A program made the translations under genes and the position numbers. A stretch of DNA of 64,000 nt, from NCBI RefSeq assembly GCF_003261055.1, contig NZ_CP030073.1, positions 3,286,001 through 3,350,000 of the forward strand. The letters are read 5' to 3'. Source of the DNA: Streptomyces cadmiisoli. GTDB lineage: Bacteria; Actinomycetota; Actinomycetes; Streptomycetales; Streptomycetaceae. Shown one piece after another: positions 1 through 64,000 of this stretch (the first letter of the stretch is position 1; each line of letters begins with the position of its first letter). The notes under the pieces were generated by a model that was given only the letters and a program-made list of their open reading frames with translations, was not told where the DNA came from and made no database searches.

Positions 1-838
1 CGGGCCCGGTGACCGCGACGAACTCCGTGAGGAGGTCCTCGTCCGACTGGCCGGCACCGCGCGGCACCCATTTCCAGCCCCTTTGCGGGTCCTGCCGCAC
101 CAGTTCGCCGAAGGCGGCCCGGTCGGTCCCCTCGGCCCGGCGGCGCAGCAGCTCCGCCACGTCGATGCCGTCGTGGTCGACGAGGTAGCCGTCCTTCTCG
201 CAGATGCCGGTGACGAGGCCGATGCCGCGGGAGGTGAGCGAGTCCGCGGTGTTGGAGCCGACGCTGCCGAATCCCTGGATCGCCACCCGGGGCCGCCCGC
301 CGGCGGACAGCCGGATCGACTCCGCGACCGAGTGGCCGGTGGCGGCGTCGTCCACGGTGGCGTGGTCGTTCCACGTCCGGGACAGCCGCTGCGGCATGGC
401 CGGCGCCTGCGAGGGGATGCCCGCGTGCCGGGCCAGCGTCGCGGCCATCGCGGTGAACGCCGTGGGCAGCGCGAGGTCCTCGCGGGCTATGCGCTCGATG
501 ACCTCCCTGCTGGTGTACAGGTCGGCGCCGGTGCTCCACTCGCGGGCGATGACGTCCCGGTGCGCGATCATGAACCGGCGCAGGACGCCCTCGGCCTCCG
601 GCGAGGCGGGGTCGAAGCGGATGCCGCCCTTGCCGCCGCCGAACCGTGGGCGCTGGAGGGTGTTCTTCAGCGTCATGGTGGCGGCGAGGTCGGCCACCTC
701 GGACAGCGTGACGCGCGGGTGCATGAAGAGGCCACCGCCCGAGACACCGCCGATCAGGCTGTCGATGACCAGCCATCCCTCTGCTTCGGTCAGGTCGTCC
801 CGCCAGTGGAAAACCTTGGCGAATTGGGTCGTGCTCAC
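1..838 (-). CDS. Glu/Leu/Phe/Val dehydrogenase family protein (partial, C-terminus outside window)
   Basis: The first 279 residues of an NAD(P)-dependent amino-acid dehydrogenase run off the left edge. The family interconverts an L-amino acid and its 2-oxo acid plus ammonia. The substrate-domain glycine-rich Lys motif GGGKGGI is at 67-73 (Lys70) and a candidate catalytic Asp lies in GADLYTS (Asp106). The Rossmann loop GFGSVG is at 189-194, after the ATGHSV segment that aligns with the family's ATGxGV. The GTG start at 838 is chosen for its GGAGG about 10 nt upstream, which lies inside the end of the preceding gene; an earlier GTG closes after four codons. It follows the KMO-like gene by 7 nt, so it belongs to the aminosugar-cluster operon. 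Its role there is not obvious: it could supply an amino or keto acid precursor, or aminate an intermediate. Family assignment is firm, substrate unknown. Confidence 0.85.
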   Translation of the reverse strand, partial: MSTTQFAKVFHWRDDLTEAEGWLVIDSLIGGVSGGGLFMHPRVTLSEVADLAATMTLKNTLQRPRFGGGKGGIRFDPASPEAEGVLRRFMIAHRDVIAREWSTGADLYTSREVIERIAREDLALPTAFTAMAATLARHAGIPSQAPAMPQRLSRTWNDHATVDDAATGHSVAESIRLSAGGRPRVAIQGFGSVGSNTADSLTSRGIGLVTGICEKDGYLVDHDGIDVAELLRRRAEGTDRAAFGELVRQDPQRGWKWVPRGAGQSDEDLLTEFVAVTGP

Positions 839-845
839 GACGTGT

Positions 846-2108
846 TCACCCTCCGATCGGCCGCAGCGGCTGAGCCGCCGCGGTGCCGCGGCGGTCACGT
901 GAGTAGATGTCGAGGGCTTCCCGGTAGCTGGAGCTGGCGAAGTTGACCAGCGTGGGAAGCGGGGTGGCGCCGGCCGCGGGACGCGGTCCGGTGCCGTTCA
1001 ACTCGTCGTAGTTGGCCAGCGACAGGGCCGAGGCGGCCTCGTGCTCCGGCACGCGCTCGCGCTGGAACTCGGCGAGGGCGGTGCCCTGTTCGTCCGGCCA
1101 CTTCTCCAGGACCCGGGTGAGGGCGGCGCAGTCCTCCAGGCCGAGGTTGACGCCCTGTCCGAGGAAGGGCGCGACGGTGTGCGCCGCGTCGCCGAGCAGC
1201 ACCACCGAGTCGGCGTGCACGACCGGCGCGCAGTTCACCACCGAGATCGGAGTGACCGGCACCCGTGCCGGGTCCGGTTCGACGGGGCGGTGGATCGCGG
1301 CCGCGTCGGGGAAGCCGCGCCGCAGGAAGTCCCGCAGCGCCTCCTCGGTGGCGAGGCCGGCGAAGGTGAGAGCGCCCTCGCGGGGCAGGACGAGCGTGCA
1401 GCGCAGGGAGCCGTCCCGGTTCGGCAGCCCGACCATGAAGAAGCCGTCCCGGGGCCAGACATGGATCGCCCTCGGGGACATGCGCTCGTCCCCCGGCTCC
1501 GGCCGCAGCGTGATCTCCCGGTACTCGACACCGGTCTGCCGCTGCCGGCACCGCGTCAGGCCCTGCTCGGCGAGCCGCTCGCGGACCACGGAGTGGGTGC
1601 CGTCGGCGCCCACGAGCAGGTCGTACCCGACCTCGACCGGCCGGCCCCGCCGGTCGGTGAAGGTGGCCCGGCGGGCGGCGAAGTCCACGCCGGTGCACTC
1701 GGTCTCGAAGGTGAACCGCACGCCGGGGCCCGCACTGCGCATCAGCAGTACGTTCAGGTCGTTGCGGTCGATCGACAGGTTCTCCCAGTCGGCGCGGCCG
1801 TAGCCGGCGGCGGCGATCCGGCCGTCCGGCTCATGGCGCACCCGGCTGTCCATCGGCACCACCAGCTCCGCCAGCGCCGCACGGTCGCAGTGGCCGTCCA
1901 GCGCCTCGGTGCCGCGGGGTGAAAGGGACAGATTGATCGTGCGGCCGTCGTAGCGCAGGCCGCTCTCGACGTAGTGGGGGCGCTTCTCGTGGACCTCGAC
2001 CGCGTAGCCGCGGCGGCTGAGGACCTGGGCGGCCAGACAGCCGACCGGGCCCGCTCCGACCACCAGCGCCCTGCGGGCGGGCATGCGTGTGCTCATCAGT
2101 GAAGACAT
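846..2108 (-). CDS. FAD-dependent monooxygenase, kynurenine 3-monooxygenase-like
   Basis: A 420-residue class A flavoprotein hydroxylase. Visible are the FAD dinucleotide motif GAGPVG (residues 18-23), the middle motif GADGTHSV and the C-terminal FAD ribityl motif GDAAHTVAPFLGQGVN followed by LEDC. This last block closely resembles kynurenine 3-monooxygenase, which makes 3-hydroxykynurenine with NADPH and O2. In actinomycin- and sibiromycin-type clusters such enzymes feed 3-hydroxyanthranilate building blocks; whether this one acts on kynurenine or a relative is inference. Start choice is uncertain: ATG at 2108 is given, but a TTG at 2117 and ATGs at 2096 and 2084 are in frame. It lies 40 nt downstream of the aminotransferase and 7 nt upstream of the dehydrogenase on the same strand. 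No kynureninase or tryptophan dioxygenase is visible in the window; they could lie beyond the left edge. Confidence 0.85.
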   Translation of the reverse strand: MSSLMSTRMPARRALVVGAGPVGCLAAQVLSRRGYAVEVHEKRPHYVESGLRYDGRTINLSLSPRGTEALDGHCDRAALAELVVPMDSRVRHEPDGRIAAAGYGRADWENLSIDRNDLNVLLMRSAGPGVRFTFETECTGVDFAARRATFTDRRGRPVEVGYDLLVGADGTHSVVRERLAEQGLTRCRQRQTGVEYREITLRPEPGDERMSPRAIHVWPRDGFFMVGLPNRDGSLRCTLVLPREGALTFAGLATEEALRDFLRRGFPDAAAIHRPVEPDPARVPVTPISVVNCAPVVHADSVVLLGDAAHTVAPFLGQGVNLGLEDCAALTRVLEKWPDEQGTALAEFQRERVPEHEAASALSLANYDELNGTGPRPAAGATPLPTLVNFASSSYREALDIYSRDRRGTAAAQPLRPIGG

Positions 2109-2148
2109 CTGGTTCAACCCAAGCCTCTGGCCGAGATCCGCCGGGGAC

Positions 2149-3270
2149 TCAGGCCGCGTCGACGGTGGCCAGGACGGTGCGCAGGCTCTCGATCACGCGG
2201 TCCTGCCGTTCGGGGGTCAAGGACGGGTACATGGGGAGCGAGAAGATCTCCCCGGCCAGCCGTTCGGTGACCGGCAGGGAGGTCTTCGCCGACTCCAGGT
2301 GGGCGAATCCGGCCATGGTGTGCACGGGCCACGGGTAGCTCACGTTGAGCCGGACGTCGTGGTCGTCGCGCAGCCGCTCGATGATGGTGTCGCGGGCCGG
2401 GTGGCGCACGACGTAGACGTAATAGACGTGGTCGTTGCCGGGCGCGGTGCGCGGCAGGACGAGACCGGTGTCGCCGAGCGCGCGCGCGTAGCGGTCGGCG
2501 ACGGCGCGGCGCGCCGCGATGTAGCCGTCCAGGCGGCGCAGTTTGCGCCGCAGGATCTCCGCCTGCACCTCGTCGAGCCGGCTGTTGTGGCCCGGCAGCG
2601 CGTCGACGTAGTAGCGCTCCTGCATCCCGTAGTAGCGCAGGCGCCGCAGGTTCTTGTCGACGTCGGCCCGGCCGGTGATCGTCGCGCCGCCGTCGCCGTA
2701 CGCGCCGAGCACCTTGGTCGGGTAGAAGGAGAAGGCGGCGGCGTCACCGGTGGTGCCGGCCAGCCGGCCGCCCTGCCGGGCGCCGTGGGCCTGCGCGCAG
2801 TCCTCCACGATGTGCAGCCCGTGCTCACGGGCGACTTCGACGACCGGGTCCATCGGCACGCACTGCCCGTACAGGTGCACCGGCAGGATGCAGCGGGTCC
2901 GCTCGTTGACGGCGTCGGCGAGTTGCGCGGTGTCCATCAGGTACGTCACCGGGTCGATGTCCACGAACCGCGGGACCGCGCCGGTGCCGGTGATCGCCAC
3001 CACGGTCGGCGCGGCGGTGTTGGAGACGGTGACGACCTCGTCGCCCGGGCCCGTGCCCAGTGCCTCCAGGGCGAGTTTGACCGCGTTGGTGCCGTTGTCG
3101 ACTCCGGCGCAGTGCTCGACCCCGTGGTAGGCGGCGAATTCTTTTTCAAATTCGGAAACGCTCGGGCCGAGCACGAGTTGCCCCGAGGAGAACACCGAGT
3201 CGACCGCGTCGAGAATGTCTTCGCGCTCGGCGGCGTACTCGTCCTGATAGGACCACACCAAGGTCGTCAT
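2149..3270 (-). CDS. DegT/DnrJ/EryC1/StrS aminotransferase (TylB/DesV-like sugar 3-aminotransferase)
   Basis: A 373-residue PLP enzyme of the sugar aminotransferase family. The PLP Lys is in [15 protein letters not shown] (Lys186), and the family's [10 protein letters not shown] segment (Asp157) and HLYGQ are present. Closest by eye to TylB/DesV/EryCI, which transfer an amino group to C-3 of TDP-3-keto-6-deoxyhexose. The ATG at 3270 has a GGAG 6 nt upstream and starts [12 protein letters not shown]; upstream in-frame codons overlap the methyltransferase and look non-coding. The gene sits 97 nt after the N,N-dimethyltransferase, so the two very likely build a 3-dimethylamino-3,6-dideoxyhexose. 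Its first 150 nt are noticeably AT-richer than the neighbours. NDP-glucose synthase and 4,6-dehydratase genes are not in the window. Confidence 0.9.
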
Positions 3271-3367
3271 CCGATTCTCCAGCCTCGTCTTCGCCAACGG
3301 CCCGACCATATCCCGGGACCTTCCTCCGCCGATGTGTTCGACCTCGGCGGGAGCCGCCGGAGAGCAA

Positions 3368-4150
3368 TTACCTGCGGACTTCTCCGGGTTCGGCGGCCGT
3401 GCCGACGAAAACACCCGGACCGCCGTTGCCCAGATCGATGAGTTCGGCGTCCAGACCGGCCTCCCGGAAAGCCGCGAGATATTCCTCGCGCGGGAACAGG
3501 GCCATGATGTGTTCGTCGGTGAAGTGCCAGATTCCCTCTCCCGGCCTGGCCACGACGTAGTGCACGGTCATATGGCTGCTGGAGCCTTTTCTGACGGAGT
3601 GCGAGACCCGGCCGACGGTCATTCCCTCGAACTCGACGACATCGCCGCCGACATGGCCGCTGACGAAATTCTCCGTGAACCACCACGGTTCCACCAGCAC
3701 GACGCCGCCGGGCCGGAGATGGCGCCGCAGACAGCACAGGGCGGCGCGCAGCTCGGCGCCGCCGGAGATGTTGCCGATCGCGCTGAACAGGCTCGTCACG
3801 GCGTCGAACCGGCGGCCGAGGTCGAAGTCGCGCATGTCCGCGCGGTGGAACGGGACGCCGGGCAGCCGGCGCCGCGCGTGGTCGAGCATCGGCTCGGCCA
3901 GGTCGGCGCCCTCCACCCGGTCGAAGACCTCGGCGAGGTGGCGCAGATGGGTGGCGGGCCCGCAGCCCACGTCCAGCAGGTCGCGGGCGCCCGGGTTCCG
4001 TTCCGTGATCAGCGCGGCCACCTCGGCCGCCTCGGCCGCGTAGTCCTTGCCGCGGCCGAGGTAGATCGCCTCGTAGAGCGGTGCGACGTCGTAGACGGTG
4101 CGTGCCGCGGCCAGCGCACGACCCCACTCGGTCGGCGTGGCGGTGGTCAT
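3368..4150 (-). CDS. SAM-dependent N,N-dimethyltransferase (DesVI/TylM1-like)
   Basis: A 260-residue class I methyltransferase. The N-terminal [15 protein letters not shown] stretch, motif I LLDVGCG (58-64), [19 protein letters not shown], and VVLVEPWWF with RVSHSVRKG match the desosamine and mycaminose N,N-dimethyltransferases DesVI and TylM1 along the whole length. These methylate the C-3 amine of a TDP-aminosugar twice. The start codon overlaps the stop of the glycosyltransferase as ATGA, so the two are translationally coupled. With the aminotransferase downstream it predicts a 3-N,N-dimethylamino sugar donor. The stop is TAA, uncommon in this GC-rich window. Confidence 0.9.
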
Positions 4151-5325
4151 CCGGCGCGTCCCCCGGAGTTCTCCACCAGCTCGCCGAGGCGCCCGACCAC
4201 GTCGCTCGGTGTCGGCAGCCCGCGGATCTCCTCGCGGACCTCCAGGGCGGCCGTCCGCATCTTCTCGTCGGCCAGCACCGATTCGAGCAGTTCGCGGCCG
4301 ACCTCCTCGGGCGGCACGGCCATGCCGACGCCGCGGCCCGCGACCGCGTCCATGATGAGCGGCCGGCCGAGGCCGCCGAAGGACGGGATGATCTGCGGCA
4401 GTCCGCTCATGATCGCGCCGAACGCCGAACCGGGCCCGCCGTGGTGGATCACCAGCGAACTGCGTGACATCAGCGACACCAGCGGCGCCCAGCCGAGCGT
4501 CGTCACGTTCCGCGGCAGCGGGCCGAGGTCGTCGAGGTCCACGTTGGGTGCCGCGAGCACGAACTCGGCGTCCATGTCGGGTGCCGCGGCGACGATGTTG
4601 CGTACGACGCGCGCGGTCTCCAGCGGCGGCGGGCCGCTGCCGAACGTCACGGCGACGCGCGGTGTGTCGCGCTCGGCGCGGACGAGGTAGTCGTAGGCGT
4701 CGGACGGCAGCACACCACCGCCGTTGAACGGGATGGCGGCCATCTGCCAGGAGTCCGGCTCGATCACGCCCATGCTGGGCGGGGTGATGTCGATGGTGGC
4801 CGTCACCTCGGGCAGGTCCACGCCGTGCGCCTCGAACAGCTCACCGTGCATCTCGCGCATCAGCCGGGGCGAGTCGTCGGTGCGGACCAGCCCGAACTCG
4901 TTGCGCACCGCCGGGATGCCGAGCTTGGCGGCGGCGACCAGGGCGGGGGTCAGCAGCGGCGAGTAGACGATGACGTCCGGCCGCCACTCCTCGGCGGTAC
5001 GGATCATGGCCTCGACCATGTCGGGCTGGAGGCGCAGCGCTCCGGCGACCGCCATGCCGATGGTCTCGTGGTAGTCGGGGTCCAGGGCGTCGTTGTTCAG
5101 CCGGGCGATCACATCGGGTCGGTGCCGGGCGAGCTTGCCCTGCATCTGCGTCAGCGACAGGCCGGGGGCGACGTCGACGCAGCGCACGCCGGCCTCCCCC
5201 ATCAGCAGGCCGGGGCCGCAGGAGGCGACGAGCACCTCGTGGCCGGCCAGTTGCAGGGCCCAGCCGAGCGGCACCATCGGATAGGTGTGACCGGCACCGG
5301 GACTGATCATCATCAACACGCGCAA
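4147..5325 (-). CDS. GT1-family (macrolide/polyketide-type) glycosyltransferase
   Basis: A 392-residue GT-B fold natural-product glycosyltransferase. The N-terminus MRVLMMISPGAGHTYPMVPL is the acceptor-domain signature (SPGxGHxxPxVPL), and the C-terminal donor-site signature HHGGPGSAFGAIMSGLPQ begins at 294. It should move the dimethylamino sugar made by the two downstream enzymes onto the cluster's aglycone. A TTG start at 5325 is inferred from GGAG 11 nt upstream and the fit to the family N-terminus; GTG 5319 and ATG 5313 are alternatives. No DesVIII/EryCII-type helper protein is visible beside it. It overlaps the methyltransferase by 4 nt, and a 13-bp tandem repeat lies 44-95 nt upstream of its start. 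O- versus C-glycosylation cannot be decided by eye. Confidence 0.88.
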   Translation of the reverse strand: MRVLMMISPGAGHTYPMVPLGWALQLAGHEVLVASCGPGLLMGEAGVRCVDVAPGLSLTQMQGKLARHRPDVIARLNNDALDPDYHETIGMAVAGALRLQPDMVEAMIRTAEEWRPDVIVYSPLLTPALVAAAKLGIPAVRNEFGLVRTDDSPRLMREMHGELFEAHGVDLPEVTATIDITPPSMGVIEPDSWQMAAIPFNGGGVLPSDAYDYLVRAERDTPRVAVTFGSGPPPLETARVVRNIVAAAPDMDAEFVLAAPNVDLDDLGPLPRNVTTLGWAPLVSLMSRSSLVIHHGGPGSAFGAIMSGLPQIIPSFGGLGRPLIMDAVAGRGVGMAVPPEEVGRELLESVLADEKMRTAALEVREEIRGLPTPSDVVGRLGELVENSGGRAG

Positions 5326-5626
5326 GGCGTCTCATCTCCTTCGGGCACGCCGACCGGACTCGGGTGGGGTCGACGGATGGGGTCGACAGGCGTGGTCGAC
5401 GGCTGTGGTCAACAGATGGGGCGGAGGCGGGGGTGTGCCCCGCCGGGGCGCGGGACCCGTCGGTCGTGCGGGTGCGGGGCCTCGCCGTGGTGCGGATACC
5501 CGACCTCGCCGCGGGGCGGGGCCTCTCCGCCGCACGTGTGCGGTCCCGCCGGGTGCGCGTGCCGAGCTCGCCGGGGTCCGCGCGGGGCCCGCCCGGGTGC
5601 GTCAGGTCGCCCCGGGCGGGCCGCGC
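5326..5626. other. Intergenic region upstream of the glycosyltransferase
   Basis: A 301-nt gap between two minus-strand genes with no convincing coding sequence. The half nearest the glycosyltransferase holds four 13-bp tandem repeats (listed separately). The other half is about 90 percent G/C and full of short GGGGC/GCCCC stretches that can fold, including a run downstream of the FAD hydroxylase stop that could act as a terminator. I see no clear -35/-10 pair. Confidence 0.5.
5369..5420. repeat. 13-bp tandem repeat, four copies
   Basis: Four consecutive 13-bp units start at 5369, 5382, 5395 and 5408. The first three begin GTCGAC and the fourth GTCAAC, each followed by a purine-rich 7-mer ending GTG or GGG. 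The exact 13-nt phase is seen directly. The array lies 44-95 nt upstream of the glycosyltransferase start, a position where a regulator could bind, but no protein is known to me to use this spacing. Confidence 0.75.
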
Positions 5627-6853
5627 TCAGCGGAGTTCCGGGATCGGGTGCTCCGGGCGCAGGCCGACCCCGATCGTGCGGGCCGGGCCCGCCTGGAGGG
5701 CCGGCAGCCGCTTCAGGATCCGCAGCACCACCGGGGTCGGAGCCTTGCCCTCGCCGCGCACCCACGGCTCCAGGAACCGGGTCTGGAGAAACCGCTGGAG
5801 CCGCTGGGTGGCCACGGTGGGCGGGGTGCGCCGCTTCTGGACGCGCTGGAGGTGCTCCTCGGTGACCGTGCCGGACGCCAGCGGGCCCGCCAGGATGTTG
5901 GCGGCGGCCACCGCGTCCTGCACGGCGAGGTTGATCCCGACGCCCATGATCGGCGACATCGTGTGGGCGGCGTCCCCGATGCACAGCAGCCCGGGGCGCC
6001 ACCAGCGCGGCAGGCGGTCGATCTGGATGTCCAGCACCTTCACGTCGTCCCAGCTGCGCACCTCGTGGACCCGGTCCGCGAGGAAGGGCGTCAGTTCGCT
6101 CAGGGTCTCCCGGAACCAGTCCAGGCCGCGCGCCTGGACCTCCTCGTAGCCGCCCTTGCGGACGGTGTAGGCGGTCTGCCAGTGGGTCTGGCGCTCGATG
6201 CGGACGAGCAGCTTGCCGTCGGAGAGGCGCCCGACCATCCCGCCGGGGTCGCCCTCCTTCTTGGAGAGCTGGAACCAGAGGATGTCCATGCCGGAGCCGA
6301 GGACCTCCGGCCGCAGGCCCGCGGACCGGCGCAGCGCCGACCGCCGGCCGTCCGCGGCCACCGTCAGGTCCGCCCGCAGTTCGTGCTCGCCCTCCGCGTC
6401 GCGGTAGCGCAGCCCGGTGACCCGGCCGTTCTCCTCGATCGCCCCGACGACCTCGCTGTTCCGCAGGAGCCGGAAATTCGGGAACCGGTCCGCCTCCTCG
6501 ACCAGGAAGTTGAGGAAATCCCACTGGGGCAGGAAAGTGATGTGCTTGGTCCTGCCCGGCAGCCGGCTGAAGTCGGCCAGCGTGAAGTTTCCCTCGTCGG
6601 TCACCACCTGGAGCCGATAGATTTTCTGGTGAGCCAGCTTCAGGAATTGCTCCTGAAGTCCGAGTTCCTCCATCAGCCGGTGTGTCGAGGCGTGCACGGT
6701 GTCACCGCGGAAGTCACGCAAGAAATCGCTGTGCTTCTCCAGGACCACGGTTTCTACACCAGCCCTGGCCAGCAGCATGCCGAGCATCAGTCCAGCGGGC
6801 CCGGCTCCGGCAATGGCACACGTCGTCCTACTCGTTCCCACTTTCCCCCACAT
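5627..6853 (-). CDS. FAD-dependent aromatic hydroxylase (PHBH family)
   Basis: A 408-residue class A flavin monooxygenase of the p-hydroxybenzoate hydroxylase type, expected to hydroxylate an aromatic or polyketide intermediate using NAD(P)H and O2. GAGPAG at 16-21 binds FAD, RGDTVHAST follows the first motif, DLTVAADGRRS is the DG motif and GDAAHTMSPIMGVGINLAVQDA (from 293) the second FAD motif. There is no C-terminal thioredoxin-like extension as in larger polyketide hydroxylases. ATG 6853 is given; GTG 6841 is also possible, and neither has a strong SD. Its 5' third has lower GC than the neighbouring core genes. It is the second oxygenase of the aminosugar cluster and lies 102 nt downstream of the StrR-like regulator. 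Confidence 0.85.
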   Translation of the reverse strand: MWGKVGTSRTTCAIAGAGPAGLMLGMLLARAGVETVVLEKHSDFLRDFRGDTVHASTHRLMEELGLQEQFLKLAHQKIYRLQVVTDEGNFTLADFSRLPGRTKHITFLPQWDFLNFLVEEADRFPNFRLLRNSEVVGAIEENGRVTGLRYRDAEGEHELRADLTVAADGRRSALRRSAGLRPEVLGSGMDILWFQLSKKEGDPGGMVGRLSDGKLLVRIERQTHWQTAYTVRKGGYEEVQARGLDWFRETLSELTPFLADRVHEVRSWDDVKVLDIQIDRLPRWWRPGLLCIGDAAHTMSPIMGVGINLAVQDAVAAANILAGPLASGTVTEEHLQRVQKRRTPPTVATQRLQRFLQTRFLEPWVRGEGKAPTPVVLRILKRLPALQAGPARTIGVGLRPEHPIPELR

Positions 6854-6955
6854 TCTGTGTTCAGCTCGCGCCGAAAGCCGCGGTCCAAAAGGAACACCCG
6901 GCCGGAAGACGGTGAGAAATCTACAACCGCCGGAAACGTTCAAGCGAGGGCAAAA

Positions 6956-7993
6956 TCATTCCGCGGTTCGGGTCCGGGTCACCGCCTCCTCTTCGAGTTG
7001 ATCGGCGAACTGGGTCCACCGGAGCGCGCTTTGCCGGGCCAGCATCGCGACCGCGTCCGTGCAGTGCGTGGGCAGATTCATCACGATGCTCGTCCAGGCC
7101 GAGGTGTCGAGGTCGTGCATGGCGAGCAGTCTCAGCACCACCCGCCCGGACTCCGTCGACCGCAATGCGGGATCCCTGCGCAGCCTCTTGAGGAGTTCCG
7201 CCGTCGGCAGGGGCAGTGCGTCGCGCGGCGCGCGTGCCGGGTTCTGCCGGGACTGCTGCTCCACCGCCATGGACCGGCCGCCGTTCGGCATGGGGTCCTC
7301 GCCGCGCAGCAGGCGCATCTTGACGTCGTGGGCGGTCCCCAGGGAGATCCCGGCGGCCCGCGCGACCTCGCGCAGACTGGCGTCGGGCCGTTCGGTGAGC
7401 ATCCGGCCGGCCCGCTCCCGCCCCTGGGCCACACCCCGGGGATGGACCTTGCCGTCCATGCCGATCCGGGCGTTCAGGTGCGGATCCTCACCGGTTGAAC
7501 GCCGGACCCGGGCGACCGTCCGGGCGGACAGACCCGCCACCACCGCCACATACCGGTCCGACATCTCCGGGTTCTCGCGCAGTAATCGGCCCGCGGCCGC
7601 CACCCTCTCGGCATACGACAGTGGCATGCCGTGCGCGGTGTTCAACCGCACGGAGATCGCGAACAGTTCGTGCTCCGGCACGTCCAGCAGATAGGCGTCG
7701 ATGGTCGTGTCGCCGCGGCGCCTCGCGGCGTCCAGCCGGTGCATCCCGTCCACGACACGCCAGGTCGGCCGGTGGACGACGATCGGCGGAAGGCGGGCTT
7801 CCACCTCATTCAGGATGTCGACGTGGCCCTGGTCGATGCCTTTCATCCGCGGTGAATCCGCGGGGATCAAGGAATCTATCGGAACCGCGCGGCGTTCAGG
7901 GGCGGCGAACCCCAAACGCGCGCCGTCGGTGGTCAGTTCGGGAAGTATCTCGGACAGATTTGGCCGAAAACGCTCAACAGTTCGTGTATCCAT
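6956..7993 (-). CDS. StrR/NovG-like ParB-domain pathway activator with a TTA codon
   Basis: A 345-residue protein with an N-terminal ParB-like domain (PIDSLIPADSPRMKG, then PPIVVHRPTWRVVDGMHRLDAARRRG around residues 40-100) and a helix-turn-helix region (DRYVAVVAGLSARTVARVRR, roughly 145-165). This is the architecture of StrR, NovG and the glycopeptide regulator Bbr, DNA-binding activators confined to antibiotic clusters, and not that of chromosome-partition ParB. Leu137 is encoded by TTA (complement of 7583-7585), so translation should need the bldA tRNA. It begins at ATG 7993 with AAGG upstream. It is the first gene of the minus-strand cluster run and is the natural candidate to switch on the sugar and oxygenase genes. 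Confidence 0.87.
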   Translation of the reverse strand: MDTRTVERFRPNLSEILPELTTDGARLGFAAPERRAVPIDSLIPADSPRMKGIDQGHVDILNEVEARLPPIVVHRPTWRVVDGMHRLDAARRRGDTTIDAYLLDVPEHELFAISVRLNTAHGMPLSYAERVAAAGRLLRENPEMSDRYVAVVAGLSARTVARVRRSTGEDPHLNARIGMDGKVHPRGVAQGRERAGRMLTERPDASLREVARAAGISLGTAHDVKMRLLRGEDPMPNGGRSMAVEQQSRQNPARAPRDALPLPTAELLKRLRRDPALRSTESGRVVLRLLAMHDLDTSAWTSIVMNLPTHCTDAVAMLARQSALRWTQFADQLEEEAVTRTRTAE

Positions 7994-8939
7994 GGACCTT
8001 CAGCTCTCAAGGCGCTGATCAGCGCTGGGTCGTCGAGTCGTGCGGCGGTTTTTTGTCGTCGCGGTCGACTGCCTTCCGGCCGGTGCCACGCGCGAACCGG
8101 CGATGTCCGGCAGGTCGTGCCGGAAATCGTCGGTCGGGCGGCAGCGGTCGAATCCCGTACTGCGGTCAAAGGCAGGAACACGGACACCCGGACACACGGG
8201 TTCCGGGGCACGAGACCGGCGCGCACACGCTGCGACCAGCCATGCCGTCGCAGACAACGATCACGGGTACGGCGCCGCCGATGCGGCGGAATGCGCTGTG
8301 CGGAGACTCAGACGCCGGCCATCACGACCGATGACGAGCGAGTGCATTCCGACGAACGGATGGCGGACGCCGGGACCCCGGAGTACGGCTCTGCGGATGA
8401 CGACGCAGAGAAATGCCGGAACCCCGACACCCGCGGTGCCGCGTCACACGGCGCTTCAGCATCCTGACCGAGCTGGAAGATCCCTTTACGCCCAGTTGAT
8501 CCACACTTTTCGGCGACTTGACCTTCGTCGCCCTGAAGAGGCTCGTTGTTCGGGCGATTCAGCACACCCCGAGCACAGTTGCGTCCTACTTGCGTCAGAC
8601 AGCACACGGCTCCCCCTGTCTGCAATTCCCCGTACGCATATCGAAATCTAGCCGACGCACGGAGAGTGGGCAGCCTCGTTCAGCGGTTCCGGTTCCGATA
8701 CGAGCCATCGCCGGGGCGGGCGCCGCGGACCGGGTCCCAGCAGGAGAAACCGGTGCTCCGCGGGGTGATCCGCGCCGTGCGCGAGGTCTGGACCACCGGC
8801 CCCGCCGGGCGAGTTGAACGAGCCGTTCCGTGCGCCGCGGCGCACGTCACCCCGGACCTGGCACATTGGCGCCGGAGCGCACCCGAGAGCGACCGGAGTT
8901 GTACGCTCCCCGGCCCGGCGTCCACCCCCGGATGGCACG
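7994..8939. other. Long intergenic region at the edge of the biosynthetic cluster
   Basis: About 0.95 kb between the divergent StrR-like regulator and a plus-strand membrane protein. Open frames exist on both strands but lack ribosome sites, codon bias or recognisable domains. Composition is less GC-rich than elsewhere, especially 8460-8660. I found no tRNA, no IS ends and no StrR-type inverted repeat. It may hold both divergent promoters and decayed DNA from cluster insertion or deletion. Confidence 0.5.
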
Positions 8940-9614
8940 ATGGCCACCATGGCCACGGGTTCCGCGCTCCGCCTCACGCGTTCCGCGCTGTTCGCGGCGG
9001 TCTGCGTGGCGACCACGGGGCTCGGGCACGCGCTGACCACCGGGCGGACGCTGCCCGGCTGGGTCGTGGCCTGCGCCTTCACCGCTGTCGCGGTACTCGG
9101 CTGGTGCCTGTCGAACCGGGACCGCTCGGCCGCCGCGGTGACCGGTTCCACGGTGGTCACCCAGTTCGCCCTGCACCTGGCCTTCACCATCTCCCAGCTC
9201 CCGGGCCGCGACCCGCGCCCGGAACTCTCGGCCCACGCGGGCGCGACGCACTCCGACCACGCGCCGGAGGGACGCTCGCACGCCATGGAGGCCGCCGTGC
9301 TGCTGGGCGACCACGCGACCGCGACGTCGGGGCACGGCGCCTGTGCCGGGGTGTGGCTCGCGCACGCGGCGGCGGGGGCGCTGTGCGGACTGTGGATGTG
9401 GCGTGGGGACGCGGCCGTGCTCGGCCTCGGCCGGCTGCTGCTCCTGATGCTCTGGGCCCCGCTGAGGCGGGTCGGCCGGCTCGCGGGCGTCGCCGTCCCG
9501 AAGCCGCCAGCGGCCCTGCACCCGGCGCACACCGCCGCGCCGGCACCGGGCCGGGTACTTCTCCATCACGTCGTCTCCCGCAGAGGTCCTCCGGTTCTCC
9601 TCCTTTCCTTCTGA
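8940..9614 (+). CDS. Hypothetical His-rich membrane protein
   Basis: A 224-residue protein I do not recognise. Hydrophobic segments at roughly 10-30, 35-55, 60-80, 125-145 and 150-170 suggest four to five membrane helices. His residues cluster in the loop between the third and fourth (THSDHAPEGRSHAMEA, GDHATATSGHGACAGVWLAH), followed by a basic, proline-rich tail. A His-rich membrane protein close to copper genes could bind metal, but this is inference. Starts at 8940 or 8949 are both ATG; no good SD is visible. It is transcribed toward the asparagine synthase gene, with 237 nt between the stops. Confidence 0.6.
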   Translation: MATMATGSALRLTRSALFAAVCVATTGLGHALTTGRTLPGWVVACAFTAVAVLGWCLSNRDRSAAAVTGSTVVTQFALHLAFTISQLPGRDPRPELSAHAGATHSDHAPEGRSHAMEAAVLLGDHATATSGHGACAGVWLAHAAAGALCGLWMWRGDAAVLGLGRLLLLMLWAPLRRVGRLAGVAVPKPPAALHPAHTAAPAPGRVLLHHVVSRRGPPVLLLSF

Positions 9615-9851
9615 CACCGCCCGGCGGGGCCGCACCGGACCCCGGTACCGCCGACCGCGACGGGCGAGGAACCGCCACCTCCCGATACCGGCGGCAGCGC
9701 ACCGACACCGCACGGCCGACGCGGCCCGCACGGCCGCCGAGCGCGCGGCGGGCGTCGGGGGAAGCGCCCGCCCGTGGCCGCTCGGCGGACCGCGCGGACC
9801 GCTGCCCTCAGGGCCGGCCCCGGTGCGTGGTCACCGCGGACGCGGTGCCGC

Positions 9852-11678
9852 TCACAGCACCAGTTCGGGCTGGTGGTGGTCCAGCCAGAGCGCCAGGTCG
9901 ACCACGCGCTCCAGCCGCAGCCGGTGGCCCCACTCCAGCTGGTCGGCCGGGGTGTCCAGACAGGGCTTGATACGGGTCTCGTCGGCGATGGAGCGCACCC
10001 GGTCGTCGGCGAGGGCGTCGCGGGCCATGTCCTGAAGTCCGCGGTTGTAGTCGGGGTGATGGGTGGCCGGGTAGTGGTTCTTCGGCCGGTACAGCACGGA
10101 ATCGGGAGCCAGGCCCGCGCCCACCGCGCGCAGCAGGCTCTTCTCCCGCCCGTCGAAGCTCTTGAGGGACCAGGGCGCGGCGAAGGCGTACTCGACGAGC
10201 CGGTGGTCGCAGTAGGGGACGCGCACCTCCAGTCCCTGCGCCATGCTCAGCCGGTCCTTGCGGTGCAGGAGCTGGCGCAGCCAGCGGGTCAGGGACAGGT
10301 GCTGCATCTCGCGCTGCCGGTGCTCGGCCGGGGTCTCGTCGTCCAGGTGCGGCACGGCGGCCAGCGCGCCGCGGTAGGTGTCGGCGCTGAATTCACCGAT
10401 GCGCAGGTCCAGTTCGGGGTTGAGCGGCATGGCGGCCTCGTCCCCGGTGACCAGCAGCCAGGGGAAGGTGTCGGCGGCCAGCGCCTCGGGGTTGTGGAAC
10501 CAGGGGTAGCCGCCGAACACCTCGTCGGCGGCCTCACCGGACAGCGCGACGGTGGAATGCCGCCGGATCTCACCGAACAGCAGGTACAGCGAGGTGTCCA
10601 TGTCACCGACGCCGATCGGCGAGTCCCGGGCGACGACCACCGCGCGCCGGTGCTCCGGGTCGAGCAGGTCCCGCGGGTCGAGGACGACGGTGGAGTGGTC
10701 CGTGCCGATGAAGGCGCCCGCCTCCGTGGCGTACGGGGTGTCGTGGCCGGTGCGCAGCACGTCGCCGGTGAACTGCTCGGCCTGGTCGCTGTAGTCGACG
10801 GCGTACGAGCGGATACGGGCGTCCGGGCCCTCGCGCAGGCGCAGTTCGTCGGCGAGGAGCGCGGTCACGACGGTGGAGTCGAGGCCGCCGGACAGCAGGC
10901 TGCACAGCGGGACGTCGGCCTCCAGCTGCCCGCGGGCGGCGCCGCCGACGAGCCGGGCGACCCGGTCGACGGCGGTGTCCTTGTCGTCCGTGTGGGCGGC
11001 GAGGTCCAGTTGCCAGTAACGGCGCTCGCGGATGCCGTCGCGGTCCAGCACCAGCACACCGCCGGGTTCGACCTCGCGCACCCCCGACCAGACCGTCGGG
11101 CCGGTGTTGAACAGCAGGCTGTACGCCTCCCGCAGCCCGTCGGCGTCCACCCGGGGCCGGATCTCCGGGTGGGCGAACAGGGCCTTGGGCTCGGAGGCGA
11201 AGGCGAGACCGCCGTCGACGGCGGCCCAGAACAGCGGTTTGACCCCGAGCCGGTCGCGCACCAGCACCAGCTTGCCCGCACGCTCGTCCCAGACGGCGAA
11301 GGCGAACATGCCGTCCAGGTGCTCGGCCAGGTCCTCGCCCCATTCGGCGTACGCGCGCAGCACCACCTCGGTGTCGCTGCGGGTGCGGAACTCATGGCCC
11401 CGGCCGCGCAGTTCGGCGCGTAATTCGTGGTGGTTGTACACCTCGCCGCTGTAGCTGAGCACGGCCGTCGGCGCGTCGGGCCGGTCGGGCATCGGCTGGG
11501 CGCCGCCCGCCAGGTCGATGACGGCCAGCCGGCGGTGCCCGATCGCGGCGTGCTCGCCGAGCCAGACGCCGCCCGCGTCGGGACCGCGCGGGGTGAGCGT
11601 GGCGGTCATGGCCTCGATGACCCGGGGCCGGGTGCGGGCGTCGCGGTGGAAGGACGCCCAGCCGGTGATTCCACACAT
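9852..11678 (-). CDS. asnB: Asparagine synthase (glutamine-hydrolysing), class B
   Basis: A 608-residue enzyme making asparagine from aspartate, glutamine and ATP. Cys2 in MCGITGW is the N-terminal glutaminase nucleophile, followed by RGPDAGG, the RLAVIDL region and NHHELR. The synthetase domain PP-loop LLSGGLDST is near residue 262. Length fits the long AsnB form. ATG at 11678 has CAGGAG 8 nt upstream; this SD overlaps the stop of the MFS gene, so the two are translationally coupled. The pairing with an exporter hints at amide formation on a small molecule rather than plain asparagine supply, but that is inference; the catalytic residues fit either. Confidence 0.9.
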   Translation of the reverse strand: MCGITGWASFHRDARTRPRVIEAMTATLTPRGPDAGGVWLGEHAAIGHRRLAVIDLAGGAQPMPDRPDAPTAVLSYSGEVYNHHELRAELRGRGHEFRTRSDTEVVLRAYAEWGEDLAEHLDGMFAFAVWDERAGKLVLVRDRLGVKPLFWAAVDGGLAFASEPKALFAHPEIRPRVDADGLREAYSLLFNTGPTVWSGVREVEPGGVLVLDRDGIRERRYWQLDLAAHTDDKDTAVDRVARLVGGAARGQLEADVPLCSLLSGGLDSTVVTALLADELRLREGPDARIRSYAVDYSDQAEQFTGDVLRTGHDTPYATEAGAFIGTDHSTVVLDPRDLLDPEHRRAVVVARDSPIGVGDMDTSLYLLFGEIRRHSTVALSGEAADEVFGGYPWFHNPEALAADTFPWLLVTGDEAAMPLNPELDLRIGEFSADTYRGALAAVPHLDDETPAEHRQREMQHLSLTRWLRQLLHRKDRLSMAQGLEVRVPYCDHRLVEYAFAAPWSLKSFDGREKSLLRAVGAGLAPDSVLYRPKNHYPATHHPDYNRGLQDMARDALADDRVRSIADETRIKPCLDTPADQLEWGHRLRLERVVDLALWLDHHQPELVL

Positions 11679-11682
11679 GGGG

Positions 11683-13077
11683 CTACTCCTGGGTGAGGGG
11701 TACGTCGACGGTCTTGTCGGGCAGCCGGACGGCGGAGCCGCGGGCGGGCAGGGCGAGGAGGGGTACGGCGAGACAGGCGGCGGCAGCGGCGAGCGCGAGA
11801 CCGGCGCGGGCGCCGGCCTCCGATCCGGCGATGCCCCAGACGGCGGTCGCCAGCGCCGGGCCGAGGGTGAAGCCGAGACTGCGGGCGAGCTGGAGGGCGG
11901 AGCCGACGGTGGCGGCCCGGTCGGGCGGCGCGGCGCCCATCACGAGGGCCTGGGTCGGGCCGCCGTTCAGCCCCATGCCGACGCCCGCGAGGGCGAGCCG
12001 CCAGGCCACGTCGGGCGGTGACCAGCCGTCCCCGAGGGGGACGAGCAGGAGCAGGCCGACGGCGGTGAGACCGGCGCCGGTCACGGCGACCCGCCGGGCT
12101 CCGTAGTGGTCGGCGAGCCGTCCGCCGAGCGGTCCGGCCAGTCCCATGCCGAGGGGGAAGGCGAGCACGGTCAGCCCGGTCGTGGTCGCGCTGACCCCGT
12201 CGTCCCGCTGGAGGTGCAGGGCGACGACGTAGTGCATGGCGGCGAAGCCGGCGGCCAGCGACAGCACCGCCCCGTGGGCCGGCAGCAGCCCCGTGGCGCG
12301 CACCGCGGCGGTCACCGGCCGCCCACCGGGCCCGCGCAGCCACCACCACAGCGGGGGCAGGGCGGCGACCGCGAGGGTCAGCCAGAGGGGGCCGCCGGAG
12401 GCGAGGGTGAGGGACAGGAGCAGCACCGTCACACCGGCGGCGACGAGCGAGGAGTCGGCCAGCGAACGGCGGTCGGGGGCGTGCAGCCCGCCGTCGCGGG
12501 ACATGACGCGCCGGACGACGAACAACGCCAGCAGACAGAACGGGATCTTGACGAGGAACACCCAGCGCCAGCCGAGCTGGTCCAGCAGCAGTCCGCCCAC
12601 CGCCGGTCCGGTGACCGCGCCCAGCGGGCCGAGGGTGGCGGGCACGCTCATCGCCCGGCCGCGCAGCTCCGGCCGCACCGACCGCATCGCCAGCACCGGC
12701 ATCAGCACGAACAGGACGGCGGCGAACGCGCCCTGGGCGACCCGGGCCCCGATCAGCCAGGAGGCCCACGGCGCGACCGAGGCGGCGGCGCTGAACAGGG
12801 CGAACCCGGCGGCGGCGGTCAGCAGGGCGGATCGTGTGCCCACCCCGTCCAGCCACCGGCCGACGGGCAGGAGCAGGGCGACGACGGGCAGTTGGTAGCC
12901 GAGGACCGCCCACTGCGCGGTCGCGGCCGACACGTCCAGACCGTCGGCGATGTCCGCGAGTGCCACATTGACGATGTTCATGTCCAGCATCGCGACGAAC
13001 GACAGCACGCCCGCCACGGCCACCAGGGACCAGCGGTCCTCGCCGCGGGACAAGTGACCGGCCCGTTGGTCCGTCAC
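11683..13077 (-). CDS. MFS drug exporter, EmrB/QacA-like
   Basis: A 464-residue integral membrane protein of the drug:H+ antiporter-2 group, extruding small molecules with the proton gradient. Membrane segment 1 with LDMNIVNVALADI is the DHA2 motif D1 signature, GRWLDGVGTRSALL is motif A and LGPLGAVTGPAVGGLLLDQLGWRWVFL is motif C with its flank. About 12-14 hydrophobic helices are expected. GTG at 13077 has GGAGG 8 nt upstream. It overlaps the ribosome site of asnB downstream and follows the FecE-like ATPase by 114 nt. Substrate unknown. Confidence 0.85.
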   Translation of the reverse strand: MTDQRAGHLSRGEDRWSLVAVAGVLSFVAMLDMNIVNVALADIADGLDVSAATAQWAVLGYQLPVVALLLPVGRWLDGVGTRSALLTAAAGFALFSAAASVAPWASWLIGARVAQGAFAAVLFVLMPVLAMRSVRPELRGRAMSVPATLGPLGAVTGPAVGGLLLDQLGWRWVFLVKIPFCLLALFVVRRVMSRDGGLHAPDRRSLADSSLVAAGVTVLLLSLTLASGGPLWLTLAVAALPPLWWWLRGPGGRPVTAAVRATGLLPAHGAVLSLAAGFAAMHYVVALHLQRDDGVSATTTGLTVLAFPLGMGLAGPLGGRLADHYGARRVAVTGAGLTAVGLLLLVPLGDGWSPPDVAWRLALAGVGMGLNGGPTQALVMGAAPPDRAATVGSALQLARSLGFTLGPALATAVWGIAGSEAGARAGLALAAAAACLAVPLLALPARGSAVRLPDKTVDVPLTQE

Positions 13078-13191
13078 GTCTGCGCCCTCCCCACCCGGGT
13101 GGGGCTGCCCGGCGGCAGCCTCCGTTCCAGAAGTCGGACGGGGCCGGGGCCGAGTTCCCGGCGCGGGTCGGAAAAGCCGTGTTCCACGGGG

Positions 13192-14052
13192 TCAGCGGCT
13201 GTTGGGAACGACAGGTGAGGCCACCGTGCCCGGCACGGCGGCGTCCTCGCCGGTGGTGGCGTACTCGTCCACGGCCGTGTCCGCGGGGCTGCGGTGGTCG
13301 AAGGCGATCAGCGGGTCACCGGTCAGCGGGTGCTCCACGACGGTCGCGCGTACGCCGAAGACCTTGGCCAGCAGCTCGGGCCGCAGGACCTCGCGGGGCG
13401 GGCCGGACGCGACGACGCCGCCGTCGTGCAGGACGTGCAGCCGGTCGCAGACGGAGGCGGCGGCGTTCAGGTCGTGCAGGGACACGAGGGTCGTGCGGCG
13501 CTGGGCGCGCAGCAGGGCGAGAAGCTCCACCTGGTGGCGGATGTCGAGGTGGTTGGTGGGCTCGTCCAGGACGAGGACGTCGGTCTGCTGCGCGAAGGCG
13601 CGGGCCAGCAGGACGCGTTGCCGCTCGCCGCCGGACAGCTCGGTGAAGCGGCGGCCCGCGTGGTCGGCCATGCCGACGTCGGCGAGCGCGCCGGCCACGA
13701 TGTCGCGGTCGGCGGCGTCCTCGCCGGCGAAGGCCCGCTTGTAGGGGGTGCGGCCCATGGCGACGACCTCGCGCACGGTCAGCTCGAAATCGCCGCCCCG
13801 TTCCTGCGGGAGTGCCGCGATCCGCCGGGCGCTCTGCACGGGGCTCAGCTCGCGCAGGTCGGTGCCGGCCAGCAGCACCCGGCCGGCGGCCGGTTTCAGG
13901 TGCCGGTACACCGTGCGCAGGAGCGTGGACTTGCCGCTGCCGTTCGGGCCGACGAGTCCGGTGATCTCGCCCTCGTCCGCGATCAGATGGGCCCCGGCGA
14001 CGACCGTACGGCCCGCGTACGCGACGTGCAGGTCCTCGACGTCGATCCTCAA
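13192..14052 (-). CDS. FecE-type ABC transporter ATP-binding protein
   Basis: A 286-residue ATPase driving an iron-siderophore/cobalamin-type importer. Walker A GPNGSGKST is near 36-44, the Q-loop region AALPQERGG follows, the signature TELSGGERQRVLLARA is in the middle and Walker B VLVLDEPTNHLD just after, with switch His in LVSLHDLNAA. The C-terminal 40 residues beyond the core are a variable tail. TTG start at 14052 fits GGGGAG 6 nt upstream. It lies 40 nt after the FecCD permease, with the binding protein first: a complete binding-protein, permease, ATPase operon. Confidence 0.88.
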   Translation of the reverse strand: MRIDVEDLHVAYAGRTVVAGAHLIADEGEITGLVGPNGSGKSTLLRTVYRHLKPAAGRVLLAGTDLRELSPVQSARRIAALPQERGGDFELTVREVVAMGRTPYKRAFAGEDAADRDIVAGALADVGMADHAGRRFTELSGGERQRVLLARAFAQQTDVLVLDEPTNHLDIRHQVELLALLRAQRRTTLVSLHDLNAAASVCDRLHVLHDGGVVASGPPREVLRPELLAKVFGVRATVVEHPLTGDPLIAFDHRSPADTAVDEYATTGEDAAVPGTVASPVVPNSR

Positions 14053-14092
14053 CGTGCGCTCCCCGAGTTCTCGTCCGGCGTCCCGGACGCCG

Positions 14093-15169
14093 TCAACTTG
14101 CGCTCCCCAGCCGCCGGTCGAGCAGATACAGCAGGGCCGGGGCCCCGATCAGCGAGGTGACGACACCGACCGGCAGTTCCTGGGTGTCCATGGCGGTACG
14201 GCACACGATGTCGACGACGACCATCAGCAGCGCCCCGAACAGCGCGGAGATCGGCAGCAGCCGGCGGTGGTCGCCGCCGACGACCAGCCGGCACACGTGC
14301 GGGACCATCAGGGCGACGAAGGCGATGGCCCCGGACACCGCCACGAGGACACCGGTCAGCAGGCTGGTCACGGTGAACAGTTCGCGGCGCAGCCGGACGA
14401 CGTCGACGCCGAGGCCGGCGGCCGTCTCGTCGCCCATCAGCAGGGCGTTGAGGCCGCGGGCGCGGGCCTGGAGCAGCAGTGCGGCCGCCGGCACGGCAAC
14501 GGCGGGTACGGCGAGCAGCGGCCAGTTGGCGCCGCCGAGGCTGCCCATGAGCCAGAACAGGACGCTGTGCGTCTGCTGCTCGTCACCGGCCTGGAGGACG
14601 AGGTAGCTGGTGAATCCGGACAGGAACTGGCCGATCGCCACCCCGGCCAGGACCAGCCGCAGCGGGGCGAAGCCGCCGCCGCGCCGGGCCACCGTCCACA
14701 CCAGGGCGAAGGTGGCCAGCGCGCCCACGAAGGCCGCGCCGGACAGGCCGAGGCCGAGCGCGCCGCCCGCCCCGAGCCCGAGGACGATCGCCCCGACCGC
14801 GCCGAGCGAGGCGCCGTTGGAGATGCCGAGCAGGTAGGGGTCGGCGAGCGGGTTGCGCACCAGGGCCTGCACCGCCGTACCGACGAGGCCGAGGCCCGCG
14901 CCGACGAGGGCCGCCAGCACGGCGCGCGGGACGCGCAGTTGCCAGACGATCAGGTCGTCGGTGCCGGGCCGGGGCGGTTCGCCGGAGAGCCGCCGCCACA
15001 CCACGCCCCACACCTCGCCGGGCGGGATGGAGGTCGATCCCCAGGCCACCGCGGCGGTGAGCGCGAGCAGCAGTGCCGCGGCGAGGACCGCCGCCAGCGG
15101 CGCGGCGGGCACGACGCGCGGCCGGCTGTCCGTCCGCGGGCTCTTGCGGGCCGGCAGGGTGACGCTCAC
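14093..15169 (-). CDS. FecCD-family ABC transporter permease
   Basis: A 358-residue polytopic permease of the iron-chelate/vitamin B12 class (BtuC/FecCD, usually ten helices). Typical pieces are LRVPRAVLAALVGAGLGLVG, QALVRNPLADPYLLGIS with GASLGAV, and the cytosolic loop VPHVCRLVVGGDHRRLLP contacting the ATPase. The true start is GTG 15169, 2 nt beyond the TGA of the binding protein; a longer upstream frame is only the shadow of that gene. Substrate is metal-chelate-like by family, unknown here. Confidence 0.88.
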   Translation of the reverse strand: MSVTLPARKSPRTDSRPRVVPAAPLAAVLAAALLLALTAAVAWGSTSIPPGEVWGVVWRRLSGEPPRPGTDDLIVWQLRVPRAVLAALVGAGLGLVGTAVQALVRNPLADPYLLGISNGASLGAVGAIVLGLGAGGALGLGLSGAAFVGALATFALVWTVARRGGGFAPLRLVLAGVAIGQFLSGFTSYLVLQAGDEQQTHSVLFWLMGSLGGANWPLLAVPAVAVPAAALLLQARARGLNALLMGDETAAGLGVDVVRLRRELFTVTSLLTGVLVAVSGAIAFVALMVPHVCRLVVGGDHRRLLPISALFGALLMVVVDIVCRTAMDTQELPVGVVTSLIGAPALLYLLDRRLGSAS

Positions 15170-15171
15170 GA

Positions 15172-16236
15172 TCAGTCGACCTTGCCCGGGTAGAGCTTGC
15201 GGGCGATCTCCTGGACGGTGTCCGCGTTGGTGACACCGGCGATGGTGGTCCGCTCGGAGCCGATACGCAGGAAGTTGCCGTCCTCGACGGCTCGCAGGCC
15301 CTTGGTGGCGGGGTTGCTCTCCAGCCACTTCCGGGCCTCGTCGAAGGCCTTGTCGTTGGCGGCGTCGCTGCCCCGGTTGCGTACGCCGAGCTGGATCCAG
15401 TCGGGGTTCTCGGCGATCACGTCCTCCCAGCCGACCTGCTGGAAGTCGGCGTCGCAGTCCGCGAAGGCGTTGCGGGCCCCGGCCAGGGTGATGACCGCGT
15501 TGGCGATCTGGCGGTTGCAGACGACGACGGGCTGCTTGGTGCCGGCGTCGTAGTCGAAGAAGAAGTACGTGGGCCGCTCGCCCTCGGGGGTGGAGCCGAC
15601 CGCCCGCTGGACGGCGGCCACCTTCCGCTTCATGCCGTCGACGAGTTCCTTCGCCCTGCCGGAGGTGCCGGTGACCGCGCCGAGGGAGGTGATGTCCTCC
15701 TGGACGGCGGTCAGGTCGGTCACCGGGCTGTCGTCGCCGGCGGCGCAGGCGGTGGACTTCAGGTAGACCCGCTTGATGCCGGCCGCCTTGAACTCCTCGT
15801 CGGTGGGCACGTCCGCCGTCCCGCCCATGTCCATCGCCCCGAAGGTGTCGAGGAAGACGTCGGCGCCGGAGCCGAGGAGTTTCTCCTTCGGGATCACGTA
15901 CCGGCTCATCACCTCGACCCGCTGGGCCTGGGCGTCCAGCTCCGCGGGGAGGGTCCCCTTGCCCGGCGGGAAGCCCGTGCCGATCACCTTGTCGCCGGCG
16001 CCCAGCCGGAGCAGCAGTTCCAGGCTGGAGGCATTGCTGGTGACGATCTTCCCGGGCGCCTCGGAGAAGCTGGTCTCGGCGCCCGAGCAGTCGGTGACGG
16101 TCACCGGGTAGCCGCCGGCCACCGAGTCCCCGGCGGGTGCGCCGCCGGCCGAGTCACCGTCCCCGCCGCCGCAGCCCGTCGCCAGCAGTCCGCCGAGCAC
16201 CACGGCCGTCGTACCCCACCACGCGCGAGAACGCAT
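15172..16236 (-). CDS. Lipoprotein, FecB/TroA-like metal-chelate binding protein
   Basis: A 354-residue secreted substrate-binding lipoprotein. The signal peptide ends in the lipobox LLATGC (Cys22) and is followed by a Gly/Asp/Ser linker. The body has the helical-backbone binding fold (VTDCSGAETSFSEAPGKIVT, GFPPGKGT, DVIAENPDWIQLG). Four Cys outside the lipobox (in TDC, STAC, VVCN, FADC) could form disulfides or a ligand site. The sequence drifts from classic ferrichrome receptors toward the poorly defined group that includes the so-called F420-0 transporter proteins, so the cargo is open. ATG 16236 has GGAGAGG upstream. Neighbouring copper genes suggest a metal or metallophore. Confidence 0.82.
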   Translation of the reverse strand: MRSRAWWGTTAVVLGGLLATGCGGGDGDSAGGAPAGDSVAGGYPVTVTDCSGAETSFSEAPGKIVTSNASSLELLLRLGAGDKVIGTGFPPGKGTLPAELDAQAQRVEVMSRYVIPKEKLLGSGADVFLDTFGAMDMGGTADVPTDEEFKAAGIKRVYLKSTACAAGDDSPVTDLTAVQEDITSLGAVTGTSGRAKELVDGMKRKVAAVQRAVGSTPEGERPTYFFFDYDAGTKQPVVVCNRQIANAVITLAGARNAFADCDADFQQVGWEDVIAENPDWIQLGVRNRGSDAANDKAFDEARKWLESNPATKGLRAVEDGNFLRIGSERTTIAGVTNADTVQEIARKLYPGKVD

Positions 16237-16338
16237 CGCACCTCTCCAGGTTCCACTCGGTACACGGGCGGACGGACGCCACCCGCTCCAGATGTCGGAC
16301 CGGACTCCCCTGCGGTTCCCGGTGGTTGACGCGCGCGG

Positions 16339-16857
16339 TCACTGCGGACCGTCGCCGGGCAGGACCACCACCGCCTGCGTCCTGATCGGTCCGCTGTTCT
16401 CGAAGTAGAGGGTGAACCGCACCAGGTCGCCGGTGCGCCAGCCGGCCTTCGCGCGCACGGTGATGTCGAGGCCGAACGGGGACATGGGCAGGCTGCCTCC
16501 GGCCGGGACGGTCACAGAGTCCACGGTCTCGGGGTACGCCGCCGAGCCGTCGGTCATCCGGTGCGTGCTGAGCGTGGGCTCGCCCAGGGAGCCGGTGGAC
16601 GTCACCCGGGTCAGCCGGTCGTCCATGCCGCCGGTGTTGTCTATCCGGAAGAAGGCCGCGGTGTCGCCGCTCTCGCTGGACGGCAGGAACACCCGTCCCT
16701 GGCTGACCTCGATGCTCGCTCCCTCGCCGGCGTTGCCGACCAGGGTCCAGGCGGCCAGCGCGCCCAGTGCGATCCCGCAGGCGGCGACCGGCGCGAGGGC
16801 GGCCCGCAGGCTCTCGGTGAGGCGCTTTCCGCTGGGCCGCCAGGATGTCTCGGTCAT
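16339..16857 (-). CDS. PCuAC/DUF461-like copper chaperone, membrane anchored
   Basis: A 172-residue protein with a short cytoplasmic N-terminus, one hydrophobic anchor (about 20-42) and an extracytoplasmic beta domain. The Cu(I) ligand pattern of PCuAC is seen as THRMTDG followed about 30 residues on by LPMSPFGLDI, giving one His and two Met; the second family His appears absent. PCuAC proteins shuttle copper to CuA oxidase or take copper for export. It lies between copA and the FecB-like lipoprotein, 44 nt after copA, with GTGAGGC before ATG 16857. The missing His makes the copper affinity uncertain. Confidence 0.75.
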   Translation of the reverse strand: MTETSWRPSGKRLTESLRAALAPVAACGIALGALAAWTLVGNAGEGASIEVSQGRVFLPSSESGDTAAFFRIDNTGGMDDRLTRVTSTGSLGEPTLSTHRMTDGSAAYPETVDSVTVPAGGSLPMSPFGLDITVRAKAGWRTGDLVRFTLYFENSGPIRTQAVVVLPGDGPQ

Positions 16858-16900
16858 GCCTCACCACTCCGGCGCGGCATCGTGGACGGCTGACGCGCGG

Positions 16901-19243
16901 TCATCGGTCACTGCTCCCGGCAGGAGAGGGGACGGGCGAGGGCCGGTTGCCCGGGGTCGGGCCGGTGGCGGCCGGCCGACGGCCCCGGGCGGGCGACGGC
17001 TGCCAGGCGCGCAGGCGCAGGCTGTTGCCGACGACCAGGACGGAGCTGGCGGACATCGCCGCCGCGGCCAGCATCGGGTTGAGCAGGCCGACCATGGCGA
17101 GCGGCACGGTGACGGCGTTGTAGCCGAAGGCCCACATCAGGTTGGCGTGGATGGTGGACAGGGTGCGGCGGGCGAGCAGGACGGCATCGGCGAGCGCCTC
17201 GATGTCGCCGCGGACCAGCGTCACGTTGGCGGCGCCGATCGCCGCGTCGGTGCCGCTGCCCATGGCGATGCCGAGGTCGGCCCCGGCGAGCGCCGCGGCG
17301 TCGTTGACGCCGTCGCCGACGACCGCGACCCGGCGGCCCGACTCCCGCAGCTCCTTGACCAGGCCGGCCTTGTCCTCGGGGGTGCAGCGCGTGTGCACCT
17401 CCTCGATGCCGAGCGCGTCGGCGACGGCCCTGGCCGGTGCCTCGCGGTCGCCGGTGGCAAGCACCGGTTCGACGCCGAGGCGGCGCAGCCGGTCCACGGT
17501 CCGGTAGCTGCCGGAGCGCAGGACGTCCCCGACCTCGATCAGCGCCAGCGTCTCGCCGTCGACGCGGACCAGGACGGGGGTGCGGGCGGCGGACTCCGCC
17601 GCGGCGAGGGCGTCCGCGAGTGCCGCGGGCAGTTCGTCGTCCGGTGCCACGACCTCGACGACCCGTCCCTCGACCCGGCCGCGCACGCCCCGGCCGGCCG
17701 TGGCGGTGAAGTCGGCCGGCTCGGGCAGCGGGCTCCCCGGGCTCTCGCGTTTGGCGTACCCGACGATCGCGCGGCCCAGCGGATGCTCGGAGCCCTGTTC
17801 GACGGCCGCGGCGAGCCGCAGCACCTCGTCCCGGCCGGGGCCGTCCGGCACGGCCGTGACCCGGGCGACCGTCATGTGCCCGGTGGTCAGGGTGCCGGTC
17901 TTGTCGAGGACGACGGTGTCGATGTGTTCGAGGCCCTCCAGGGACTGCGGGCCCCGTACCAGGACGCCGAGCTGGGCGCCGCGGCCGGTGGCGGCCATCA
18001 GCGCGGTCGGGGTCGCCAGGCCCAGGGCGCAGGGGCAGGCCACGACCAGGACGGCCACGCACGCGGTGACCGCGGCCTGCGGGTCGGCGCCGGCCCCGAG
18101 CCAGTAGCCGAGCACGGTCACGGCGAGCGCGAGGACGACCGGCACGAACACGCCGGCCACCGAGTCGGCCAGCCGCTGCGCCTTGGCCTTCCCGGCCTGG
18201 GCCTCGGTCACCAGCCGGGTGATGCGGGCGAGCTGGGTGTCGGCACCGACGGCGGTGGCCCGCACCAGCAGCAGACCGCCCGCGTTGACGGCCCCGCCGA
18301 CCACCGGGGAGCCGGAGCCGACCTCGACCGGCTCGCTCTCTCCGGTGACCAGGGACAAGTCGACGGCGGAACTACCCTTCACCACCTGTCCGTCGGTGGC
18401 CACCCGTTCACCGGGGCGTACGACGAACACCTGCCCGACGGTCAGCTCCTCGATGGCGACGAGCCGTTCCGAGCCGTCGTCGCCGCGGACGGCGACCTCC
18501 TTGGCGGCGAGTCCGGCCAGCGACCGCAGGGCGGCTCCGGTGCCGTGCCGGGCCCGCGCCTCCAGGAAGCGCCCGGCCAGCACGAACAGGGGGACGGCGA
18601 CGGCCGCTTCGAGGTAGACGTGGGCGACGCCGTCGGAGGCGGAGGGCAGCAGGCTGAACGGCATCCGCATGCCGGGTTCGCCGGCGCCGCCGAGGAACAG
18701 CGCGTACACCGACCAGGAAAAAGACGCCACGACGCCGAGCGAGACGAGGGTGTCCATGGTCGCCGTCGAGTGCCGCAGTCCGCGCAGCGCGCGGAGGTGG
18801 AACGGCCACGCGCTCCACACCGCGACCGGGGCGGCCAGCGCGAAGCACAGCCACTGCCAGTTGCGGAACTGCCAGGCGGGCACCATGGACAGGGCCAGTA
18901 CCGGCACCGCGAGCAGGGCGGTGATCAGCACCCGGTCCCGCTCCCGGCGTACGCCCTCGGCGTCCGGGTCGGCCTCCGGGTCGGTCTCCTCCGGCCGGCG
19001 GGCCTTCGGCGGTTCGGGCAGTGCCGCGGTGTACCCGGCCTGTTCGACCGTCGCGACGAGTTGCGCGGGGCTGACCTCCGGCGGGTGGCTGACCCGGGCG
19101 CTGCCGGTGGCCAGGTTGACCGCGGCGGTCACGCCCTCCAGCTTCGCCAGCTTCTTCTCGACCCGTCGCACACAGGCCGCGCAGGTCATGCCGCCGACGG
19201 TGAGGTCGGTGGTGAGCAGCGGGGGTGCCGGTTCCGTGGCCAT
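16901..19243 (-). CDS. copA: Copper-translocating P1B-type ATPase
   Basis: A 780-residue Cu(I) exporter. One N-terminal heavy-metal domain carries GMTCAAC (Cys21, Cys24), then paired helices, the transmembrane ion site CPCALGLATP (near 400), the phosphorylation motif DKTGTLT (near 446), the HP motif SEHPLG and GDGVNDAAAL in the ATP domain. It moves Cu(I) out of the cytoplasm. ATG 19243 overlaps the TGA of the small upstream protein by 1 nt. Part of a copper module with that protein and the PCuAC-like chaperone. Confidence 0.95.
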   Translation of the reverse strand: MATEPAPPLLTTDLTVGGMTCAACVRRVEKKLAKLEGVTAAVNLATGSARVSHPPEVSPAQLVATVEQAGYTAALPEPPKARRPEETDPEADPDAEGVRRERDRVLITALLAVPVLALSMVPAWQFRNWQWLCFALAAPVAVWSAWPFHLRALRGLRHSTATMDTLVSLGVVASFSWSVYALFLGGAGEPGMRMPFSLLPSASDGVAHVYLEAAVAVPLFVLAGRFLEARARHGTGAALRSLAGLAAKEVAVRGDDGSERLVAIEELTVGQVFVVRPGERVATDGQVVKGSSAVDLSLVTGESEPVEVGSGSPVVGGAVNAGGLLLVRATAVGADTQLARITRLVTEAQAGKAKAQRLADSVAGVFVPVVLALAVTVLGYWLGAGADPQAAVTACVAVLVVACPCALGLATPTALMAATGRGAQLGVLVRGPQSLEGLEHIDTVVLDKTGTLTTGHMTVARVTAVPDGPGRDEVLRLAAAVEQGSEHPLGRAIVGYAKRESPGSPLPEPADFTATAGRGVRGRVEGRVVEVVAPDDELPAALADALAAAESAARTPVLVRVDGETLALIEVGDVLRSGSYRTVDRLRRLGVEPVLATGDREAPARAVADALGIEEVHTRCTPEDKAGLVKELRESGRRVAVVGDGVNDAAALAGADLGIAMGSGTDAAIGAANVTLVRGDIEALADAVLLARRTLSTIHANLMWAFGYNAVTVPLAMVGLLNPMLAAAAMSASSVLVVGNSLRLRAWQPSPARGRRPAATGPTPGNRPSPVPSPAGSSDR

Positions 19244-19488
19244 CAGTGGTCGCCCATTCCCGGCATCTCGTCGGAGTCGGTGCCCGCGCCCGGTTCGTCC
19301 TCGACGCCGGTGCCCGGTCCGGCGGGCCGCATGTCGGGGGCGACCGGTCCGAGGGCGGATCCGACGCCGTACGACGCCGCGAACACGAGGGCGAGGAGCA
19401 GGAGGAAACCGGTCAGCGCGGGTGGCGGCGCCAGTCTGCGCAGCGCCTGGGCACCCGTGCCTCGGGAGGTTTTCCGTAACCGCTCCAT
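19243..19488 (-). CDS. Small single-pass membrane protein, acidic Met/His tail (copper operon)
   Basis: An 81-residue protein: basic N-terminus, one membrane helix (about 25-48, LTGFLLLLALVFAASYGVG), then a Pro/Gly/Asp-rich outer segment ending DEMPGMGDH. Two Met and a terminal His next to acids resemble methionine-rich copper-binding tails. It starts at ATG 19488 with CAGGAGGGC upstream and overlaps copA by 1 nt (TGATG), so it is translated together with the ATPase. It may hand copper to, or receive it from, CopA or the PCuAC-like protein; no family recognised. Confidence 0.75.
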   Translation of the reverse strand: MERLRKTSRGTGAQALRRLAPPPALTGFLLLLALVFAASYGVGSALGPVAPDMRPAGPGTGVEDEPGAGTDSDEMPGMGDH

Positions 19489-19825
19489 CAGTGCCCTCCT
19501 GACCTGTACCGGTTACAGGAGTCGGACCTGATGAGGGGTGGGTTCCCGGGCCGCCGTGTGGCCTGCGTCACACAGACGGGCGGATGGGTCGGAACGGGCG
19601 CGCGGCCCCGCCGGACCGCCCCGGACGGCCGCCCCGCGCCGACCGCCGCTCCGGCGGGCGCGGACCGGAGAACCGCCGCGTTCCCCCTGGTCGGAGCGGT
19701 GTATGGCCGGGGTCACACCAGGGGGTAGTACGTCCTCCACATGGCCTACAAGGGCGGCCCGGGGAGGGCAAGGTCACAGCGAGGTCCACTGCTGACGGCC
19801 TGGCTCCTGGCCTAGCATCCGAGCC
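19489..19825. other. Divergent intergenic region between copper operon and mutAB-meaB
   Basis: A 337-nt region without a credible gene. It contains the palindrome at 19504-19518 next to the copper operon and a second inverted repeat with perfect 9-bp arms: CCCCCTGGT at 19683-19691 and ACCAGGGGG at 19717-19725, separated by 25 nt. The right arm ends GGGGGTA, loosely like half of CsoR copper-repressor sites. Near mutA a TAGCAT (19813-19818) ends 7 nt before the ATG and could be the -10 of a leaderless transcript. Confidence 0.5.
19504..19518. promoter_or_regulatory. Candidate operator palindrome upstream of copper operon
   Basis: CTGTACCGGTTACAG has perfect 5-bp arms CTGTA/TACAG around CCGGT, 16-30 nt upstream of the small membrane protein start. 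The TGTA-N5-TACA layout is reminiscent of operators bound by copper repressors or MerR-type activators. The factor is not identifiable from this window. Confidence 0.5.
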
Positions 19826-21634
19826 ATGACGGTCCTGCCCGACGACGGGCTCTCCCTGGCCGCCGAGTTCTCCGACGCGACCCGTGAACAGTGGCAGCGC
19901 CTCGTCGCGGGCGTCCTGCTGAAGTCGGGCAGGCAAGTCGAGGGTGCTGCGGCCGAGGACGCCCTGTCCACCACGCTTGAGGACGGACTGCGGATCCGCC
20001 CGCTGTACACCGGCCACGACACCGCACCCGAGCCCGGACTGCCCGGTTTCGCGCCCTTCGTGCGCGGCGGCCGCCCGGAGGGGAGCACGGCCGGCGGCTG
20101 GGACGTACGGCAGCGGCACACGGTCCCCGACCCGTCCGCGGTGCTCACCGACCTGGAGAACGGCGTCACGTCGCTGTGGCTGGTCGTCGGCGAGGGCGGT
20201 ATCCCCGTCGAGTCGCTCGGCCGGGTCCTGGAGGGCGTGTACCTCGATCTGGCGCCGGTCGCCCTGGACGCCGGAGCCGATGTCGAGTCCGCCGCGCGGG
20301 AGTTGCTGCGGCTGTACGCGGAGCGCGGCGTCGACACGCGGGCGGTGCGCGGCGGCCTGGGCGCCGACCCGCTGGGCCACGAGGCCCGCACCGGCCGGGC
20401 GGCGGACTTCGCGCCCGCGACCCGGCTGGCCCTGCGGTGCGCCGAGGAGTACCCGGGACTGCGGGCGCTGACCGTGGACGCGTTGCCGTACCACGAGGCG
20501 GGCGGCTCGGCCGCGCAGGAGCTCGGCTGCTCGCTGGCGACCGGTGTCGCCTGGCTGCGGGAGCTGACCTCGGCGGGCATGGGCGTCGCGCAGGCCTGCG
20601 CCCAGCTGGAGTTCCGTTACGCGGCCACCGCCGACCAGTTCCTGACGATCGCCAAGCTGCGGGCCGCGCGCCGGCTGTGGGCGCGGGTGGCCGAGGTCTC
20701 GGGGGCCGCCGAGGCGGGGGCGCAGCGTCAGCACGCGGTGACCTCGCCGGTGATGATGACCCGCCGCGACCCGTGGGTGAACATGCTGCGCACGACCGTG
20801 GCGGCGCTCGCCGCCGGGGCGGGCGGCGCCGACGCCGTCACCGTGCTGCCCTTCGACCACGCGCTCGGTCTGCCGGACGCGTTCGCGCGGCGCATCGCCC
20901 GCAACACCTCCACGATCCTCATCGAGGAGTCCCACCTGACCCGGGTGATCGACCCGGCGGGCGGCTCCTGGTACGTGGAACGGCTCACCGACGAACTGGC
21001 CCGCGCGGGCTGGGAGTTCTTCCAGGGCATCGAGCGTTCGGGAGGCCTCGCCGCCGCCCTGCGCTCGGGCCGGCTCGGCGACGACCTCGCGCGCACCTGG
21101 CAGAAGCGCAGCGCAAAGCTGGCCGGACGGCGTGAACCGATCACCGGTGTCAGCGAGTTCCCGCACCTCGCCGAACGGCCGGTGGAGCGCGCGCCGGCGC
21201 CGCGCGGCCCGTCCGGCGGGCTGCCGCGGGTGCGGCGCGACGAGGCGTTCGAGGCGCTGCGGGCCCGCTCCGACGCCCACCTCACGGCGACCGGCCGCCG
21301 GCCGCGGATCTTCCTGGCCGCGCTCGGCCCCGCCGCCGCCCACACCGCGCGCCTCGCCTTCGCCTCGAACCTGTTCCAGGCCGGCGGCATCGAGCCGGTC
21401 ACCGAGGGCGGGTTCGAGGACAGCGGCGCGACCGAGGCGTGTCTGTGCTCCAGCGACACGGTGTACGCGGAGCGGGCCGCCGACGCCGCCCGGGACCTCA
21501 GGGCCGCGGGCGCCCGCCGGGTGTTCCTGGCCGGCCGCCCCGGTGAGTACGACGGTGTCGACGACCACGTCTTCGCCGGCTGCGACGCCGTCGCCGTGCT
21601 GACCGCCACCCTCGACCGCATGGGAGTGTCCTGA
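19826..21634 (+). CDS. mutA: Methylmalonyl-CoA mutase, small (beta) subunit
   Basis: A 602-residue non-catalytic partner of MutB in the coenzyme B12-dependent interconversion of methylmalonyl-CoA and succinyl-CoA. The barrel part shows [47 protein letters not shown] and [27 protein letters not shown]. The C-terminal domain lacks the DxHxxG cobalamin-ligating motif, as expected for the small subunit. The stop overlaps mutB's ATG (TGATG). ATG at 19826 lacks an SD and may be leaderless. In Streptomyces this reaction links propionate and succinate pools and supplies polyketide extender units. Confidence 0.93.
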
Positions 21635-23811
21635 TGGGCGAGATCCCCGACTTCACCGGTATCGAGCTGGGGACCCCGGCCGCCGGGGGCGGCGCCGACG
21701 AGTGGCGCTCGGCCCTGAAGAAGGCCACCGGCGGGGACGACCTGCTCTGGGAGACCCCGGAGGGCATCACCGTCAAGCCGCTGTACACGGGGCAGGACCT
21801 GGAGGGCCTGGACTTCCTGGGGACCTACCCGGGCATCGCCCCGTACCTGCGCGGCCCGTACCCGACGATGTACGTCAACCAGCCCTGGACGATCCGCCAG
21901 TACGCGGGTTTCTCCACCGCGGAGGAGTCCAACGCCTTCTACCGGCGCAATCTGGCGGCCGGCCAGAAGGGCCTGTCCGTCGCCTTCGACCTGCCCACGC
22001 ACCGCGGCTACGACAGCGACCACCCGCGCGTGACCGGTGACGTCGGCATGGCGGGCGTGGCGATCGACTCGATCTACGACATGCGCCAGCTGTTCGACGG
22101 CATCCCGCTGGACCGGATGACGGTGTCGATGACGATGAACGGCGCCGTGCTGCCCGTGCTCGCGCTGTACATCGTGGCGGCCGAGGAGCAGGGTGTGCCG
22201 CCGGAGAAGCTGGCGGGGACCATCCAGAACGACATCCTCAAGGAGTTCATGGTCCGCAACACCTACATCTATCCGCCGAAGCCGTCGATGCGGATCATCT
22301 CCGACATCTTCGCCTTCACCTCGCAGCGGATGCCGCGCTACAACTCCATCTCCATCTCCGGCTACCACATCCAGGAGGCGGGCGCGACGGCCGACCTGGA
22401 GCTGGCGTACACCCTCGCGGACGGTGTGGAGTACATCCGGGCGGGCCGCGAGGCCGGACTGGACGTGGACGCGTTCGCGCCGCGGCTGTCCTTCTTCTGG
22501 GCGATCGGCATGAACTTCTTCATGGAGATCGCCAAGCTGCGGGCGGCCCGGCTGCTGTGGGCCAAGCTGGTCGGACAGTTCGAGCCGAAGAACGCCAAGT
22601 CGCTGTCCCTGCGCACCCATTCGCAGACCTCGGGCTGGTCGCTGACGGCGCAGGACGTGTTCAACAACGTCACGCGCACGTGTGTGGAGGCGATGGCGGC
22701 CACCCAGGGCCACACCCAGTCGCTGCACACCAACGCCCTCGACGAGGCGCTCGCCCTGCCCACCGACTTCTCCGCCCGAATCGCGCGCAACACCCAGCTG
22801 CTCATCCAGCAGGAGTCGGGCACCACACGGGTGATCGACCCGTGGGGCGGCAGCGCCTACGTGGAGAAGCTGACGTACGACCTCGCCCGGCGCGCCTGGC
22901 AGCACATCCAGGAGGTGGAGCAGGCGGGCGGCATGGCGCAGGCCATCGACGCCGGCATCCCCAAGCTGCGGGTGGAGGAGGCGGCGGCACGGACGCAGGC
23001 CCGGATCGACTCCGGGCGCCAGCCCGTGATCGGCATGAACAAGTACCGGGTGGACAGCGACGAGCAGATCGAGGTCCTGAAGGTCGACAACTCCTCGGTG
23101 CGCGCCCAGCAGATCGACAAGCTGCGGCGGCTGCGCGCGGAGCGCGACGAGACCGCCTGCCGGGACGCGCTGGACGCGCTGACCCGGGCCGCGGGCGGCG
23201 ACGGCAACCTGCTGGAGCTGGCGGTGCACGCGGCGCGCGCGAAGGCGACGGTGGGCGAGATCTCCGACGCCCTGGAGAAGGTGTACGGCCGGCACGCGAG
23301 CCAGATCCGTACGATCTCCGGTGTGTACCGCAACGAAGCCGGCGAGTCCCCCGCGGTGGACCGCACCCGCACCCTGGTCGACTCCTTCGAGGAGGCCGAG
23401 GGCCGCCGCCCGCGCATCCTGGTCGCCAAGATGGGCCAGGACGGTCACGACCGCGGCCAGAAGGTGATCGCCACGGCCTTCGCCGACCTCGGCTTCGACG
23501 TGGACGTCGGCCCGCTGTTCCAGACGCCCGCCGAGGTCGCCCGGCAGGCGGTGGAGGCGGACGTGCACATCGTCGGCGTCTCCTCGCTGGCCGCCGGTCA
23601 CCTCACCCTCGTCCCCGCGCTGCGGGAGGAACTGGCGGCGGAGGGCCGCGAGGACATCGTGGTCGTCGTCGGCGGCGTGATTCCGCCGCAGGACGTGCCG
23701 ACCCTGCTGGAGATGGGCGCGGTGGCCGTGTTCGGGCCGGGGACGGTGATCCCGGACGCGGCACACGACCTGGTGCGGCGGCTGGCGGCCGGCCTCGGAC
23801 ACGAGCTGTGA
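21634..23811 (+). CDS. mutB: Methylmalonyl-CoA mutase, large (catalytic) subunit
   Basis: A 725-residue adenosylcobalamin enzyme isomerising (R)-methylmalonyl-CoA to succinyl-CoA. The N-terminal barrel has [21 protein letters not shown], the family's substrate-channel segment (Tyr and Arg residues conserved by eye), and [20 protein letters not shown]. The C-terminal B12 domain carries GQDGHDRGQ near 601-609 (His the lower axial Co ligand) and later SSLAAGH and [11 protein letters not shown]. Starts at ATG 21634, 1 nt overlap with mutA; ends overlapping meaB by 4 nt. Confidence 0.96.
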
Positions 23812-24785
23812 TCGGTCTCGACGCGTATGTGAAGGGTGTGCTGGACGGGAAGCGGGCGACGGTGGCCCGGGCCATCACCCTCGTCGAGTCCACCCGGCCC
23901 CAGCACCGGGCGCTGGCCCAGGAGTTGCTGACCGAGCTGCTGCCGCACAGCGGCCGGGCCCGGCGGATCGGTGTCAGCGGTGTGCCGGGGGTGGGCAAGT
24001 CGACCTTCATCGACGCGTTCGGCACCCTGCTCACCTCGCTCGGCCACCGGGTCGCCGTCCTCGCCGTCGACCCCTCGTCGAGCCGTACGGGCGGCTCCAT
24101 CCTGGGCGACAAGACCCGGATGGAGCGGCTGGCCGTGGACCCGGCGGCGTTCATCCGCCCCTCGCCCACCGCCGGCACGCTCGGCGGCGTCGCCAAGGCC
24201 ACCCGCGAGTCGATCGTGGTGATGGAGGCGGCCGGGTACGACGTCGTGCTGGTGGAGACGGTCGGCGTCGGCCAGTCGGAGACCGCCGTCGCGAACATGG
24301 TCGACTCCTTCCTGCTGCTCACCCTGGCCCGCACCGGCGACCAGCTCCAGGGCATCAAGAAGGGCGTCCTGGAACTCGCCGACGTGATCGCCGTGAACAA
24401 GGCCGACGGGCCGCACGAGCGCGACGCGCGCGCCGCGGCCCGGGAGTTGTCCGGCGCCCTGCGCCTCATGCACGGCCGGGACGCCGCCTGGACCCCGCCC
24501 GTGCTGCACTGCAGCGCTCGTGAGTCGACCGGCCTGGACGCCGTGTGGGAACGGCTGGAGCAGCACCGCACGCTGCTGGAGTCCACGGGCCGGCTCGCCG
24601 CCAAGCGGCGCGACCAGCAGGTCGACTGGACCTGGTCGATGGTCCGCGACGAGCTGCTGGGCCGGCTGCACGCGGACCCGGCGGTGCGGGCGCTCGCGCC
24701 GGAACTCGAACAGCGGGTCAGGGACGGGGAGTTGACCGCGACCCTGGCGGCCGAACGCATTCTGGGGGCGTTCGGCGGGACCTGA
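23808..24785 (+). CDS. meaB: MeaB/ArgK-family GTPase, chaperone of methylmalonyl-CoA mutase
   Basis: A 325-residue G3E P-loop GTPase that gates cofactor loading and protects MutAB from inactivation. Walker [10 protein letters not shown] at 58-66, [20 protein letters not shown], the [13 protein letters not shown] switch and the base-specificity motif NKAD are all present. Starts with GTG 23808 overlapping the mutB stop (GTGA). Complete mutA-mutB-meaB operon; the B12-responsive cobalt importer lies 312 nt downstream. Confidence 0.94.
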
Positions 24786-24859
24786 GCGTCCCCCGTGGGA
24801 CGGCGCGACGGCCGGGACGCGAGCGGGCGGGCACCGTCCGCACGCCGCCCGGGGCGCGC

Positions 24860-24888
24860 TTGTCCCGTCCCGGGATGAGCACTACTGT
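24860..24888 (+). promoter_or_regulatory. Promoter of the cobalamin-riboswitch/cbiMNQO operon
   Basis: TTGTCC (24860-24865), a 17-bp spacer and TACTGT (24883-24888) make a vegetative-type promoter. Transcription would start about 7 nt on, right at the first base pairs of the riboswitch P1 stem (24894). The fit of promoter to aptamer edge supports both assignments. Confidence 0.7.
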
Positions 24889-24893
24889 CACCA

Positions 24894-25053
24894 CGCCTTG
24901 GTGCACGGGAAATCCGGTGTGAAACCGGTGCGGCCCTCGCCACTGTGATCGGGAAGTCCGGCTCCGGCCCTCAGGGGCAGCCACTGGGTCCTCGGACCCG
25001 GGAAGGCGGAGACCGGGCGGTGTCACCCGTCAGCCAGGAGACCGGCCAAGGCG
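24894..25053 (+). ncRNA. Cobalamin (B12) riboswitch
   Basis: Closing stem P1 pairs CGCCTTGG (24894-24901) with CCAAGGCG (25046-25053). Inside are GGGAA...CCGGTGTGAAACCGGTGC, the core GCCACTGTGA and the B12 box AGCCAGGAGACCGGCC at about 25031-25046. These are the diagnostic conserved blocks of the cobalamin aptamer. It precedes cbiM by 44 nt, and the ribosome site GGAGAGGG lies between, so control is probably at translation initiation: high B12 shuts off cobalt uptake. No obvious terminator stem with T-run is seen. Confidence 0.93.
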
Positions 25054-25097
25054 CGTCGTACACCATCCACGAGGTGCTGGAGAGGGTCTGCTGAGCC

Positions 25098-25790
25098 ATG
25101 CACATAGCCGAGGGTTTTCTTCCTCCGGCGCACGCGGTCGCCTGGAGCGTCGCGTCGGCGCCGTTCGTCGTCCACGGAGTCCGGTCACTCACCCGTGAGG
25201 TCAAGGAGCACCCCGAGAGCACACTGCTCCTCGGTGCCTCCGGGGCCTTCACGTTCGTCCTGTCCGCGCTGAAACTGCCGTCCGTGACCGGGAGCTGCTC
25301 GCATCCCACCGGCACCGGGCTGGGCGCGATCCTGTTCCGGCCGCCGGTCATGGCGGTGCTGGGCACCATCACCCTGCTGTTCCAGGCGCTGCTGCTCGCG
25401 CACGGCGGCCTGACCACGCTCGGCGCCAACGTCTTCTCGATGGCGATCGTCGGGCCGTGGGCCGGGTACGGGATGTACCGGCTGCTGCGGCGGTACGACG
25501 TGCCGCTGATGGTCGCGGTGTTCTTCGGAGCGTTCGTCGCCGACCTGTCCACGTACTGCGTCACCAGCGTGCAGCTGGCGCTCGCCTTCCCCGACCCGGG
25601 CAGCGGATTCCTGGGCGCACTCGGCAAGTTCGGCACCATCTTCGCCGTCACCCAGATCCCGCTCGCGGTCAGCGAGGGCCTGCTCACGGTGCTCGTGATG
25701 CGGCTGCTGGTGCAGTCGAGCAGCGGTGAGCTGACCCGGCTCGGCGTCCTGGTCACCCGGAAGGCCGGCACCGAGGCGGTGGCCCGGTGA
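25098..25790 (+). CDS. cbiM: Cobalt ECF transporter S component CbiM
   Basis: A 230-residue integral membrane protein selecting Co2+. The conserved N-terminus MHIAEGFLP provides the metal-binding His2, and SCSHPTGTG and [17 protein letters not shown] are family hallmarks; about six to seven helices are expected. Ends overlapping cbiN by 4 nt. Expression is under the cobalamin riboswitch immediately upstream. Confidence 0.95.
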
Positions 25791-26140
25791 ACCGGAACAC
25801 GAAGATCAACGCCCTGCTGCTGCTCGTGGTGGCCGCGCTCGCGGTGCTGCCGCTGGCCCTCGGCCTCGGCGACCACAAGGAGGAGCCGTTCACCGGCGCC
25901 GACGCCCAGGCGGAGACGGCGATCACCGAACTCGAACCGGACTACGAACCCTGGTTCACGCCCTTGTACGAACCGCCGTCCGGCGAGATCGAGTCGGCGC
26001 TGTTCGCCCTACAGGCGGCCATCGGCGCGGGCGTGCTCGCCTACTACTTCGGTCTGCGCCGGGGACGCCGCCAGGGCGAGCTGCGGACCCGCGCGGACGC
26101 CGGGGAGCGGGACGCGCGGACGCCGGCCGAGGGGTCCTGA
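25787..26140 (+). CDS. cbiN: Cobalt transport auxiliary protein CbiN
   Basis: A 117-residue protein with two membrane helices (about 7-27 and 70-90) flanking an acidic outer loop ([35 protein letters not shown]). The [14 protein letters not shown] segment is the CbiN signature. It associates with CbiM to load cobalt. GTG 25787 overlaps the cbiM stop (GTGA). Confidence 0.93.
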
Positions 26141-26146
26141 TCGCGC

Positions 26147-26896
26147 GTGCTGCCGATCGACGCGGCGGCGCACAGCAGTCGCTGGCGCCGCCGCCATCCC
26201 GTCGACAAGGCGGTGCTCGGACTGGGACTCACGGCGCTGGCGATCTCGCTGCCGCCCTGGCCGGGCGCCGCCCTGGTACTCGTGACGGCTCTGGTGGTGC
26301 TGCTCGGTCCGGCGGGGGTGCCCCCGCGCCGGCTGTGGCGCGCCTACCGGGTGCCGCTGGGCTTCTGCGTGACCGGAGCGGCCACTCTGCTGGTGCAGGT
26401 CGGCGGGCCGGGCGGGTTCGTCGGCCCGGCCGAGGGGGGTCCGGTGCGCGCCGGGGAGCTGCTGCTGCGCACCTCGGCCGCCTCGCTGGGCGTGCTGCTG
26501 TTCGCGTTCACCACGCCGATGTCCGATCTGCTGCCGCGGCTGGTACGGGCGGGCGTGCCCGCGCCCGTCGTCGACGTGGCACTGGTGACGTACCGCATGA
26601 GCTTTCTGCTGCTGGACGCGGTACGGCGGATCCGGGAGGCGCAGGCGGCCCGGCTCGGGCACACCACCCGCGCCGCCACCTGGCGGTCCCTGGCCGGGCT
26701 GGGCGCGACCGCGTTCGTGCGCGCCTTCGACCGGGCGGCCCGGCTCCAGGCGGGGCTCGCCGGGCGCGGCTACGACGGCACCCTGCGCGTGCTGGTGCCC
26801 GAGGCCCGTGTCTCCGTCCGCTTCGCGGCGGCCAGTGTGTCGCTGCTGGCCGCGCTGGTCGCCCTCACCCTCGTATTGGAAAGGCCCCTGTCATGA
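26147..26896 (+). CDS. cbiQ: Cobalt ECF transporter T component CbiQ
   Basis: A 249-residue transmembrane coupling protein. N-terminal HPVDKAVLGLGL and the cytoplasmic coupling helices with short Arg-rich motifs (VRRIREAQAARLG, ARLQAGLAGRGYDG) that dock on CbiO are evident. GTG start 26147, 6 nt after the cbiN stop, with GAGGGG upstream. Overlaps cbiO by 4 nt. Confidence 0.92.
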   Translation: MLPIDAAAHSSRWRRRHPVDKAVLGLGLTALAISLPPWPGAALVLVTALVVLLGPAGVPPRRLWRAYRVPLGFCVTGAATLLVQVGGPGGFVGPAEGGPVRAGELLLRTSAASLGVLLFAFTTPMSDLLPRLVRAGVPAPVVDVALVTYRMSFLLLDAVRRIREAQAARLGHTTRAATWRSLAGLGATAFVRAFDRAARLQAGLAGRGYDGTLRVLVPEARVSVRFAAASVSLLAALVALTLVLERPLS

Positions 26897-27744
26897 GCGA
26901 TTCCGCGCTCGTCGCCCTGCGGGGCGTGTCCTTCGCCTACGCGGACGGGCCCGTCGTGCTCGACGGTCTGGACTTCGCGGTGTCCGAGGGACGTGCGCTC
27001 GCCCTGCTCGGGCGCAACGGCAGCGGCAAGACGACACTGATGCGGCTGCTCAGCGGTGGACTGCGGCCGCGCGCCGGGCAGCTGACGGTGGAGGGCCGGC
27101 CGGTCTCGTACGACCGCCGGGGGCTGACCCGGCTGCGGACGACGGTGCAGTTGGTGGTGCAGGACCCGGACGACCAGCTGTTCGCCGCGTCCGTCGCCCA
27201 GGACGTGTCCTTCGGGCCGCTGAACCTCGGCCTGCCCGAACCGGAGGTGCGCTCCCGCGTCGCCGAGGCACTCGATGCGCTGGACATCACCCGGCTCGCC
27301 GACCGGCCCACGCACCTGCTCTCCTACGGGCAGCGCAAACGGACCGCCATCGCCGGTGCCGTCGCCATGCGGCCGCGGGTGCTGATCCTCGACGAGCCGA
27401 CCGCGGGCCTCGACCCCGACGGCCAGGAACGGCTGCTCGCGACCCTGGGCGGGCTCATCGAACGCGGTACGACCGTGGTGATGGCCACCCATGACGTGGA
27501 TCTCGCGCTGCGCTGGGCGGACGACGCGGCGCTGCTCACCCCGTCCGGTGCGCGCACCGGTCCCGCGCCCGCGACCCTGGCCCGCGCGGACCTCCTGCAA
27601 CAGGCGGGACTGCGGCTGCCGTGGGGGGTGGCGGCGGCGGAACTGCTGCGCGCCCAGAAGCTGTTGGACGCGTCGGCGCCCGGTCCGCGCACGGCCGAGG
27701 AGCTGGCCGCCCTCACGGCGTCCCGCACCGGCGCCCGGGACTGA
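26893..27744 (+). CDS. cbiO: Cobalt ECF transporter ATPase CbiO
   Basis: A 283-residue ABC ATPase powering CbiMNQ. Walker A GRNGSGKTT (40-48), VQDPDDQLFAASVAQDVSFGP Q-loop region typical of ECF ATPases, signature LSYGQRKR, Walker B LILDEPTAGLDPDG and switch THDVD. The signature has Tyr instead of Gly at the third position, common in CbiO. ATG 26893 overlaps the cbiQ stop. Last gene of the cbiMNQO operon. Confidence 0.93.
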   Translation: MSDSALVALRGVSFAYADGPVVLDGLDFAVSEGRALALLGRNGSGKTTLMRLLSGGLRPRAGQLTVEGRPVSYDRRGLTRLRTTVQLVVQDPDDQLFAASVAQDVSFGPLNLGLPEPEVRSRVAEALDALDITRLADRPTHLLSYGQRKRTAIAGAVAMRPRVLILDEPTAGLDPDGQERLLATLGGLIERGTTVVMATHDVDLALRWADDAALLTPSGARTGPAPATLARADLLQQAGLRLPWGVAAAELLRAQKLLDASAPGPRTAEELAALTASRTGARD

Positions 27745-27887
27745 GACCGCGGCGCGCACCACGGTCCGGCCCGCACCACGGTCGGGCCCGACCGCACCCC
27801 TCCCTCAACAGGCGGGCCCGACCGCACGCCCCACACACACAACCGGCAGGTGCGGCCGGGTTTCCTGTGACGCACGCCATAACCCGT

Positions 27888-27906
27888 CCGGGCAGATTTT
27901 GCCCGG
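27888..27906. terminator. Stem-loop between cbiO and the DUF4142 gene
   Basis: CCGGGCA and TGCCCGG form a perfect 7-bp stem around GATTT. It lies 143 nt after cbiO and 70 nt before the next start. No T-run follows, so it may be a weak terminator of cbiMNQO or an operator for the downstream gene. A second inverted repeat, CGGGTT/AACCCG (27857-27862 and 27881-27886), sits beside it. Confidence 0.4.
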
Positions 27907-27975
27907 CGTGATGATTGCCGGACGCCTTTGATCCGTATCCCTTGACGTCCGGAGCCGTTCGCCGCTGGAGGCAGA

Positions 27976-28716
27976 ATGCGCATATCGCGCAGCATGGTAG
28001 GAACCGTCTTCGTGGGCGGCGCACTCACCCTGACGCTCGCCGCCCTCGCCTATCCCGCCATGCTCGGGATCGAGAAGACGTCGAGCTCGCAGGACCGCAT
28101 CATCGCCAACACGCCGTACGGACCGCTCACCGAGGCCGACCGGGACTTCGTCGTGAAGGTGCGGGCGGCCGGGCTGTGGGAGCACCCGCTCGGGCTGCTG
28201 GCGATGAAGCGCGGGACCACGCCGGAGATGAAGGAGGCCGGCGAGCACCTGGTGGTGGGGCACGCCCGGCTCGACGCGACCTGCCGCAAGATCGCCCCCG
28301 AACTGGGCATCACCCTGCCGAACCAGGCGTCGCCGCAGCAGGAGCAGTTCGTGGCGAGCGTGGACGCGGAGCAGGGCAAGCAGTTCGACACCACCGCGGC
28401 GAACATCATGCGCATCACGCACGGGCAGATCTTCCCGGTCGTCGCCAAGATCCGTGCCAGCACGAAGAACACGCTGGTCCGGGCCCTGGCGGACCAGGCC
28501 AACGACACCGTGCTGGACCACATCACGGTGCTGGAGAAGACCGAGATGGTCAACTTCGACCAGGTGAACCTCGTGCAGACCAGCCCGCCGAAGCTGCCCA
28601 AGGAGCAGCTGACGCCGCCTCCGCCGCAGCCCGGAGCGCCGGTCCTGGTCCTGCCCGAACCTCCCGGTCTGGACGTCAACACCTCGACCCCGTCGCCCAG
28701 TCCGACGGTGCGCTGA
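27976..28716 (+). CDS. Secreted DUF4142 domain protein
   Basis: A 246-residue exported protein with a signal/anchor helix (about 8-30) and a ferritin-like helical DUF4142 domain (TEADRDFVVKVRAAGLWEHPLGLLAMKRG, then GEHLVVGHARLDATCRKIA and DHITVLEKTEM). A proline-rich tail of about 45 residues follows (LTPPPPQPGAPV...). ATG 27976 has GGAGG 6 nt upstream. DUF4142 proteins act in the envelope with unknown biochemistry. Monocistronic by context. Confidence 0.8.
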   Translation: MRISRSMVGTVFVGGALTLTLAALAYPAMLGIEKTSSSQDRIIANTPYGPLTEADRDFVVKVRAAGLWEHPLGLLAMKRGTTPEMKEAGEHLVVGHARLDATCRKIAPELGITLPNQASPQQEQFVASVDAEQGKQFDTTAANIMRITHGQIFPVVAKIRASTKNTLVRALADQANDTVLDHITVLEKTEMVNFDQVNLVQTSPPKLPKEQLTPPPPQPGAPVLVLPEPPGLDVNTSTPSPSPTVR

Positions 28717-28792
28717 CCCGTCCCGGCACGCGGCACGTCCGGGGCGTGCCCGGCGGCCGGGGAAGGGGACGGGGCGGGGGCGGGCCGATCGG

Positions 28793-29812
28793 TCAGGCCG
28801 ACCGTTTGCGGGTGGCGGTCTTCTTGGCCGCCGTCTTCTTCGCGGCGGTCTTGGCCGCCGACGTCTTCTTCGCCGCCTGCGCCGACTTGGCGGTCGACTT
28901 GTGCGCCGCGGCCGTGCTCTTGCCGGCGGTCGTCTTCTTCGCGGTGGACTTCTTCCCGGCGGGCTGCTTGGGCGTGCCCCGGCCGCTCTTGCGCTCCGGC
29001 AGCCGCCGGACCTCGGCCTCCTCGGCCGGCCGCTCGCCGCGGGACTCCTTCGCCGCCCGGACGCTGCTCTCCAGGGCGGCCATGAGGTCGAGGACCTTGC
29101 CACCCTTGGCCGGTTCGGGCGCCTCGGGGAGTGCCTCTCCGGCGGCCTTCGCGGCGACGACCTCCTCCACCGCCTCGCGGTACTCGTCGTGCAGGTCCGC
29201 GAGGTCGACCTCGCCGAGGGTGTCCATGAGGGCGTCCGCGAGGTCGAGTTCCTTGTCGCGGACGGTGACGTCGGCGTCCGGGGCGACACCCTCGGGGGCC
29301 CTGACCTCGTCCGGCCACAGCAGCCCGTGCATGGCGATGGCGTCGCCGACCACCCGCAGCATGCCGAGCCGCTCCCGGCCGCGCAGCGCGAACTTGGCGA
29401 TGGCGACCTTGTTGCTGCGCTTCAGCGCCTCGCGCAGCAGTGTGTACGGCTTGGCGGCCGGGGCACCGCTCGCCGCGAGGTAGTACGCCGCGTCCATCTG
29501 GAGCGGGTCGATCCGGTCGCTCGGCACGAAGGCCACGATCTCGATCGTCCGCGCGGTCGGGATGGGCAGCTGGGCCAGGTCCTCGTCGGAGATCGGGATG
29601 ATCGTCCCGTCCGCGTCCTGGTACCCCTTGCCGATCTCCGCGCCGCTGACCTCGCGGTCCTCCAGCTCGCAGAACTTGCGGTAGCGGATCCGCCCGCCGT
29701 CCTCCGTGTGGATCTGGCGGAAGGAGATCGAATGGCTCTCGGTGGCGTTCACCAGCTTGATCGGGATGCTGACGAGGCCGAACGAGATGGCTCCGTTCCA
29801 TATGGATCGCAC
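28793..29812 (-). CDS. ku: Ku protein (non-homologous end joining)
   Basis: A 339-residue bacterial Ku that binds DNA ends as a homodimer and recruits LigD-type enzymes. The N-terminus RSIWNGAISFGLVSIPIKLVNAT, HTEDGGRIRYRKFCELEDREV and GYQDADGTIIPISDEDLAQLP are the Ku core. After about residue 255 comes an extended Lys/Ala/Thr-rich tail (repeats of KKTAAKK type) like histone H1, known in actinobacteria to help bind DNA away from ends. GTG 29812 fits GAAAGG upstream and the usual N-terminus; GTG 29821 is possible. Divergent from the LigD-type polymerase, 51 nt apart. Confidence 0.93.
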   Translation of the reverse strand: MRSIWNGAISFGLVSIPIKLVNATESHSISFRQIHTEDGGRIRYRKFCELEDREVSGAEIGKGYQDADGTIIPISDEDLAQLPIPTARTIEIVAFVPSDRIDPLQMDAAYYLAASGAPAAKPYTLLREALKRSNKVAIAKFALRGRERLGMLRVVGDAIAMHGLLWPDEVRAPEGVAPDADVTVRDKELDLADALMDTLGEVDLADLHDEYREAVEEVVAAKAAGEALPEAPEPAKGGKVLDLMAALESSVRAAKESRGERPAEEAEVRRLPERKSGRGTPKQPAGKKSTAKKTTAGKSTAAAHKSTAKSAQAAKKTSAAKTAAKKTAAKKTATRKRSA

Positions 29813-29831
29813 ATTCAGCACCTTTCGCGGC

Positions 29832-29857
29832 AGAATCAGCTGGTTTCATGTGATTCT
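29832..29857. promoter_or_regulatory. Inverted repeat in the shared ku / ligD-pol promoter
   Basis: AGAATCA (29832-29838) and TGATTCT (29851-29857) are perfect 7-bp arms separated by 12 nt. The repeat occupies half of the 51-nt gap between the divergent ku and polymerase starts, so one dimeric regulator could control both. The factor is unknown to me. Confidence 0.55.
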
Positions 29858-29863
29858 CATCGT

Positions 29864-30745
29864 ATGACGCCGATCACAGAGGTGGAGGGACGGCGGGTCC
29901 CGCTCAGCAATCTGGACAAGGTGCTGCACCCGGCGACCGGGTTCACCAAGGGCGAGCTGCTGCACTACTACGCGACCACCGCCGACGTGCTGCTGCCCCA
30001 TCTGCGCGATCGGCCGGTGTCCTTCCTGCGCTACCCGGACGGACCCGAGGGCCAGCGGTTCTTCACGAAGAAGGTGCCGCCGGGTACGCCCGAGTGGGTC
30101 ACCACCGCGCAGGTGCCCCGTTCGGAGGGACCGGGGCGGATGGTGCTCGTGCAGGACCTGCCGAGCCTGATGTGGGCGGCGAACCTGGTCGCCGAGTTCC
30201 ACACGCACCAGTGGGTGGTCCAGCGGCCCGAGGTGGCCGACCGGCTGGTCCTCGACCTGGACCCGGGGGCGCCCGCGAGCGTCGTGCAGTGCTGCGAGGT
30301 CGCGCTGTGGCTGCGGGAGCGGCTGGCGGCGGACGGCGTCGAGGCGTACGCCAAGACGTCCGGGTCGAAGGGGCTGCACCTGCTCGCCGGGGTCCGTCCG
30401 ACGCCCTCGGACCTGGTGGCGGACTACGCCAAGCGGCTCGCCGTGGAGGCGGAGAAGGCGCTGCCCCGGCTGGTCGTGCACCGGATGACCAAGAGCCTGC
30501 GGCCGGGCAAGGTGTTCGTCGACTGGAGCCAGAACGCCGCGCGCAAGACGACGGCGGCCCCCTACACGCTGCGGGCGCGGACCGAGCCGACCGTGTCGGC
30601 ACCGGTGACCTGGGACGAGGTGGAGGCGTGCCCGGACGACGCCGCGCTGACCTTCCTGGCCTGCGACATCGGCTCACGCGTGCGCGACCACGGCGACGTG
30701 CTGGCCCCGCTGCTGGACCCCGCCCGGTCCGCCCCGCTGCCCTGA
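29864..30745 (+). CDS. LigD-type NHEJ polymerase/primase (stand-alone)
   Basis: A 293-residue archaeo-eukaryotic-primase-fold polymerase, the equivalent of the POL domain of LigD, which fills gaps with ribonucleotides during end joining. The metal ligands are in LVLDLDPG (Asp131, Asp133), with the fingerprint KTSGSKGLHL and the late FVDWSQNAARKTTAAPYTLRAR. There is no ligase or nuclease domain. It lies divergent to ku with a shared inverted repeat. ATG 29864 has little SD. A separate ATP-dependent ligase is expected elsewhere in the genome. Confidence 0.92.
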   Translation: MTPITEVEGRRVPLSNLDKVLHPATGFTKGELLHYYATTADVLLPHLRDRPVSFLRYPDGPEGQRFFTKKVPPGTPEWVTTAQVPRSEGPGRMVLVQDLPSLMWAANLVAEFHTHQWVVQRPEVADRLVLDLDPGAPASVVQCCEVALWLRERLAADGVEAYAKTSGSKGLHLLAGVRPTPSDLVADYAKRLAVEAEKALPRLVVHRMTKSLRPGKVFVDWSQNAARKTTAAPYTLRARTEPTVSAPVTWDEVEACPDDAALTFLACDIGSRVRDHGDVLAPLLDPARSAPLP

Positions 30746-30755
30746 CCCGCGCCGA

Positions 30756-30861
30756 GCAGCCGCACGCCGCCCGCCCGGGTGCCCTCACCCCCACCGCGCA
30801 GCCGCACGCCGCCCGCCCGGGTGCCCTCACCCCCACCGCGCAGCCGCACGCCGCCCGCCCG
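30756..30861. repeat. 42-bp tandem repeat, about 2.5 copies
   Basis: A 42-bp unit starting GCAGCCGCACGCCGCCCGCC begins at 30756, 30798 and 30840; the first two copies are identical and the third stops matching after 22 nt. It sits in the gap between convergent stop codons (30745 and 30880), so it is not coding in either neighbour despite a length divisible by three. Probably slipped-strand or VNTR-like; may vary between strains. Confidence 0.9.
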
Positions 30862-30879
30862 ACGCCGCCGGTGCGGCGC

Positions 30880-31686
30880 TCAGACCCGCGCCCAGGTGTT
30901 CCGGTCCCGCGCCATCGCGTGCAGGGCCTCCACGTCCGCCGGTTTCAGCACGCCCCCGAGCCGTGTCAGACCCGGCAGGTCCGTCTCCGCCAGGACGCGG
31001 ACCTCGCGGACGGCCCCGTCGAGCGCGACCCGGGCCGGGCCGACCAGCACCAGCACGGGCCGGACCTCGGCCGTCAGGGCGTACGAGGCGCGGCCGGCGT
31101 CCGCGCGGATCCGGCGCAGCAGCGGCACCGCGGGCCGCCGCCCCGCCGTGACCACGGGGTCGGCGACCACGACCCGCAGCTTGCGGACGGGCAGCGCGTG
31201 GACGGCGAACAGTCCCCCGGGCCCGATCGCCAGATGGTGGATGCGGTCGCCGCCGGGCAGCGCGATGGAGTGCAGGGCGTGCCAGCCCGCGCCGTCCAGC
31301 CGGTCCAGCGCCTCCCCCACCGTCCGCTCCGCGTCCAGTGCCGCGCGCCGGGGGTCGGTGCGCAGCCGGGGCAGCGCCCCGCCCGGATCGCGGTCCAGCG
31401 CGATCAGCAGGGCCTCGCCGGGGCGGTTGGGCGCCAGGTCGTCGTCCGGGTGGAGGGAGAGCCGGGCCAGCTCGGCCGGGGTGGGGACCGGCGGCGGACC
31501 CACGGTGACCGGGCCGGTCAGAAACGGGTGCAGGGCCTCCAGGACGTCGTCTCTGCGGTCCTCGCCGAGCAGATTGACCCGGGCGGCCTCACGGTCGTAC
31601 CAGGCGATGTTCCTGCCGTCCGCCAGACGGACGTACAGCCGTTCCCGGCCGTGCCGCCGGGTCGGCACGACGCGCAGTGCGCTCAT
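30880..31686 (-). CDS. NERD (nuclease-related) domain protein
   Basis: A 268-residue soluble protein. Residues about 100-215 show a NERD-like core: GEALDRLDGAGWHALHSIALPGGDRIHHLAIGPGGLFAVH, with the DHLAIGPGG-type strand and a later conserved basic region. NERD domains resemble restriction-type nucleases and are found in proteins of uncertain DNA role. ATG 31686 has GAGGGGG upstream. It is convergent to the NHEJ polymerase across the 42-bp repeat, but a shared function is not shown. Confidence 0.7.
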   Translation of the reverse strand: MSALRVVPTRRHGRERLYVRLADGRNIAWYDREAARVNLLGEDRRDDVLEALHPFLTGPVTVGPPPVPTPAELARLSLHPDDDLAPNRPGEALLIALDRDPGGALPRLRTDPRRAALDAERTVGEALDRLDGAGWHALHSIALPGGDRIHHLAIGPGGLFAVHALPVRKLRVVVADPVVTAGRRPAVPLLRRIRADAGRASYALTAEVRPVLVLVGPARVALDGAVREVRVLAETDLPGLTRLGGVLKPADVEALHAMARDRNTWARV

Positions 31687-31798
31687 GCGTCATCACCCCC
31701 TCGACCATGGGAACAGGCGGGGTGCTCCAGGGGCAAGAAGCCGGTTACCGTTGAGAGGAGTTGGGCAGACCCTCGGGGCAGCCGTTGGGGAGGCGCCG

Positions 31799-32305
31799 TT
31801 GCGTACCCGCAGGAAGCAACCCGACGTACCGGCTCCGGACCAGCCGTGGGACGAGATCGTGCCCGGTCTGTGGATGGGCGGACACGAGTTCACGGGCCGG
31901 TCCGGTCAGGTCGAGTTCGCCGTCGTCGGAGACGAGTTCGATCTCGTCCAGAGCCTGCTGCGGCTGCCGGGCCACGGCCCGGACCCGGGTGTCGAGCACC
32001 AGGTGTGGCCCATTCCCGACGGGCCGCTGGACGGCACACAGCTCGCGGGCGTCATCCGGCTGGCCGAGGCCGCGTGCGACGCGATGGACCAGGGCCGCCG
32101 GGTCCTGGTGCGCTGCTACCACGGGTACAACCGCTCGGGGCTGGTGATCGCCCACGCCCTGGTCCGCGGGGGTGCCTCCACCGAGACCGCGATCCGGCTG
32201 ATCCGTGCCCGCCGCTCGCCGTGGGCCCTGCACAACGACCTGTTCGTGGAGTATCTGCGGGCGGGGCTGCCGACCGTGCGCCTGCTGGAGGAGCTGGCCG
32301 AGTAG
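31799..32305 (+). CDS. Dual-specificity/tyrosine phosphatase-like protein
   Basis: A 168-residue protein with the CX5R phosphatase loop VRCYHGYNRSG (Cys106, Arg112), preceded by the PGLWMGGHEF entry segment and followed by ALVRGGASTETAIRLIRARR, as in DSP-type phosphatases. Cys attacks a phosphoester, so phospho-protein or phosphoinositide-like substrates are possible. The TTG at 31799 is chosen for GGGGAGG 6 nt upstream; there is no nearby ATG or GTG in frame. Divergent from the NERD gene. Confidence 0.82.
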   Translation: MRTRRKQPDVPAPDQPWDEIVPGLWMGGHEFTGRSGQVEFAVVGDEFDLVQSLLRLPGHGPDPGVEHQVWPIPDGPLDGTQLAGVIRLAEAACDAMDQGRRVLVRCYHGYNRSGLVIAHALVRGGASTETAIRLIRARRSPWALHNDLFVEYLRAGLPTVRLLEELAE

Positions 32306-32407
32306 CGGCCGGCCGCGGGCGAACCGGGCGGGTGGCCGAAACGGACCGCGCCGCGCATAGGGTGGAGGCGGCCCCGCCCGTCGACCACCGTGAACCACAG
32401 GAGCCCA

Positions 32408-33133
32408 GTGCCCCTCCGCCTCCCCTCGCCCGTCCGCGTCCTGGCGTGCGCCGCGGTCGCCCTGGTGTCGGTGACCGCGACGGCCTGCGGCGACGCCGGC
32501 GGGCTGCGGAGCGCGGGGCCGACCCCGACGGCGGTCGGCCCGGCACGGCTGTGGCCCGACCTGCCGCCGGCGTCCAGCCCCGCCTACGAGATCGGCGAGG
32601 TGGACACCCACGTCGTCAAGGGCGTCGGCGTCCCCGGCGGCGACATCCGCGCGGTGGACCCGGTGGCGGTCGTCCGCGCGGAGATCACCGCGAACCCGGA
32701 CGACTACGCGGGGAGCCGGGCGCGGTACCGGGACACGGCCCGCCGGATGGACGACTGCGGCGCGGCCGGGAGCCGGGGCTGCCCGGTCCTCCGGCCGTAC
32801 TACCGGGATCTGACCGGTGACGGGCGGGACGACCTGACGCTGGGTTTCCGGCTGCTGCCCGGCGAGCTGACCGGCGTCCGCGTCTACACCGTCCACCGGC
32901 ACCGGCTCCAGCAGGTCATGGCGTACGACGACGCCCTGAGCGGGGTCGAGATCGCCGGGCGGTCGGTGATCCTGCGCGCGCCGTCCGAGGTCACCGGGTA
33001 CGAGTACCGCCTCCAGTGGACCTGGGACCGCGACCAGCGCGCGATGCTGCTCACCCACGACGAGATGCTGCGCACCTCGGGCCGCGAGAAGCCCGGACGG
33101 CCGTCGGCCACGCCCTCGGCGAGCGCGCGGTGA
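32408..33133 (+). CDS. Lipoprotein coupled to a histidine kinase
   Basis: A 241-residue secreted lipoprotein: basic start, hydrophobic stretch and lipobox TATAC (Cys27), a Pro/Ala linker, then a globular part with CGAAGSRGCP (possible disulfide) and YYRDLTGDGRDDLTLGF, which resembles a calcium-type DxDGxxD loop. GTG 32408 has AGGAG 5 nt upstream. The stop overlaps the GTG of the kinase (GTGA). The layout recalls CseA with CseC in the cell-envelope stress system, but no SigE-type neighbours are here. Likely an external sensor or brake for the kinase. Confidence 0.75.
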   Translation: MPLRLPSPVRVLACAAVALVSVTATACGDAGGLRSAGPTPTAVGPARLWPDLPPASSPAYEIGEVDTHVVKGVGVPGGDIRAVDPVAVVRAEITANPDDYAGSRARYRDTARRMDDCGAAGSRGCPVLRPYYRDLTGDGRDDLTLGFRLLPGELTGVRVYTVHRHRLQQVMAYDDALSGVEIAGRSVILRAPSEVTGYEYRLQWTWDRDQRAMLLTHDEMLRTSGREKPGRPSATPSASAR

Positions 33134-34407
33134 GGGCGGCGCTGCCCCGCTGGGCGGGCCCGCTCGCGGTGCAGGCCGCCGTCTTCATCACGGTGATGTG
33201 CTGCGCGCTGACCGCGCTGCTCGGTGTCCTCGTACATGTCTCGGTGACCAACCAGACCATCGGCGAGGCCCGCGACCTGGCGCTGTCCCGGCTGACGGAG
33301 GCGACCGCGGCCTACGAGGCCGGGGACCCGCTCACGCCGGGCGCGGACCTCGACCCGGCCGGGCTGCCCGCGCCGTTGCGCGAGCTCGCCGCGGCGGGCG
33401 GACGCGGCACGATGGTCGGCGACCACGACGGGCGCCCCACGATGTGGGCGGCGGGTCCCGCCGACCGCGGCCGGACCCTCGCGGTGGCGGTCGACCACTC
33501 CCAGCAGGCCCGCACGATCCGGGGCCTGGACCGGGCGATCGTCTGGTCGTCGGCGCTGGCCATCGGCGCGACGCTGCTGGTGGGGGCGTTCGCGGTGACC
33601 CGGGTGACCCGGCGGCTGCACGCGACGGCCCGGGTGGCCCGGCGGATCAGCGCGGGCGACCTGGACGCCCGGGTGAACGACGTCCTCACCCGCGATCCGA
33701 GCCGGCCGCAGGACGAGGTGGCCGCGGTGGCCGCCGCGCTGGACTCCATGGCCGCCTCGCTCCAGGGCAAGCTGCTCGCCGAGCAGCGGTTCACCGCGGA
33801 CGTGGCGCACGAACTGCGCACCCCGCTGACCGGTCTGCACGCGGCGGCCGAGCTGCTGCCGCCGGGCCGTCCGACCGAGCTGGTGCTGGACCGGGTGGCC
33901 GCGCTGCGCACCCTGACCGAGGACCTGCTGGAGATCTCGCGGCTGGACACCGGGCGGGAGCGGCTGGACGTGGCCGACGAGGAGCTGGGCGCGCTGGCGG
34001 CCCGGGTGGTGCGGGCGTCCGGGACCGGCACCCGGGTGGAGGTCGTACGGGACGCGCGCGCGGAGACCGACCGGCGGCGGCTGGAGCGGGTGCTGGGCAA
34101 TCTGGTCGCGAACGCCCACAAGCACGGCCGCCCGCCGGTGGTGCTGGCGGTCGACGGATCCGTGGTGACGGTGCGGGACCACGGGGACGGCTATCCGGAG
34201 TACCTCCTGGCGCACGGGCCGCAGCGGTTCCGCACCGAGGCGGGCGCGAAGGGGCACGGGCTGGGCCTGACGATCGCCCTCGGGCAGGCGGAGGTGCTGG
34301 GCGCGCGCCTGGAGTTCGCGAACGCCCCGGACGGCGGGGCGGTGGCGGTTCTGACGCTGCCTCGGACGGCGCCGGACGGGGACACGCCGCCGGACGAACC
34401 GGTCTGA
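33130..34407 (+). CDS. Sensor histidine kinase (no adjacent response regulator)
   Basis: A 425-residue membrane kinase. Helices at about 13-38 and 138-160 enclose a roughly 100-residue outer sensor domain; HAMP, then the dimerisation helix with FTADVAHELRTPL (phospho-His227), N-box NLVANAHKHG, DHGDG and GHGLGL complete the catalytic domain. GTG 33130 overlaps the lipoprotein stop. The next gene is a RodA/FtsW protein, so no response regulator is encoded beside it; it must use one from elsewhere. Adjacent cell-wall genes hint at envelope sensing. Confidence 0.88.
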   Translation: MRAALPRWAGPLAVQAAVFITVMCCALTALLGVLVHVSVTNQTIGEARDLALSRLTEATAAYEAGDPLTPGADLDPAGLPAPLRELAAAGGRGTMVGDHDGRPTMWAAGPADRGRTLAVAVDHSQQARTIRGLDRAIVWSSALAIGATLLVGAFAVTRVTRRLHATARVARRISAGDLDARVNDVLTRDPSRPQDEVAAVAAALDSMAASLQGKLLAEQRFTADVAHELRTPLTGLHAAAELLPPGRPTELVLDRVAALRTLTEDLLEISRLDTGRERLDVADEELGALAARVVRASGTGTRVEVVRDARAETDRRRLERVLGNLVANAHKHGRPPVVLAVDGSVVTVRDHGDGYPEYLLAHGPQRFRTEAGAKGHGLGLTIALGQAEVLGARLEFANAPDGGAVAVLTLPRTAPDGDTPPDEPV

Positions 34408-34512
34408 GGCGACCGCTCAGCCGGTGCTCCCGGCCCGGTCCGCGCCACCCTGGTGACCGCTCGTACCGGGAACACCCGAGAACAACCCTCGCCATTTGGG
34501 TAGGTTCCGGAC

Positions 34513-35877
34513 ATGACGAAGGCCGTAACCGGAACCACCGTGGCAGCGGAAGCCCCCGCTCCCGCGGTTCGCCTCCCCCGGCGCCGTGGCATCGAACTCG
34601 CCCTCATCGTCGTGGCCGTACTCCTGTCGGTGTACGGCTACTGCGCCGTCGGCCTGGCCCGGCAGGGCACCCTTCCGCCCGGCGCCGCCGGCTACGGCGC
34701 CGGACTCGGTGTGCTCGCGCTGCTCGCGCATCTCACGGTCCGGCTGCGCGCCCCCTACGCCGATCCGCTCCTGCTGCCCATCGGCGTCCTGCTCAACGGC
34801 CTCGGCCTGGTGCTGATCTACCGCCTCGACCTGGAGACGCCCGACGATCTGGCGGCGCCGGCCCAACTCGTCTGGTCGACCCTCGGGGTGGCCCTGTTCA
34901 TCGTGGTCGTCGCCGCCCTGCGCGACCACCGCGTCCTGCAGCGCTACTCGTACGTCTGCGTCGCCGCCGCACTGGCCCTGCTCACCCTCCCGATCTTCTT
35001 CCCCGCGGTGAACGGGGCGCGCATCTGGATCCGGATCGCCGGATTCTCGATCCAGCCGAGCGAGTTCGCGAAGGTGCTGCTCGCGGTGTTCTTCGCCGCG
35101 TACCTGGCGGCGAACCGCAACGCGCTGGCGCACGCGGGCCGCCGTCTGTGGCGGTTGCAGTTCCCCACCGGCCGGGTCCTCGGCCCGGTGGTCGCGATCT
35201 GGCTGGTGAGCGTCGGCGTCCTGATCCTCGAACGCGATCTGGGCACCTCGCTGCTGTTCTTCGGCCTGTTCGTGGTCATGCTCTACGTCGCCACCGGACG
35301 CGCCGGCTGGATCGCGGTCGGCCTGACGCTGGCGACACTGGGCGCGGTGGCCGTGGGCCGGATGGAGCCGCACGTGGCCGCCCGGATCCACGACTGGCTG
35401 CACCCGTTCGCGTCGATCGACGCCGGCCAGGGACCCAACCAGCTCGCCCAGTCCCTGTTCGCCTTCGCGGCCGGCGGGATGCTCGGCACCGGTCTGGGCC
35501 TCGGCCGCTCCACCCTCATCGGATTCGCCGTCAAGTCCGACTTCATCCTGGCCACGGCCGGCGAGGAGCTGGGCCTGCTGGGCCTGTCCGCGATCTTCCT
35601 GCTGTACGCCCTGCTGGTCGAGCGCGGCTACCGGGCCGGGCTCGCCCTGCGCGACCCCTTCGGCCGGCTCCTCGCGGTGGGACTCGCCTCGATCGTGGCG
35701 CTCCAGGTGTTCGTCATCGCGGGCGGGGTGACCGGGCTGATCCCGCTGACCGGCATGGCGATGCCGTTCCTGGCGCAGGGCGGCTCGTCGGTGGTCACCA
35801 ACTGGGCGATCGTGGCGCTGCTGATCCGGGTGAGCGACTCGGCCCGACGGCAGTACGACGGGGAGGTCGCCCCGTGA
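34513..35877 (+). CDS. FtsW/RodA/SpoVE-family peptidoglycan polymerase
   Basis: A 454-residue SEDS glycosyltransferase polymerising lipid II. Around ten helices, with the conserved NGARIWIRIAGFSIQPSEFAKV, LERDLGTSLLFFG (Asp essential in RodA), the extracellular loop with QGPNQLAQSLFAFAAGGMLGTGLG, AVKSDFILATAGEELG and QGGSSVVTNW. It is paired with a class B PBP by a 4-nt overlap, the standard SEDS-bPBP unit. Streptomyces carries extra pairs of this type besides the division genes; this is one of them. Confidence 0.92.
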   Translation: MTKAVTGTTVAAEAPAPAVRLPRRRGIELALIVVAVLLSVYGYCAVGLARQGTLPPGAAGYGAGLGVLALLAHLTVRLRAPYADPLLLPIGVLLNGLGLVLIYRLDLETPDDLAAPAQLVWSTLGVALFIVVVAALRDHRVLQRYSYVCVAAALALLTLPIFFPAVNGARIWIRIAGFSIQPSEFAKVLLAVFFAAYLAANRNALAHAGRRLWRLQFPTGRVLGPVVAIWLVSVGVLILERDLGTSLLFFGLFVVMLYVATGRAGWIAVGLTLATLGAVAVGRMEPHVAARIHDWLHPFASIDAGQGPNQLAQSLFAFAAGGMLGTGLGLGRSTLIGFAVKSDFILATAGEELGLLGLSAIFLLYALLVERGYRAGLALRDPFGRLLAVGLASIVALQVFVIAGGVTGLIPLTGMAMPFLAQGGSSVVTNWAIVALLIRVSDSARRQYDGEVAP

Positions 35878-37331
35878 CCCGGTACATCAGGCACGCCGCG
35901 GCCTTCTGCGCCCTGCTGCTCGTCGCGCTGCTGGCCAACGCGAGCCGCATCCAGGTCGTCCAGGCCCCGGCGTACGACGACAACCCCGCCAACCGGCGCC
36001 AGGACATCGCCCGTTATTCGCAGCCGCGGGGCGACATCCTCGTCGACGGCCGGCCGGTCACCGGCTCCAAGGACACCGGCGAGCAGCTCCGCTACGAACG
36101 CACCTACGACAACGGCCCGTTGTACGCCCCCGTGACCGGTTTCGTCTCGCAGCGGTACGGCTCGTCGTTCCTGGAGGACACCGAGGACGGCACGCTGGCC
36201 GGCACCGACCCGATGCTCTCGCCGTTCCCGCTGTGGAACGACTTCACCCGGGCCCGGAGCCCGGGCGGCGACGTCGTCACGACCCTCGACGGGGCGGCGC
36301 AGCGGGCCGCCTACGAGGGGCTGGCCGACCGCAAGGGCGCCGTGGCGGCGCTGGAACCGGCGACGGGACGCGTCCTGGCGCTGGTCTCCACCCCCTCGTA
36401 CCACCCGGAGACGCTGTCGGGGAACGCCCCGTCGGTGACCCGGTCCTGGCTGGAGCTGCAGCAGGACCCCGACAAGCCGATGCTGAACCGGGCGGTGCGC
36501 CAGACGTATCCGCCGGGTTCGACCTTCAAGGTGCTCACGGCGGCCGCCGCGCTGGACGCGGGGGTGATCCGCAACGTCGACGCGCGGACCCGCTCGCCCG
36601 ACCCGTACACCCTGCCCGGCACCCGGACGACCCTGCGCAACACGGCCCGCAACTGCCGCAACGCCTCGCTGCGGGTGGCCTTCGAGTGGTCCTGCAACAC
36701 GGTGTTCGCCAAGCTGGGCGTGGACGTGGGCGTGACCGGCATGGCGGCGACGGCGCAGGCGTTCGGGTTCAACGACGCGGGACTGCGGATCCCGTTCGCG
36801 GTCTCGGCGAGCACGTTCGACACCACGGTGGACCGGGCGCAGCTGGCCCTGTCCTCGATCGGGCAGTACAACACGCGCGCCACGCCGCTCCAGATGGCGA
36901 TGGTGGCGGCGGCGGTGGCCAACGGCGGGCAGTTGCGCCAGCCGTATCTCGTGGAGCGCACGACCACGCACCGCGGCGCCACGGTCGCCTCGGCCGGCGG
37001 CCGCCCGGTCCGCCAGACGATGTACCCGTCGACCGCGCGGCGGCTGCGGGAGCTGATGCGGGACGTGGTGGAGCACGGCACGGGCGCCAACGCCGCGATC
37101 CGCGGCACGACCGTCGGCGGCAAGACCGGCACCGCCCAGCACGGCATCGGCAACGCCGGCACGCCGTACGCCTGGTTCGTGGGGTGGGCGCAGCCCGCGG
37201 GCGATCCGGTGCCGAAGGTGGCGGTCGCGGTGGTGGTGGAGGACTCGAACGCGCACCGCGGCGACATCAGCGGGGGCGGGCTGGCGGCACCGCTCGCACG
37301 GGCGGTGATGACGGCGGCGCTCGGGCCGTGA
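35874..37331 (+). CDS. Class B penicillin-binding protein (transpeptidase)
   Basis: A 485-residue PBP with an N-terminal anchor (about 5-24) and a transpeptidase domain carrying STFK (Ser216 nucleophile, Lys219), SCN (273-275) and KTGT (417-420). The N-terminal pedestal around 48-130 matches actinobacterial PbpA-like proteins. It crosslinks the glycan made by the overlapping SEDS partner. GTG 35874 overlaps the previous stop, with GGGAGG 8 nt upstream. The same frame stays open far upstream through the partner gene, but that is not coding. Confidence 0.93.
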   Translation: MTRYIRHAAAFCALLLVALLANASRIQVVQAPAYDDNPANRRQDIARYSQPRGDILVDGRPVTGSKDTGEQLRYERTYDNGPLYAPVTGFVSQRYGSSFLEDTEDGTLAGTDPMLSPFPLWNDFTRARSPGGDVVTTLDGAAQRAAYEGLADRKGAVAALEPATGRVLALVSTPSYHPETLSGNAPSVTRSWLELQQDPDKPMLNRAVRQTYPPGSTFKVLTAAAALDAGVIRNVDARTRSPDPYTLPGTRTTLRNTARNCRNASLRVAFEWSCNTVFAKLGVDVGVTGMAATAQAFGFNDAGLRIPFAVSASTFDTTVDRAQLALSSIGQYNTRATPLQMAMVAAAVANGGQLRQPYLVERTTTHRGATVASAGGRPVRQTMYPSTARRLRELMRDVVEHGTGANAAIRGTTVGGKTGTAQHGIGNAGTPYAWFVGWAQPAGDPVPKVAVAVVVEDSNAHRGDISGGGLAAPLARAVMTAALGP

Positions 37332-37401
37332 CCCGGCGGGCAGCCTCCGCCGGGCCGGAGTCCTGGTCGTGCCGGGAACGGCGGACCCCGCCCGGCCGTG
37401 C

Positions 37402-38526
37402 TCAGGTGCGCGCCGGGCCGTCGCCGTCCGCGCCCGCCTCGATCGCCGCGCCCACCTCCGCGATCCGCTCCCGTTCCTCGGCGGCGAAGCGTTCGGCGTC
37501 CAGCCGCTCGGCGACCTCCTCGTCCTCGGCCATGAGCAGGTCGAGGTTCGCGTCGCCCAGCTCGAAGACGCCGAGGTCGACGTAGGCCCGCTGGAGGCGC
37601 TCGCCCCACAGGCCGATGTCCTTCACACAGGGGACGATGCGGCTGAACAGCAGCTTGCGGAACAGGGCGAGGAACTCGGAGCGTTCGCTGTACTCCTCCG
37701 CCTCCGCCTTCGGGATCCCGAAGTTCTCCAGCACCTCCACGCCCCGCAGCCGGTCGCGCATCAGGTAGCAGCCCTCGATGACGAACTCCTCGCGTTCGCG
37801 CAGTTCGGCGTCGGTGAGCTGCTTGTAGCAGTCGCGCAGCGCCATGCGACCGAAGGCCACGTGGCGGGCCTCGTCCTGCATCACGTACGCCAGGATCTGC
37901 TTCGGCAGCGGCTTGTCCGTGGTGTCCCTGATCATGCCGAAGGCGGCCAGCGCGAGGCCCTCGATCAGTACCTGCATGCCCAGGTACGGCATGTCCCACC
38001 GGCTGTCGCGCAGGGTGTCGCCGAGCAGGGCCCGGAGGTTGTCGTTGATCGGGTAGAGCATCCCGATCTTCTCGTGCAGGAAGCGGCCGTAGATCTCCGC
38101 GTGCCGGGCCTCGTCCATGGTCTGCGTCGCCGAGTAGAACTTGGCGTCCAGGTCCGGGGCGGACTCGACGATCCGGGCCGCGCAGATCATCGCGCCCTGC
38201 TCGCCGTGCAGGAACTGGCTGAACTGCCAGGCGGAGTAGTGCCGGCGCAGTTCGCCGCGGTCGCGGTCGGTGAGCTTGGCCCAGTGTCTGGTGCCGTACA
38301 GCGACAACGCCTCGTCGGGGGTGCCGAGCGGGTCGTACGGATCGACTTCCAGATCCCAGTCGATCCGCTTCTGCCCGTCCCACTGCTTGTCCTTGCCCTT
38401 CTGGTAAAGGGCGAGCAGGCGGTCGCGGCCGTCGTCGTACTCCCAGGTGAAGCGGGCCGCGCCGGTCGCGGGAACCGGCCACAGGGGCTGTCCGGGCTCC
38501 ATGGCGTACTGGTCGTAGGTCGGCAT
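37402..38526 (-). CDS. Ferritin-like diiron protein (R2/oxygenase fold)
   Basis: A 374-residue protein with two carboxylate/His iron-binding helix pairs: Glu109 in FLHGEQGAM, Glu139/His142 in MDEARH, Glu189 in LIEGLALAAF and Glu219/His222 in QDEARHVAFG. This is the E-(D)ExxH twice pattern of diiron oxygenases and R2-like proteins. No catalytic Tyr of ribonucleotide reductase could be assigned. It shares the SLYGTxxW segment and an L-x-RH pattern with the protein encoded divergently, so the two are probably related. ATG 38526. The reaction is unknown. Confidence 0.85.
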   Translation of the reverse strand: MPTYDQYAMEPGQPLWPVPATGAARFTWEYDDGRDRLLALYQKGKDKQWDGQKRIDWDLEVDPYDPLGTPDEALSLYGTRHWAKLTDRDRGELRRHYSAWQFSQFLHGEQGAMICAARIVESAPDLDAKFYSATQTMDEARHAEIYGRFLHEKIGMLYPINDNLRALLGDTLRDSRWDMPYLGMQVLIEGLALAAFGMIRDTTDKPLPKQILAYVMQDEARHVAFGRMALRDCYKQLTDAELREREEFVIEGCYLMRDRLRGVEVLENFGIPKAEAEEYSERSEFLALFRKLLFSRIVPCVKDIGLWGERLQRAYVDLGVFELGDANLDLLMAEDEEVAERLDAERFAAEERERIAEVGAAIEAGADGDGPART

Positions 38527-38580
38527 GTTCCGCAGGTTCACACGTAGTAGACGCGGGGTCAACAAGTCGCGCACGGGGGA

Positions 38581-38609
38581 TTGACGAGCTTACTGACAAG
38601 CAGTCTCAT
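38581..38609 (+). promoter_or_regulatory. Promoter with internal operator for the AurF-like gene
   Basis: TTGACG (38581-38586), 17 bp and TCTCAT (38604-38609) form a candidate promoter. TTACTGACAAGCAGT (38590-38604), with ACTG/CAGT arms, lies exactly between the two boxes, where a TetR-type repressor would block it. The TetR gene that follows the AurF-like gene is the likely binder. Confidence 0.55.
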
Positions 38610-38667
38610 AAGACCGGTGACCCGTGACCGACCCGACCGCACCCCCGTACGACGAGGTGGCACTCAC

Positions 38668-39606
38668 ATGACGACCACGCCGGAAGCCGACGCCCTCGAA
38701 GGGCTGCGCGACGCGCTCGGCCTGCTCAAGGACCGCGAGCAGGTGGCCGAACGGCTGCTCGACTCCTCCGCCAAGCACTCCTTCGACCCGGACGAGGAAC
38801 TGGACTGGGACGCGCCCTTCGAGGAGGGCAAATGGTTCTGGCCGCCCGAGCTGGTGTCGCTGTACGGCACCCCGATGTGGAAGCGGATGGGCGAGGAGCA
38901 GCGGATCCTGCTCTCCCGGCACGAGGCGGCCGCGCTCGCCTCGCTCGGCATCTGGTTCGAGCTGATCCTGATGCAGCTGCTGGTCCGGCACATCTACGAC
39001 AAGGCGGCCACGAGCGCCCATGTGCGCTACGCGCTGACCGAGATCGAGGACGAGTGCCGGCACTCGAAGATGTTCGCCCGCCTCATAGCGCACGGTGACA
39101 CGCCCTGGTACCCGGTGAGCCGGGCCCACCAGCAGCTCGGACGGCTGTTCAAGACCGTCTCGACCACCCCCGGCTCCTTCACCGCGACCCTGCTCGGCGA
39201 GGAGGTGCTCGACTGGATGCAGCGGCTGACCTTCCCCGACGAGCGGGTGCAGACGCTGATCCGGGGCGTGACGCGGATCCACGTGGTCGAGGAGGCCCGC
39301 CATGTGCGCTACGCCCGCGAGGAACTGCGCCGCCAGATGCTGACCGCGCCGAAGTGGTCCCAGGAGTTCACCCGGATCACCTCCGGCGAGTTCGCCCGCG
39401 TCTTCGCCGTCGCCTTCGTCAACCCCGAGGTCTACACGAACGTGGGCCTGGACAAGCGCGAGGCCCTCGCCCAGGTCAAGGCGAGCGGCCACCGCCGCGA
39501 GGTGATGCAGACCGGCTCGAAGCGCCTGACGGACTTCCTGGACGACATCGGCGTGCTGCGCGGCGTGGGCCGGCGGCTGTGGAAGTCCTCGGGCCTGCTG
39601 GCGTAG
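38668..39606 (+). CDS. AurF-family diiron oxygenase
   Basis: A 312-residue non-haem diiron enzyme of the p-aminobenzoate N-oxygenase type. Ligand candidates are Glu98, Glu129/His132 (EIEDECRHSKM), Glu178/179 and Glu209/His212 (HVVEEARHVRYARE). AurF turns aryl amines into nitro groups; relatives do other oxidations, and the substrate here is unknown. ATG 38668 has GAGGTGG upstream. The TetR gene follows by 62 nt. It is divergent from, and related to, the ferritin-like protein at 37402-38526. Confidence 0.85.
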   Translation: MTTTPEADALEGLRDALGLLKDREQVAERLLDSSAKHSFDPDEELDWDAPFEEGKWFWPPELVSLYGTPMWKRMGEEQRILLSRHEAAALASLGIWFELILMQLLVRHIYDKAATSAHVRYALTEIEDECRHSKMFARLIAHGDTPWYPVSRAHQQLGRLFKTVSTTPGSFTATLLGEEVLDWMQRLTFPDERVQTLIRGVTRIHVVEEARHVRYAREELRRQMLTAPKWSQEFTRITSGEFARVFAVAFVNPEVYTNVGLDKREALAQVKASGHRREVMQTGSKRLTDFLDDIGVLRGVGRRLWKSSGLLA

Positions 39607-39668
39607 CCGGCCCGGCCGCCCCCGCGAACGCGACCCTGTCGCGGCGGCACCGCGGTTACGCTGCGAGC

Positions 39669-40325
39669 ATGACCCCCGCCGCCCCCACCCCCGCCTACCG
39701 CCGCCTCAGCGTCGAAGAACGCCGCACCCAGCTCCTCGACGCCGCACTCGGCCTGTTCGCGCACCGCGCGCCCGAGGACGTCTCCCTGGACGACGTGGCG
39801 GAGGCGGCCGGGGTCTCCCGCCCCCTGGTGTACCGGTACTTCCCGGGCGGCAAGCAGCAGCTGTACGAGGCCGCGCTGCGCTCCGCCGCCGAGGAACTGG
39901 AGCAGTGCTTCGACGAGCCGCGGCAGGGCCCGCTGGTCGCGCGGCTGCGGCGCGCCCTGGACCGCTACCTGGCCTTCGTGCACGAGCACGACACCGGGTT
40001 CAGTGCCCTGCTCCAGGGCGGCAGTGTGGTGGAGACCTCCCGTACGACCGCCATCGTGGACGGGGTGCGGCGGGCGGCGGCCGAGCACATCCTGCGCCAC
40101 CTGGGCGTCGCCGAGCCGGGTCCGAGGCTGCGGATGACCGTCCGCATGTGGATCACGGCCGTGGAGGCGGCCTCGCTGATCTGGCTCGACGAGGACAAGG
40201 AGCCGCCCCTCGACGAGCTGCGCGACTGGCTGGTGGAGCAGTTCGTGGCGGTGCTGTCGGTGACCGCCGGGCGCGACCCGCAGACCGCGACGGTGGTGCG
40301 GGCGCTGGCCTCGGCGGATGGCTGA
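39669..40325 (+). CDS. TetR-family transcriptional regulator
   Basis: A 218-residue repressor-type protein. The N-terminal helix-turn-helix is RRTQLLDAALGLFAHRAPEDVSLDDVAEAAGVSRPLVYRYFPGGKQQLYEAAL (about 18-70); the rest is an alpha-helical ligand domain. The ATG at 39669 has no SD; a TACGCT ends 6 nt before it, so a leaderless mRNA is possible. It is next to the diiron gene with a TetR-like operator in its promoter, which suggests control of the diiron pair. The ligand is unknown. Confidence 0.85.
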   Translation: MTPAAPTPAYRRLSVEERRTQLLDAALGLFAHRAPEDVSLDDVAEAAGVSRPLVYRYFPGGKQQLYEAALRSAAEELEQCFDEPRQGPLVARLRRALDRYLAFVHEHDTGFSALLQGGSVVETSRTTAIVDGVRRAAAEHILRHLGVAEPGPRLRMTVRMWITAVEAASLIWLDEDKEPPLDELRDWLVEQFVAVLSVTAGRDPQTATVVRALASADG

Positions 40326-40641
40326 GACTGGTGCCGTGAAGAGCGAAGACACCCCCTTCGAGGGCGGGCCGATGGACGGCCGCGTCCTGCCCGTGCTCCT
40401 CGGGATGACCGGGCATCCGCCCAAGACGTACCGCATCCCCGTCCCCGACCCGCACGGCGGCCCGCCCACCGTGCTGGTCTACCGCCGGGAGCCCCGCGCC
40501 GCGGGCAGACCGGTCGGACTCACCCGGCGCTGGAAGTACGTCCACGACCCGGCCGGCGAGCGGCCCGGCGGGCGGCTCAGATGGCCGTGGTCCAAGCCGC
40601 ACACCACGCCGGAGCGCAAGTCGGGGGACTCCGGCGGGTGA
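40318..40641 (+). CDS. Small conserved hypothetical protein
   Basis: A 107-residue protein with no recognised domain. The core FEGGPMDGRVLPVLLGMTGHPPKTYRIPVPDPHGGPPTVLVYRRE followed by RRWKYVHDP is well structured and codon use is normal. The ATG 40318 overlaps the TetR stop by 8 nt; GTG 40336 is an alternative start. The tail is basic and low in complexity. Translational coupling to the TetR gene is likely. Confidence 0.65.
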   Translation: MAETGAVKSEDTPFEGGPMDGRVLPVLLGMTGHPPKTYRIPVPDPHGGPPTVLVYRREPRAAGRPVGLTRRWKYVHDPAGERPGGRLRWPWSKPHTTPERKSGDSGG

Positions 40642-40744
40642 CCTTGTTGCGCCGTTCGGCGCACACTTGACGGACGGTCGGACCGATCACATCAGATGCT
40701 CGCGGTGCGGAGCGGAGACGCTGCCCCGCACCGGAGGTGATGAC

Positions 40745-41890
40745 GTGTCAGGAAGGCTGTTGCGCCTGGTGTGTACGGCGACCGTGGCGGCCCACGCCGT
40801 TCTCGCAGCCGTTCCCGCGGCGGCCGTGCCCGAGCCCCGCGATCCCGGCAGCCGGTCCATGGCGGAGCTGCTGACGGATCTTCAGCGGCTCTACCGGCAG
40901 GCCGAGCAGGCCACCGAGGTCTACAACGGAACCGAGGAGAGACTCCGAGATCAGCGCTCCGTGGTCCGCCGGCTCGACGCCGACCTGACCCGGGCCCGGC
41001 TCGACCTGCACGACAGCCGCGGCGCCGCGGGACGGCTCGCCCGGCAGCAGTACCAGAGCACCAGCGACATCTCCCCCTACGTCAAGCTGCTGCTCGCCCG
41101 CGATCCCCGGCGCGCGCTCGACCAGGGACACGTGATCGGCCAGTTGGCGCGGGAGCGGGCCAGGACGGTGGACGTACTGACCGGCGGCGAGCGCAGGGCC
41201 GACGAGCTGGCCCGCAAGGCGCGCTCGGCTCTCGACCGCCAGCTCGCCCTCGCCCACCGGCAGCGGACGGCACGCGACGAGGTGCGCCGGCGCTTGGACG
41301 CGGTGGAGAAGATGCTCGCCTCGCTCAGTGCCGAGCAGCTCACGGCGCTCGCCACGTTCGAGCGGAGCGGGATCGCGCGGGCGCAGCGGAGGTTCATGGC
41401 GTCGGGCGCCCTGAGCGGCGTGCGGCGCCCGACCCCGCAGGGCGACCGCGCCGTGCGCTACGCCGTGCGCCAGCTGGGCAAGCCCTACGAGTGGGGCGCC
41501 GAGGGACCGCGGTCGTTCGACTGCTCGGGGCTGACCTCGCAGGCTTGGGAGGCCGCCGGGACACCGATCCCGCGCACCAGCCAGGAGCAGTGGGCGCGGC
41601 TGAAGCGGATCCCGCTGCGGTCCCTGCGGCCCGGTGACCTGGTGGTGTACTTCCGGGAGGCCACGCATGTGGCGCTGTATCTGGGTGACGGAATGGTGGT
41701 GCAGGCACCGCGGCCCGGTGCCCGGGTGAAGGTCTCGCCGATCGCCGCCAACCCGATCCTGGGCGCGGTCCGCCCGGACCCCACCGCCCGGCCGCTGAGC
41801 CGCTACATCGCGCCGAGACTCCCCGCCGGAGCCATGACGGGCTCACACGAGGGCTACGCCTCGACCACCCCTCCACCCCGACCCAGCTGA
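40745..41890 (+). CDS. Secreted NlpC/P60 peptidoglycan hydrolase
   Basis: A 381-residue cell-wall endopeptidase. A signal peptide (about 1-29) precedes a long coiled coil (about 36-215, with EERLRDQRSVVRRLD and RARTVDVLTGGERRADEL) and the catalytic domain: Cys260 in FDCSG and His308 in ATHVALYLG. It likely cleaves the stem peptide. GTG 40745 has GGAGG 8 nt upstream. An in-frame CxxC segment just upstream lies before the signal peptide and is not included. The coiled coil may hold it inactive until a partner binds, as in RipA-like enzymes. Confidence 0.9.
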   Translation: MSGRLLRLVCTATVAAHAVLAAVPAAAVPEPRDPGSRSMAELLTDLQRLYRQAEQATEVYNGTEERLRDQRSVVRRLDADLTRARLDLHDSRGAAGRLARQQYQSTSDISPYVKLLLARDPRRALDQGHVIGQLARERARTVDVLTGGERRADELARKARSALDRQLALAHRQRTARDEVRRRLDAVEKMLASLSAEQLTALATFERSGIARAQRRFMASGALSGVRRPTPQGDRAVRYAVRQLGKPYEWGAEGPRSFDCSGLTSQAWEAAGTPIPRTSQEQWARLKRIPLRSLRPGDLVVYFREATHVALYLGDGMVVQAPRPGARVKVSPIAANPILGAVRPDPTARPLSRYIAPRLPAGAMTGSHEGYASTTPPPRPS

Positions 41891-41926
41891 CCCCCGAGGG
41901 GGCGTCCAGCACGCCCCCACCCCACA

Positions 41927-42028
41927 GGGGCGCGGGGAACTGCGCGACCGACCCCTACGGCCCGGCACCCGAAAAACGCCCCGCAGCCCACCCCCGCCAG
42001 GGGCGCGGGGAACTGCGCGAACTGCGCG
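41927..42028. repeat. Two copies of the Streptomyces GGGGCGCGGGGAACTGCGCG element
   Basis: The 20-mer GGGGCGCGGGGAACTGCGCG occurs at 41927-41946 and 42000-42019. The second copy has an extra tandem AACTGCGCG (42020-42028). Flanking C-rich tracts are loosely complementary. This short intergenic element is widespread in Streptomyces genomes and usually lies between convergent genes, as here (stops at 41890 and 42076), where it may act as a transcription end or a dispersed mobile repeat. Confidence 0.85.
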
Positions 42029-42075
42029 ACCAGCCCCCACACCCCCGCACGCGAAGAACGCCCCCGAGCGGACGC

Positions 42076-43329
42076 TCAGCCCCCCGCAACCTCCCCCAGA
42101 AACGCCTCCGTCTTCCCGGGCTCATAGAAGAAGTTCTCGAAGTCGGCCGGGTCGTTGAACCCGTTGGCGAACCGATCAGCCACAGGCTGAAGCTGCCCGG
42201 CCGCCCCGATCAGGTTGAGAATGTGCTCCGGCGGCGGAGCCAGCATCGCGTTCGTCCACTTGGTGACATGCCGCGCCGTGTCCCAGTACCGGTCGAACGT
42301 CGCCCGCATCCACTCCTCGTCGAACTCCTTCTCCCCGCGCTCGAGGATCGACGCGAGGTACGCGGCGGCGCACTTGGACGCCGAGTTGGAGCCCTGCCCG
42401 GTGATCGGGTCGTTGGCGACGACCACGTCGGCGACACCGAGGACCAGGCCGCCGCCGGGCAGCCGGCCGACGGGGTTGCGGACGGTGGGGGCGTAGCGCC
42501 CGGAGAGCGTGCCGCCGGCGTCGGTCAGCTCCACCTTGGTGGCCCGCGCGTACTCCCAGGGAACGAACTTCTCCATGAGCTCAAGGGTCAGGGAGAGGTG
42601 CTCCGCGGGGTCCTTGACGCCGTTGAAGACGTCCAGCGGGCCACCGGGTACGCCCTCCCAGAACAGGATGTCGGCACGGCCGGAGGTGGTGAAGGTCGGC
42701 ATGATGAACAGCTCGCCGACGCCGGGCACCAGGTTGCAGCGGACCGCCTCGAACTCCGGGTGCTCCGGACGCGGGCCGAGCCCGTGGACGTAGGCGACGG
42801 CCAGGGCGCGCTGCGGCTCGCTGTACGGCGAGCGGTCGGCGTCGCGGCCGAACATCTGCACGAGTTCGCCCTTGCCCGCGGAGACGAGGACGAGGTCGTA
42901 CGTGCGGGAGAAGTAGTCGAGGTCGCCCACGGCAGCGCCGTGGATGACGAGCTGGCCGCCGCGCTGCGCGAAGGTCTCCATCCAGCCGGCCATCTTCACC
43001 CGCTGGTCGACCGACTGCGCGTATCCGTCGAGCCGGCCCACCCAGTCGATCACGCGCTGCGTGGGGCCCGGGTCGTGCGAGCCGGGCGCGGCGACCGAGA
43101 CGCCGAGGCCCTCGATCCTCGGGGCCTGGGACTCCCAGAAGTTCAGCTGGAGATCGCGCTCGTGCTGGAGCGCGGTGTGGAACATGCACTGCGTCGACAT
43201 GACCCGGCCCGAGCGGATCTCGTCCGCCGTCCGGTTGGACATCAGGGTGACCTCGTACCCGTGCGACTGGAGGCCGAGGGCGAGCTGGAGTCCGGACTGG
43301 CCGGCTCCGACGACGAGTATCTTCCGCAT
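42076..43329 (-). CDS. Styrene-monooxygenase-like flavoprotein (StyA type), conservon-linked
   Basis: A 417-residue FAD monooxygenase. GAGQSG (8-13) binds FAD, RVMSTQCMFHTALQHERDLQLNFWE matches the StyA N-terminal region, and PITGQGSNSASKCAAAYL is the late FAD contact. StyA-like enzymes epoxidise vinyl groups or oxidise indole-like substrates with FADH2 from a separate reductase; none is encoded here. It follows cvnD by 49 nt on the same strand, taking the fifth-gene slot where many conservons have a P450. ATG 43329, weak SD. Confidence 0.82.
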   Translation of the reverse strand: MRKILVVGAGQSGLQLALGLQSHGYEVTLMSNRTADEIRSGRVMSTQCMFHTALQHERDLQLNFWESQAPRIEGLGVSVAAPGSHDPGPTQRVIDWVGRLDGYAQSVDQRVKMAGWMETFAQRGGQLVIHGAAVGDLDYFSRTYDLVLVSAGKGELVQMFGRDADRSPYSEPQRALAVAYVHGLGPRPEHPEFEAVRCNLVPGVGELFIMPTFTTSGRADILFWEGVPGGPLDVFNGVKDPAEHLSLTLELMEKFVPWEYARATKVELTDAGGTLSGRYAPTVRNPVGRLPGGGLVLGVADVVVANDPITGQGSNSASKCAAAYLASILERGEKEFDEEWMRATFDRYWDTARHVTKWTNAMLAPPPEHILNLIGAAGQLQPVADRFANGFNDPADFENFFYEPGKTEAFLGEVAGG

Positions 43330-43378
43330 GCGGGTGGTGTCTCCTACGACTACTGGACGACTCGGGGCTACTCGGGGG

Positions 43379-44023
43379 TCACTCGGGCGTTTCCTCGAGC
43401 GCGTGGCCCACCAGGGCCAGCAAGGTCTCGATCACCGAGATCCGACGCCGCGCATCCATGACCATGACAGGTATGTGCTGCGGGATCGTGAGGGCTTCGC
43501 GCACGTCGTTCGGCTCGAACAGCTCGGTGCCGTCGAAGTGGTTGACCGCGACGACGTACGGCAGACCGCAGCTCTCGAAGTAGTCGAGCGCCGGGAAGCA
43601 GTCCTTCAGCCGGCGGGTGTCGGCCATCACCACCGCGCCGATGGCGCCGCGCACCAGGTCGTCCCACATGAACCAGAACCGCTGCTGGCCGGGTGTGCCG
43701 AACAGGTAGAGCACCAGGTCGTCGTCGAGCGTGAGCCGGCCGAAGTCCATGGCCACGGTGGTGGTCAGCTTCTCCGGTGTGGCCGTGAGGTCGTCGGTGT
43801 CCTCACTGGCCTGGGTCATCAGCGCCTCGGTCTGGAGCGGTGTGATCTCCGAGACCGCGGTGACCAGCGTGGTCTTGCCCACGCCGAAGCCGCCCGCGAC
43901 GACGATCTTCGTGGCGACCGGAGCGCGACTGCGGTCCGTCTGCCAGGACTTGAGCTCCTCGTCGGACTCGACGAGTGCGGACACGCCGAAGGAGGAGTCG
44001 GCGTCAGAGACGACGGAGTCCAC
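43379..44023 (-). CDS. cvnD: Conservon small GTPase CvnD
   Basis: A 214-residue Ras-like GTPase of the MglA/CvnD group. GGFGVGKTT (44-52) is the P-loop, DDLVLYLFGTPGQQRF the switch II region and NHFDG replaces the usual NKxD. It cycles on the inner membrane as the output of the conservon complex. GTG 44023 overlaps cvnC by 20 nt, with AAAGGG upstream. Together with cvnABC it forms a complete conservon. Confidence 0.93.
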   Translation of the reverse strand: MDSVVSDADSSFGVSALVESDEELKSWQTDRSRAPVATKIVVAGGFGVGKTTLVTAVSEITPLQTEALMTQASEDTDDLTATPEKLTTTVAMDFGRLTLDDDLVLYLFGTPGQQRFWFMWDDLVRGAIGAVVMADTRRLKDCFPALDYFESCGLPYVVAVNHFDGTELFEPNDVREALTIPQHIPVMVMDARRRISVIETLLALVGHALEETPE

Positions 44024-44423
44024 TCAGCACCCTTTCCAGCAGTGCGCGGTCCGGCCGGCCCGTGCCGTGCGCGGTCCCGGTTCCGTACACACGGATCTTT
44101 CCCTGGTCCGCGAGGTCGCTCAGGAGCACCCGGACCACGCCGAGCGGCATCTTCAGCAGCGCGGCGATCTCGGCCACCGTACGCATCCGGCGGCACAGTT
44201 CGACGATGGCCCTCATCTCCGGCATGACCCGGGTGGTGAGGGAGCCGTTCGTCAGTTCCTTGCGCTCCTCGGGCGCGTCCAGCGCCGCGGTGCTCGACAC
44301 GAACGTCTCGACCAGCAGCACGTGCCCGAAGCGGGTACGGCCGCCGGTCAGCGAGTAGGGGCGCACCCGGGCGGGCCTGCGGTCACCGCCGCGCACGGGA
44401 AGCTTCTTGGGCGTACTGCTCAT
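44004..44423 (-). CDS. cvnC: Conservon DUF742 protein CvnC
   Basis: A 139-residue winged-helix-like DUF742 protein. RVRPYSLTGGRTR, the middle TTRVMPEMRAIVELCRRMRTVAEIAALLKMPLGVVRVLLSDLADQGKIRV and the C-terminal DRALLERVLSGLRRL are characteristic. In conservons CvnC binds the complex through CvnB or CvnD. Overlaps cvnB by 4 nt. Confidence 0.93.
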   Translation of the reverse strand: MSSTPKKLPVRGGDRRPARVRPYSLTGGRTRFGHVLLVETFVSSTAALDAPEERKELTNGSLTTRVMPEMRAIVELCRRMRTVAEIAALLKMPLGVVRVLLSDLADQGKIRVYGTGTAHGTGRPDRALLERVLSGLRRL

Positions 44424-44923
44424 CGGTCACTCCCCGTAGGTTCGGACTCCAGGGATTTTCGGAGCTCGCTGCGGAGTTCGGGCGTCAGGACGTGGCCGGC
44501 ACGGCCGACGAACAGCGCCATGTGGTACGCCACGACGCTCATGTCGCAGTCCGCTGAGCCGTGCACGCCGAGCAGCGAGCCGTCGCTGATCGACATCACG
44601 AACAGGCTGCCCTCGTCCATGGCCACCATGGTGTGCTTGACCCCGCCGGAGTCCATCAGCTTCGACGCGCCGATGGTCAGGCTGCCGATGCCGGAGACGA
44701 TGGTGGCGAGGTCGGCGGAGGAGCCGCGCGGGCCGGAGGGGGTGTCCTCGCGGGACTTGCGGGCCTCCTCGTTCCGGCCGGAGTCGGAGGAGAGCAGCAG
44801 CAGACCGTCGGAGGAGACCACCGCGACCATGAGGAGGCCGGGCACCTCCTCGACGAGGTTCGTCAGCAGCCAGTGCAGATTGCGGGCCTCACTGCTCAGT
44901 CCGAAGGTACTGGGCGCGGTCAA
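44420..44923 (-). CDS. cvnB: Conservon roadblock/LC7 protein CvnB
   Basis: A 167-residue roadblock/LC7-fold protein, the MglB-like partner of the CvnD GTPase. It contains NLHWLLTNLVEEVPGLLMVAVVSSDGLLLLSS and DLATIVSGIGSLTIGASKLM. An insertion of about 25 polar residues (45-70) separates the first two strands. ATG 44923 overlaps the cvnA stop and the gene ends overlapping cvnC by 4 nt. Confidence 0.93.
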   Translation of the reverse strand: MTAPSTFGLSSEARNLHWLLTNLVEEVPGLLMVAVVSSDGLLLLSSDSGRNEEARKSREDTPSGPRGSSADLATIVSGIGSLTIGASKLMDSGGVKHTMVAMDEGSLFVMSISDGSLLGVHGSADCDMSVVAYHMALFVGRAGHVLTPELRSELRKSLESEPTGSDR

Positions 44924-47751
44924 CTGCTTGCCTCCTCGACGGTGCCCCCCGTGGCTTCCTCGGCTTGTGCGTGTGCGCTCGCGGTCCCGGCCGCGTCCGG
45001 CGTGCCGGTCCCGGGCGCCCGCTCGGCGATCTCCGCCTCGACGTCCCGGCGACCGGCCTCCGCCCCCCGGCGGAAGCCGCCGAGGCGGCGACGCAGCGCC
45101 TCGGCGTCGACGGATCCGCTGCGCGGCTTGGGCGCCGCGGCCGGTGCGGTGATCTTCGGGGTGCGCTTGGGCAGCCCCTTGTCGGTGACGGGCCCGTCCC
45201 CCTCGTCGGGGACGCGTTCATGGCTGTCGGGGCCGATGGCGTAGGGATCGGCGGGCGGCTCGGTGCCGGCCTCGCCGGTGGTGTACGCCGTGGCCGCGGC
45301 CGGCGGCGCGGAGGCCTGCTCGGGGAGGAAGAGTTCCATCGTGGTCTCGGCGGGCGCCTCGGGCGGGGGCGCCGTCCGCCGCGGCGGAGCGCTCCGCCGC
45401 ACGTGCTCCCCGGTCTCCGCGGTCTCGGCGGTCTCCCGGCCCTCGTGCCCGGCGTCCTCCGCCGCCCGCTGCTCCGCGGGCTCGGTCTCTTCCGCGGCCC
45501 GCTCCCGGACGGCCTTCTCCGCCAGTGCGACCAGCGGGTCCTCGCCCTTGGCCCGGCCGCGCAGGACGTTGGAGTTGGCCTCGGCGTCGGCGCCCGGCAG
45601 GGAGACGGCGTAGGTGCCGTCGGAGGGCGACGAGGCGGCCGGAACGGCGGTGCCCGGCACGGCGGCCAGGAGTGTGTCGGGCAGCACGACGACGGCCGCG
45701 ATCCCGCCCTGCTTCTGCTCGCGCAGCTGGACCCGCACCCCGTGCCGGTGGGCGAGCCGGGCGACGACGTACAGGCCGAGCCCGAGCCCGTCCTCGCCCT
45801 CCTGGTCGTAGGTGGCCTCGGGGTCGAAGTCGGCGAGACGGCCGTTGAGGCGGCTCATCCGCTCCTCGGTCATGCCGATGCCCTCGTCCTGGACGGAGAG
45901 CATGACCTCGCCGTTCTCCAGGAGCCAGCCGGAGACCTCCACCGGCAGGTCCGGCGGGGAGAACGCGGTGGCGTTCTCCATGAGTTCGGCGAGCAGGTGC
46001 GACAGGTCGTCGGCGGCGAACCCGGCGATGTGCGCGTGCGGCGGCAGGGCGGCGATCCGGACCCGCTCGTAGCGCTCGATCTCGCTGACCGCGGCCCGTA
46101 CGACGTCGACCATCGGCACGGACCCGGCGTGCTGCTGGACGTGCTCGGCTCCGGCCAGCACCAGCAGGTTCTCGCTGTGCCGGCGCATGACGGTGGCGAA
46201 GTGGTCGAGCTTGAACAGGGTGGCGAGCCGGTCGGGGTCCTGCTCGCGCTCCTCCAGGCCCTCGATGACGCCGAGCTGCCGCTCGACCAGGCCGAGGGTG
46301 CGCAGCGCGAGGTTGACGAAGGTGCCGCCGATGCTCTCGCGCAGCCGCTCCAGCTGGGCGGCGGACTCCGCGAGTTCGGTGCGCAGTTCCTCGCGGGCGT
46401 CGGCCATCTTCTGCCGCTGCCCGACCAGGTGCCTGCGGTCGGACTCCAGTGTGGTCAGGCGTTCGTGCACCGAGACGGCCTGCGCGTGCAGGGCGTTGAC
46501 GGAGCGGACCACCTGCGCGAACTCGTCGTTGCGGCCGGTGAACTTCACCGGCTCCGCGGCGGACGGGTCCTCGGCGCCGGCCAGCCGGGCCGAGCCGATC
46601 CGCAGCACGGCGAGCGGGCGGGTGAGGCTGCGGGCCATACCGGTGGCGACGCCGACGGCGAGCAGCATCAGCGCGCCGAGGATCGCGATCCGGATCTCCA
46701 GCTCGGTGACGTCGTCGTCGCGCAGCGCCTCCAGGTCGTCGACGCGGCGCTCGTAGAGCGCGGACTCGACGCCGCGCATGGTGTCGACGCGGGCGGAGAG
46801 GGCGGCGCCCAGCCGCTCGCGGTTGGTGCCGAGTTCGGCGTCGGAGAGGGTGGGCGCGTCGGTGAGCGCGGCGAGGTACTTGTCCGCGGAGTTGACCTCG
46901 GGGCCGGTGACCGTGGAGTCGTAGGAGGCGCGCGCGGCCTTGGTCGCGGTGTCCTGGAAGTCGGCCAGGGCCGCCTCGGAACGCAGCCGGGCCTGCATGG
47001 CGGCCGCGGTGAGGGCGGCGCGCTGCTTGGTGTCGGCCTCCGTGGAGACGGTGGTCTCGGTCGGCAGCCCGGTGATCGGGTCGATGACCGTCTGGGTGGT
47101 GCGGGGCACGTTGAGCGCGGCGAGCAGCAGTCCGCGGGTGGCGGACGCCTGCTGCACGGCGGTGTCGAGCTCGGCCAGCGCGTACGCGCCGGAGCCCGCA
47201 CGGGGCGGCAGCTGCTCGGCCAGTTCCTCGGCGAGCCGGTGCAGTTCGTCGATGGCGTCGGAGTAGGCCTCGTGCGCTTCGAGGGCGGTGCTCTTCCCGG
47301 TCAGCGCCGCCCTGCGCACGGACGCGATCTCGTCGAGGCCGGCCCGCAGCGAGGCGGGGGTCCCGGTGTCGGCGCGCAGTTCCTCCACCTGCCGGTCGAC
47401 CCGCGCGCTGCGCTGCTCGGAGGGCGCCTGGGCCTTGGGGCGGCCCGCCGCGATGTAGGGGGTGACCTCGTCGCGTTCGTCGGCGAGCGAGTGCGCGAGG
47501 ACCAGGGCGTCCTTGGTCTGCCCGGCCAGCGTCACCAGGTTCTGGCTGTCGCTCAGCTGCTCCGAGGCGGCGATGACCGAGGGGGTTCCGGCCCCGGCGA
47601 TGGCGGCGGCCACCACGGCGACCGCCACGACGAGCCGATTGCGTACCTTGGTCGGACGGCCCCTGCCGACAGGGGGATGCTCCGCGCCCCCCTCGGAGGC
47701 CGTCTGCTTGCCTGTGCGCCGAGGCCTCGTCTTCTGCACCGGTGCTCGCAT
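44920..47751 (-). CDS. cvnA: Conservon sensor histidine-kinase-like CvnA
   Basis: A 943-residue membrane protein: cytoplasmic basic N-terminus, helix at about 40-62, a helical nitrate-sensor-type outer domain to about 360, second helix near 365-385, HAMP, coiled coil and an ATPase domain with LAELMENATAFSPP, DEGIGMT and GLGLYVVARLAHRHG. The typical phospho-acceptor block is replaced by LDHFATVMRRHSENLLVLAG, as in CvnA proteins that act by binding partners. The last ~280 residues are acidic, Pro/Ala-rich and disordered. ATG 47751 is best; codons further upstream are TTG only. Confidence 0.92.
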   Translation of the reverse strand: MRAPVQKTRPRRTGKQTASEGGAEHPPVGRGRPTKVRNRLVVAVAVVAAAIAGAGTPSVIAASEQLSDSQNLVTLAGQTKDALVLAHSLADERDEVTPYIAAGRPKAQAPSEQRSARVDRQVEELRADTGTPASLRAGLDEIASVRRAALTGKSTALEAHEAYSDAIDELHRLAEELAEQLPPRAGSGAYALAELDTAVQQASATRGLLLAALNVPRTTQTVIDPITGLPTETTVSTEADTKQRAALTAAAMQARLRSEAALADFQDTATKAARASYDSTVTGPEVNSADKYLAALTDAPTLSDAELGTNRERLGAALSARVDTMRGVESALYERRVDDLEALRDDDVTELEIRIAILGALMLLAVGVATGMARSLTRPLAVLRIGSARLAGAEDPSAAEPVKFTGRNDEFAQVVRSVNALHAQAVSVHERLTTLESDRRHLVGQRQKMADAREELRTELAESAAQLERLRESIGGTFVNLALRTLGLVERQLGVIEGLEEREQDPDRLATLFKLDHFATVMRRHSENLLVLAGAEHVQQHAGSVPMVDVVRAAVSEIERYERVRIAALPPHAHIAGFAADDLSHLLAELMENATAFSPPDLPVEVSGWLLENGEVMLSVQDEGIGMTEERMSRLNGRLADFDPEATYDQEGEDGLGLGLYVVARLAHRHGVRVQLREQKQGGIAAVVVLPDTLLAAVPGTAVPAASSPSDGTYAVSLPGADAEANSNVLRGRAKGEDPLVALAEKAVRERAAEETEPAEQRAAEDAGHEGRETAETAETGEHVRRSAPPRRTAPPPEAPAETTMELFLPEQASAPPAAATAYTTGEAGTEPPADPYAIGPDSHERVPDEGDGPVTDKGLPKRTPKITAPAAAPKPRSGSVDAEALRRRLGGFRRGAEAGRRDVEAEIAERAPGTGTPDAAGTASAHAQAEEATGGTVEEASS

Positions 47752-48113
47752 TCCTGACTCGTGTACCCATGGGCCCGGGTGACGTCCCGTCAACTGGTGT
47801 CCACACCCGGTGCGGTTCCGGTCCCCGACCCTCCCAGTGCCGGTGGGCGGTGATCATGCATCGGCTGACCCGCCACCCGAAGGAGTGAACATCGGAGGGG
47901 AGTTGGCGGGCAAGTTCCCGGCCGGCGCGCGTCGGCGCCGCACGGCGGGCCGGTTGGACTCGGACGGCGGGCTTTGGCAGTATTCGCCGCCACGTCTTCC
48001 CGGACTCCACCATTCCTGCCCAAATCCGGCGTCTGACCTGCGACGGTACGGCTGCTCGGCAACCGATCGCCCCCTACGGCGAACCTTGTGAAGGCCTCGT
48101 GCAGACTGGCCGG
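47752..48113. other. Divergent intergenic region upstream of the conservon and the PP2C-like gene
   Basis: A 362-nt region between divergent starts. No credible gene; short frames on both strands lack SD and domain content. It should hold the conservon promoter on the minus strand and the phosphatase promoter on the plus strand, but I can assign neither with confidence. A short ATGCAT palindrome lies near 47867. Confidence 0.4.
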
Positions 48114-48902
48114 ATGCGCACGGAACTTGTTTCGGAGCCGGGCGACCCGGCCCGCCCCAACGAGGACTTCGCGGGTGTCGGACTACCCGCCTGCGGACAG
48201 GGCGGTTCGCTCGTCGTGCTGGACGGGGTGACTCCGCCGAGCGGCGGGACGGGCTGTGTGCATTCCGTTCCCTGGTACACCGCGCGCCTCGGCGGGGCAC
48301 TGACCGAACTGACCGTTTCACTCCCGGATGTGCCGCTGGCCGAGGCCCTGGCCCGCGGCATCACGCGGACCGCCGAGGCACACCGGGCCACCTGTGACCT
48401 TTCTCACCCGCGCACCCCGCAGGCAACCGTGGTCCTCGTCCGCTGGTCCGGGGGCGGCGTCGAGTACCTCGTCCTGTCGGACTCGGCCCTCCTCGTCGAG
48501 TCCCCCGACGGCACGGTCACCCCGTACCTCGACGACCGCCTGTCCCGGCTGCCGCGCGCGAGCCTGGCCACCGACGCCCTGATCGACACCACGCTGCGCA
48601 ACAAGGAGGGCGGCTTCTTCACCGCGGCGGCCGATCCCTCGGTCGCCGGACGGGCGGTGACGGGGGTCCTGCCGCGCGCGGAGGTGCGAGCGCTGGCCGC
48701 GCTCACGGACGGGGCGGCCCGCTGGACGGAGAAGTTCCGGGAGGGCGACTGGACCGACCTGTTCGGCTTCGTCCGCAAGCAGGGTCCGCGGGCACTGGTG
48801 GACCGGGTGCGGGCGCTGGAGACGGCCGACGCCCAGGCGCGCGCGCATCTGGGCCGCAGCAAGACCCACGACGACGCGACGGTCGTCTACGTGGAGCCGT
48901 GA
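48114..48902 (+). CDS. PP2C-like protein phosphatase
   Basis: A 262-residue protein with the PP2C layout: early RPNEDFAG (aligns with the RxxNED metal motif), SLVVLDGVTPPSGG (DGxGG-like position, altered), VVLVRWSGGGVEYLVLSDS in place of the GDSR strand, ALTDGAARW (the usual TDG motif) and the late TKTHDDATVVYV (DD(N/A)-type motif). Several but not all metal Asp are in place, so it could be active with altered metal use. ATG 48114; divergent from cvnA. Substrates unknown. Confidence 0.75.
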   Translation: MRTELVSEPGDPARPNEDFAGVGLPACGQGGSLVVLDGVTPPSGGTGCVHSVPWYTARLGGALTELTVSLPDVPLAEALARGITRTAEAHRATCDLSHPRTPQATVVLVRWSGGGVEYLVLSDSALLVESPDGTVTPYLDDRLSRLPRASLATDALIDTTLRNKEGGFFTAAADPSVAGRAVTGVLPRAEVRALAALTDGAARWTEKFREGDWTDLFGFVRKQGPRALVDRVRALETADAQARAHLGRSKTHDDATVVYVEP

Positions 48903-48933
48903 CCGCGCCGGGCGGACCCGCCCGGCCGGTGCC

Positions 48934-49425
48934 CTACTTCTCCATCCCGGCGTTCAACTGGTGGAGCAGCCGGGCGAGTTCGGCGACCTCGCAGCGGTCC
49001 CAGTGGTCGAGCTTGCTGACGTAGCGCGCCCGGCGGGCCTCCCGGACCCGCTGCACCCGCGTGCGCCCCTCGTCGGTGAGGTGCACCAGCCAGGCGCGGC
49101 CGTCCGCCGGATCGGGTTCGCGGGCGACCAGGCCGAGGTCCTCCAGGGCACGCAGCTGACGGGACATGGTGGCCTTGCCGACACCGATGTAGGCGGCGAG
49201 TTCGGTGGCCCGCTGCCGGCCGCACTCGTCGAGCCGGACGAGCAGCCCGTAAGCGGCCGACTCCAGGTCGGGGTGGACCTCGCGGGCCATCTCGCCCTGG
49301 TTGGCGCGGGCCCGCCGCAGGAACACGGTCAGCTCGCGCTCCAGATCCAGGAACTCCTGGTCCACTTCGGTCGGCGACACACCGGATGCGCCCAGGTGTC
49401 CGTCGCCGTTTCCGTCCTCGTGCAC
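48934..49425 (-). CDS. MarR-family transcriptional regulator
   Basis: A 163-residue winged-helix regulator. ESAAYGLLVRLDECGRQRATELAAYIGVGKATMSRQLRALEDLGLVAREPDPADGRAWLVHLTDEGRTRVQRV is the classic MarR DNA-binding domain with recognition helix and wing. GTG 49425 is chosen because AGGGGA lies about 6-10 nt upstream and the longer open frame upstream is low-complexity. It is convergent to the phosphatase gene by 31 nt. Ligand unknown. Confidence 0.85.
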   Translation of the reverse strand: MHEDGNGDGHLGASGVSPTEVDQEFLDLERELTVFLRRARANQGEMAREVHPDLESAAYGLLVRLDECGRQRATELAAYIGVGKATMSRQLRALEDLGLVAREPDPADGRAWLVHLTDEGRTRVQRVREARRARYVSKLDHWDRCEVAELARLLHQLNAGMEK

Positions 49426-49728
49426 GTCAGTCCCCTGCTCCGGTTTCCCGATCCTGAAAGTCCTCGCCGGCCGTCGGCATCGCCGCAGCGTGGTCAGTAT
49501 TTCGCAGGCGGGCACCCTCGGCAGCGCCCGGAGCCGTCCGCTCCGCCCCTGCGCCGCGTCGGCCGGCCCCTCGTACGACCCTCGTACGCCCCGTCGGCCC
49601 GCCCTCCGTACGACCCTCGTGTGCCCGTCGCCCGCGCCCGCCCTCGCCCGCCCTCGCCCGGCCCGCCGTACGGCGAAGGCCCGGGCCTCCCTCACGGGAC
49701 CCGGGCCTCCACTGTCCGATCACGTCCG
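49426..49728. other. Intergenic region between lon and the MarR gene, with short repeats
   Basis: About 300 nt without a gene. CGTACGACCCTCGT occurs twice, at 49572-49585 and 49607-49620, 35 nt apart. GGCCCGGGCC palindromes near 49679-49688 and 49698-49707 flank a short spacer and could fold as the lon terminator, since lon ends at 49729 on the minus strand. The MarR promoter is presumably in this area. Confidence 0.5.
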
Positions 49729-52152
49729 TCACGCCGCGACCGGAACCTCCGGCGCCGCGCCGTTCGTGGCCGGCGACAGCGCCAGTTCCAGGACCTGCCG
49801 GACGTCGGTCACGGCGTGGACGTCGAGCTTGTCCAGCACCTCGGCCGGGACGTCGTCCAGGTCGGGCTCGTTGCGCTTGGGGATGATCACGGTCGTGACA
49901 CCCGCGCGGTGCGCGGCGAGCAGCTTCTGCTTCACGCCGCCGATGGGCAGGACGCGACCGGTCAGCGACACCTCACCGGTCATCGCCACATCGGTGCGCA
50001 CCGGCCGGCCGGAGAGCAGCGAGGCCAGCGCGGTCGTCATGGTGATGCCCGCGCTCGGGCCGTCCTTCGGCACCGCGCCCGCCGGGAAGTGGATGTGCAC
50101 GCCCCGGTCCTTCAGGTCGGCGACCGGCAGTTCGAGCTCGGCGCCGCGGCTGCGCAGGAAGCTCAGCGCGATCTGCGCCGACTCCTTCATCACGTCGCCC
50201 AGCTGACCGGTCAGGGTCAGTCCCGCGCCGCCGGTCTCCGGGTCGGCCAGCGACGCCTCGACGAACAGGACGTCTCCGCCGGCGCCGGTCACCGCCAGTC
50301 CGGTCGCGACACCCGGCACCGCCGTACGCCGCTCGGCCGGGTCCTGGGCGGACTCGGGCACATGGTGCGGCCGGCCGATCAGAGCGCGCAGGTCGCCGTC
50401 CGTGACGGTGAACGGCAGCTCCCGCTCGCCCAGCTCGTGCTCGGCGGCCACCTTGCGCAGCAGCCGGGCGACGGACCGCTCCAGGTTGCGCACACCCGCC
50501 TCGCGCGTGTACTCGCCGGCCAGCTTGCGCAGCGCGCTCTCGTCGAGCGTCACCTCGTGCTCGGCCAGCCCGGCGCGCTCCAGCTGGCGCGGCACCAGGT
50601 GGTCACGGGCGATGACGACCTTCTCGTCCTCGGTGTAACCGTCCAGCCGGACCAGCTCCATACGGTCGAGCAGGGCCTCCGGGATGGCCTCCAGGACGTT
50701 GGCGGTGGCGAGGAAGACGACGTCGGACAGGTCGAGTTCGACTTCCAGGTAGTGGTCGCGGAAGGTGTGGTTCTGCGCCGGGTCGAGCACCTCGAGGAGG
50801 GCCGCGGCGGGGTCGCCGCGGAAGTCGGAACCGACCTTGTCGATCTCGTCCAGGAGCACCACCGGGTTCATGGAACCGGCCTCCTTGACCGCGCGCACGA
50901 TCCGGCCCGGCAGCGCGCCGACGTAGGTACGCCGGTGACCGCGGATCTCGGCCTCGTCGCGGACGCCGCCGAGGGCGACGCGCACGAACTTGCGGCCCAT
51001 GGCGTGCGCCACCGACTCACCGAGGCTCGTCTTTCCGACGCCGGGCGGGCCCACCAGCGCGAGCACGGCACCGCCGCGCCGCCCGCCGACGACACCCAGG
51101 CCCCGGTCGCTGCGCCGCTTGCGCACCGCCAGGTACTCGGTGATCCGCTCCTTGACGTCCTCCAGACCCGCGTGCTCGGCGTCCAGGACCGTCTTGGCGC
51201 CCCGGATGTCGTACGCGTCCTCGGTCCGCTCGTTCCAGGGCAGTTCGAGCACGGTGTCGAGCCAGGTGCGGATCCAGGAGCCCTCCGGCGACTGGTCGCT
51301 GGCCCGCTCCAGCTTGTCGACCTCCTTGAGAGCGGCCTCACGGACCTTCTCGGGCAGGTCGGCGGCCTCCACGCGGGCGCGGTAGTCGTCGGACTCCTCG
51401 CCCTCCTGCTCTCCGTTCAGCTCGCGCAGTTCCTTGCGGACGGCTTCCAGCTGGCGCCGCAGCAGGAACTCGCGCTGCTGCTTGTCGACGCCCTCCTGGA
51501 CGTCCTTGGCGATGGTCTCGGCGACGTCCTGCTCCGCGAGGTGGTCGCGCAGCTGCCGGGTGGCGAGCTTCAGCCGGGCGACGGGTTCGGCCGTCTCCAG
51601 CAGTTCGATCTTCTGGTCGAGGGTGAGGAAGGGCGAGTACCCGGAGTTGTCGGCCAGGGCCGACACGTCGTCGATGGCCTGCACCCGGTCGACGACCTGC
51701 CAGGCGCCGCGCTTCTTCAACCAGGCGGCGGCGAGCGCCTTGTACTCCTTGACCAGCTCGGAGACGTGCCCGGGCAGCGGCTCCGGCACGCTCTCGTCGA
51801 TCCGGGTGCCCTCGACCCACAGGGCCGCGCCCGGCCCGGTCGTCCCGGCGCCGATCCGCACGCGTCCCCGGCCCCGGATCAGGGCTCCGGGGTCGCCGTC
51901 GGCGAGCCGCCCGACCTGTTCCACGGTGCCGAGCACACCGGTGCCCGCGTACGTCCCGTCGATCCTGGGCACCAGCAGGACCCTGGGCTTTCCGGGCTCG
52001 GAGCGGGCAGCGGCCTGCGCTGCCTCCACCGCGGCCCGCACATCGGCGTCGCTCAGGTCCAGCGGGACCACCATTCCGGGCAGCACGACCTCGTCGTCGA
52101 GCGGCAGCACGGGCAGGGCGAGCGGTGTGAACGCCGTGGACTCAGCAGCCAT
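49729..52152 (-). CDS. lon: ATP-dependent protease Lon
   Basis: An 807-residue LonA protease degrading damaged and regulatory proteins. The N-terminal substrate domain starts [24 protein letters not shown]+ Walker A GPPGVGKT is near 366 with the LDEIDKVG Walker B, and the Ser-Lys dyad lies in PKDGPSAG (near 697) and [17 protein letters not shown] 52152 is preceded by AAGGGGAG; an upstream in-frame start would lack an SD. An HspR HAIR element (52175-52193) and a ClgR-like site (52227-52240) lie upstream, so heat shock and ClgR control are predicted. Confidence 0.95.
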
Positions 52153-52174
52153 GATCTCCCCTTCGGCAGTCAAG

Positions 52175-52193
52175 TTGAGTTATGCCGACTCAA
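52175..52193. promoter_or_regulatory. HAIR element (HspR operator) upstream of lon
   Basis: TTGAGT-N7-ACTCAA is a near-exact match to the HspR-associated inverted repeat CTTGAGT-N7-ACTCAAG. It lies 23-41 nt upstream of the lon start. In S. coelicolor HspR represses lon along with the dnaK operon and clpB, so heat-shock derepression is expected. Confidence 0.88.
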
Positions 52194-52226
52194 TGCTCGT
52201 GAGCCGCCGAATGTTCCCCGGGACTC

Positions 52227-52240
52227 GTTCGCTCTGAGCG
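52227..52240. promoter_or_regulatory. ClgR-like activator site upstream of lon
   Basis: GTTCGC-TCTGA-GCG fits the ClgR consensus GTTCGC-N5-GCG exactly. It lies 75-88 nt upstream of the lon start, beyond the HAIR element. ClgR activates clpP1P2 and lon in Streptomyces. The site is therefore a plausible activator position with HspR repressing nearer the gene. Confidence 0.8.
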
Positions 52241-52367
52241 ATCGGGCCGCCACAGGCACGCACACCCCGGCCGTCCCCCTGGGCGACACGCCCCTCGCCC
52301 TGCTCAGGGCGACACCCCCTCGCCTTGTTCCGTCAACATCCCGTTGGAGAAGTGCCAGGATGGGCCG

Positions 52368-53045
52368 ATGTCCACCACGTACGACATCCCCGAAGTCCTG
52401 GACCGTCGTGAGGGCCCCCACGGCGAGGTGGTGCTGCGCCGCCACGGCTCCGTGCTCCAGATCATCGCCAACGGCTGCTTCCTGATGGACACCTCCGACG
52501 GCCGGTCCGAGCGGCTGCTGGTCGACGCGGCGCTGAACGCGCTGGACGACCGCCCCGCACCCCGCGTCCTGATCGGCGGACTCGGTGTCGGCTTCTCGCT
52601 CGCACACGCCGCGGCGAACCCCCGGTGGGGCGGGATCACGGTGGTCGAGCGGGAACGCGCCGTCATCGACTGGCATCTCGACGGACCCCTTTCGGGGGTC
52701 TCGCGCGACGCCCTCGCGGACGGTCGTACGCAAATCGTCGAAGCGGATCTGGTGGATTACGTCAATGAGACTTCCGACACGTTCGACGCCCTGTGCCTGG
52801 ACATCGACAACGGGCCCGGCTGGACCGTCACGGACGGCAATGCGGGGCTGTACTCGATGGCCGGACTGGCAAGCTGCGCAAGGGTGTTGAGGCCGGACGG
52901 GGTGCTCGCCGTTTGGTCGGCGCAACCCTCCCCGGAATTTGAAGGAACCTTGTGGAATGCCGGTTTCCGGCATGTGCGTACCGAAGAGATCCCCGTTGCC
53001 CGGGGCGTACCCGACATCGTGCATCTCGCCGTCCGACCTGGATAG
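52368..53045 (+). CDS. Spermidine-synthase-like SAM/aminopropyl-fold protein
   Basis: A 225-residue Rossmann methyltransferase-fold protein of the SpeE-like kind. RVLIGGLGVGFSLAHAA is the nucleotide-binding motif, ITVVERERAVIDWH the acidic second strand, DALCLDIDNGPGW motif IV-like and the end is a short strand pair. It lacks the full SpeE tetra-residue substrate site, so methylation or an unrelated role is possible. ATG 52368, weak SD. Divergent from lon with 215 nt between starts. Codon use is slightly less GC-biased than its neighbours. Confidence 0.75.
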   Translation: MSTTYDIPEVLDRREGPHGEVVLRRHGSVLQIIANGCFLMDTSDGRSERLLVDAALNALDDRPAPRVLIGGLGVGFSLAHAAANPRWGGITVVERERAVIDWHLDGPLSGVSRDALADGRTQIVEADLVDYVNETSDTFDALCLDIDNGPGWTVTDGNAGLYSMAGLASCARVLRPDGVLAVWSAQPSPEFEGTLWNAGFRHVRTEEIPVARGVPDIVHLAVRPG

Positions 53046-53158
53046 CCGAGCTGCGGTGACTCCCCGTACCCTGCTTGCCTGACGCGGATCGTTCAAGCGT
53101 CGAACGCAGTCATGGGATCACCCCACGGATTCCGGAAAGCACACTTCAGGGGCGGGCG

Positions 53159-53899
53159 ATGGAGCAGACACATACCTCCCACAACGGCACGGCGGCGACC
53201 AGCCCGGGTGCACAGCGCCGGGTGCTGGTCGTCGAGGACGACGCGACGATCGTCGACGCCATCGCGGCCCGCCTGCGCGCAGAGGGATTTCTCGTCCAGA
53301 CCGCCGGCGACGGTCCGTCGGCGGTGGACACGGCCGAGGCCTGGCAGCCCGATCTGCTGATCCTCGACATCATGCTGCCGGGCTTCGACGGCCTGGAGGT
53401 CTGCCGGCGGGTGCAGGCCCAGCGGCCGGTGCCGGTGCTGATGCTGACCGCGCGGGACGACGAGACCGACATGCTGGTCGGACTCGGCGTCGGCGCCGAC
53501 GACTACATGACCAAGCCGTTCTCGATGCGGGAGCTGGCCGCACGCGTGCACGTGCTGCTGCGCCGGGTCGAGCGGGCGGCGATCGCGGCCGCCACTCCGC
53601 GCAGCGGCATCCTGCGCCTGGGCGAGCTGGAGATCGACCACGCCCAGCGCCGCGTCCGGGTGCGCAGCGAGGACGTGCACCTGACGCCCACCGAGTTCGA
53701 CCTGCTCGTGTGCCTGGCGAACACCCCCCGCGCCGTGCTCTCCCGTGAGCAGCTGCTGGCCGAGGTGTGGGACTGGGCGGACGCCTCCGGCACCCGGACC
53801 GTCGACAGCCACATCAAGGCGCTGCGGCGGAAGATCGGCGCCGAGCGGATCCGCACGGTGCACGGCGTGGGCTACGCGCTGGAGACGCCGACGCCATGA
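53159..53899 (+). CDS. OmpR-family response regulator
   Basis: A 246-residue two-component regulator. Receiver domain with EDD (26-28), phospho-acceptor Asp70 in LILDIMLPG, T and K at MLTARDD and TKPF; then a winged helix with LTPTEFDLLVCLANTPRAVLSREQLLAEVW and GTRTVDSHIKALRRKIG. ATG 53159 has AGGGGCGG upstream. The stop overlaps the kinase ATG (ATGA). A rich Ala stretch links the domains. Confidence 0.93.
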   Translation: MEQTHTSHNGTAATSPGAQRRVLVVEDDATIVDAIAARLRAEGFLVQTAGDGPSAVDTAEAWQPDLLILDIMLPGFDGLEVCRRVQAQRPVPVLMLTARDDETDMLVGLGVGADDYMTKPFSMRELAARVHVLLRRVERAAIAAATPRSGILRLGELEIDHAQRRVRVRSEDVHLTPTEFDLLVCLANTPRAVLSREQLLAEVWDWADASGTRTVDSHIKALRRKIGAERIRTVHGVGYALETPTP

Positions 53900-55005
53900 G
53901 CGGGGGGCGGCCGGCCGCACGGAGGAGCCCCGGCGAGCGCTGGGGCGGCGTACGCCCGTTCTCGATCAAGACCAAGCTCGGTGCGCTGGTCGTCATCTCG
54001 GTGCTGATCACCACGGGGCTGCTGATGATCGCGGTGCGCACCGAGACCGAACTGCGTTTCATCACGGTCTTCTCGATGATCGCCACCCTGCTGATCACGC
54101 AGTTCGTGGCGCACTCGCTCACCGCGCCGCTGGACGAGATGAACGCGGTGGCCCGCTCCATCTCGCACGGCGACTACACCCGCCGGGTCCGTGAGAGCCG
54201 CCGGGACGAGCTGGGCGACCTGGCCGTCACGATCAACCGCATGGCCGACGACCTGGAGGCCGAGGACCGGCAGCGCAAGGAGCTGGTCGCCAACGTCTCG
54301 CACGAGCTGCGCACCCCCATCGCGGGGCTGCGGGCGGTGCTGGAGAACATCGTGGACGGCGTCACGCAGGCCGACCCGGAGACGATGCGGACGGCGCTGA
54401 AGCAGACGGAGCGGCTGGGCCGCCTGGTGGAGACGCTGCTGGACCTGTCCCGCCTCGACAACGGCGTCGTACCGCTCAAACAGCGGCGCTTCGAGGTGTG
54501 GCCGTATCTGTCCGGGGTGCTGAAGGAGGCCAACATGGTCGCTTCCGCGCGCGCGGGCATCGCCTCCGGCTCGGGCAGCCACACCCGCACCGACGTCCAT
54601 CTGCACCTGGACGTCTCCCCGCCGGAGCTGACCGCGCACGCCGACCCGGAGCGGATCCACCAGGTCGTCGCCAATCTGATCGACAACGCGGTCAAGCACA
54701 GCCCGCCGCACGGCCGGGTCACGCTCAAGGCCCGGCGCGGCGCGCTGCCGGAGTCCCTGGAGCTGGAGGTCCTGGACGAGGGGCCCGGCATTCCGCGCTC
54801 GGAGTGGCACCGGGTCTTCGAGCGGTTCAACCGCGGTTCGGTCAGCCGTCCGCACGGTCCGGGCAGCGACGGCGGCACGGGTCTCGGCCTGGCGATCGCC
54901 CGCTGGGCGGTGGATCTGCACGGCGGCCGGATCGGAGTGGCCGAATCCGAGCGGGGTTGCCGGATTCTTGTCACCCTTCCGGGACTGCCTTCCCCATCGA
55001 GTTGA
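53896..55005 (+). CDS. Sensor histidine kinase
   Basis: A 369-residue kinase partnered with the overlapping response regulator. Two membrane helices (about 28-47 and 55-72) leave only a short outer loop, so it may sense the membrane itself. HAMP, then VANVSHELRTPIAG (phospho-His136), NLIDNAVKHSPP, DEGPGIP and GTGLGLAIARWAVDLHGG. Starts at ATG 53896. A bulged hairpin after its stop (55075-55100) ends the operon. Confidence 0.93.
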   Translation: MSGGRPAARRSPGERWGGVRPFSIKTKLGALVVISVLITTGLLMIAVRTETELRFITVFSMIATLLITQFVAHSLTAPLDEMNAVARSISHGDYTRRVRESRRDELGDLAVTINRMADDLEAEDRQRKELVANVSHELRTPIAGLRAVLENIVDGVTQADPETMRTALKQTERLGRLVETLLDLSRLDNGVVPLKQRRFEVWPYLSGVLKEANMVASARAGIASGSGSHTRTDVHLHLDVSPPELTAHADPERIHQVVANLIDNAVKHSPPHGRVTLKARRGALPESLELEVLDEGPGIPRSEWHRVFERFNRGSVSRPHGPGSDGGTGLGLAIARWAVDLHGGRIGVAESERGCRILVTLPGLPSPSS

Positions 55006-55074
55006 CGTAGGGTTCGAAGCGGAGCCACAAGATCCACAGGCGTCCGCGCAGGACGACACGTGTGATCAGGCAAA

Positions 55075-55100
55075 GGCCCGTGCGCGGTGCGCGCAGGGCC
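55075..55100 (+). terminator. Hairpin after the two-component operon
   Basis: GGCCCGTGCGC pairs with GCGCGCAGGGCC around GGT, with one bulge. It lies 70 nt after the kinase stop and 187 nt before kgd, so the two transcripts can be separated. No T-run. Confidence 0.5.
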
Positions 55101-55286
55101 CGGGTCGTCGTACCCCTCTCACACCGGAACCACGCTTGTTTCCCGCCATTTCCCACCCTGAAACACGCGCTCAGATGTGACTTACACGACGATGAACGGG
55201 CCCGGCCTCACCTTATGGGTCATGGAGGCGTAGCCTTTATTTCCGCTGTCCATCACCTTGTGAAGCGGAAGAGGGCGGTTGCCGCC

Positions 55287-58200
55287 GTGTCGCCAGAGTC
55301 CCCGAGTAACGCATCGAGTTCCGCCACCCTTCGGGCGGGCGGTGCCTCCACGACCGACACCGATTCAGCGGGCAAGAACCCCGCTGCGGCGTTCGGTCCC
55401 AATGAGTGGCTCGTCGATGAGATCTATCAGCAGTACCTCCAGGACCCGAATTCGGTAGACCGTGCCTGGTGGGACTTCTTCGCCGACTACAAGCCGGGAG
55501 CGCCCGCTCCGGCGGCCGCGGAGACCCCGACGGCCCCGGCCCCCGCCCCGGTGGCTCCGGCCGCGCCCGCCGCACCCGCGGCCCCGAAGCCCGCCCCGGC
55601 CGCTCCGGCACCGGCGCAGGCCGCCGCACCGGCCGCCCCGGCGAAGGCCGCGGCACCGGCTCCCGCGCCGGCCGCCAAGCCGCAGCCCCGGGCCGCCGCC
55701 CCCGCCGCGCCCGCGGCCGAGGCGCCCCAGGGCCCCGAGCTGATCACGCTGCGCGGCCCCGCCGCCGCGGTCGCCAAGAACATGAACGCCTCGCTGGAGC
55801 TGCCCACGGCCACGTCCGTGCGCGCGGTCCCGGTGAAGCTGCTGTTCGACAACCGCATCGTGATCAACAACCACCTCAAGCGGGCCCGGGGCGGGAAGAT
55901 CTCCTTCACGCACCTGATCGGCTACGCGATGGTGCAGGCCATCAAGGCCATGCCGTCGATGAACTGGTCGTTCGGCCAGAAGGACGGCAAGCCGACCCTC
56001 GTCAAGCCGCCGCACATCAACCTCGGCCTCGCCATCGACCTGGTCAAGCCGAACGGCGACCGCCAGCTGGTCGTCGCGGCGATCAAGAAGGCCGAGACCC
56101 TGAACTTCTTCGAGTTCTGGCAGGCCTACGAGGACATCGTCCGTCGCGCCCGCGACAACAAGCTGACGATGGACGACTTCACCGGTGTCACGGTCTCACT
56201 GACCAACCCCGGCGGCCTCGGCACCGTCCACTCGGTGCCGCGTCTGATGCCCGGCCAGTCGGTGATCATGGGCGTCGGCGCCATGGACTACCCGGCGGAG
56301 TTCCAGGGCACCTCGCAGGACACCCTGAACAAGCTCGGCATCTCCAAGGTCATGACGCTCACGTCGACCTACGACCACCGGGTGATCCAGGGCGCCGCCT
56401 CCGGCGAGTTCCTCCGCCAGGTCGCGAACCTCCTGCTCGGCGAGAACGGCTTCTACGACGACATCTTCGAGTCGCTGCGCATCCCCTACGAGCCGGTCCG
56501 CTGGCTCAAGGACATCGACGCCAGCCACGACGACGACGTCACCAAGGCCGCCCGGGTCTTCGAGCTGATCCACTCCTACCGGGTCCGCGGCCACGTCATG
56601 GCCGACACCGACCCGCTGGAGTACCGCCAGCGCAAGCACCCCGACCTGGACATCACCGAGCACGGCCTGACCCTGTGGGACCTGGAGCGCGAGTTCGCCG
56701 TCGGCGGCTTCGCCGGCAAGTCCCTGATGAAGCTGCGCGACATCCTCGGCGTGCTGCGCGACTCGTACTGCCGCACCACCGGCGTCGAGTTCATGCACAT
56801 CCAGGACCCCAAGCAGCGCAAGTGGATCCAGGACCGCATCGAGCGCCCGCACACCAAGCCGGAGCGCGAGGAGCAGCTGCGCATCCTGCGCCGTCTGAAC
56901 GCCGCCGAGGCGTTCGAGACCTTCCTCCAGACGAAGTACGTCGGCCAGAAGCGCTTCTCGCTGGAGGGCGGCGAGTCCGTCATCCCGCTGCTGGACGCGG
57001 TGCTGGACTCGGCGGCCGAGTCCCGCCTGGACGAGGTCGTCATCGGCATGGCCCACCGGGGCCGCCTGAACGTCCTCGCGAACATCGTCGGCAAGTCGTA
57101 CGCGCAGATCTTCCGCGAGTTCGAGGGCAACCTCGACCCGAAGTCGATGCACGGCTCCGGCGACGTGAAGTACCACCTGGGCGCCGAGGGCACCTTCACC
57201 GGCCTGGACGGCGAGCAGATCAAGGTCTCGCTCACCGCCAACCCCTCGCACCTGGAGGCGGTCGACCCGGTTCTGGAGGGCGTCGCCCGCGCCAAGCAGG
57301 ACATCATCAACAAGGGCGGCACGGACTTCACCGTCCTGCCGGTGGCCCTGCACGGCGACGCGGCCTTCGCGGGCCAGGGCGTGGTGGCCGAGACCCTGAA
57401 CATGTCTCAGCTGCGCGGCTACCGCACCGGCGGCACGGTCCACGTGGTCATCAACAACCAGGTCGGCTTCACCGCGGCCCCCGAGTCCTCGCGCTCCTCG
57501 ATGTACGCGACGGACGTGGCCCGCATGATCGAGGCCCCGATCTTCCACGTGAACGGCGACGACCCGGAGGCCGTGGTCCGCGTCGCGCGGCTGGCCTTCG
57601 AGTTCCGCCAGGCGTTCAACAAGGACGTGGTGATCGACCTCATCTGCTACCGCCGCCGCGGTCACAACGAGTCGGACAACCCGGCCTTCACCCAGCCGCT
57701 GATGTACGACCTGATCGACAAGAAGCGCTCGGTGCGCAAGCTCTACACCGAGTCCCTGATCGGTCGCGGTGACATCACCCTGGAAGAGGCCGAGCAGGCG
57801 CTCCAGGACTACCAGGGCCAGCTGGAGAAGGTCTTCACGGAGGTCCGCGAGGCCACCTCGCAGCCGGCGTCGGTGGAGACCCCGGACACCCAGGCCGAAT
57901 TCCCGGTCGCGGTGAACACCGCCGTCTCCTCGGAGATCGTCAAGCGGATCGCCGAGTCCCAGGTCAACATCCCCGACCACATCACCGTCCACCCGCGTCT
58001 GCTGCCGCAGCTGCAGCGCCGGGCGACGATGGTCGAGGACGGCACCATCGACTGGGGCATGGGCGAGACCCTCGCGGTCGGCTCCCTCCTGCTGGAGGGC
58101 GTCCCGGTCCGGCTGGCGGGCCAGGACTCGCAGCGCGGTACGTTCGGCCAGCGGCACGCGGTCATCATCGACCGCACCACGGGCGACGAGTACACGCCGT

Positions 58201-59096
58201 TGCAGTACCTGTCCGAGGACCAGGCGCGCCTGACCGTCTACAACTCGCTGCTCTCCGAGTACGCGGCGATGGGCTTCGAGTACGGCTACTCGCTGGCCCG
58301 TCCGGACGCGCTGGTGATGTGGGAGGCGCAGTTCGGCGACTTCGTCAACGGCGCGCAGACGGTCGTGGACGAGTTCATCTCGTCCGCGGAGCAGAAGTGG
58401 GCCCAGACGAGCGGCGTGGTCCTGCTGCTGCCGCACGGTTACGAGGGCCAGGGCCCGGACCACTCGTCCGCCCGCCCGGAGCGCTTCCTCCAGCTGTGCG
58501 CGCAGAACAACATGACGGTCGCCATGCCGACCCTCCCGTCGAACTACTTCCACCTCCTGCGGTGGCAGGTGCACAACCCGCACCACAAGCCGCTGGTGGT
58601 CTTCACGCCGAAGTCGATGCTGCGTCTGAAGGCCGCGGCGTCGAAGGCGGACGAGTTCACCTCGGGCCAGTTCCGGCCGGTCATCGGTGACGCGTCGGTG
58701 GACCCGGCGGCGGTCAGGAAGGTCGTCTTCTGCGCCGGCAAGGTCTACTACGACCTGGAGGCCGAGCGTCAGAAGCGCGGCGCGACGGACACCGCGATCA
58801 TCCGTATCGAGCGCCTCTACCCGCTGCCGGGTGCGGAGCTCCAGGCGGAGATCAAGAAGTACCCGAACGCCGAGAAGTACCTGTGGGCGCAGGAGGAGCC
58901 GGCGAACCAGGGTGCCTGGCCGTTCATCGCGCTCAACCTGATCGACCACCTGGACCTGGCGGTCGGCGCCGACGTCCCGCACGGCGAGCGCCTGCGCCGC
59001 ATCTCGCGGCCGCACGGCTCGTCTCCCGCCGTCGGTTCCGCGAAGCGGCACCAGGCGGAGCAGGAGCAGCTGGTGCGTGAGGTGTTCGAGGCATAG
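55287..59096 (+). CDS. kgd: Multifunctional 2-oxoglutarate dehydrogenase/decarboxylase (KGD type)
   Basis: A 1269-residue TCA-cycle enzyme, fusing an E2-like succinyltransferase to the ThDP E1. The start region [20 protein letters not shown] is typical, a ~75-residue Ala/Pro linker (about 70-150) follows, then the acyltransferase core with DHRVIQGA (His near 364), and the E1 domain with [10 protein letters not shown] and VINNQVGF (near 690). It converts 2-oxoglutarate to succinyl-CoA with lipoate on another subunit, as in the actinobacterial KGD. GTG 55287 fits the family N-terminus. A 17-bp terminator stem follows. Confidence 0.95.
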
Positions 59097-59113
59097 CCCG
59101 TACGGCATGCGAG

Positions 59114-59152
59114 GGGCCCGGCCCCGAGTCCTGGTGACTCGGGGCCGGGCCC
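59114..59152 (+). terminator. Strong terminator after kgd
   Basis: A perfect 17-bp stem, GGGCCCGGCCCCGAGTC (59114-59130) and GACTCGGGGCCGGGCCC (59136-59152), around a CTGGT loop, followed by TTTCG. This is the strongest hairpin in the window and begins 18 nt after the kgd stop. Confidence 0.93.
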
Positions 59153-59170
59153 TTTCGTGTGCCGTCCGCG

Positions 59171-59323
59171 TCAGGTCGGCTGGGGCTCGAAGTCCCAGTA
59201 GGGGTGGCGGCGTTCGAGGATGCAGCGGGTGTGCATGTGCGCCTCGACGCACTTCGGACAGCGCGGGTGGGTGAGCGGGTCGAGCGGGCTTGCGTCTTCT
59301 CCGACCGGCCCTGGCCGGAGCAC
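59171..59323 (-). CDS. Short Cys/His-rich protein (possible zinc-binding)
   Basis: A possible 50-residue protein from GTG 59323 to the TGA at 59171. It has HPRCPKCVEAHMHTRC followed by ILERRHPYWDFEPQPT, with four Cys/His pairs spaced like a small zinc site. No clear SD is seen and an open frame continues upstream without a good start. It is divergent from the next small gene. Coding potential rests on the motif alone. Confidence 0.4.
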   Translation of the reverse strand: MLRPGPVGEDASPLDPLTHPRCPKCVEAHMHTRCILERRHPYWDFEPQPT

Positions 59324-59405
59324 GCTCGAACTGCGACGAGGCCGGCCGCCCGGACGGTTCCGGTGCGAGTCCCGGGACCGGGCGGGCGGCGCATATTCTG
59401 AGGTC

Positions 59406-59585
59406 ATGTACTTCACCGACCGAGGCATCGAAGAACTGGAGAAGCGGCGCGGCCAGGAGGAGGTCTCCTTCGAGTGGCTCGCCGAGCAGTTGCGGACTTT
59501 CGTCGACCTGAACCCGGACTTCGAGGTGCCGGTGGAGCGGCTGGCGACGTGGCTGGCCCGGCTGGACGACGAGGACGACGACTGA
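59406..59585 (+). CDS. Small conserved acidic protein (DUF6104-like)
   Basis: A 59-residue, well-packed acidic protein: MYFTDRGIEELEKRRGQEEV, then FEWLAEQLRTFVDLNPDFEVPVERLATWLARLDDEDDD. It resembles a Streptomyces-specific family I recall as DUF6104; the function is unknown. ATG 59406 has GAGG 3 nt before it and TATTCT (59394-59399) 6 nt upstream, so the mRNA may be leaderless. Confidence 0.8.
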   Translation: MYFTDRGIEELEKRRGQEEVSFEWLAEQLRTFVDLNPDFEVPVERLATWLARLDDEDDD

Positions 59586-59861
59586 GGCCGACGGACAGCG
59601 TCCGGGTCGAACGACGACGGCCGACGTCGACGGAGACCGACGGAGACCGGCTGAGGTCGGCTGACGACGGCTCGGTCGACGCACGACGGCGGGCGTCCAC
59701 GGACGACGGCTGAGGCCAGCGGCAGACATCGGCTGACGACGGCCGAGTTCGACCGACGCGAGCGGCACGCCCGACGGGGGCTGAGGCCGGCGAACGACCG
59801 TCTACGACGTCCCCGGGCACCTCCGGGACACCCCCGGACGCCCCAGGACGTCCCGCCGGTG
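59586..59861. repeat. Intergenic stretch with degenerate CGGCTGA repeats
   Basis: A 276-nt gap between the small acidic protein and the next minus-strand stop. Words CGGCTGA, GACGACGG and GACGG recur in irregular order (for example around 59651-59675, 59704-59715 and 59728-59745). No gene is supported on either strand. It looks like slipped, low-complexity DNA and ends in a C-rich tract that may fold. Confidence 0.6.
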
Positions 59862-60716
59862 TCAGTCCCGGGGCCGCCCCAGGTCGTATGCCAGGCCCAG
59901 CGTGCCGTGGCCCATCAGGAACGCGCCCGCGGCGGTCCAGCCGCCGCTGCGGCGGCGCAGGCCCCACGCGGTCAGCGGCAGGCCCGCGGCCACCTGCGTG
60001 AGGGCCAGCGCACGCGCTCGGGGATCCCCGGACCAGGGGAGATAGCGGCCCAGGCGGCTGCCCCGTACGACATCGAGATCCGCGCCGACCGCCGCGCGCC
60101 ACCCCGCCCATTCGATCGTGCGGGTGTCCGGCTGCGCGCGGGCCGCGTCCCGCAGGCGGTGCGCGGGCTCGCCCGGGCGGAGACCGGCGGGCAGCGAGAC
60201 CCCCTCGCGGCCGAGGACGTCGAGCAGCCCCCGCAGCCGGGCCGGCGCGTCGGCCGTGAGGTCGGGTTCCGTGAGGCGTTCCAGGGCCTGCAGGCCGAGG
60301 ACCGGGTCCAGGCCGAGCCGTGCGGCGAAGGTGCGCATGGCCTCGTCCTCGCCGGCCGGGGTGCCGCCGGAGAGCCAGACGTAGTCGACCGGGCGGCGGA
60401 AGCCGGAGGCGAGTGTGCAGCCGGCGCGGTCCGCGTCCCACCACAGGGCCAGTACGGGCCAGGGCGCGCCGACCGCGAGAGCGGTGGCCCAGCCGGTGAG
60501 CACCCGGTCGACGGGATCGACACCGGCCAGCCAGGGCCCGCCCTCGGGGACCAGGACGCTCCATCCCTCACCGGCCCGGGTGAGCAGCATGCGCTCGCGG
60601 AGCAGGGGGGCGACGGGGGCGACGGACTCGGGGAGCGCCCGGCAGAGCAGAAGGGCGCCGGGAGCCACGGCGTCGGCCCGGGCATCGGCCTGGAACTCTT
60701 CCGTCGACATGGTCAC
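59862..60716 (-). CDS. Hypothetical protein with C-terminal hydrophobic region
   Basis: A 284-residue protein I cannot assign. Codon use and a smooth domain-like sequence support it being real. The N-terminal 170 residues look globular (WSVLVPEGGPWLAGVDPVDRVLTGWATALAV, VLALWWDADRAGCTLASGFRRPVDYVWLSGG), and the end (about 225-275) has hydrophobic stretches RALALTQVAAGLPLTAWGL and TAAGAFLMGHGTLGLAYDL. GTG 60716 or ATG 60710 start; SD is poor. Divergent from the DUF4097 operon. Confidence 0.7.
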   Translation of the reverse strand: MTMSTEEFQADARADAVAPGALLLCRALPESVAPVAPLLRERMLLTRAGEGWSVLVPEGGPWLAGVDPVDRVLTGWATALAVGAPWPVLALWWDADRAGCTLASGFRRPVDYVWLSGGTPAGEDEAMRTFAARLGLDPVLGLQALERLTEPDLTADAPARLRGLLDVLGREGVSLPAGLRPGEPAHRLRDAARAQPDTRTIEWAGWRAAVGADLDVVRGSRLGRYLPWSGDPRARALALTQVAAGLPLTAWGLRRRSGGWTAAGAFLMGHGTLGLAYDLGRPRD

Positions 60717-60769
60717 ACGCTAGGGCATTTGCCCGGCTTTGGAAGGTCGGCGGCCGTCACGAGCACTTC

Positions 60770-60824
60770 TTGACTTCCGACCGCCACGATATATCGTGTC
60801 TTACGGGAGACGCGATATGACGTG
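60770..60824 (+). promoter_or_regulatory. Promoter and PadR-type operators of the DUF4097-padR operon
   Basis: TTGACT (60770-60775), 16 bp and TATCGT (60792-60797) form a promoter. The perfect 14-bp palindrome CACGATATATCGTG (60785-60798) covers the -10. An imperfect copy, CGCGATATGACGTG, lies at 60811-60824, 26 nt on, past the expected start site. A PadR gene is the second gene of the operon, so autorepression is likely. Confidence 0.72.
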
Positions 60825-60880
60825 TCGTGTCCGTCCGTCCGGTCCCGCCCGCGGCCCGGCAGGTCGAGGAGGTCAGCACG

Positions 60881-61822
60881 ATGTCCGAATGGTCCGTCGC
60901 CGAGCCGAGCAAGCTCACCTTCGACGAACCCTTGAGCGAACTCCAGGTGCGCATCGTCAACGGAACGGTGAACGTGGTGGGGACCGACGAGGGTTCCGCC
61001 CGCCTGGAGGTCGGCGAGATCGAGGGGCCGCCGCTGCTGGTCACCCGGCAGGGCGGCACGCTCACCGTGGCGTACGAGGACCTGCCCTGGAAGGGCTTCC
61101 TGAAGTGGCTCGACCGCAAGGGCTGGCGGCGCAGCGCCGTGGTCACACTGGCCGTGCCGGCCGCCACCCGGGTCGAGGTGGGTGTGGTCGGCGCCGCCGC
61201 CGTGGTCTCCGGCATCGAGGGACGGGCGGAGGTGAAGGGCGTCTCCGGGGACACGACCCTCGTGGGACTCTCCGGCCCGGTCCGCGCCGACACCGTCTCG
61301 GGCAGCGTGGAGGCGCAGGCCCTCTCGGGCGACCTGCGCTTCAACTCCGTCTCGGGTGACCTGACGGTGGTCGAGGGCGCGGGGTCCTCGGTGCGGGCCG
61401 ACTCGGTCAGCGGCTCGATGATCGTCGACCTGGACCCGACGGGCGGCCCCACCGACATCAGCCTGAACAGCGTCTCCGGCGAGATCGCGATCCGGCTGCC
61501 GCATCCGGCGGACGCGGAGGTGGAGGCCAACACCGCGAGCGGCACGGTCTCCAACGCCTTCGAGGATCTGCGGGTGACGGGTCAGTGGGGGGCGAAGCGG
61601 ATCACGGGCCGCCTCGGCTCGGGCAGCGGCCGGCTGAAGGCCACGACGGTATCCGGCTCCATCGCCCTGCTGCGGCGCCCGCCGTCGCAGGACGGGCCGT
61701 GGGACGGCGCGCCGGACGGACCGCGGCGGGAACCGGGGGAGAATTCGGCGTCCGGCCAGGACGTCAGGACGACCACACCCGACGCCCCGGCCGACGGTAC
61801 GACCGACAAGAAGGTGCTCTGA
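60881..61822 (+). CDS. DUF4097 beta-strand repeat protein
   Basis: A 313-residue protein with a beta-helix-like fold. Repeats of the S-G-(S/D)-x-x-x-x-x pattern run from about 105 to 230: VSGIEG, GVSGDTTLVGLSG, TVSGSVEAQALSGDLRFNSVSGDL, SVSGSMIVDLDP, SVSGEIAIRL. DUF4097 proteins often accompany PadR regulators and membrane stress systems. ATG 60881 has GAGGAGG upstream. No signal peptide; the ~40-residue tail is disordered. Ends 1 nt before padR. Confidence 0.85.
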   Translation: MSEWSVAEPSKLTFDEPLSELQVRIVNGTVNVVGTDEGSARLEVGEIEGPPLLVTRQGGTLTVAYEDLPWKGFLKWLDRKGWRRSAVVTLAVPAATRVEVGVVGAAAVVSGIEGRAEVKGVSGDTTLVGLSGPVRADTVSGSVEAQALSGDLRFNSVSGDLTVVEGAGSSVRADSVSGSMIVDLDPTGGPTDISLNSVSGEIAIRLPHPADAEVEANTASGTVSNAFEDLRVTGQWGAKRITGRLGSGSGRLKATTVSGSIALLRRPPSQDGPWDGAPDGPRREPGENSASGQDVRTTTPDAPADGTTDKKVL

Positions 61823-61823
61823 C

Positions 61824-62885
61824 ATGCCTCCCGTCTTCGCCCACGGCCGCCTGCGTCTCTACCTGCTGAAACTGCTGGACGAGGCCCCGCGCCACGGCTA
61901 CGAGGTGATCCGCCTCCTGGAGGAGCGCTTCCAGGGGCTGTACGCGCCGTCGGCGGGCACGGTCTACCCGCGCCTCGCCAAGCTGGAGGCCGAGGGCCTG
62001 GTCACACACACCACCGAGGGCGGCCGCAAGGTGTACGCCATCACGGACGCGGGCCGCGCCGAACTGGCCGACCGCAGCGGTGAACTGGCCGATCTGGAGC
62101 TGGAGATCCGCGAGTCGGTGGCGGAGCTGGCAGCCGAGATCCGCGCCGACGTACGCGGCGCGGCGGGCGACCTGCGGCGCGAGATGCGGGCCGCGGCGAC
62201 CGAGGCCCGCACCGGCACCGACGGCCGCGGCACCGCCGGGGACTCCGCAGGCCAGGGCGGCTTCGGCGGTTACGGCGACAGCGAGGCCTGGCGCGCCGCC
62301 AAGGAGGAGATGCGCCGCGTGAAGCAGGAGTGGAAGGAGCAGGCCCGGCGCGCCAAGGACGAGAGCCGCCGGGCGCGCGAGGAGGCCCAGCGGGCCCGGC
62401 ACCAGGCCAAGGAGGCGCAGGACCGTGCGCGGGCCCAGGCGACGGAGGAGGTGCAGCGCATCGCGCAGCGGGTCCAGGAACAGGTGCAGGACCACTTCTC
62501 GCGGGGCGACTGGCCCACGGGCGTACGCGAGGGCCTGACGGAACTCGCCAAGGAGTTCGGCGACTTCGGCAAGCACTTCGGGGAGGACTTCGGCAAGGAC
62601 TTCGGCTTCGGCCGCGGCGGCGCCGACAAGCCGGCCCCGGGACCGGACCGTGCGGCGGAGCCGCGGGACGTCCCGGCCGACCCCGAGCCGGCCTGGGCGC
62701 ACGACGACGCCTCCACGGGCGACCCCGCCCGCGACCTGGACCGTCTGCTGGACCGCTTCCGCGACGACATCCGCGACGCGGCCCGCGACAACGGCGTCAC
62801 CCCGGCCCAGCTCCGCGACGCCCGACGCCATCTGTCCACGGCGGCGGCCCACATCGGAGTGCTTCTGCGCTCCCCGAAGCAGTAG
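61824..62885 (+). CDS. PadR-family regulator with long coiled-coil C-terminus
   Basis: A 353-residue PadR regulator, about twice normal length. The winged helix LYLLKLLDEAPRHGYEVIRLLEERFQG...SAGTVYPRLAKLEAEGLVTH (about 12-60) is clear. It is followed by an acidic/basic coiled coil (85-225, with AKEEMRRVKQEWKEQARRAKDESRRAREEAQRARHQAK), a HFGEDFGKDFGFGRGG stretch and a final helical region. ATG 61824 is 1 nt after the DUF4097 stop. It probably represses its own operon through the palindrome upstream. The extended tail may sense or bind a partner. Confidence 0.88.
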   Translation: MPPVFAHGRLRLYLLKLLDEAPRHGYEVIRLLEERFQGLYAPSAGTVYPRLAKLEAEGLVTHTTEGGRKVYAITDAGRAELADRSGELADLELEIRESVAELAAEIRADVRGAAGDLRREMRAAATEARTGTDGRGTAGDSAGQGGFGGYGDSEAWRAAKEEMRRVKQEWKEQARRAKDESRRAREEAQRARHQAKEAQDRARAQATEEVQRIAQRVQEQVQDHFSRGDWPTGVREGLTELAKEFGDFGKHFGEDFGKDFGFGRGGADKPAPGPDRAAEPRDVPADPEPAWAHDDASTGDPARDLDRLLDRFRDDIRDAARDNGVTPAQLRDARRHLSTAAAHIGVLLRSPKQ

Positions 62886-62970
62886 GCCCGCCCCTCGCGT
62901 CCCGCCGGTCGGCCTCGCGGCGACGGCCGCGCCCGGCCGCGCGGCCGAAGCCCGCCGGCGGGCCGGCCGT

Positions 62971-62991
62971 CCCCGGGCCGCCGGCCCGGGG
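62971..62991. terminator. Bidirectional hairpin between convergent genes
   Basis: CCCCGGGCC and GGCCCGGGG (9-bp arms around GCC) lie between the padR stop (62885) and the ClpN-like stop (63003), so it can end both transcripts. Confidence 0.6.
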
Positions 62992-63002
62992 CGAAGCCCC
63001 CG

Positions 63003-63566
63003 TCAGCCCGCCTCGACCTCTCCCCCGCCGTCCAGCACCCGCGTGACCGTGTCGTACGTGACCCCGTGGTCCGCGAGCACCTCCGCGGCGACGCCCGGCC
63101 GGGAGGCGAGGGCGAGGAGGATGTGCTCGTCCCCGATGTGGCGGTCCCGGCGGGCGACGGCGATGCGCAGGGACCTCTCCAGTACGTCCTTGGCGTCCCG
63201 GCCGAAGGAACCGCCCCCGGACCACCGCCCCCGGTCCTCGCGCTTCCCCGACATGGCGCCCACGCCGTGCGCCTCCTCCACCCGCGAGACGATCTCCGCG
63301 ACGTCGATGCCCAGTCCGGCCAGGGCGTCCGTGTCCGCCTGCGACAGCCCGGCGCGGCGGCGGGCCTCGTCCAGTGCCCGCGTCACCGACCCGGCACGCC
63401 CGGACAGCCCCAGTTCGGCCAGCGCGAAAGCGCCCCGGCCCTCGCCCCGGTCGAGCAGCGCCAGCAGCAGGTGCTCGGCCTCGACGGTCCCCGTCTCCGT
63501 GCTCTCGCGGTGCGCGACGGCCCCCTTGACCACGGCGCGGGCGTCCTTCGTGAACCGTTCGAACAT
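63003..63566 (-). CDS. Clp N-domain protein (ClpC-like N-terminal repeats only)
   Basis: A 187-residue protein consisting of two Clp_N repeats: MFERFTKDARAVVKGAVAHRES...EAEHLLLALLDRGEGRGAFALAELGLS and AKDVLERSLRIAVARRDRHIGDEHILLALASRPGVAAEVLADHG. There is no AAA+ domain, so it cannot unfold proteins itself; it may act as an adaptor, substrate sink or regulator for ClpC. ATG 63566 has GGAGG 5 nt upstream (ATG 63569 is also possible). It overlaps the HTH gene, so both are made together. Confidence 0.85.
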   Translation of the reverse strand: MFERFTKDARAVVKGAVAHRESTETGTVEAEHLLLALLDRGEGRGAFALAELGLSGRAGSVTRALDEARRRAGLSQADTDALAGLGIDVAEIVSRVEEAHGVGAMSGKREDRGRWSGGGSFGRDAKDVLERSLRIAVARRDRHIGDEHILLALASRPGVAAEVLADHGVTYDTVTRVLDGGGEVEAG

Positions 63567-63775
63567 CATCGCCTCCCGTACTTCTTGTGCACGGCCTGCC
63601 TGCTCACGCCGAGTTCCGCGGCGATCTCCTGCCACGACCAGCCCTGATTGCGCGCGTTGCGCACCTGGACGGCCTCCAACTGCTCCAGCAGCCGCCGCAG
63701 CGCGGCGACCGCGCGCAGTCCGATCCGCGGATCGCGGTCACCGGCCCGCTCGGCGAGTTCCGTAGCTTCCGTCAT
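63566..63775 (-). CDS. Small HTH protein coupled to the Clp N-domain gene
   Basis: A 69-residue protein with a helix-turn-helix: WQEIAAELGVSRQAVHKKYG (about 49-68), preceded by a helical dimerisation-like region (LRAVAALRRLLEQLEAVQVRNARNQ). The stop overlaps the start of the Clp N-domain gene (TGATG). Its own promoter is bracketed by two GTCAAC-N4-GTTGAC operators, which it most likely binds itself. ATG 63775 has no leader; an upstream TTG is unlikely. Confidence 0.82.
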   Translation of the reverse strand: MTEATELAERAGDRDPRIGLRAVAALRRLLEQLEAVQVRNARNQGWSWQEIAAELGVSRQAVHKKYGRR

Positions 63776-63779
63776 GCAT

Positions 63780-63822
63780 GTCAACCTACGTTGACGTCAG
63801 TCATCCGTCAACCCCAGTTGAC
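63780..63822 (-). promoter_or_regulatory. Leaderless promoter with two operators over -35 and -10 (HTH-ClpN locus)
   Basis: Read on the minus strand, -35 TTGACG (63811-63806), 17-bp spacer and -10 TAGGTT (63788-63783) are followed after 7 nt by the ATG at 63775, so the transcript is leaderless. GTCAAC-N4-GTTGAC occurs twice: 63807-63822 covers the -35 and 63780-63795 covers the -10. Both have perfect 6-bp arms and start 27 nt apart. Confidence 0.85.
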
Positions 63823-63829
63823 ATGACGA

Positions 63830-63859
63830 ACGGCCGGCCCGGAAATCCGGACCGGCCGT
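63830..63859 (-). terminator. Terminator of the MDR oxidoreductase gene
   Basis: ACGGCCGGCCCGG and CCGGACCGGCCGT form a 13-bp stem with one mismatch around AAAT. It lies 47 nt downstream of the partial gene's stop and just upstream of the HTH promoter. Confidence 0.75.
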
Positions 63860-63905
63860 CGTACGACCCGAGGAGCAGCGGCCGCCGCGGCGGCGGCCGG
63901 CCGCG

Positions 63906-64000
63906 TCAGCCGTTGGTGAGCACGATCTTCCCGAACTGCTCGCCCGCCGCCATGCGTTCGAAGCCCTCCCGGGCCCGGTCCATCGGCAGCTCGTCGTCGA
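63906..64000 (-). CDS. MDR-family NAD(P)-dependent oxidoreductase (partial, C-terminus)
   Basis: Only the last 30 residues are inside: DELPMDRAREGFERMAAGEQFGKIVLTNG. The AxxGFERMxxGxxxGKIVL ending is typical of zinc-type alcohol dehydrogenases and quinone reductases. The body and start lie beyond the right edge. Confidence 0.7.
   Translation of the reverse strand, partial: DDELPMDRAREGFERMAAGEQFGKIVLTNG

Follow-up and report, generated by a model that had tools for sequence, protein, structure and literature searches.

The window analysed here is a stretch of 64,000 nucleotides of the Streptomyces cadmiisoli chromosome. Near one of its ends lie two small overlapping genes, one for a helix-turn-helix (HTH) protein and one for a protein made only of Clp N-terminal repeats (ClpN), downstream of two perfect inverted repeats. 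Is this pair an autoregulated system of a new kind or a form of a known one, and which of its two proteins reads the repeats? Antituberculosis drugs are aimed at ClpC1, and cells are known to blunt one class of them by means of ClpC2; a second, split and widespread module of this type suggests a further, unexamined level of protection or control in a genus that makes several such drugs.

Organization of the HTH/ClpN locus

The features of the locus are given in Table 1. The open reading frames and Pfam matches bear out the original prediction of a 69 amino acid HTH gene overlapping a gene for Clp N-repeats alone; P0001 consists of two Clp_N stretches (E 4.1e-17) without an AAA+ module, and it matches the N-domains of ClpC1 and ClpC2 both by sequence and by fold. 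The junction had been described as TGATG; the overlap stands, read here as ATGA, although a ClpN start at the second ATG, which gives TGATG, is just as plausible. The GGGAGG 5' of the ATGA overlap is likely the ribosome site for ClpN. Helices are predicted in the HTH protein at residues 3–10, 16–43, 48–55 and 59–66, the last of which, carrying A61 and K64, is presumed to be the recognition helix; the AlphaFold2 model of this protein has a mean pLDDT of 88.7. Genes for a DUF4097 protein and then a PadR regulator (window positions 60827–62885) adjoin the pair.

Table 1. Features of the HTH/ClpN locus (window positions)
Feature	Position	Strand	Remarks	Basis
188-aa ClpN-only protein (P0001)	63003..63569	minus		Pfam Clp_N
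ATGA overlap of the HTH and ClpN genes	63566..63569	minus	preceded by GGGAGG	sequence
69-aa HTH protein (P0002)	63566..63775	minus		translation and Pfam HTH_11/HTH_23
Proximal operator, GTCAAC-CTAC-GTTGAC	63780..63795	plus	holds putative -10, TAGGTT on minus strand	exact match
Distal operator, GTCAAC-CCCA-GTTGAC	63807..63822	plus	over putative -35; minus strand gives TTGAC	exact match

Operators and promoter

The two GTCAAC-N4-GTTGAC sites start 27 bp apart. A scan of the 10.24-Mb genome for the exact pattern with either N4 or N5 found six places, two of them with N4 and both of these at the HTH/ClpN locus, and the reversed control pattern occurred at two places in the same scan; the two-operator observation at this locus is far above chance.

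Named genomes were scanned with an alignment of the HTH, which gave at least 562 relatives among at least 594 pattern matches, and the best 80 were kept (79 from Streptomyces and one from an "Actinobacteria bacterium"). All of these best 80 of at least 562 have two N4 sites, at -46 to -48 and at -19 or -20 from the ATG (L114 also has a third, weak, overlapping match); with the exact 16-mers of the window, this conserved geometry upholds the claim of two perfect repeats placed over the -35 and the -10. Within the same best 80 of at least 562, the distal site provides TTGAC, a TAnnnT hexamer lies inside the proximal site in 77, the spacing from TTGAC to the hexamer is 17–18 nt in 79 and 19 nt in one, and the hexamer ends 6–7 nt before the ATG in every case. 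Because this spacing and this distance to the ATG fit, the operators probably cover the -35 and -10 elements, and the HTH/ClpN message is probably leaderless, as had been proposed. A generic σ70 consensus scan called no promoter at the locus.

Distribution of the split pair

A search for HTH–ClpN pairs and the 16-mer elsewhere, suggested along with the original prediction, found both the pair and N4 sites in all 80 named-genome loci (the best 80 of at least 562). The ClpN gene is the next gene after the HTH gene throughout, recognized by pattern in 79 and by eye in L123 (MFERL), and a -4 (ATGA) overlap is present in 75 of those 79. In the window genome and its relatives, each of 30 loci has two sites with N4 spacing followed by a start for ClpN; the ClpN frame of L010 runs on and that of L019 is short, and these two are possibly decayed or sequence errors. 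The named and other locus sets overlap (for example, L083/L009, L127/L013 and L140/L021 are the same places).

Across the class, the split-HTH profile at 1e-9 has matches in 188 of 394 genomes and 75 of 137 genera. Seventy-one loci were hand-picked for family spread (L174–L176 and L188–L255; a further 24 Streptomyces-genus loci, L150–L173, and L256 were left unused), and here the wider search found ClpN behind the HTH in 67, a fused protein in none and no ClpN in four; since the loci were chosen by the split-HTH profile, the zero is no survey of fused proteins. As four loci (L194 and L246, which were inspected by eye, and L250 and L255) lack a recognizable ClpN, the HTH can persist alone; these loci have N4-type sites, one of them weak. 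When up to two mismatches are allowed, 55 of the 71 loci have at least two N4 sites, 12 have one and four have none; the best-scoring site is of the N4 type in all 67 loci that have a site. Among the other four, L247–L249 carry GTCAGT-type N4 repeats and L192 carries none. The split arrangement with N4 sites also occurs at two named loci, one in Nonomuraea gerenzanensis and one in Nocardia farcinica.

Relationship to ClpC2

The statement that no system of this form had been described does not hold, as mycobacterial ClpC2 has the same half-sites, the same two-site layout and a leaderless promoter, with the whole module in one polypeptide (PMC10030653). According to the sections of PMC10030653 drawn on here, ClpC2 (Rv2667 in M. 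tuberculosis, with a counterpart in M. smegmatis) is a single protein that has its dimer domain at the N-terminus and ClpN at the C-terminus, its operator is CGTCAAC-n5-GTTGACG, and many species have two copies over a putative -35 and -10; it autorepresses, and cyclomarin A derepresses clpC2 and is sequestered by its product. The split pair is like ClpC2 in its HTH-bearing homologous N-region, its F2/F80/E89-type ClpN pocket, its half-sites and, judging here from sequence geometry, its leaderless promoter with two operators placed over the -35 and -10. It differs in having two overlapping genes with a stop rather than one polypeptide, in an N4 rather than an n5 spacer, and in the absence of an equivalent of ClpC2 R189 from the window ClpN; the autorepression measured for ClpC2 (PMC10030653) is one that we infer for the split pair. 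Because the HTH is homologous to the fused N-domain, and the ClpN protein to the N-domains of ClpC1 and ClpC2, we conclude that the window pair is a split, paralogous, two-gene form of the ClpC2 module.

The window genome also contains a fused ClpC2 protein (L035 2816–3559; contig C1, 4265268–4266055, corresponding to L035 2769–3556), which matches the ClpC2 structures 8AD9 (E 3.9e-39) and 8ADA (E 5.6e-28) and whose N5 sites lie at -47 and -19. The operators of the window pair and of the fused ClpC2 of the same genome differ most clearly in the length of the spacer. Fused loci have N5 sites in all 29 readable cases of 30; L068 has no motif, and for L040 and L064 the choice of an upstream start limits the sites counted to one each. 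Comparison of the HTH profile with that of the fused N-domain by hhalign gave 96.1% probability (E 3.3e-9, 43 columns, 35% identity). The ClpC2 N-domain chain 8ADA was not listed in a single-sequence PDB search with the window HTH, and in a Foldseek search with the HTH model it was absent from the best 50 of 423 matches (best E 0.79); 8ADA itself lacks the recognition helix.

The split family consists of separate paralogues: both forms occur together in 22 of 37 Streptomyces-genus genomes, the split form by itself in seven, the fused form by itself in seven and neither in one. The weakest accepted matches, 5.7e-17 for the split and 1.8e-49 for the fused form, are both in genome G010, whose fused match (C2, 63636–64342) is in two overlapping stretches, query 10–93 and 84–240, in two frames. 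In a tree of ClpN domains the fused proteins form one clade (100/100) and the ClpC N-domains another (100/99), and the split proteins fall on both sides.

Three PDB entries for ClpC2 C-domains, 9p2p, 9p39 and 9p4h, match the Streptomyces fused protein at E 4.4e-67; because this is better than the match of the mycobacterial C-domains, a close ClpC2, perhaps from Streptomyces, appears to have been crystallized already. A literature search found no paper for these three entries. The protein called "ClpC2" in papers on acyldepsipeptides and Streptomyces (PMC9765437, PMC12607617) has, as those papers present it in the parts cited, only the name in common with the module discussed here; unlike the split pair, it is a Clp-ATPase and powers degradation by ClpP1P2 (PMC9765437), and this is a clash of naming.

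Which protein reads the operator

As a variant of the described ClpC2, the split pair adds a testable correction to the ClpC2 model. The published work assigns DNA binding to the ClpN domain of ClpC2, to arginines R185 and R189, by EMSA (PMC10030653), and by that account the ClpN protein would read the DNA and the HTH would serve for dimerization alone. The R185A/R189A double mutant binds DNA more weakly and the matching arginine mutant of M. smegmatis has 2.0-fold more clpC2 mRNA, but the dimer mutant R57A raises the mRNA further, 4.6-fold (both PMC10030653, as far as cited here). The place of R189 is occupied by A or G in 27 of 28 window-type ClpNs and by A, G, S or V in all 79 named-genome ClpNs (from the best 80 of at least 562), whereas all 28 fused proteins have R there; on the other side, R is found at this place in 10 of the 67 class-wide split ClpNs. 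The place of R185 is R in ClpC1 as well, and ClpC1 is reported to bind the operator weakly and with little specificity (PMC10030653). The solved pieces of ClpC2 comprise residues 4–72 and 94–252 (PMC10030653), and the recognition helix of the fused Streptomyces protein, T73–F81, falls in the gap of 73–93 between them, when 8ADA is numbered one-to-one with that protein (10–72 to 10–72).

A second line of evidence is covariation between the HTH and its operator. A readable repeat was present in 97 of 101 loci, and removal of duplicates left 95 distinct HTHs; among these, A at residue 61 accompanies A at operator base 5 in 83 and S or T accompanies G in 10, with two exceptions, one each way; in the exception with S (L232), one half-site has the G. 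Residue 61 ranks first of the 69 positions in mutual information with base 5 (0.44 of 0.57 bits). Residues 64, 12 and 17 come next with 0.41, 0.38 and 0.35, and because they score so near residue 61, kinship must inflate the signal; the best ClpN tree needs three changes, and its well-supported branches force one. Half-sites that have drifted to GTCAGT or GTCAGC, with N4 kept, go with S or T at residue 61 in L247, L248, L249, L230 and L242, and the same drift with S or T is found in L189, L193, L224, L235 and L243.

Because the match between residue 61 and base 5 is nearly one-to-one and lies inside the recognition helix, the HTH is most likely the reader of the operator, and we regard direct reading by ClpN as very unlikely. 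E31 and R42 of the HTH, invariant in 19 rows, correspond in position to D46 and R57, the salt bridge of the ClpC2 dimer; by analogy the HTH would form a dimer in which E31–R42 takes the part of that bridge. An HTH in ClpC2 is not itself new, because a 2026 paper already notes a RelI-like HTH region there by HHpred (PMC13284704, in the portion used here); the transfer of DNA reading to it is our inference from the sequence comparisons above. If this is right, the whole ClpC2 family would read DNA by an HTH that the published structures missed. The split pair naturally separates the DNA-reading and drug-binding halves, so the question of which half reads DNA is directly testable, and it offers a clean code for the operator, with residue 61 matched to base 5 and N4 spacing set against N5.

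The ClpN pocket and its evolution

Residues F2, F80 and E89 of ClpC1 are reported to be critical for cyclomarin (PMC10030653). The window ClpN keeps all three (F3, F122 and E131 in its own numbering), and among 28 window-type loci, its own included and L010 and L019 left out, F2 is kept in 28, F80 in 26 and E89 in 21. The corresponding numbers are 79, 75 and 51 for 79 named-genome ClpNs (from the best 80 of at least 562), with E89 replaced in the other 28, and 51, 45 and 45 for the 67 class-wide split ClpNs. Because E89 is often replaced and pocket residues are lost across the class, some split ClpNs may not bind cyclomarin. The fused Streptomyces-type proteins have E89 in 28 of 28 and Y at position 80 in 21 of 28; with pocket residues deviating in both, neither the split nor the fused form copies the ClpC1 pocket fully. 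In M. tuberculosis, of three peptides tested, only the cyclomarin type raises ClpC2, whereas ilamycin and ecumicin bind ClpC2 without triggering it (PMC12913811, from the part cited); the range of ligands may therefore be narrow.

Median identity is 58% for ClpN (24 Streptomyces-genus loci) and 91% for the HTH (26 loci), and dN/dS is 0.36 for ClpN against 0.049 for the HTH (540 non-independent pairs of named-genome loci, the best 80 of at least 562). By these values selection on ClpN is looser yet purifying, and its fast change fits either shifting ligands or relaxed constraint. A decayed ClpC1/ClpA ATPase fragment, a pseudogene, was considered for ClpN and rejected on this dN/dS and on the conserved operon.

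Proposed mechanism and alternatives

The scheme that we favor on balance is a split ClpC2 module with autorepression by the HTH and a ClpN decoy. An HTH dimer would occupy both GTCAAC-N4-GTTGAC sites and shut its own leaderless promoter at the -35 and -10, leaving the pair nearly silent at rest. The ClpN protein made with it would duplicate the docking domain of ClpC1 as a free protein with a cyclomarin-type pocket; on arrival of a ClpC1-targeting peptide or another pocket ligand, ClpN would bind it and repression would be lifted. The HTH has no sensor domain, and its coupling to ClpN must therefore presumably act in trans: either the HTH needs ligand-free ClpN to stay on the DNA, or deregulation of ClpC1P leads to loss of the repressor. 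By analogy with ClpC2, the extra ClpN would soak up the ligand and spare ClpC1. The existence of a fused relative is a Rosetta-stone argument for joint action of HTH and ClpN, which does not imply contact between them. A literature search on the split pair found no binding, expression or phenotype data.

The tight autorepression originally predicted draws support from conservation and from the HTH–operator covariation. The predicted link to ClpC is backed by homology and by the fused ClpC2; the part in which ClpN would steer ClpC fares less well, since the ClpC2 precedent makes ligand sensing with a decoy likelier. The 1-bp difference in operator spacing, N4 against N5, may keep two paralogous circuits apart in one cell. 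A fuller proposal, in which a free Clp N-domain acts in trans to report its ligand to a separate HTH repressor, in a circuit insulated from that of ClpC2 by the 1-bp spacing, specialized for different Clp-targeting molecules and widespread in actinomycetes, is offered tentatively, as something we would rather doubt than assert.

The pair could instead be a regulator of proteostasis, in which ClpN and the N-domain of ClpC1 compete for substrates or adaptors, peptide binding is incidental, and stress or unfolded clients titrate ClpN off the HTH. The HTH of the pair is spread over more of the sampled genera than a defence against a single rare class of peptides would lead us to expect, and ClpC2 rises about twofold on heat and slows casein degradation when in excess (PMC10030653, as cited above). 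However, the fast change of ClpN contrasts with a ClpC N-domain that hardly varies (identical in 9 of 11 tree rows), which suits diverse outside ligands more than one fixed client surface, although relaxed constraint would look similar. We consider this explanation unlikely, though worth keeping in mind, and retain ligand sensing with a decoy as the preferred one.

A toxin–antitoxin-like pair, with the HTH as antitoxin and ClpN as a partner that modulates growth, seems extremely improbable, as the Clp N-domain is a docking domain for which we know of no catalytic site. The two overlapping genes flanked by operators recall such a pair, the HTH resembles RelI, the antitoxin of RelS–RelI (9sdc, E 0.018), and some RelI homologues are thought to derive from ClpC2 (PMC13284704); against this, the HTH stands without ClpN in four of the 71 class-wide loci, in PADLOC the HTH had only a weak match (mad1, E 0.0087) and ClpN had none, and deletion of the fused clpC2, which removes both parts, leaves growth about as in the wild type (PMC10030653). 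A RelI-type antitoxin with a RelE/BrnT-like toxin was rejected, the partner here being Clp_N by Pfam. RelS–RelI is like the split pair in having a small actinomycete HTH protein, similar in part to the HTH region of ClpC2, beside a partner gene, but in the portion of PMC13284704 used here it has an rRNA-cleaving toxin as partner and the reverse gene order, and inverted repeats were not found upstream.

The window genome has a second relative of the HTH (7120094–7120261, L069), which is 39% identical to it over residues 14–69 and lies in a longer frame; most of the Streptomyces-genus genomes scanned have counterparts of this type at the same identity.
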